A stretch of 13,398 bases of DNA from Oscillospiraceae bacterium (GTDB lineage Bacteria; Bacillota_A; Clostridia; Oscillospirales; Oscillospiraceae). The translations under genes and the position numbers were made by a program. Shown piece after piece: positions 1 through 13,398 of the stretch. Positions within the stretch are counted from its first letter, which is position 1, and each line of letters starts with the position of its first letter. The notes beneath the pieces are model-generated. The model saw nothing but the letters and a program-made list of their open reading frames with translations, did not search any database and was not told the DNA's origin. The DNA lies in assembly GCA_017939025.1 (NCBI GenBank), contig JAGBAI010000077.1:1-13398 (forward strand), written 5' to 3'.

Positions 1-9
1 CATGAGCAT
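1..9 (-). CDS. Start of a truncated leftward gene
   Basis: Only the first three codons (ATG CTC ATG, reading leftward) lie in the window, so the product cannot be named. A start is supported by a full AGGAGG ribosome binding site at 15-20, five bases before the ATG at 9-7, and by a good promoter upstream. The second ATG at 3-1 is the alternative start, with 11 bases of spacing. The start region lies inside one arm of a 13 bp inverted repeat. Confidence 0.45.
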
Positions 10-72
10 AGAGACCTCCTTTTCTGTGTTGTAGGGGTACATTCATTGTAAAGGATTTTGTCTCTATGCTCA
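3..72. repeat. 13 bp perfect inverted repeat spanning promoter and start codon
   Basis: TGAGCATAGAGAC at 3-15 is repeated as its exact reverse complement GTCTCTATGCTCA at 60-72. One arm covers the start codon and touches the ribosome binding site; the other covers the -35. The upstream arm lies before the expected transcription start, so this cannot simply be an RNA hairpin in that transcript. A pair of operator half-sites or the ends of a tiny insertion fit better. Confidence 0.6.
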
Positions 73-73
73 A
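45..73 (-). promoter_or_regulatory. Promoter of the truncated leftward gene
   Basis: Reading leftward, TTGAGC (73-68) is followed after exactly 17 bases by TACAAT (50-45). Transcription would begin near 38, giving a leader of about 30 bases before the AGGAGG. The -35 lies inside one arm of the 3-15/60-72 inverted repeat. Confidence 0.55.
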
Positions 74-94
74 CTTTTATTTTGACATGGCTTT

Positions 95-119
95 GGGGCC
101 AGGCTCATCGCCTGACCCC
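95..119. repeat. Imperfect hairpin of unknown role
   Basis: GGGGCCAGGC (95-104) pairs with GCCTGACCCC (110-119) around a five-base loop with one mismatch. It has no U tract on the plus strand. It sits in the gap between the leftward gene and the terminator hairpin at 148-179. Confidence 0.4.
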
Positions 120-147
120 AACATTTATTATAGAACCTAAACTTTTC

Positions 148-179
148 AAAACCGCTCCCGATACCGGGAGCGGTTTTTT
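148..179 (+). terminator. Strong terminator-like hairpin between divergent genes
   Basis: A perfect 13 bp stem (148-160 with 165-177) with loop ATAC is followed by a run of T (174-179). The A-rich left side could also terminate leftward transcription. No rightward gene lies upstream of it within the window, so it is either an insulator before the attenuator promoter or a remnant of a lost gene. Confidence 0.65.
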
Positions 180-208
180 CGCGTTGCACAGCAGACATAC
201 GCATCTTC

Positions 209-236
209 TTGACTTTTTCTCAAGGAAAGATATAAT
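209..236 (+). promoter_or_regulatory. Promoter of the leader ORF and GNAT gene
   Basis: TTGACT (209-214) and TATAAT (231-236) are separated by 16 bases. Transcription would begin near 243, about 29 bases before the leader ORF start and well upstream of the attenuator hairpin. Confidence 0.75.
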
Positions 237-271
237 TATTTTATCTCATTTCAGAAAAGGGGGCGATCATA

Positions 272-334
272 ATGGCAAACACAATTTTGATGCACACAAT
301 GTCATACAGAGAATTGATCGTCCGAAACAAGTAA
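272..334 (+). CDS. 20-codon leader peptide of an attenuator
   Basis: A small ORF begins with ATG at 272 after an AAAAGGGGG ribosome binding site (255-263) and ends with TAA at 332-334. The peptide starts MANTILMHTM and ends with ELIVRNK. It is too short for an enzyme and shows no membrane or toxin pattern. Its place between a good promoter and an intrinsic terminator directly ahead of a GNAT gene fits a regulatory leader ORF. The bases of codons 12-14 (TACAGAG, 305-311) are an exact complement of the 5' arm of the terminator (355-361). The position of the translating ribosome can therefore decide whether the terminator forms. The role is inferred from architecture; I do not recognise the peptide from a known resistance leader. 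Confidence 0.6.
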   Translation: MANTILMHTMSYRELIVRNK

Positions 335-385
335 TCCCGTTTTCTGTTCGGTGCCTCTGTACATTGCTGTGCAGAGGCTCTTTTT
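305..385 (+). promoter_or_regulatory. Transcription attenuator: antiterminator and terminator
   Basis: The terminator is a 10 bp stem, GCCTCTGTAC (353-362) with GTGCAGAGGC (369-378), including one G-U pair, followed by TCTTTTT. An alternative fold pairs TACAGAG (305-311) with CTCTGTA (355-361), which destroys the terminator's left arm. Nested inside it, CCGAA/CA (322-329, one bulge) pairs with TGTTCGG (345-351). Part of the antiterminator lies inside the leader ORF, so a ribosome stalled on its early codons would leave the antiterminator free and allow read-through into the GNAT gene. This is the classic layout of ribosome-mediated attenuation. Confidence 0.65.
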
Positions 386-416
386 ATATCTTTTACAGCA
401 GAAAGGAACAGAAAAC

Positions 417-866
417 ATGAAAAACATCACATTGAACAGAATCGACGAATCCAATTTTACAGCCGCATTTCAGCTTGAGCTGGCAGAGGGACAGGAAATC
501 TTTGTTTCCCATCCCATCCGCAGCCTTGCTCAAGCTTATGTCTATTATCACCAGTGTACGCCTTTTGGCATCTATGCCGAAGATGTCATGGTTGGTTATG
601 TCATGGTGATTTATGATCCTGATACCGGAGAATACAATCTCTGGCATCTGATGATCGATAAAAAGCACCAAGGAAAGGGCTATGGAAAACTGGCCGTCCA
701 GGCATGTCTGGACTATATTCGCCAAAAACCTTTTGGCCCCGGGACCACCGTCCTGCTGACCTGTCACGAAAAGAATGTTGCCGCCATTTCCCTCTACAAA
801 TCCCTGGGATTTCAGGAAACCGGAAACCGGGACGAAGAGGAAATTGAAATGAAGTTGACCCTGTAA
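417..866 (+). CDS. GNAT family N-acetyltransferase (BltD-like), under attenuator control
   Basis: A 149-residue cytosolic single-domain GNAT that should transfer an acetyl group from acetyl-CoA to an amine. The acetyl-CoA pyrophosphate loop is HQGKGYG at residues 84-90, after the beta-4 strand WHLMIDKK. The C-terminal NVAAISLYKSLGF (120-132) is the usual motif for the last helix and strand. The overall pattern resembles Bacillus BltD-type spermine/spermidine acetyltransferases, but the substrate cannot be read from the sequence. I chose ATG 417 because GAAAGGA (401-407) precedes it at proper distance; a longer frame from 351 would run through the terminator. Expression is probably conditional on the leader ORF and attenuator. 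By analogy with attenuated resistance genes in Firmicutes, it could answer to a translation-blocking drug; that is inference. It is monocistronic and ends before a shared terminator. Confidence 0.85.
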   Translation: MKNITLNRIDESNFTAAFQLELAEGQEIFVSHPIRSLAQAYVYYHQCTPFGIYAEDVMVGYVMVIYDPDTGEYNLWHLMIDKKHQGKGYGKLAVQACLDYIRQKPFGPGTTVLLTCHEKNVAAISLYKSLGFQETGNRDEEEIEMKLTL

Positions 867-875
867 TATACACGC

Positions 876-906
876 CCCCGGCCCGTGAGCATTTCACAGG
901 CCGGGG
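876..906. terminator. Bidirectional terminator hairpin between converging GNAT genes
   Basis: CCCCGGCC (876-883) pairs with GGCCGGGG (899-906), and GTGA/TCAC (885-888, 894-897) extends the stem after one mismatch. The plus-strand tail is only moderately T-rich (CTTCTGTTT). It lies between the stop codons of two converging genes. Confidence 0.6.
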
Positions 907-930
907 CTTCTGTTTGTGAATTGAATTTAT

Positions 931-1458
931 TTATCCCAGATGAATCCAATATCTTTGATTGATTTCTCCATCCTCATCAACAAATTCATTTTCCAATATT
1001 CCGCCGTTTTTGATAATGGTTCTGGCTGACGCTGCATTGGATTTGTCGCATACCATTAGCACTTTGTCTATGCCTAATTTTTTACATTCCATCAGTGCCA
1101 ACCGGATCATTTCCGTAGCATATCCTTTTCCTCTTTCCGACGGTCTGATACCATCGCCAATATGTCCGCCATATTGTAAAAGATACGCGTTCATAGAATG
1201 TCGGATATTCACTGCACCCAACAGAATATTTCTTTCCATATCTAACAAAAAGAATACAGAATCCGGAACCAGCCCGTCTTTTGGTTCTCTGACTTCCAGA
1301 TTTTCTAAGTAATAATCAAAATCGTGATAATCATTTTTAAATATCGCCCAAGGAGAACAGTTTGTGTGATTCGTTTCCTGGTCTACCTTCCATTCCTCCA
1401 TCATTTCTGATAACTGAGGATAATATTCTTTTGTTAGCTTAATTAACTTAACATTCAT
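931..1458 (-). CDS. GNAT family N-acetyltransferase (COG3981-like)
   Basis: A 175-residue soluble acetyltransferase. The acetyl-CoA loop RPSERGKGYATEM is at residues 105-117, preceded by GGHIGDG as in the COG3981 group. It is followed by GIDKVLMVCDKSNAASARTIIKNGG (about 129-153), the standard beta-5/alpha-4 region ending in the Asn-Gly-Gly typical of this group. The acceptor substrate is unknown. The ATG at 1458 is preferred; a GTG at 1467 in the same frame is part of the AGGTGAGG ribosome binding sequence. It is transcribed alone, converging on the first GNAT. I saw no clear promoter in the 55 bases between it and the repeat element upstream. It shares little with the first GNAT beyond the fold, so this is not a recent duplication. 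Confidence 0.85.
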   Translation of the reverse strand: MNVKLIKLTKEYYPQLSEMMEEWKVDQETNHTNCSPWAIFKNDYHDFDYYLENLEVREPKDGLVPDSVFFLLDMERNILLGAVNIRHSMNAYLLQYGGHIGDGIRPSERGKGYATEMIRLALMECKKLGIDKVLMVCDKSNAASARTIIKNGGILENEFVDEDGEINQRYWIHLG

Positions 1459-1513
1459 TTTCCTCACCTGCCGATTTCTCTTTTATTCGCCAATCAAAAT
1501 CATATACGACCTG

Positions 1514-1629
1514 TTGTAGGGGCGGGGCATTGCCCCGCCCACAATCTACCAGCCTTGAATCTGTTCAAATAAAACGTTACCGTTTCATCATCGTAACGTT
1601 GTGGGCGGGCCAGTGGCCCGCCCCTACAA
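1514..1629. repeat. 116 bp MITE/REP-like element with 13 bp terminal inverted repeats
   Basis: The ends are TTGTAGGGGCGGG (1514-1526) and its exact reverse complement (1617-1629). Each end is itself a palindrome: GGGCGGGGCA/TGCCCCGCCC at 1520-1540 and GGGCGGGCCA/TGGCCCGCCC at 1603-1623. An inner pair CCCGCCCACAA (1534-1544) / TTGTGGGCGGG (1599-1609) and a central hairpin AACGTTAC/GTAACGTT (1573-1580, 1593-1600) complete a nested fold. It codes for nothing. No target duplication is obvious. It lies eight bases beyond the stop of the FlaR-like gene and may act as its terminator. Confidence 0.8.
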
Positions 1630-1636
1630 TACTACA

Positions 1637-2137
1637 TCAGACAGACTCCAGAAAAGCTTCCTTTTCCTTCCGGTTCTTCAGCACGATAGCCTTGGCGTGT
1701 TTATACTTGGCGATCCGGGTATAATTCAGCACCCGGTTGTTCTTATTGAAGCTCCAGATGTACTTGATAAACTCCCAGTCAAAGCGCTCCGGGCAGCCGT
1801 CGGGCATATCCGTACGGTTTTTGCCGTAGTTGCCCAGCACCCGCTGGCACATTCCCCAGAGGCAGGTCCAGCGGCTGTAGTCTAAGTAGATGATGGTGTC
1901 GCACTTTTCCATCCGGGCATCCATGGTGCGGCTGTAGTTGCCGTCGATGATCCAGCTGTCCAGCTTCAGCGCATTTTCCAAGCGGGAATCAAACTCCTCC
2001 ATGGACACATTCTCCCAACCCTTCGTCCACCAGAGCCGGTCAAGATGTACCACTGTCAGATCCAGTTTCTCCCCCAGTGCCCGGGCCAAGGTGGACTTGC
2101 CGCTGCCGGGGCAACCTATAATTACGATACGTTTCAT
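1637..2137 (-). CDS. P-loop kinase, adenylate kinase/FlaR-like
   Basis: A 166-residue P-loop NTPase. The Walker A motif GCPGSGKST is at residues 8-16. The region HLDRLWWTKGW (36-46) and IIDGNYS (63-69) are typical of the small adenylate-kinase-like family often annotated as DNA topology modulation protein FlaR. CDTIIYLDYSRW follows as the Walker-B-like strand, and a basic lid segment is near RVLGNYGKNRTD. The true substrate of this family is not settled. Length is normal. The start is fixed by the P-loop position, yet no Shine-Dalgarno sequence is visible before ATG 2137; the AATGCA repeat element begins about 15 bases upstream and may have replaced it. It may be co-transcribed from proS or leaderless. 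Confidence 0.8.
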   Translation of the reverse strand: MKRIVIIGCPGSGKSTLARALGEKLDLTVVHLDRLWWTKGWENVSMEEFDSRLENALKLDSWIIDGNYSRTMDARMEKCDTIIYLDYSRWTCLWGMCQRVLGNYGKNRTDMPDGCPERFDWEFIKYIWSFNKNNRVLNYTRIAKYKHAKAIVLKNRKEKEAFLESV

Positions 2138-2152
2138 ATTTATTCGCAGATT

Positions 2153-2294
2153 CCAAATGCAAAATGCAAAATGCAGAATGCAAAATTACGAATCCTCACT
2201 CCTTAAAATTATGTAAACCCAGTATTTTTAAGAAACAGGCCCGGCTTATAGCCCGGACCTGTTTCTCATTTTGCATTACTGCATTCTGCATTTT
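2153..2294. repeat. MITE-like element bounded by AATGCA-rich inverted repeats
   Basis: Repeated AAATGCA/GAATGCA units at 2155-2186 are mirrored by TGCATT units at 2271-2294. The perfect core is a 15 bp inverted repeat, AAAATGCAGAATGCA (2168-2182) with TGCATTCTGCATTTT (2280-2294). The right end overlaps the proS stop codon. The centre carries a terminator-like hairpin. There is no coding capacity. The unit resembles short dispersed palindromic repeats; copy number needs a genome search. Confidence 0.65.
2231..2266 (-). terminator. Terminator-like hairpin downstream of proS
   Basis: AGAAACAGG (2231-2239) pairs with CCTGTTTCT (2258-2266). Reading leftward, a T-G pair and four G-C pairs (2241-2244 with 2253-2256) extend the stem to 14 bp. 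The tail is weak (TTAAAAAT). It lies inside the AATGCA element and could end proS transcription. Confidence 0.5.
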
Positions 2295-3729
2295 AATAAG
2301 CAATGCCCCAGTAAATCATCTTGTCAGCAGGCTTTCCGCAGCAGGCGCAGGTTTCGCCCAGCTTCTCCTGTGCGAAGGGGATGCAGCGGGAGGACATGCC
2401 GGCCTTTTCCTTCATGGCCAGCTCACACTCCAGATCACCGCACCACATGGTCTTGACAAAGCCGCCGTTCTTGTCCTGCAGCTCCTTGGCCTCTTCCAGA
2501 GAGTGGGCTTCGTAGATGTGCTCTTCCAGATTCTTCTTGGCCCGCTCATACATACCATTGTGGACAGCTTCCAGCTGCTCAGCAACAGCAGTTTCCAGAT
2601 CTTCCAGCTTCACCACGATCTTTTCCCGGTCATTGCGGCGCACCAGCACACACTGGCCGTTCTCCAGATCCCGGGGGCCGCACTCGACGCGCAGGGGAAC
2701 ACCCTTCATCTCGTACTCGGCGCACTTCCAGCCCATGGAGTTATCGGAGTCGTCGATCTTGACACGGAAACCGGCCTCGACCAGGCGATCCTTGATGGCG
2801 TTGGCACCGTCCAGAACACCAGCCTTATGCTGGGCAATGGGCAGGACAACCACCTGGATGGGAGCTACCTTGGGAGGCAGAACCAGACCATTGTTATCGC
2901 CGTGGGTCATAATGATGCCACCGATGAGACGGGTGGAAACGCCCCAGGAGGTCTGGTGGGGATAGGTCTTGGTGTTGGTCTTGTCGGTGAACTGGATGTC
3001 AAAGGCCTTGGTAAAGCCATCACCGAAGTAGTGGGAGGTACCGGCCTGCAGAGCCTTCCGGTCGTGCATCATGCACTCGATGGTGTAGGTTGCTTCGGCA
3101 CCGTTGAACTTTTCCTTGTCGGTTTTCTGACCGCGGGTGACGGGCATGGCCAGCACATTCTCGCAGAAATCCGCATAAACATTCAGCATAGTCTCAGTGA
3201 AGGCCTTGGCTTCCTCTGCGGTAGCGTGGATGGTATGGCCCTCCTGCCACAAAAATTCCCGGTGGCGCAGGAAGGGACGGGAGGTCTTCTCCCAGCGCAG
3301 CACGCTGCACCACTGGTTATACTTCATAGGCAGATCCCGGTGGGACTGCAGAACGTTGGCAAAGTGCTCACAGAACAGAGTCTCAGAGGTGGGACGGATG
3401 GCATACTTTTCTTCCAGCCGCTCACCGCCACCCAGCGTGACCCAGGCGCACTCGGGAGCGAAGCCTTCCACATGATCCTTCTCCTTCTGCAGCAGGGACT
3501 CGGGGATCAGCAGGGGCATGTAGACATTCTCAACACCCTGCTTCTTGAACTCCTTGTCCATGATGTTCTGGATATTCTCCCAGATGGCATAGCCGTAGGG
3601 GCGGTAAATGAACACGCCCTTAATGGAAGAATAATCGATCAGCTGTGCCTTCTTGCACACATCGGTAAACCACTGAGCAAAATCAACCTCCATATCGGTG
3701 ATCTGCTCAACCTTTTTCTCTTTTGCCAT
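2293..3729 (-). CDS. proS: Proline-tRNA ligase, archaeal/eukaryotic-type (ProS type 3)
   Basis: A cytosolic class II aminoacyl-tRNA synthetase of 478 residues that charges tRNA-Pro with proline using ATP. The catalytic core comes first: RPTSET at 112-117, motif 2 [20 protein letters not shown] around 144-163, and the motif 3 region [18 protein letters not shown] at 261-278. The anticodon-binding domain begins near [17 protein letters not shown] (282-298). The C-terminal zinc-binding-type domain has Cys 430, 435, 449, 461 and 464 and ends in the Tyr (GIAY) typical of the archaeal-type enzyme. There is no bacterial-type INS editing insertion, and length fits type 3. The start has GAGAGGATG 8-16 bases upstream. 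It is leftward, with its own probable promoter, and its stop codon overlaps a repeat element. Confidence 0.96.
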
Positions 3730-3770
3730 ATATTTTCATCCTCTCAGGTTTTTCCAAATTTGCTCATAAT

Positions 3771-3799
3771 ATTGTAGCATATGTGTCAAGATTGCGCAA
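3771..3799 (-). promoter_or_regulatory. Probable extended -10 promoter of proS
   Basis: Reading leftward, TGCTACAAT (3779-3771 region) is an extended -10 with TACAAT at 3776-3771. TTGCGC (3799-3794), 17 bases upstream, is a weak -35. A better looking TTGACA at 3789-3784 is only seven bases from TACAAT and cannot pair with it. The -35 overlaps the edge of the 3797-3912 element. Confidence 0.45.
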
Positions 3800-3912
3800 G
3801 GAGTAATTTAGTGTGGAGAGTGGCGTGTGAAGATATTGTATCGCCCTAGGCGATCATTTTAATCATTGCGAAGCAATACCATAACGCCACTCTCAACTCT
3901 CCAAACTCCTTG
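3797..3912. repeat. 116 bp palindromic element between divergent proS and serine dehydratase
   Basis: Outer arms CAAGGAGT (3797-3804) and ACTCCTTG (3905-3912) and inner arms GAGAGTGGCGT (3816-3826) and ACGCCACTCTC (3884-3894) enclose two further hairpins: ATCGCC/GGCGAT (3840-3845, 3849-3854) and ATTGC/GCAAT (3865-3869, 3873-3877). It is unlike the other two elements in sequence. It fills nearly the whole space between two divergent promoters, whose outer hexamers touch or overlap its two ends. Confidence 0.65.
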
Positions 3913-3941
3913 TTGTATTTTCCCCATTCCTTTGCTATACT
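3913..3941 (+). promoter_or_regulatory. Promoter of the serine dehydratase gene
   Basis: TTGTAT (3913-3918), 17 bases, TATACT (3936-3941), with an extended -10 TGC directly before it. Transcription would begin near 3948, leaving a very short leader before the GGAGGAA ribosome binding site (3954-3960). Confidence 0.65.
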
Positions 3942-3966
3942 AAAAGAAAAAACGGAGGAAATTACC

Positions 3967-5187
3967 ATGAAATCCATCCGCGAGATCTATAAAATCGGCA
4001 AAGGCCCCTCTTCTTCCCATACCATGGGCCCGGAGCGGGCTGCATTGTTGTTTTTAAAGCGTTATCCCGATGCCACTTCCTTCAAGGTCACCCTGTATGG
4101 TTCCTTAAGCAAGACCGGCGTGGGCCACGGCACCGACCGTGTGCTGCTGGATACCCTGGGCCCGGAGCGGACGAAGATCCTCTTCTCCACCGAAAGCTGG
4201 GAGGGCATGCACCCCAATACCATGGATTTTTCCGCTTTCCACGAGGATATCGAAACGGGTCACCTGCGGGTGGAGTCCATTGGCGGCGGAGATATCCGCA
4301 TTCCCGGTGAAGCCAGAGCCGCAGACAGTGAAGAGGTTTACATTGAGCATTCCTTCGCGGAAATTGCCGATTTCTGCAAATGGCGCTATATCGACACGCT
4401 TTCCGAGTATGTGGAGCTGAACGAAGGCCCGGAAATCTGGGATTTCCTCATGGAGGTCTGGCAAACCATGAAGGCTGCCATTGACGAAGGCCTTTCCAAA
4501 GAGGGCGTTCTTCCCGGCGGCCTGAATGTCCACCGAAAGGCCAAATATCTTTATGAAAAAGATCCCAAGGTGGACGAGCCTGCCCTCATCGAATTCCAGC
4601 GGATCGCTGCCTATGCCTATGCTGTGGCAGAACAGAATGCCGATAATGGTACCGTCGTTACCGCCCCCACTTGCGGTGCCTGTGGTGTTCTGCCCGCTGT
4701 TCTCAAATACGCCCAGGTTACCAAGGGCTTTACTGACGAGCAGATTATCCGGGGCCTTGCTACGGCCGGCATCATCGGAAATCTGACCAAGACCAACGCC
4801 TCCATTTCCGGTGCCGAATGTGGCTGTCAGGCAGAGATCGGCACCGCCTGTTCCATGGCCGCTGCCGCTCTGGCAGAACTCTACCAGCAGGATCTGGACC
4901 AGGTGGAATACGCCGCCGAAGTTGCCATGGAGCACCATCTGGGTCTGACCTGTGATCCCATCTGCGGTCTGGTGCAGATCCCCTGCATCGAGCGCAATGC
5001 GGTTGCTGCCGTCCGTGCCATGAATGCCTGCAACTTAAGCTACTTCCTCACCGGCTCCCGGAATATCAGCTACGACATGGTCTGCCGGGCCATGAAGGAA
5101 ACCGGTGTCAACCTGGATCACCGCTTCCGTGAAACCAGCGAAGGCGGCCTGGCCAAGCTCTACGCCAGAAGAAGAAAACACAGCTGA
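3967..5187 (+). CDS. sdaA: L-serine dehydratase, iron-sulfur-dependent, single chain
   Basis: A 406-residue cytosolic enzyme that deaminates L-serine to pyruvate and ammonia with a [4Fe-4S] cluster instead of PLP. The N-terminal beta domain starts with the hallmark GPSSSHTMGP at residues 13-22. The C-terminal alpha domain holds TAPTCGACGVLPA (232-244), NASISGAECGCQAE (277-290), and LTCDPICGLVQIPCIERNA (327-345). Cys 236, 239, 287 and 329 are candidates for cluster ligands. Beta and alpha domains are fused in one chain, as in E. coli SdaA and the Bacteroides-type enzymes, while many Firmicutes split them. ATG 3967 is chosen because GGAGGAA precedes it; an in-frame extension to 3910 would run across the promoter. 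It is monocistronic with its own promoter and terminator, and probably feeds serine carbon to pyruvate. Confidence 0.93.
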   Translation: MKSIREIYKIGKGPSSSHTMGPERAALLFLKRYPDATSFKVTLYGSLSKTGVGHGTDRVLLDTLGPERTKILFSTESWEGMHPNTMDFSAFHEDIETGHLRVESIGGGDIRIPGEARAADSEEVYIEHSFAEIADFCKWRYIDTLSEYVELNEGPEIWDFLMEVWQTMKAAIDEGLSKEGVLPGGLNVHRKAKYLYEKDPKVDEPALIEFQRIAAYAYAVAEQNADNGTVVTAPTCGACGVLPAVLKYAQVTKGFTDEQIIRGLATAGIIGNLTKTNASISGAECGCQAEIGTACSMAAAALAELYQQDLDQVEYAAEVAMEHHLGLTCDPICGLVQIPCIERNAVAAVRAMNACNLSYFLTGSRNISYDMVCRAMKETGVNLDHRFRETSEGGLAKLYARRRKHS

Positions 5188-5190
5188 TGC

Positions 5191-5223
5191 AAACAGGGAC
5201 TCCCACCGGAGTCCCTGTTTTTT
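5191..5223 (+). terminator. Intrinsic terminator of the serine dehydratase gene
   Basis: A perfect 13 bp stem, AAACAGGGACTCC (5191-5203) with GGAGTCCCTGTTT (5208-5220), loop CACC, followed by a run of six T (5218-5223). It begins four bases after the stop codon. Confidence 0.92.
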
Positions 5224-5364
5224 CCCTTTTCCTTTAAAAGCAGCTGAAACTTCTTAAAATCTGTGGTAAAATTTATTTTTAGCCGAATCATTTCCGAAAT
5301 ACACAAAGGAGCTCTGAAGGAATCAAACTCGGAAATAGGTTCATCACAACGCAAAGAATATAAT
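5224..5364. other. Non-coding gap between converging units
   Basis: I see no gene here. There is a weak inverted repeat ATTTCCGA (5290-5297) / TCGGAAAT (5329-5336) with a long loop. An AAAGGAG sequence (5306-5312) has no start codon at useful distance. A short frame from GTG 5263 has no ribosome binding site and is not convincing. Confidence 0.4.
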
Positions 5365-5410
5365 AAGCAGCCAGCAAATGTGCCTCATGCGCACCGTTTA
5401 CAGGCTGCTT
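5365..5410 (-). terminator. Probable terminator of the ABC importer operon
   Basis: AAGCAGCC (5365-5372) pairs with GGCTGCTT (5403-5410), with weaker inner pairing (TGTGC/GCGCA and CAAA/GTTT). Reading leftward the tail is TTATTATATT. It lies ten bases past the stop of the last operon gene. The loop is long, so this is a moderate call. Confidence 0.5.
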
Positions 5411-5420
5411 TTATTTATTC

Positions 5421-5699
5421 TCACACACTATCGTGTCCCAATTCCTTCAGAACCTCAGCCAGCATGTTATTGCCCTGCTCGAAACAGGCAACGGCATCCA
5501 TAACCTTATGATACGAAGCATGGCTTCCGGCTTCATCCAGCTTCACAGCCAGATCTGCCAGTTCCTTGGCATGAGCTGCGTTATGGCCGGTCATGTACTT
5601 CATCAGAGCCAGCAGTTCCTCCATAGGAGTATGGCTGTGATGATGATCGTGTTCATGGGTATGCGTATGATGCTGATCATGGAAATGATGTTCGTGCAT
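5421..5699 (-). CDS. Possible separate His-rich protein from an internal start
   Basis: An in-frame ATG at 5699-5697 lies exactly where the ATPase domain ends and the His-rich part begins. It has a fine ribosome binding site (GGAG at 5712-5709, nine bases upstream). Translation from here gives 92 residues: MHEHHFHDQHH-type metal-binding head, then a helical domain with KYMTGHNAAHAKELADLA and a FEQGN motif. Small His-rich proteins of similar pattern sit next to cobalt and nickel transport genes in Clostridia (recalled, not searched). The fused form may have arisen by loss of the ATPase stop codon, or both forms may be made on purpose. There is no proof that the internal start is used. Confidence 0.4.
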   Translation of the reverse strand: MHEHHFHDQHHTHTHEHDHHHSHTPMEELLALMKYMTGHNAAHAKELADLAVKLDEAGSHASYHKVMDAVACFEQGNNMLAEVLKELGHDSV

Positions 5700-6341
5700 G
5701 GTTTCTGTCTCCTTTTCCCTTGTCACATTTATATATTCCTGCCGGGACAAATCATAAATCCTGTCGGCAATTCTATTGGCTACATGCCAATTGTGGGTCA
5801 CAGCAATGATGCCCATGTTCCTCTTTCTGGCTTCCTCCAGAACTACATTCCAGATCTGGGCCTGGGTGATCACATCCAGCATGGTACTGATCTCATCACA
5901 GATGAGATATTCTGCACCGCTCATTAGCGCTCTTGCCACGCAGAAGCGCTGCAATTCTCCGCCGGACAGTTCCCGGGGGAACCGGTCAAGCCATGCTCGC
6001 TCAATGCCGAAGGCATCCAGCACATCTTCCTGCATTTCGCCGCTTTCCTCCAGAACCCGTTTCAATCGCCACCGGGGATTGATAGCCTTTTCAGGATGCT
6101 GATAGATCAGCTGCACCGGACAGATGCCTTTTTTCGGAAGGTGTTCTCCATCCAGCAGGATCTGCCCCTCTGTGGGTTCCAGATATCCGGACATGAGTTT
6201 CACTAGGGTGGTTTTTCCGTAACCGCTGGGAGCAAAGAGCGCAACCCGCTCTCCCCGCTCTACACTCAAGCTGATATTATTCAGAACAAATGGTTCCTTC
6301 CGGTCATAGCGGAAGGAAATATTTTTCGCTTCAAGTGGCAT
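5421..6341 (-). CDS. ABC importer ATPase fused to a His-rich metal-binding-type tail
   Basis: A 306-residue protein. Residues 1-200 are an ABC ATPase of the OppF/DppF/NikE type that drives uptake through the two permeases: Walker A APSGYGKT (37-44), signature LSGGE (125-129), Walker B YLICDE (145-150), D-loop SxMLD, and H-loop His183. From Met215 the chain changes to a stretch with 13 His in 22 residues (216-237), then a predicted helical segment of about 65 residues (PMEELLALMKYM to the end). His-rich tails of this kind are usual in nickel, cobalt or zinc handling, which suggests the importer carries a metal or metal chelate rather than peptides. The usual DppF-type C-terminal Cys domain is absent. 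It overlaps the upstream ATPase gene by 11 bases. AAAAGGAGA lies nine bases before Met215, so the tail may also be made alone. Confidence 0.88.
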   Translation of the reverse strand: MPLEAKNISFRYDRKEPFVLNNISLSVERGERVALFAPSGYGKTTLVKLMSGYLEPTEGQILLDGEHLPKKGICPVQLIYQHPEKAINPRWRLKRVLEESGEMQEDVLDAFGIERAWLDRFPRELSGGELQRFCVARALMSGAEYLICDEISTMLDVITQAQIWNVVLEEARKRNMGIIAVTHNWHVANRIADRIYDLSRQEYINVTREKETETMHEHHFHDQHHTHTHEHDHHHSHTPMEELLALMKYMTGHNAAHAKELADLAVKLDEAGSHASYHKVMDAVACFEQGNNMLAEVLKELGHDSV

Positions 6342-7266
6342 GGAAGCACCTCACTTCTCCACCGCGAATCTCTCGCGCGGGCGGAACCTGGGTTTGGCAC
6401 TGCTGCGTGGCATAGGGACATCTGGGCGCAAACAGGCAGCCCTTTGGCAGATTACCGGCATAGGGCTGGAATCCGTCGATGGGCTGGAAGCTGTTCTGGG
6501 GCAGCGCCCTCCACAAGGCTTTGCTGTAAGGGTGGCGCAGGGCATCAGGGCCGATTTTGAAATCCTTCACAGGGGCAGTTTCCACTGTGGTACCTGCGTA
6601 AAAGACTGCTACCCGGTCCGCAAATTCAAAAGCAAGGTCGATATCATGCGTTATAAGGATGACTGCCTTACCCTCGTTTGCCATTTCCCGGAACATCTGC
6701 AGCGCTTCCAATGCCTGGCCCAGGCTCATACCGGGAGTAGGTTCGTCGGCAATGATCAGCTGGGCATCCGTAATCAGAGCTGTGGATACCAGAACCCGCC
6801 TTGCCATGCCGCCGGAAAGCTGGAAGGGATAGAGATTTTCTGTTTTCTCGGGGAGCGCGAATCTCTTGAAAATTCCTCTTCTCTTATCCGTAGGATAAGG
6901 TTTTTTATGTCCGTCTGCCTGCCTGCCCACCTTCATCAGCGGGTCGAGGAAAGCAACACTCTGGGGAACCAGGGCAATTTCTGTTCCCCGCAGTCGCGCC
7001 TGATGTTCAGGTGTTAACTCCTGTCCTTTGTAATGCAGATGACCTTTTACAGTGGCATTGCCGGGTAAGATTCCTAAGATGGCAGATGCCAGCAGGCTCT
7101 TACCGGAACCGGAGGAACCGGCCACTGCTACGATCTCACCGGGACGGACGGTTAAATGTAATTCAGAGATGACCTGCAGATCCTTTTGCTCCAGGATACC
7201 GTCATACATCCGGAAAGAAACACTGAGGTCATGGATCTCCAGTAATGTTTCGTTTTTCTGTTCCAT
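6331..7266 (-). CDS. ABC importer ATPase, DppD/NikD-like
   Basis: A 311-residue ATPase, partner of the His-rich ATPase in the importer. Walker A GSSGSGKS (51-57 region), Q-loop Gln102, signature LSGGM (150-154), Walker B LIIADE (170-175), and H-loop His207. The C-terminal oligopeptide/nickel transporter domain has RHPYSKALWRALP (244-256) and four Cys (277, 283, 290, 307) that probably bind an Fe-S cluster or metal, as in other OppD/DppD-type ATPases. Two oddities: the stretch between Q-loop and signature is shorter than in peptide transporters, and the D-loop reads EPTPGMS, lacking the usual Asp. AGGAG overlapping the permease stop codon provides the ribosome binding site; the gap is five bases. 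Confidence 0.9.
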   Translation of the reverse strand: MEQKNETLLEIHDLSVSFRMYDGILEQKDLQVISELHLTVRPGEIVAVAGSSGSGKSLLASAILGILPGNATVKGHLHYKGQELTPEHQARLRGTEIALVPQSVAFLDPLMKVGRQADGHKKPYPTDKRRGIFKRFALPEKTENLYPFQLSGGMARRVLVSTALITDAQLIIADEPTPGMSLGQALEALQMFREMANEGKAVILITHDIDLAFEFADRVAVFYAGTTVETAPVKDFKIGPDALRHPYSKALWRALPQNSFQPIDGFQPYAGNLPKGCLFAPRCPYATQQCQTQVPPAREIRGGEVRCFHAT

Positions 7267-7271
7267 AGTTT

Positions 7272-8096
7272 TTACTCCTGTGCGCTGTAGGGATCCAGGA
7301 TCATTCTCAGATTGTCACCCAGTTTATCCACCAGCAGAACGATTATCAGCAGCGTCAGTCCCGGGAAGACCGCAGGCCACCAGAGGCCGGCGGATAAGTA
7401 GTTCATACTTTCTGCCAGAATAATGCCGATGGCAGGCTGGTCCGGCGGCAGACCGTAGCCCAGGAAGGAAATAGCTGCCTCATGTAAAATGGCATGGGGG
7501 AACATCAGTACCAGTCCCACAAAGAACTGGGGCAGCAGATGTGGCAGCAGATGGTTCACCAGGATCCAGCCGCTGGACTTGCCCAGTCTGCGGGATACCG
7601 CTACATACTGTTGGCTTCGAAGCTGCATCACTTCTGCACGAATCAGTCGGGCCAGGCTGCACCAGTGGGTTGCGGCCACACCGATCAGCAGGCCCTTCAG
7701 CCCTCTGCCAAAGGCAACGGAGATCAGCATAATCAGAACCATGTGAGGAACCCCCATCACCAGGTCAATAATCCAGTTGATGAGATTGTCCACTCTCCGG
7801 GAACCCATTGCCGCCGCAATGCCCACAAATACTGCAATGATTGCACTGATAACCGAAGCGATCAGACCTACAGACGTACTGACCGACAGACCCTTCAGTG
7901 TCCGGAAGAACAGGTCCCGGCCCAGGGCATCTGTTCCAAAAAGATGCTCCGTTGACGGCGGAAGTCTGGTACTGCGGATACTGGGCGCTGCCAGTTCCTC
8001 CGGCAGCAGCATACCTGCAATGTAAATGGCAATAAACAGCAATGACAGCACCATGGAAAGAGCAATCACTTTGGTTCTCCTGTTCCACTTTTTCAT
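7272..8096 (-). CDS. ABC importer permease, DppC/NikC-like
   Basis: A 274-residue inner-membrane permease. It has a first membrane segment at about 12-31, then the periplasmic-side motif HLFGTDALGRDLF (51-63) that marks the DppC/OppC/NikC family, followed by further hydrophobic segments. The EAA coupling loop that touches the ATPases is QQYVAVSRRLGKSSGWILVNHLLP, followed by HEAAISFLGYGLPPDQPAIG and a final membrane segment near LTLLIIVLLVDKLGDNLR, the usual end of this family. It starts in an ATGA overlap with the upstream permease stop, so the two are translationally coupled. Substrate cannot be told from the permease alone. Confidence 0.92.
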   Translation of the reverse strand: MKKWNRRTKVIALSMVLSLLFIAIYIAGMLLPEELAAPSIRSTRLPPSTEHLFGTDALGRDLFFRTLKGLSVSTSVGLIASVISAIIAVFVGIAAAMGSRRVDNLINWIIDLVMGVPHMVLIMLISVAFGRGLKGLLIGVAATHWCSLARLIRAEVMQLRSQQYVAVSRRLGKSSGWILVNHLLPHLLPQFFVGLVLMFPHAILHEAAISFLGYGLPPDQPAIGIILAESMNYLSAGLWWPAVFPGLTLLIIVLLVDKLGDNLRMILDPYSAQE

Positions 8097-9088
8097 TGGG
8101 CCACCTCCCGGATCTGCGGATCAATGATTCCGTAAAGCAGATTGGCGATCATATTACCAACACATACGAATAATGCAGAAAACAATGTCACCCCCAGAAG
8201 CAGCGGCACATCACACCGAAGTCCGGCAGCGGATACTGCACTGCCAAGACCGGGATAGCTGAAAACATTTTCTGCCATGACACTGCCGCCGAAGAGTTCT
8301 GCAAAAGATGTAAACTGCAATGTCAGCGCCGGAAGCAGGATATTCCGCAGACCGTGCCGCCGCAGAATGGTCCATTTCCCTTCACCCCTGGCACGGGCAA
8401 AGAGGCAGTATTCGCTGCTGAGAATGTCAATCAGCTTCTGCCGGGTATGCAGGGCTATGTTGGCAAAAGACATGAGGCTTAATGTAAAGGCAGGCAGGAA
8501 CAGGTGATGCAGCCGCTGCACCAGAGTAATGTCCTCCGAACGGACACCGATAGGGCTGGAAAAGCCTACCGGAAACCAGCCCAGCTGTACTGAAAAAAAC
8601 AGAAGAAACAGCAGTCCCAGCCAGAAGGTAGGAACAGATGACAGCAGATAGCAGATCTTATTCAGGATCTTATCAGGCCACTTTTCCTGGTACATGCCCA
8701 TTACGCACCCCAGTGTAAACCCAATGATACCAGCAAACAGCCAGGCACAGCTCATCAGCGCCAGGGAGTTAATAAACCGTTCTGAGATCACATCTGCCAC
8801 AGGTCTGCGGAAGATCGCAGAATGTCCCATGTCTCCTTTCAGCAAGGAAGTGAGCCAGTTGAAATACCGCTCCACGGGCGGTTCATTGACACCCCAGTAT
8901 GTTTCCAGTTCTGCCCTCTGCTCTGCGGAGACCGCGGTACCCAAACTCATGATATACTGGCTTACCGGATCCACAGGAGAAGCGCTGATCAGTGCAAAGG
9001 CAATGATACTGACGGCCAGCAGCAGGGAAAGGAGCTTTATGGCGTTCATCAGAAATATTGTGATCAGTCGTTTTGCAGTTTCTTTCAT
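8093..9088 (-). CDS. ABC importer permease, DppB/NikB-like
   Basis: A 331-residue inner-membrane permease and partner of the DppC-like protein. An N-terminal membrane segment is followed by SPVDPVSQYI, then the long extracytoplasmic loop with WLTSLLKGDMGHS typical of DppB/OppB/NikB, then five more hydrophobic segments. The EAA loop is SSEYCLFARARGEGKWTILRRHGLRNILLP. The C-terminus GSVMAENVFSYPGLG and IIDPQIRE is standard. The second ATG (9088) is preferred over ATG 9094, because AAAGGAG ends only one or two bases before the first ATG but sits seven bases before the second. It lies 35 bases after the binding-protein gene in the same operon. Confidence 0.92.
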   Translation of the reverse strand: MKETAKRLITIFLMNAIKLLSLLLAVSIIAFALISASPVDPVSQYIMSLGTAVSAEQRAELETYWGVNEPPVERYFNWLTSLLKGDMGHSAIFRRPVADVISERFINSLALMSCAWLFAGIIGFTLGCVMGMYQEKWPDKILNKICYLLSSVPTFWLGLLFLLFFSVQLGWFPVGFSSPIGVRSEDITLVQRLHHLFLPAFTLSLMSFANIALHTRQKLIDILSSEYCLFARARGEGKWTILRRHGLRNILLPALTLQFTSFAELFGGSVMAENVFSYPGLGSAVSAAGLRCDVPLLLGVTLFSALFVCVGNMIANLLYGIIDPQIREVAQ

Positions 9089-9123
9089 AATCATACTCCT
9101 TTTGCTGCTGGCTTGGGGAATTC

Positions 9124-10734
9124 TTATGCAGTCCAGTTCCAGTTCTGGATATTCTGCAGGAAGGGGAAGTTGCTTCCGTGAGGATGAACATACTGATTAC
9201 CAATGTTCAGACCATCCCGGATAAAGTATACATGATCCAGATTGACGATCCAGACCCAGGGGCACTGCCCGATCATAGCCGTACCGGTTTCGCCGTCCCA
9301 CTGAACCTTCCGGAAATTCTCATAAGCTTCTTCCGGGGTCAGTGCCTGCCGGGCAGCTTCCAGATAACCATCGGTGACTTCACTCATGTGGCCTTCGGGG
9401 TTGTAGTAGTCATCCAGAAGAGCGCCCTTGCTTTGATACAGGAAATAGGTCTCAGAAGGGTTTGCGGCACCCCAGCCCATCATGACCGCCTCAGAGAACA
9501 TACGCAAACTGATTTCATCCCAGCTGAGGCCCTCGGGAATAACGTTGATGCCCACTTCCTTCAGAAGTTCCACACAGGCAAGCAATATTGCCTGCCGGGC
9601 AGAATCCCCGGCAGGATACATGCAGGTAAACTCCGCTTTCAGGCCGTCCTTCTCCACAATGCCGTCACCGTCAGTATCAACCCAACCGGCGTCACGAAGA
9701 AGCTGCTTTGCGTAATCCACATTGGTCTCAATTTTTACAGCAGGATTGTTCCAGGGCATACCGTCGTTTTCGGAGAATGCGGGAGTTGCATAGCCGTTCA
9801 GTGCCACATCTGCAATCAAGCTGCGGTCAATGGCATAGGCGATGGCCTGGCGGATTTCAATGTTGCAGGTAACGTTGTTGCCGATGGGTGCGCCGTTCTG
9901 AGCCACCTTGCCTTCGGCAGGAAGTACAGGCAGGGTGAAGCCGCGGCAATCAGCAGTAGCAATTCGTTCAATGTGATAGCCATTTACCTGGTTCACTGCC
10001 AGGGTTGCAGAGGTAATGGCTGCATCCACCTGGCCTGCCTGAACCGCAGCCAGGGCGGCATCTTCACCCATGAAGACGATGACCACATTCCTGATGGCGG
10101 GAACTTCCCCGTAGTAATTTTCGTTGGCTTCCAGAACCAGCTGCTCCTGGCTTCGCCATTCCACGAACTTGTAGGGGCCGGAGGTAACCGCAGGATTGGT
10201 TCCATATTCTTCAGAGTAAGCGTGCCGGGGAACGATACCAACAGATGCCAAAGTATTCAGAAACCAGAAGGTAGGGGTATTCAGTGTAATAACGACGGTA
10301 AAATCGTCTGTCGCAACGGCACTGTCCATAAAGGTCAGATCCACAGAACCCATGGCAGTCTTTGCCGTTTCCAGCGTGAAGGCCACATCCTTTGCAGTGA
10401 CCTGCTGGCCGTCGGTGAAGTAAGCATCCTCCCGGATTTTGAAGGTCCACACCAAGCCGTCCTCGGACAGGCTGTAGTCTGTAGCCAGGTCATTGACAAA
10501 AGTCATGTCCGCGTCGTAACGAACCAGGGTGCTCTGCATGATGGGCGCATTGCCATGGCCCCAACCTTTGGTGGGATCCAGAGTGGTCGGTTCATCTCCA
10601 ATGGCAATAATGACTGTGTCTCTCACTTCTTCAGGGGTTGCTTCTGCAACAGGTGCGTCTTTTGCTCCGCAGGCTACCAGACTGATTACCGTGATCATCA
10701 CTAACAGCAGAGCGATCATTCTTTTTCCATTCAT
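9124..10734 (-). CDS. ABC importer substrate-binding lipoprotein (SBP_bac_5, NikA/DppA-like)
   Basis: A 536-residue extracellular lipoprotein that delivers substrate to the importer. It has a basic N-terminus, a hydrophobic core, and the lipobox LVAC with the lipidated Cys at residue 22, followed by a short Ala/Pro-rich linker. The SBP_bac_5 fold is seen in IAIGDEPTTLDPTKGWGHG, the SEDGLVWTFKIREDAYFTDGQQVTAKDVAFTLE region, and SGPYKFVEWRSQEQLVLEANENYYG. The family binds peptides, nickel, nickel-chelates or heme. The operon's His-rich ATPase favours a metal here, but the binding site residues cannot be assigned by eye. The start has GGAAAGGA eight bases upstream. This is the first gene of the operon, behind a 116-base structured leader. 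Confidence 0.93.
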   Translation of the reverse strand: MNGKRMIALLLVMITVISLVACGAKDAPVAEATPEEVRDTVIIAIGDEPTTLDPTKGWGHGNAPIMQSTLVRYDADMTFVNDLATDYSLSEDGLVWTFKIREDAYFTDGQQVTAKDVAFTLETAKTAMGSVDLTFMDSAVATDDFTVVITLNTPTFWFLNTLASVGIVPRHAYSEEYGTNPAVTSGPYKFVEWRSQEQLVLEANENYYGEVPAIRNVVIVFMGEDAALAAVQAGQVDAAITSATLAVNQVNGYHIERIATADCRGFTLPVLPAEGKVAQNGAPIGNNVTCNIEIRQAIAYAIDRSLIADVALNGYATPAFSENDGMPWNNPAVKIETNVDYAKQLLRDAGWVDTDGDGIVEKDGLKAEFTCMYPAGDSARQAILLACVELLKEVGINVIPEGLSWDEISLRMFSEAVMMGWGAANPSETYFLYQSKGALLDDYYNPEGHMSEVTDGYLEAARQALTPEEAYENFRKVQWDGETGTAMIGQCPWVWIVNLDHVYFIRDGLNIGNQYVHPHGSNFPFLQNIQNWNWTA

Positions 10735-10851
10735 AGAAAAAATCCTTTCCTTTTTCGGTCAGGCACGATATACTATAGATGCCTGCCTTTTATTTCGCGA
10801 TAGTGGGAAGGCATTTCCCCGGTGTGGTGCCAGCCATGCCGGGGTTCCTTT
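10735..10851 (-). promoter_or_regulatory. Structured 5' leader of the importer operon
   Basis: About 116 bases separate the predicted transcription start (near 10851) and ATG 10734. CCCCGG and CCGGGG, around 10845-10816, form a hairpin with an inner TGG/CCA pair. CAGGCA and TGCCTG, around 10786-10758, form a second hairpin. GGGAA/TTCCC (about 10819-10805) can form instead of the first stem, so two folds exclude each other. CCTTCC there also nearly complements the GGAAAGG ribosome binding site. This could be a regulatory RNA, but I could not match it to the cobalamin or NiCo riboswitch consensus. Confidence 0.3.
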
Positions 10852-10857
10852 ATTGAA

Positions 10858-10886
10858 ATTATACTTTACCCCAGAAAAGTGTACAA
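10858..10886 (-). promoter_or_regulatory. Promoter of the ABC importer operon
   Basis: Reading leftward: TTGTAC (10886-10881), 17 bases, TATAAT (10863-10858). The shared box ATATCCCC-N6-GGC ends at the base directly before the -35. Confidence 0.75.
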
Positions 10887-10903
10887 GCCGGGTGGGGGGA
10901 TAT
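10887..10903 (-). promoter_or_regulatory. Shared upstream box, importer operon copy
   Basis: Reading leftward: ATATCCCC (10903-10896), six bases CCACCC, GGC (10889-10887), abutting the -35. It has the same pattern and spacing as the boxes at 11565-11581 and 11605-11621. This copy is the least palindromic in the middle. Confidence 0.6.
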
Positions 10904-10923
10904 ATTTTGATATATTTTTATCG

Positions 10924-10943
10924 ATATCCCCCCTAGGGGGATA
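10924..10943. promoter_or_regulatory. G/C-tract palindrome, distal operator candidate
   Basis: TATCCCCCCTAGGGGGATA at 10925-10943 contains the perfect palindrome CCCCCTAGGGGG (10929-10940). ATATCCCCCC (10924-10933) is also an inverted copy of GGGGGGATAT at 10894-10903, so it pairs with the promoter-proximal box. The centres of the two sites are 42 bases apart, about four helical turns. The form resembles CsoR/RcnR-family operators. Confidence 0.5.
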
Positions 10944-10955
10944 CTACTTTCATAA

Positions 10956-10997
10956 CAAAAAAGAACCCATGAGCCGTATAAGCAGCTCATGGGTTCT
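10956..10997 (-). terminator. Intrinsic terminator of the unrecognised gene
   Basis: A perfect 13 bp stem, AGAACCCATGAGC (10962-10974) with GCTCATGGGTTCT (10985-10997), ten-base loop, and a T run reading leftward (the A run at 10957-10962). The stop codon (10989-10987) is inside the stem. The plus side has TCTTTT, so it may work both ways. Confidence 0.9.
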
Positions 10998-11505
10998 CTT
11001 TTGAAAATATGCTTGTCAGAACGATTCGGTATGCGGGATTGTAAGAACGCCTGTATTGCTCACTGTGGGATACCATAGGATATCCTGCTTCCCGATATTC
11101 CTCCAGATATGCGTCCAGCTCTTCCAAAGTAAAGTGAAACACTCCGGAATCGGTGAGCTTTCGGAGTATATCCAGCTTGATCAGAAAGTCATGTTGGTTT
11201 CCTTTATGCTCTTTTGAACTGCGGATAAAGTCATCAGCCAACTGCCGGATACTATAATCGCTGCTGTCGATAGCATTGAGCATCACCCGTACCAGACCGT
11301 TTCCAATACTTTCCAGAAGCGGTGCATGAGGTTCCTGAGGTGTGTTTTTATACTCCCGCTGCAAGGCGCTGAGGCAAGTTTCCCGATCCTTTATCAAATG
11401 GCCACCGCCGAATACGTTTTGATAGATCAACTTCACCGCATCGGTTGGCTGCATCATTGGGTATTTGCTGGCATGCCATCTTAACACCTGCTCCAATGTC
11501 TCCAT
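10987..11505 (-). CDS. Unrecognised conserved-looking protein
   Basis: A 172-residue protein I cannot assign to a family. It is predicted soluble, mostly helical, with no signal peptide, membrane segment or P-loop. Notable stretches are RWHASKYPMMQPTDAVKLIYQNVFGGGH (9-36), a Gly-Gly-Gly-His turn, and SHSEQYRRSYNPAYRIV near the C-terminus. Several His, Asp and Glu residues could make a metal or phosphate site, but there is no clear motif. It starts at ATG 11505 after GGAGG with eight bases of spacing. It has its own promoter and a terminator overlapping its stop. It shares the ATATCCCC-N6-GGC box with the importer operon downstream and the divergent kinase, so it probably belongs to the same regulon. 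Confidence 0.7.
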   Translation of the reverse strand: METLEQVLRWHASKYPMMQPTDAVKLIYQNVFGGGHLIKDRETCLSALQREYKNTPQEPHAPLLESIGNGLVRVMLNAIDSSDYSIRQLADDFIRSSKEHKGNQHDFLIKLDILRKLTDSGVFHFTLEELDAYLEEYREAGYPMVSHSEQYRRSYNPAYRIVLTSIFSKENP

Positions 11506-11535
11506 ACTGCCACCTCCACTCTGATTGGTGATGCC

Positions 11536-11564
11536 ATTGTATCATGTGAAACCCCGTCAAAGAA
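11536..11564 (-). promoter_or_regulatory. Promoter of the unrecognised gene
   Basis: Reading leftward: TACAAT (11541-11536) with an extended -10 TGA before it, and a poor -35 TTCTTT (11564-11559) 17 bases upstream. The poor -35 next to the box would suit an activator or a regulated extended -10 promoter. Confidence 0.55.
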
Positions 11565-11581
11565 GCCCCCTGCGGGGATAT
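11565..11581 (-). promoter_or_regulatory. Shared upstream box, unrecognised-gene copy
   Basis: Reading leftward: ATATCCCC (11581-11574), six bases GCAGGG, GGC (11567-11565), directly next to the -35. It is one of three copies with identical spacing and lies inverted with respect to the 11605-11621 copy, 45 bases centre to centre. Confidence 0.6.
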
Positions 11582-11604
11582 TCTGTGCTACTATTTTGTA
11601 AATC

Positions 11605-11621
11605 ATATCCCCCGGTGGGGC
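11605..11621 (+). promoter_or_regulatory. Shared upstream box, kinase copy
   Basis: ATATCCCC (11605-11612), six bases CGGTGG, GGC (11619-11621), abutting the -35 TTGCAG. CCCC...GGGG makes it a fair palindrome. Confidence 0.6.
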
Positions 11622-11650
11622 TTGCAGACAGAGAACTGGGCCGATACAAT
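11622..11650 (+). promoter_or_regulatory. Promoter of the kinase gene
   Basis: TTGCAG (11622-11627), 17 bases, TACAAT (11645-11650). Transcription would begin near 11657, so the leader before the GGAGAGG ribosome binding site is only a few bases. Confidence 0.65.
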
Positions 11651-11673
11651 AAAGCCCAAAGGAGAGGATTCTC

Positions 11674-12231
11674 ATGAACAGATTGATCCCTGTACAAACC
11701 GCGATCCAGAAACTACTCTGTGAAAAAGAAGCAGTGATTGTAGCCATTGACGGAAACTGCACTTCCGGAAAGACCACCCTGGCAAACCAGCTTACAGAAA
11801 TCTATGACAGCAATGTCTTCCATATGGATGATTTCTTCCTCCGGCCAGAGCAACGTACTCTGGAACGCTTTGCCGAGATCGGCGGCAATGTGGATTATGA
11901 ACGTTTCAGTGAAGAGATTCTGCTTCCTCTGAAATCCGGAAAACCATTTTCTTATCGTCCATTTGACTGCAGCACATTTGAATTGACCGACCCTATTACG
12001 GTTATTCCAAAGAAGCTAAATATTGTTGAGGGTACCTACAGCCTGCATCCGTATTTCGGAAATATCTATGATCTGAAGATCCGTCTGACCATCTCCCCGG
12101 AACTGCAGCGTCAGCGGATTCTGAAAAGACCGGAATTTCTTCATAAACGGTTCTTTGAGGAATGGATTCCTATGGAGGAGCGGTATTTCGAAGGGTTTGA
12201 TATCTCCAAAAAGTGCGATATCGTATTATAA
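11674..12231 (+). CDS. Uridine kinase family P-loop protein
   Basis: A 185-residue P-loop kinase of the uridine kinase/phosphoribulokinase class, expected to phosphorylate a small hydroxyl-bearing molecule with ATP or GTP. Walker A GNCTSGKTT is at residues 27-35. The substrate loop FHMDDFFLRPEQRTLERF (49-66) has the double Asp typical of uridine kinases, followed by GGNVDYERF (70-78), and VEGTYSLHP (118-126) is the Walker-B-like strand. A basic lid RQRILKRPEFLHKRFFEEW (146-164) completes it. It is shorter than Udk (about 210). The true substrate is open; uridine is only the family default. Start ATG 11674 follows GGAGAGG. It is divergent from the unrecognised gene and shares its upstream box, which links it to the metal importer regulon. 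Confidence 0.85.
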   Translation: MNRLIPVQTAIQKLLCEKEAVIVAIDGNCTSGKTTLANQLTEIYDSNVFHMDDFFLRPEQRTLERFAEIGGNVDYERFSEEILLPLKSGKPFSYRPFDCSTFELTDPITVIPKKLNIVEGTYSLHPYFGNIYDLKIRLTISPELQRQRILKRPEFLHKRFFEEWIPMEERYFEGFDISKKCDIVL

Positions 12232-12233
12232 AT

Positions 12234-12272
12234 AAAACGTCTGCACTACTTTCATCGCAGTGCAGACGTTTT
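12234..12272. terminator. Bidirectional terminator between converging genes
   Basis: A perfect 14 bp stem, AAAACGTCTGCACT (12234-12247) with AGTGCAGACGTTTT (12259-12272), loop of 11 bases. The A run on one side and the T run on the other let it serve the kinase (rightward) and the CobC-like gene (leftward). Confidence 0.88.
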
Positions 12273-12275
12273 CTG

Positions 12276-12815
12276 TTATGGAATACATTGATACCCATGA
12301 TCTTCGATCCTATACCCACAGCCGTTCTTCGGCTGCCAGTCATAGCGAGACTTGTTCTCCTCAGGGAACAGATGATCCATGATCGCTGCAATGACACCAC
12401 CATGGCAAATGAGAACGGTATCCTCTTTGATTTCTGAGAAAGCCTCCAGTACGCGCTGCTTCATCTGCAAACCGCTTTCGCCGTTGGGTGGAACATTGGC
12501 TTCGTTGTCACCTGTGCACCATATCTGATAGGCAGGGTTGTCTTTCATTTCCTCATAGCTGTGCATTTCAAAAATTCCGAAATCCACTTCCCGGAACCGG
12601 AAATCCGTGTCAAAAGGTACTTCGCCGAAGAGAATTTTCAATGTTTCATTTGTCCGCGACCTGCCACTGGTAAGAAAGCGGACGTTTTTGATTTCATAGT
12701 GCAACTGACTTAATTCCTCCCTTCCTCTTTCAGAAAGAGGCAGATCTGTGCTGCCGCAATAGAGTTTTCTTTCATTTGCCTTGGTTTTTCCGTGGCGAAT
12801 CAGATAGATCGTCAT
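12276..12815 (-). CDS. Histidine phosphatase, CobC/alpha-ribazole phosphatase-like
   Basis: A 179-residue cytosolic histidine phosphatase. The catalytic RHGKT motif is at residues 7-11, with phospho-acceptor His8. LPLSERGREE (26-35) is the usual family segment, Arg54 in TSGRSRT and Glu76 in REVDFG complete the active site, and the second His is in CHGG (137-140). In cobalamin-making bacteria, members of this group remove the phosphate from alpha-ribazole 5'-phosphate. The neighbouring CobU-like gene supports that role here, but many such phosphatases act on other substrates. The start at 12815 is set by RHG near the N-terminus and by an ATGA overlap with the upstream stop; a longer frame from 12884 would bury the start in the upstream gene. 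Confidence 0.85.
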   Translation of the reverse strand: MTIYLIRHGKTKANERKLYCGSTDLPLSERGREELSQLHYEIKNVRFLTSGRSRTNETLKILFGEVPFDTDFRFREVDFGIFEMHSYEEMKDNPAYQIWCTGDNEANVPPNGESGLQMKQRVLEAFSEIKEDTVLICHGGVIAAIMDHLFPEENKSRYDWQPKNGCGYRIEDHGYQCIP

Positions 12816-13174
12816 TTTAACCGCTGCTCCAATCCGCAGAAGATCCGGCTGACCTGGGTTGCCTCTTTGCTCAGATACTGGCACAGACGGCCTGTACGCT
12901 GCCGCCAGGCACGGTTTTCAGCCCCCATGGGAACCACACCGCAGAAGATATCCTGAAGGATCAGAATACGATCCTGCCACTGTTCCCGGTGGGCCTGGAA
13001 GTAGCCAATGGGGTCAGAGTGGTTATAGGTAAATTCTTCGATTTTGTAAATACAGCGTTTGGAAAAGTCAATCTCAGCCTCACTGCAGATATGCACATCG
13101 GTATCCGTAATGCCGAAGGTTTCTTTTGCAAAATCCAGTTTGCCCTGATAGGCTCCGCCGATAATCAGAATCAT
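12812..13174 (-). CDS. Short CobU-like protein with altered P-loop
   Basis: A 120-residue protein resembling CobU, the adenosylcobinamide kinase/guanylyltransferase of cobalamin nucleotide-loop assembly. CobU is about 180 residues, so some 60 are missing. The N-terminal loop IIGGAYQGKLDFA (4-16) matches the CobU P-loop in place but has Leu where the metal-binding Ser/Thr should follow the Lys. The block LQDIFCGVVPMGAENRAWRQRTGRLCQYLS (73-102), then VSRIFCGLEQ, closely follows the CobU C-terminal half. The middle part, with the guanylylated His, is missing. It may be a non-catalytic relative or an enzyme with a changed role. AGGAGGG lies close before ATG 13174. It is coupled by ATGA to the CobC-like phosphatase. 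Confidence 0.65.
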   Translation of the reverse strand: MILIIGGAYQGKLDFAKETFGITDTDVHICSEAEIDFSKRCIYKIEEFTYNHSDPIGYFQAHREQWQDRILILQDIFCGVVPMGAENRAWRQRTGRLCQYLSKEATQVSRIFCGLEQRLK

Positions 13175-13398
13175 ATTTCCCTCCTAGTCCAACGGGAGTC
13201 GAACCCGCATCGGTTTTGACGGGCGGATTTCCGCCCATACATCGCAATTGTCCTTGACAATACGCCGAGTATTCCCTGCGTCCAATTTCTCGTCTGGACG
13301 AAAATCCGCTCCGGCAAAACTGCTTCGCACATTTCGGCGAGGTATGTTTGAGGGATTTTGGCCGCGGAGGACGCAGCCTTGCTGGCGCAAGGCAAGGA
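13175..13398. other. Hairpin-rich region without a convincing gene, tRNA T-arm-like end
   Basis: Reading leftward, this stretch has a series of small hairpins: GCCTTG/CAAGGC (13376-13393 region), CGTCCA/TGGACG (13278-13300 region), ATTGTC/GACAAT (13246-13264), and GGGCGG/CCGCCC (13219-13234). It ends in GGGTTCGACTCCCG (13191-13204), which matches the T-arm consensus of a tRNA, followed by TTGGACTA. No 5' half of a tRNA (complement AGTCCAA) is found. Short leftward frames here lack ribosome binding sites. It could be the end of a mobile element at a tRNA-derived attachment site, a dispersed repeat, or a leader RNA of the CobU-like gene. Confidence 0.35.

Follow-up and report, generated by a model that had tools for sequence, protein, structure and literature searches.

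In the texts accessible to us, members of the CsoR/RcnR family of metal sensors are mostly described as repressors that metal releases and that hold export back. A review (PMC7055735) places nickel import in other bacteria under NikR, which belongs to a different protein family, and states that InrS binds upstream of nik and enhances expression of the import genes, so that activation of import by this family has precedent. As far as the accessible descriptions of InrS go, its metal-free form binds DNA and nickel inhibits the binding. Known CsoR sites (type 2) have G tracts with TA-type arms, TAC-X9-GTA, and the operator of E. coli RcnR, a nickel/cobalt member of the same family, is likewise a G-tract, TACT-G6-N-AGTA (both from the accessible part of PMC3902906).

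The stretch of DNA analysed here (the window, 13,398 nucleotides from an Oscillospiraceae bacterium) carries an operator that resembles the CsoR sites, as that part of the paper describes them, in having G tracts flanked by arms, but the arms are AT/AT (ATCCCC-N5-GGGGAT), and at promoters with a shortened form, hereafter the box, the right arm is replaced by the TTG of a weak -35. The regulator that we associate with these sites in related genomes is InrS-like, yet the arrangement differs from InrS as the accessible texts describe it: here the operator is joined to a weak -35, at a constant distance, both at the regulator's own promoter and at many import promoters, and its complete form is found at nickel enzymes and at a His-tailed EamA transporter. 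The open-licence literature searched gave no description of such a regulon in these bacteria; what is new is the genus-wide fusion of operator and -35, the way this contrasts with the repressing places that the operator takes elsewhere, and the set of targets. We conclude that the box very probably serves as the DNA site of a nickel sensor, on the strength of the comparative data set out below.

Boxes, promoters and genes of the window

The element ATATCCCC-N6-GGC has exactly three copies in the window, at 10903-10887 and 11581-11565 on the minus strand and at 11605-11621 on the plus strand, which bears out the sequence-only reading of three identical boxes with a six-base gap before GGC. Its argument against chance also stands: 200 dinucleotide shuffles of the window gave a mean of 0.02 copies and a maximum of 1, none reached three, and a chance origin was rejected on this comparison. 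When two mismatches are allowed the window holds 11 matches against 4.2 expected, so only the exact boxes are informative.

As had been claimed, each box abuts a -35 that starts with TT and is followed by a 17-bp spacer and a good -10, as reading the sequence confirms. Box 1 (ATATCCCCCCACCCGGC, 10887..10903, minus strand) is fused to the -35 of an importer operon, whose promoter (10858..10886) reads TTGTAC (10886-10881), 17 bp and TATAAT (10863-10858). Box 2 (11565..11581, minus strand) is fused to the -35 of a gene for an unrecognised protein, with TTCTTT (11564-11559), 17 bp and TACAAT (11541-11536) as its promoter (11536..11564, minus strand). Box 3 (11605..11621, plus strand) is fused to the -35 of a kinase gene, with TTGCAG (11622-11627), 17 bp and TACAAT (11645-11650) spanning 11622..11650 on the plus strand. 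The last two promoters have poor -35 hexamers; of the three, a scan for consensus promoters picks up the importer promoter alone, with the same -10 and the -35 shifted by 1 base. A riboswitch in the importer leader was sought over 10600-11800, but no Rfam family came up to its gathering score.

A fourth site, overlooked earlier, is a complete symmetric operator, ATCCCC-N5-GGGGAT (ATCCCCCCTAGGGGGAT, 10926..10942), centred 48 bp upstream of the importer -35. Its flanks resemble, by eye, the divergent partner box in a kinase/importer gap of a related genome (locus L002) and in the gap at L221. We read the box as first written as a clipped form of this larger operator, which when intact is ATCCCC-N5-GGGGAT and when fused to a -35 is ATCCCC-N6-GG(C/G)TTG.

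The importer operon, assigned by family matches, runs leftward and encodes a family 5 substrate-binding protein (SBP5; 9124..10734; best NCBIfam match NikA, far below its cut-off), two permeases (8093..9094 and 7272..8096) and two ATPases (6331..7266 and 5421..6341), the second with a His-rich C-terminal part whose tail is 71% identical over 65 aa to the C-terminal part of a separate His-rich protein whose gene lies next to that of the regulator in a relative (L119). The unrecognised protein (10987..11505, minus strand; 172 aa) has no Pfam or NCBIfam match and an AlphaFold model with a mean pLDDT of 50. The P-loop kinase (11674..12231, plus strand; 185 aa) is nearest to PRK06547, phosphoribulokinase and uridine kinase, all below cut-off.

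For comparison we used the 136 genomes of the genus of G058, chosen by prolyl-tRNA synthetase, whose sequence in the window is 86% identical to those of G058 and G482; no genome in a sample of 245 came closer. Whether the box is kept upstream of orthologues received a different answer for each gene. Orthologues of the importer occur in 6 of the 136 genomes (64-68% identity for near-complete matches), and all six have ATCCCC-N6-GGCTT upstream (AACCCC in one), abutting a -35 that is followed by 17 bp and a -10. Kinase orthologues are found at 20 loci in 19 genomes, and the strict form of the box (defined below) is present at 6 of these loci (5 genomes), with two more variant-like by eye; the remaining loci stand close behind another gene or have other promoters. 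At L002 the kinase, 72% identical to that of the window, and a different SBP5 importer (25% identity) are transcribed divergently, a box stands at both promoters of the gap, the core of box 1 is identical there, and the gene of the unrecognised protein lies directly after the second permease, inside the box-controlled importer cluster.

The same gene did not hold up as a conserved target of its own box. An alignment search gave 94 relatives of the unrecognised protein, of which 80 loci were kept. In the 300 bp before the gene, neither a strict box nor the palindrome occurs at any of these 80 (at most 59% identity), one of which offers less than 100 bp there; at least six loci (L001, L002, L003, L005, L006 and L067) belong to the same genus, so that relatives keep the gene and lack the box. 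A single-sequence search found no relative in genome_contigs, and none was found in viral_contigs. Closer relatives than the 80, with 80% identity, exist as proteins. At 30 of the 80 loci an S-component of one and the same ECF family is encoded, in 26 of the 30 no more than about 115 bp ahead of the gene, and at many loci the kinase is adjacent or in the same open frame. Gene neighbourhood thus ties the kinase and the unrecognised protein to import; their role beyond that is putative.

The regulator and its probable regulon across the genus

A plain motif search of seven genomes returned 40 matches against 3 with a reversed control. Among the 30 loci read, 11 were promoter-type by eye and the others lay in coding frames or repeats; these coding-frame matches and hairpin repeats (AGACTGTCAAAA-box-TTTTGACAG) were excluded, not being promoter-type. 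Four of the promoter-type sites precede one kind of small protein, and both of the two checked carry PF02583; the regulators of two relatives score 96.6 and 97.1 bits against this family (cut-off 22.8). The guess at a CsoR/RcnR-type sensor was therefore right at family level, as the PF02583 regulators of relatives have the same box at their own promoters. The window itself holds no regulator gene, as had been claimed, and we infer the regulator of its genome from these relatives.

The best PDB matches of the regulator are 6ahx and then InrS of Synechocystis PCC 6803 (5fmn), its second-best solved relative, with which a Cys-His-Cys set and a His-bearing N-terminal extension align as putative metal ligands. 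RcnR shares the family and the type of operator, but the regulator scores 33.6 bits against the RcnR model, whose cut-off is 138, and also falls far below the NCBIfam cut-offs for FrmR and RicR; we accordingly name it only InrS-like. Divergent from it are genes for a CooT-like protein (PF10133) and a His-rich protein.

The regulator is present in 112 of the 136 genomes at an E-value of 1e-10 or better, strongly in 109 and in three only as a weak match of about 30-38% identity. Our script scored 108 of about 110 strong loci, and the two outside it (G634 and G716) both show the box. A strict box, defined as A(A/T)CCCC-N6-GG.TT followed at 16-18 bp by a -10 matching at least four of six positions, stands at the regulator's own promoter at 92 of the 108 loci, with near variants at nine and neither pattern at seven; four of these seven (L303, L358, L363 and L368) have, by eye, a C-rich tract ending in CTTGC where the box would be, at L292 the upstream DNA covers only about 200 bp, and no box is seen at the regulator in L260 and L290. 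The spacer is 17 bp in 89 of the 92 strict promoters and 16 bp in three, and in 91 the -10 matches at least five of six positions. These promoters contain 56 different box sequences, in which CCCC, GG and TT are partly invariant by the search pattern and the preceding A and the G of TTG were not imposed. The genomes are related, and such counts are not independent events.

The reach of the box extends well past the regulator. The form ATCCCC-N6-GG(C/G)TTGC occurs in 92 of the 136 genomes, against 3 reversed-control matches. We hand-picked 38 sites from the motif matches that do not lie beside a regulator match; six further sites were excluded, four at importer orthologues already counted (G635, G321, G733 and G752), and two of the six (G733:C77 and G752:C1) had already been judged not promoter-type. 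At 24 of the 38 a -10 of at least four of six positions follows at 16-18 bp, and at 14 it does not, so that the motif alone is not specific (promoter-type at 11 of 30 sites in the seven genomes and at 24 of 38 here). Import genes follow 17 of the 24 promoter-type sites (four SBP5, six Fec-type binding proteins or permeases, six ECF S-components and one CbiM-PDGLE), and the other seven precede the kinase (one site), two methyltransferases, one of which shares a tail domain with the window's ATPase, and four genes without assignment. Three of the 14 other sites (L214, L225 and L241) lie upstream of CO dehydrogenase (CODH) and do not adjoin a -35. Target families were assigned by Pfam on representatives and for the rest by BLASTP or, in the case of the EamA transporter and acetyl-CoA synthase, by shared sequence.

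Judged from the sequence data, importers of several kinds belong to the genus regulon, together with the regulator itself, nickel enzymes and a putative exporter. The proposal of a small regulon of importer, unrecognised protein and kinase thus stands insofar as one common site serves three genes, and falls short in extent, the regulon being much larger across the genus.

Operator position and the sign of control

The complete operator, ATCCCC-N5-GGGGAT, occurs in 83 of the 136 genomes, against two places in the control. We took 30 palindrome loci and a further 20 picked by hand, all among the matches listed; of the 30, 18 precede CODH, three precede an EamA transporter and nine are elsewhere, several of them in reading frames. 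At L448 and L451, also among the matches listed, the palindrome precedes a subunit of acetyl-CoA synthase (families were run on L448). Both enzymes, CODH and acetyl-CoA synthase, require nickel in these gut bacteria. CODH itself is found in 94 of the 136 genomes, and among the 30 loci read, out of about 102 matches, 27 have a CCCC..GGGG site within 300 bp and all 30 have TTGAC(T/A) as the -35. The centre of the site was assigned at 28: 20 lie 40.5-46 bp upstream of the -35, four at 32.5-38.5 and two at about 20, and the remaining two (69 and -53.5) seem to be misassigned. The main spacing is, by arithmetic, about 3.5 helical turns from the position of the box. This geometry is a third setting that the model below does not explain; the site may serve to repress a nickel enzyme in scarcity, or it may serve other control.

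In at least five genomes the palindrome follows the -10 of the EamA transporter gene, at distances of 0, 8, 8, 12 and 0 bp, and the transporter has a long His-rich tail (Pfam was run on one). Among the matches listed, four of these five promoters have a -35 that ends in ACA (positions 4-6); they were chosen by best fit to TTGACA/TATAAT, which favours consensus. That this transporter exports nickel is our guess from the His-rich tail.

A comparable placement is found at the regulator itself in other genera. In an order-wide sample of 394 genomes the regulator occurs in 29, with 24 loci outside the genus set, and a complete or near-complete operator stands at 8 of the 24 and none at 16. The operator starts 6-15 bp after the -10 in six of seven by script, and L386 is alike by eye; judged by these distances, the operator at the regulator in other genera is in a repressing place. 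Of these seven promoters, four have TTGAC at the -35 and three a TTGC-like hexamer (one read by eye). A TTGC-like -35 thus occurs outside the activator-like layout too, in three of seven promoters of repressing type.

The box promoters of the genus present a different geometry. ACA occupies -35 positions 4-6 in none of the 92 strict regulator promoters, and position 4 is C in 84, T in six and A in two. As a control we used the divergent promoters in the same gaps, picked by TTG and the -10 only and thus blind to positions 4-6; they were found in 55 of 80 gaps, with ACA in 34 of the 55 and A at position 4 in 54. Fisher tests of box against control promoters, which ignore the kinship of the genomes, give 3e-19 for ACA and 1e-36 for A at position 4. 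Because TTGC was inside the motif search pattern, these statistics use only regulators found by protein. The control promoters stand 3 to 70 bp from the box, against fixed spacing on the box side, so that the distance is strict on one flank of the box and variable on the other.

A class II activator site is centred near -41.5 and abuts or overlaps the -35. The centre of the box lies about 7 bp upstream of the -35, near -42, and the box promoters share with the class II layout the position of the site, the fixed spacing (17 bp in 89 of 92) and the weak -35. The suggestion that the place directly upstream of the -35 would suit an activator fits these comparative data on geometry and -35. The TTGC at the -35 could instead belong to the recognition sequence and not mark activation.

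Four other explanations were weighed. The one that survives best, though we consider it unlikely, is an ordinary apo-repressor: the metal-free sensor would block the -35 everywhere and nickel would relieve the block, as with exporters elsewhere; RcnR, for one, controls an exporter. The box does touch the -35, family members are described as metal-released repressors in the texts accessible to us, and in other genera the operator at the regulator is in a repressing position, with TTGC-like -35 hexamers at three of the seven promoters. But for 17 of the 24 promoter-type targets this logic would turn nickel importers on when nickel is plentiful. A repressor, moreover, requires neither a rigid place nor a poor -35, both nearly invariant here, and consensus-like promoters stand in the same gaps as these rigid, poor -35 box promoters.

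We also think it improbable that a nickel-loaded sensor binds the box and shuts import, which would be the logic of NikR in a CsoR fold. This would be the right logic for importers and regulator, and the box overlaps the -35; with the same operator over the -10/+1 of the EamA gene, however, a putative exporter would then be turned off when nickel is high, nickel reportedly inhibits the binding of InrS to DNA, and the poor -35 is left unexplained. Very unlikely is ownership of the box by a different DNA-binding protein, which would agree with the absence of a regulator gene from the window: the operator accompanies the regulator gene from genus to genus, in two geometries, and in eight other-genus genomes, selected because the operator had already been seen at their regulator, 7 of 10 palindrome places lie at the regulator and three inside unrelated frames. 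Chance, or a repeated hairpin element without regulatory meaning, can be dismissed in spite of the many motif matches in coding frames or hairpin repeats, given 0.02 copies expected in the window, 40 matches against 3 in seven genomes and, contradicting it directly, a promoter geometry conserved at 92 of 108 regulator loci.

A nickel sensor that may both activate and repress

The explanation we favour, and regard as probable, is that the box is the operator of an InrS-like CsoR/RcnR nickel sensor whose metal-free form would activate import from -42 and repress the putative exporter, with nickel releasing it. Under this model the metal-free sensor would bind all these operator sites. Bound at -42, it would help RNA polymerase where the -35 is too weak alone, so that import genes, the kinase and the unrecognised protein would be on when nickel is scarce; bound over the -10/+1, it would block the putative EamA exporter. 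Nickel would release the sensor, turning import off and export on, and the kinase and the unrecognised protein would act with an ECF importer component in nickel acquisition.

Activation of import by the sensor is a probable part of this model, drawn from the logic of the sites. If the sensor binds in its metal-free form, as is reported for InrS, a site over the -10/+1, or just after the -10 of the sensor gene in other genera, implies repression that nickel relieves, and a site at a weak import -35 makes for sensible homeostasis only if binding activates; were the nickel-bound form to bind instead, either the importer or the exporter would run the wrong way. This argument on the sign of control presupposes that EamA is an exporter and nickel the ligand, both of which are putative.

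More tentatively, with a likelihood that we place just short of even, all parts of a wider proposal may hold together: that a CsoR/RcnR sensor exerts class II activation of import and of its own gene across the genus and represses an EamA exporter, with position alone setting the sign; that the operator of the sensor gene moved from a repressing to an activating place; and that the ECF S-component, the kinase and the 172-aa protein form a new nickel-acquisition module that is partly under this control.

Our findings point out candidate nickel importers, a candidate exporter and a protein that formerly had no assigned role. The position of the box suggests that nickel import is switched on in these gut bacteria when nickel is short, and the occurrence of one operator in repressing and activator-like places within a single regulon offers a test of how a repressor fold becomes an activator.

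The box promoter and the promoter divergent from the regulator

In genome G632, a box promoter with the same appearance as that of the G353 regulator, a CsoR/RcnR-family (PF02583) protein, lies close to the end of contig C21 (locus L213), and no box promoter is present in the short stretch upstream of the regulator on its own contig (L292); the promoter and the regulator of this genome were possibly parted by an assembly break. At the regulator loci L148-L177 and L248-L307, the promoter facing the other way is often of a near-consensus TTGACA type, and its distance from the box is not fixed; in the regulator loci first read, the genes on that side are CooT-like and His-rich. Several matches to the box motif in genome G634 (L132, L138 and L143) arise because hairpin repeats of the form AGACTGTCAAAA-CCCC...GGGG-CTTTTTGACAG contain the motif.

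Leader and second ATPase of the importer

The leader of the importer operon, some 120 bases long (10735-10857, minus strand), contains a GC-rich hairpin, CCCCGG...CCGGGG, and matches no Rfam family at the gathering score; similar leaders, likewise 3' of promoters, occur at L002 and L112. The second ATPase (5421-6341, minus strand) ends C-terminally in a His-rich stretch and a domain (HTPMEELLALMKYM...). This domain also forms a stand-alone protein adjoining the regulator, and a methyltransferase under box control carries it as its tail.

Repeats near proS

An imperfect inverted repeat with the ends TTGTAGGGG...CCCCTACAA (1514-1629) resembles a small element, either mobile or palindromic. The gap separating a small P-loop gene (1637-2137) and proS has short GCAAAATGCAGAATGC-type repeats on both sides (2156-2185 and 2266-2294).

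The unknown protein, the kinase and the genes beyond

In other genomes, the 172-residue unknown protein and the P-loop kinase are encoded by adjacent genes or share one open frame (L083, L089 and further loci), an arrangement that suggests that they act jointly. Past the kinase in the window lie genes for a CobC-like phosphatase and a CobU-like protein (12276-13174, minus strand), and cobalamin genes thus adjoin nickel-type genes.
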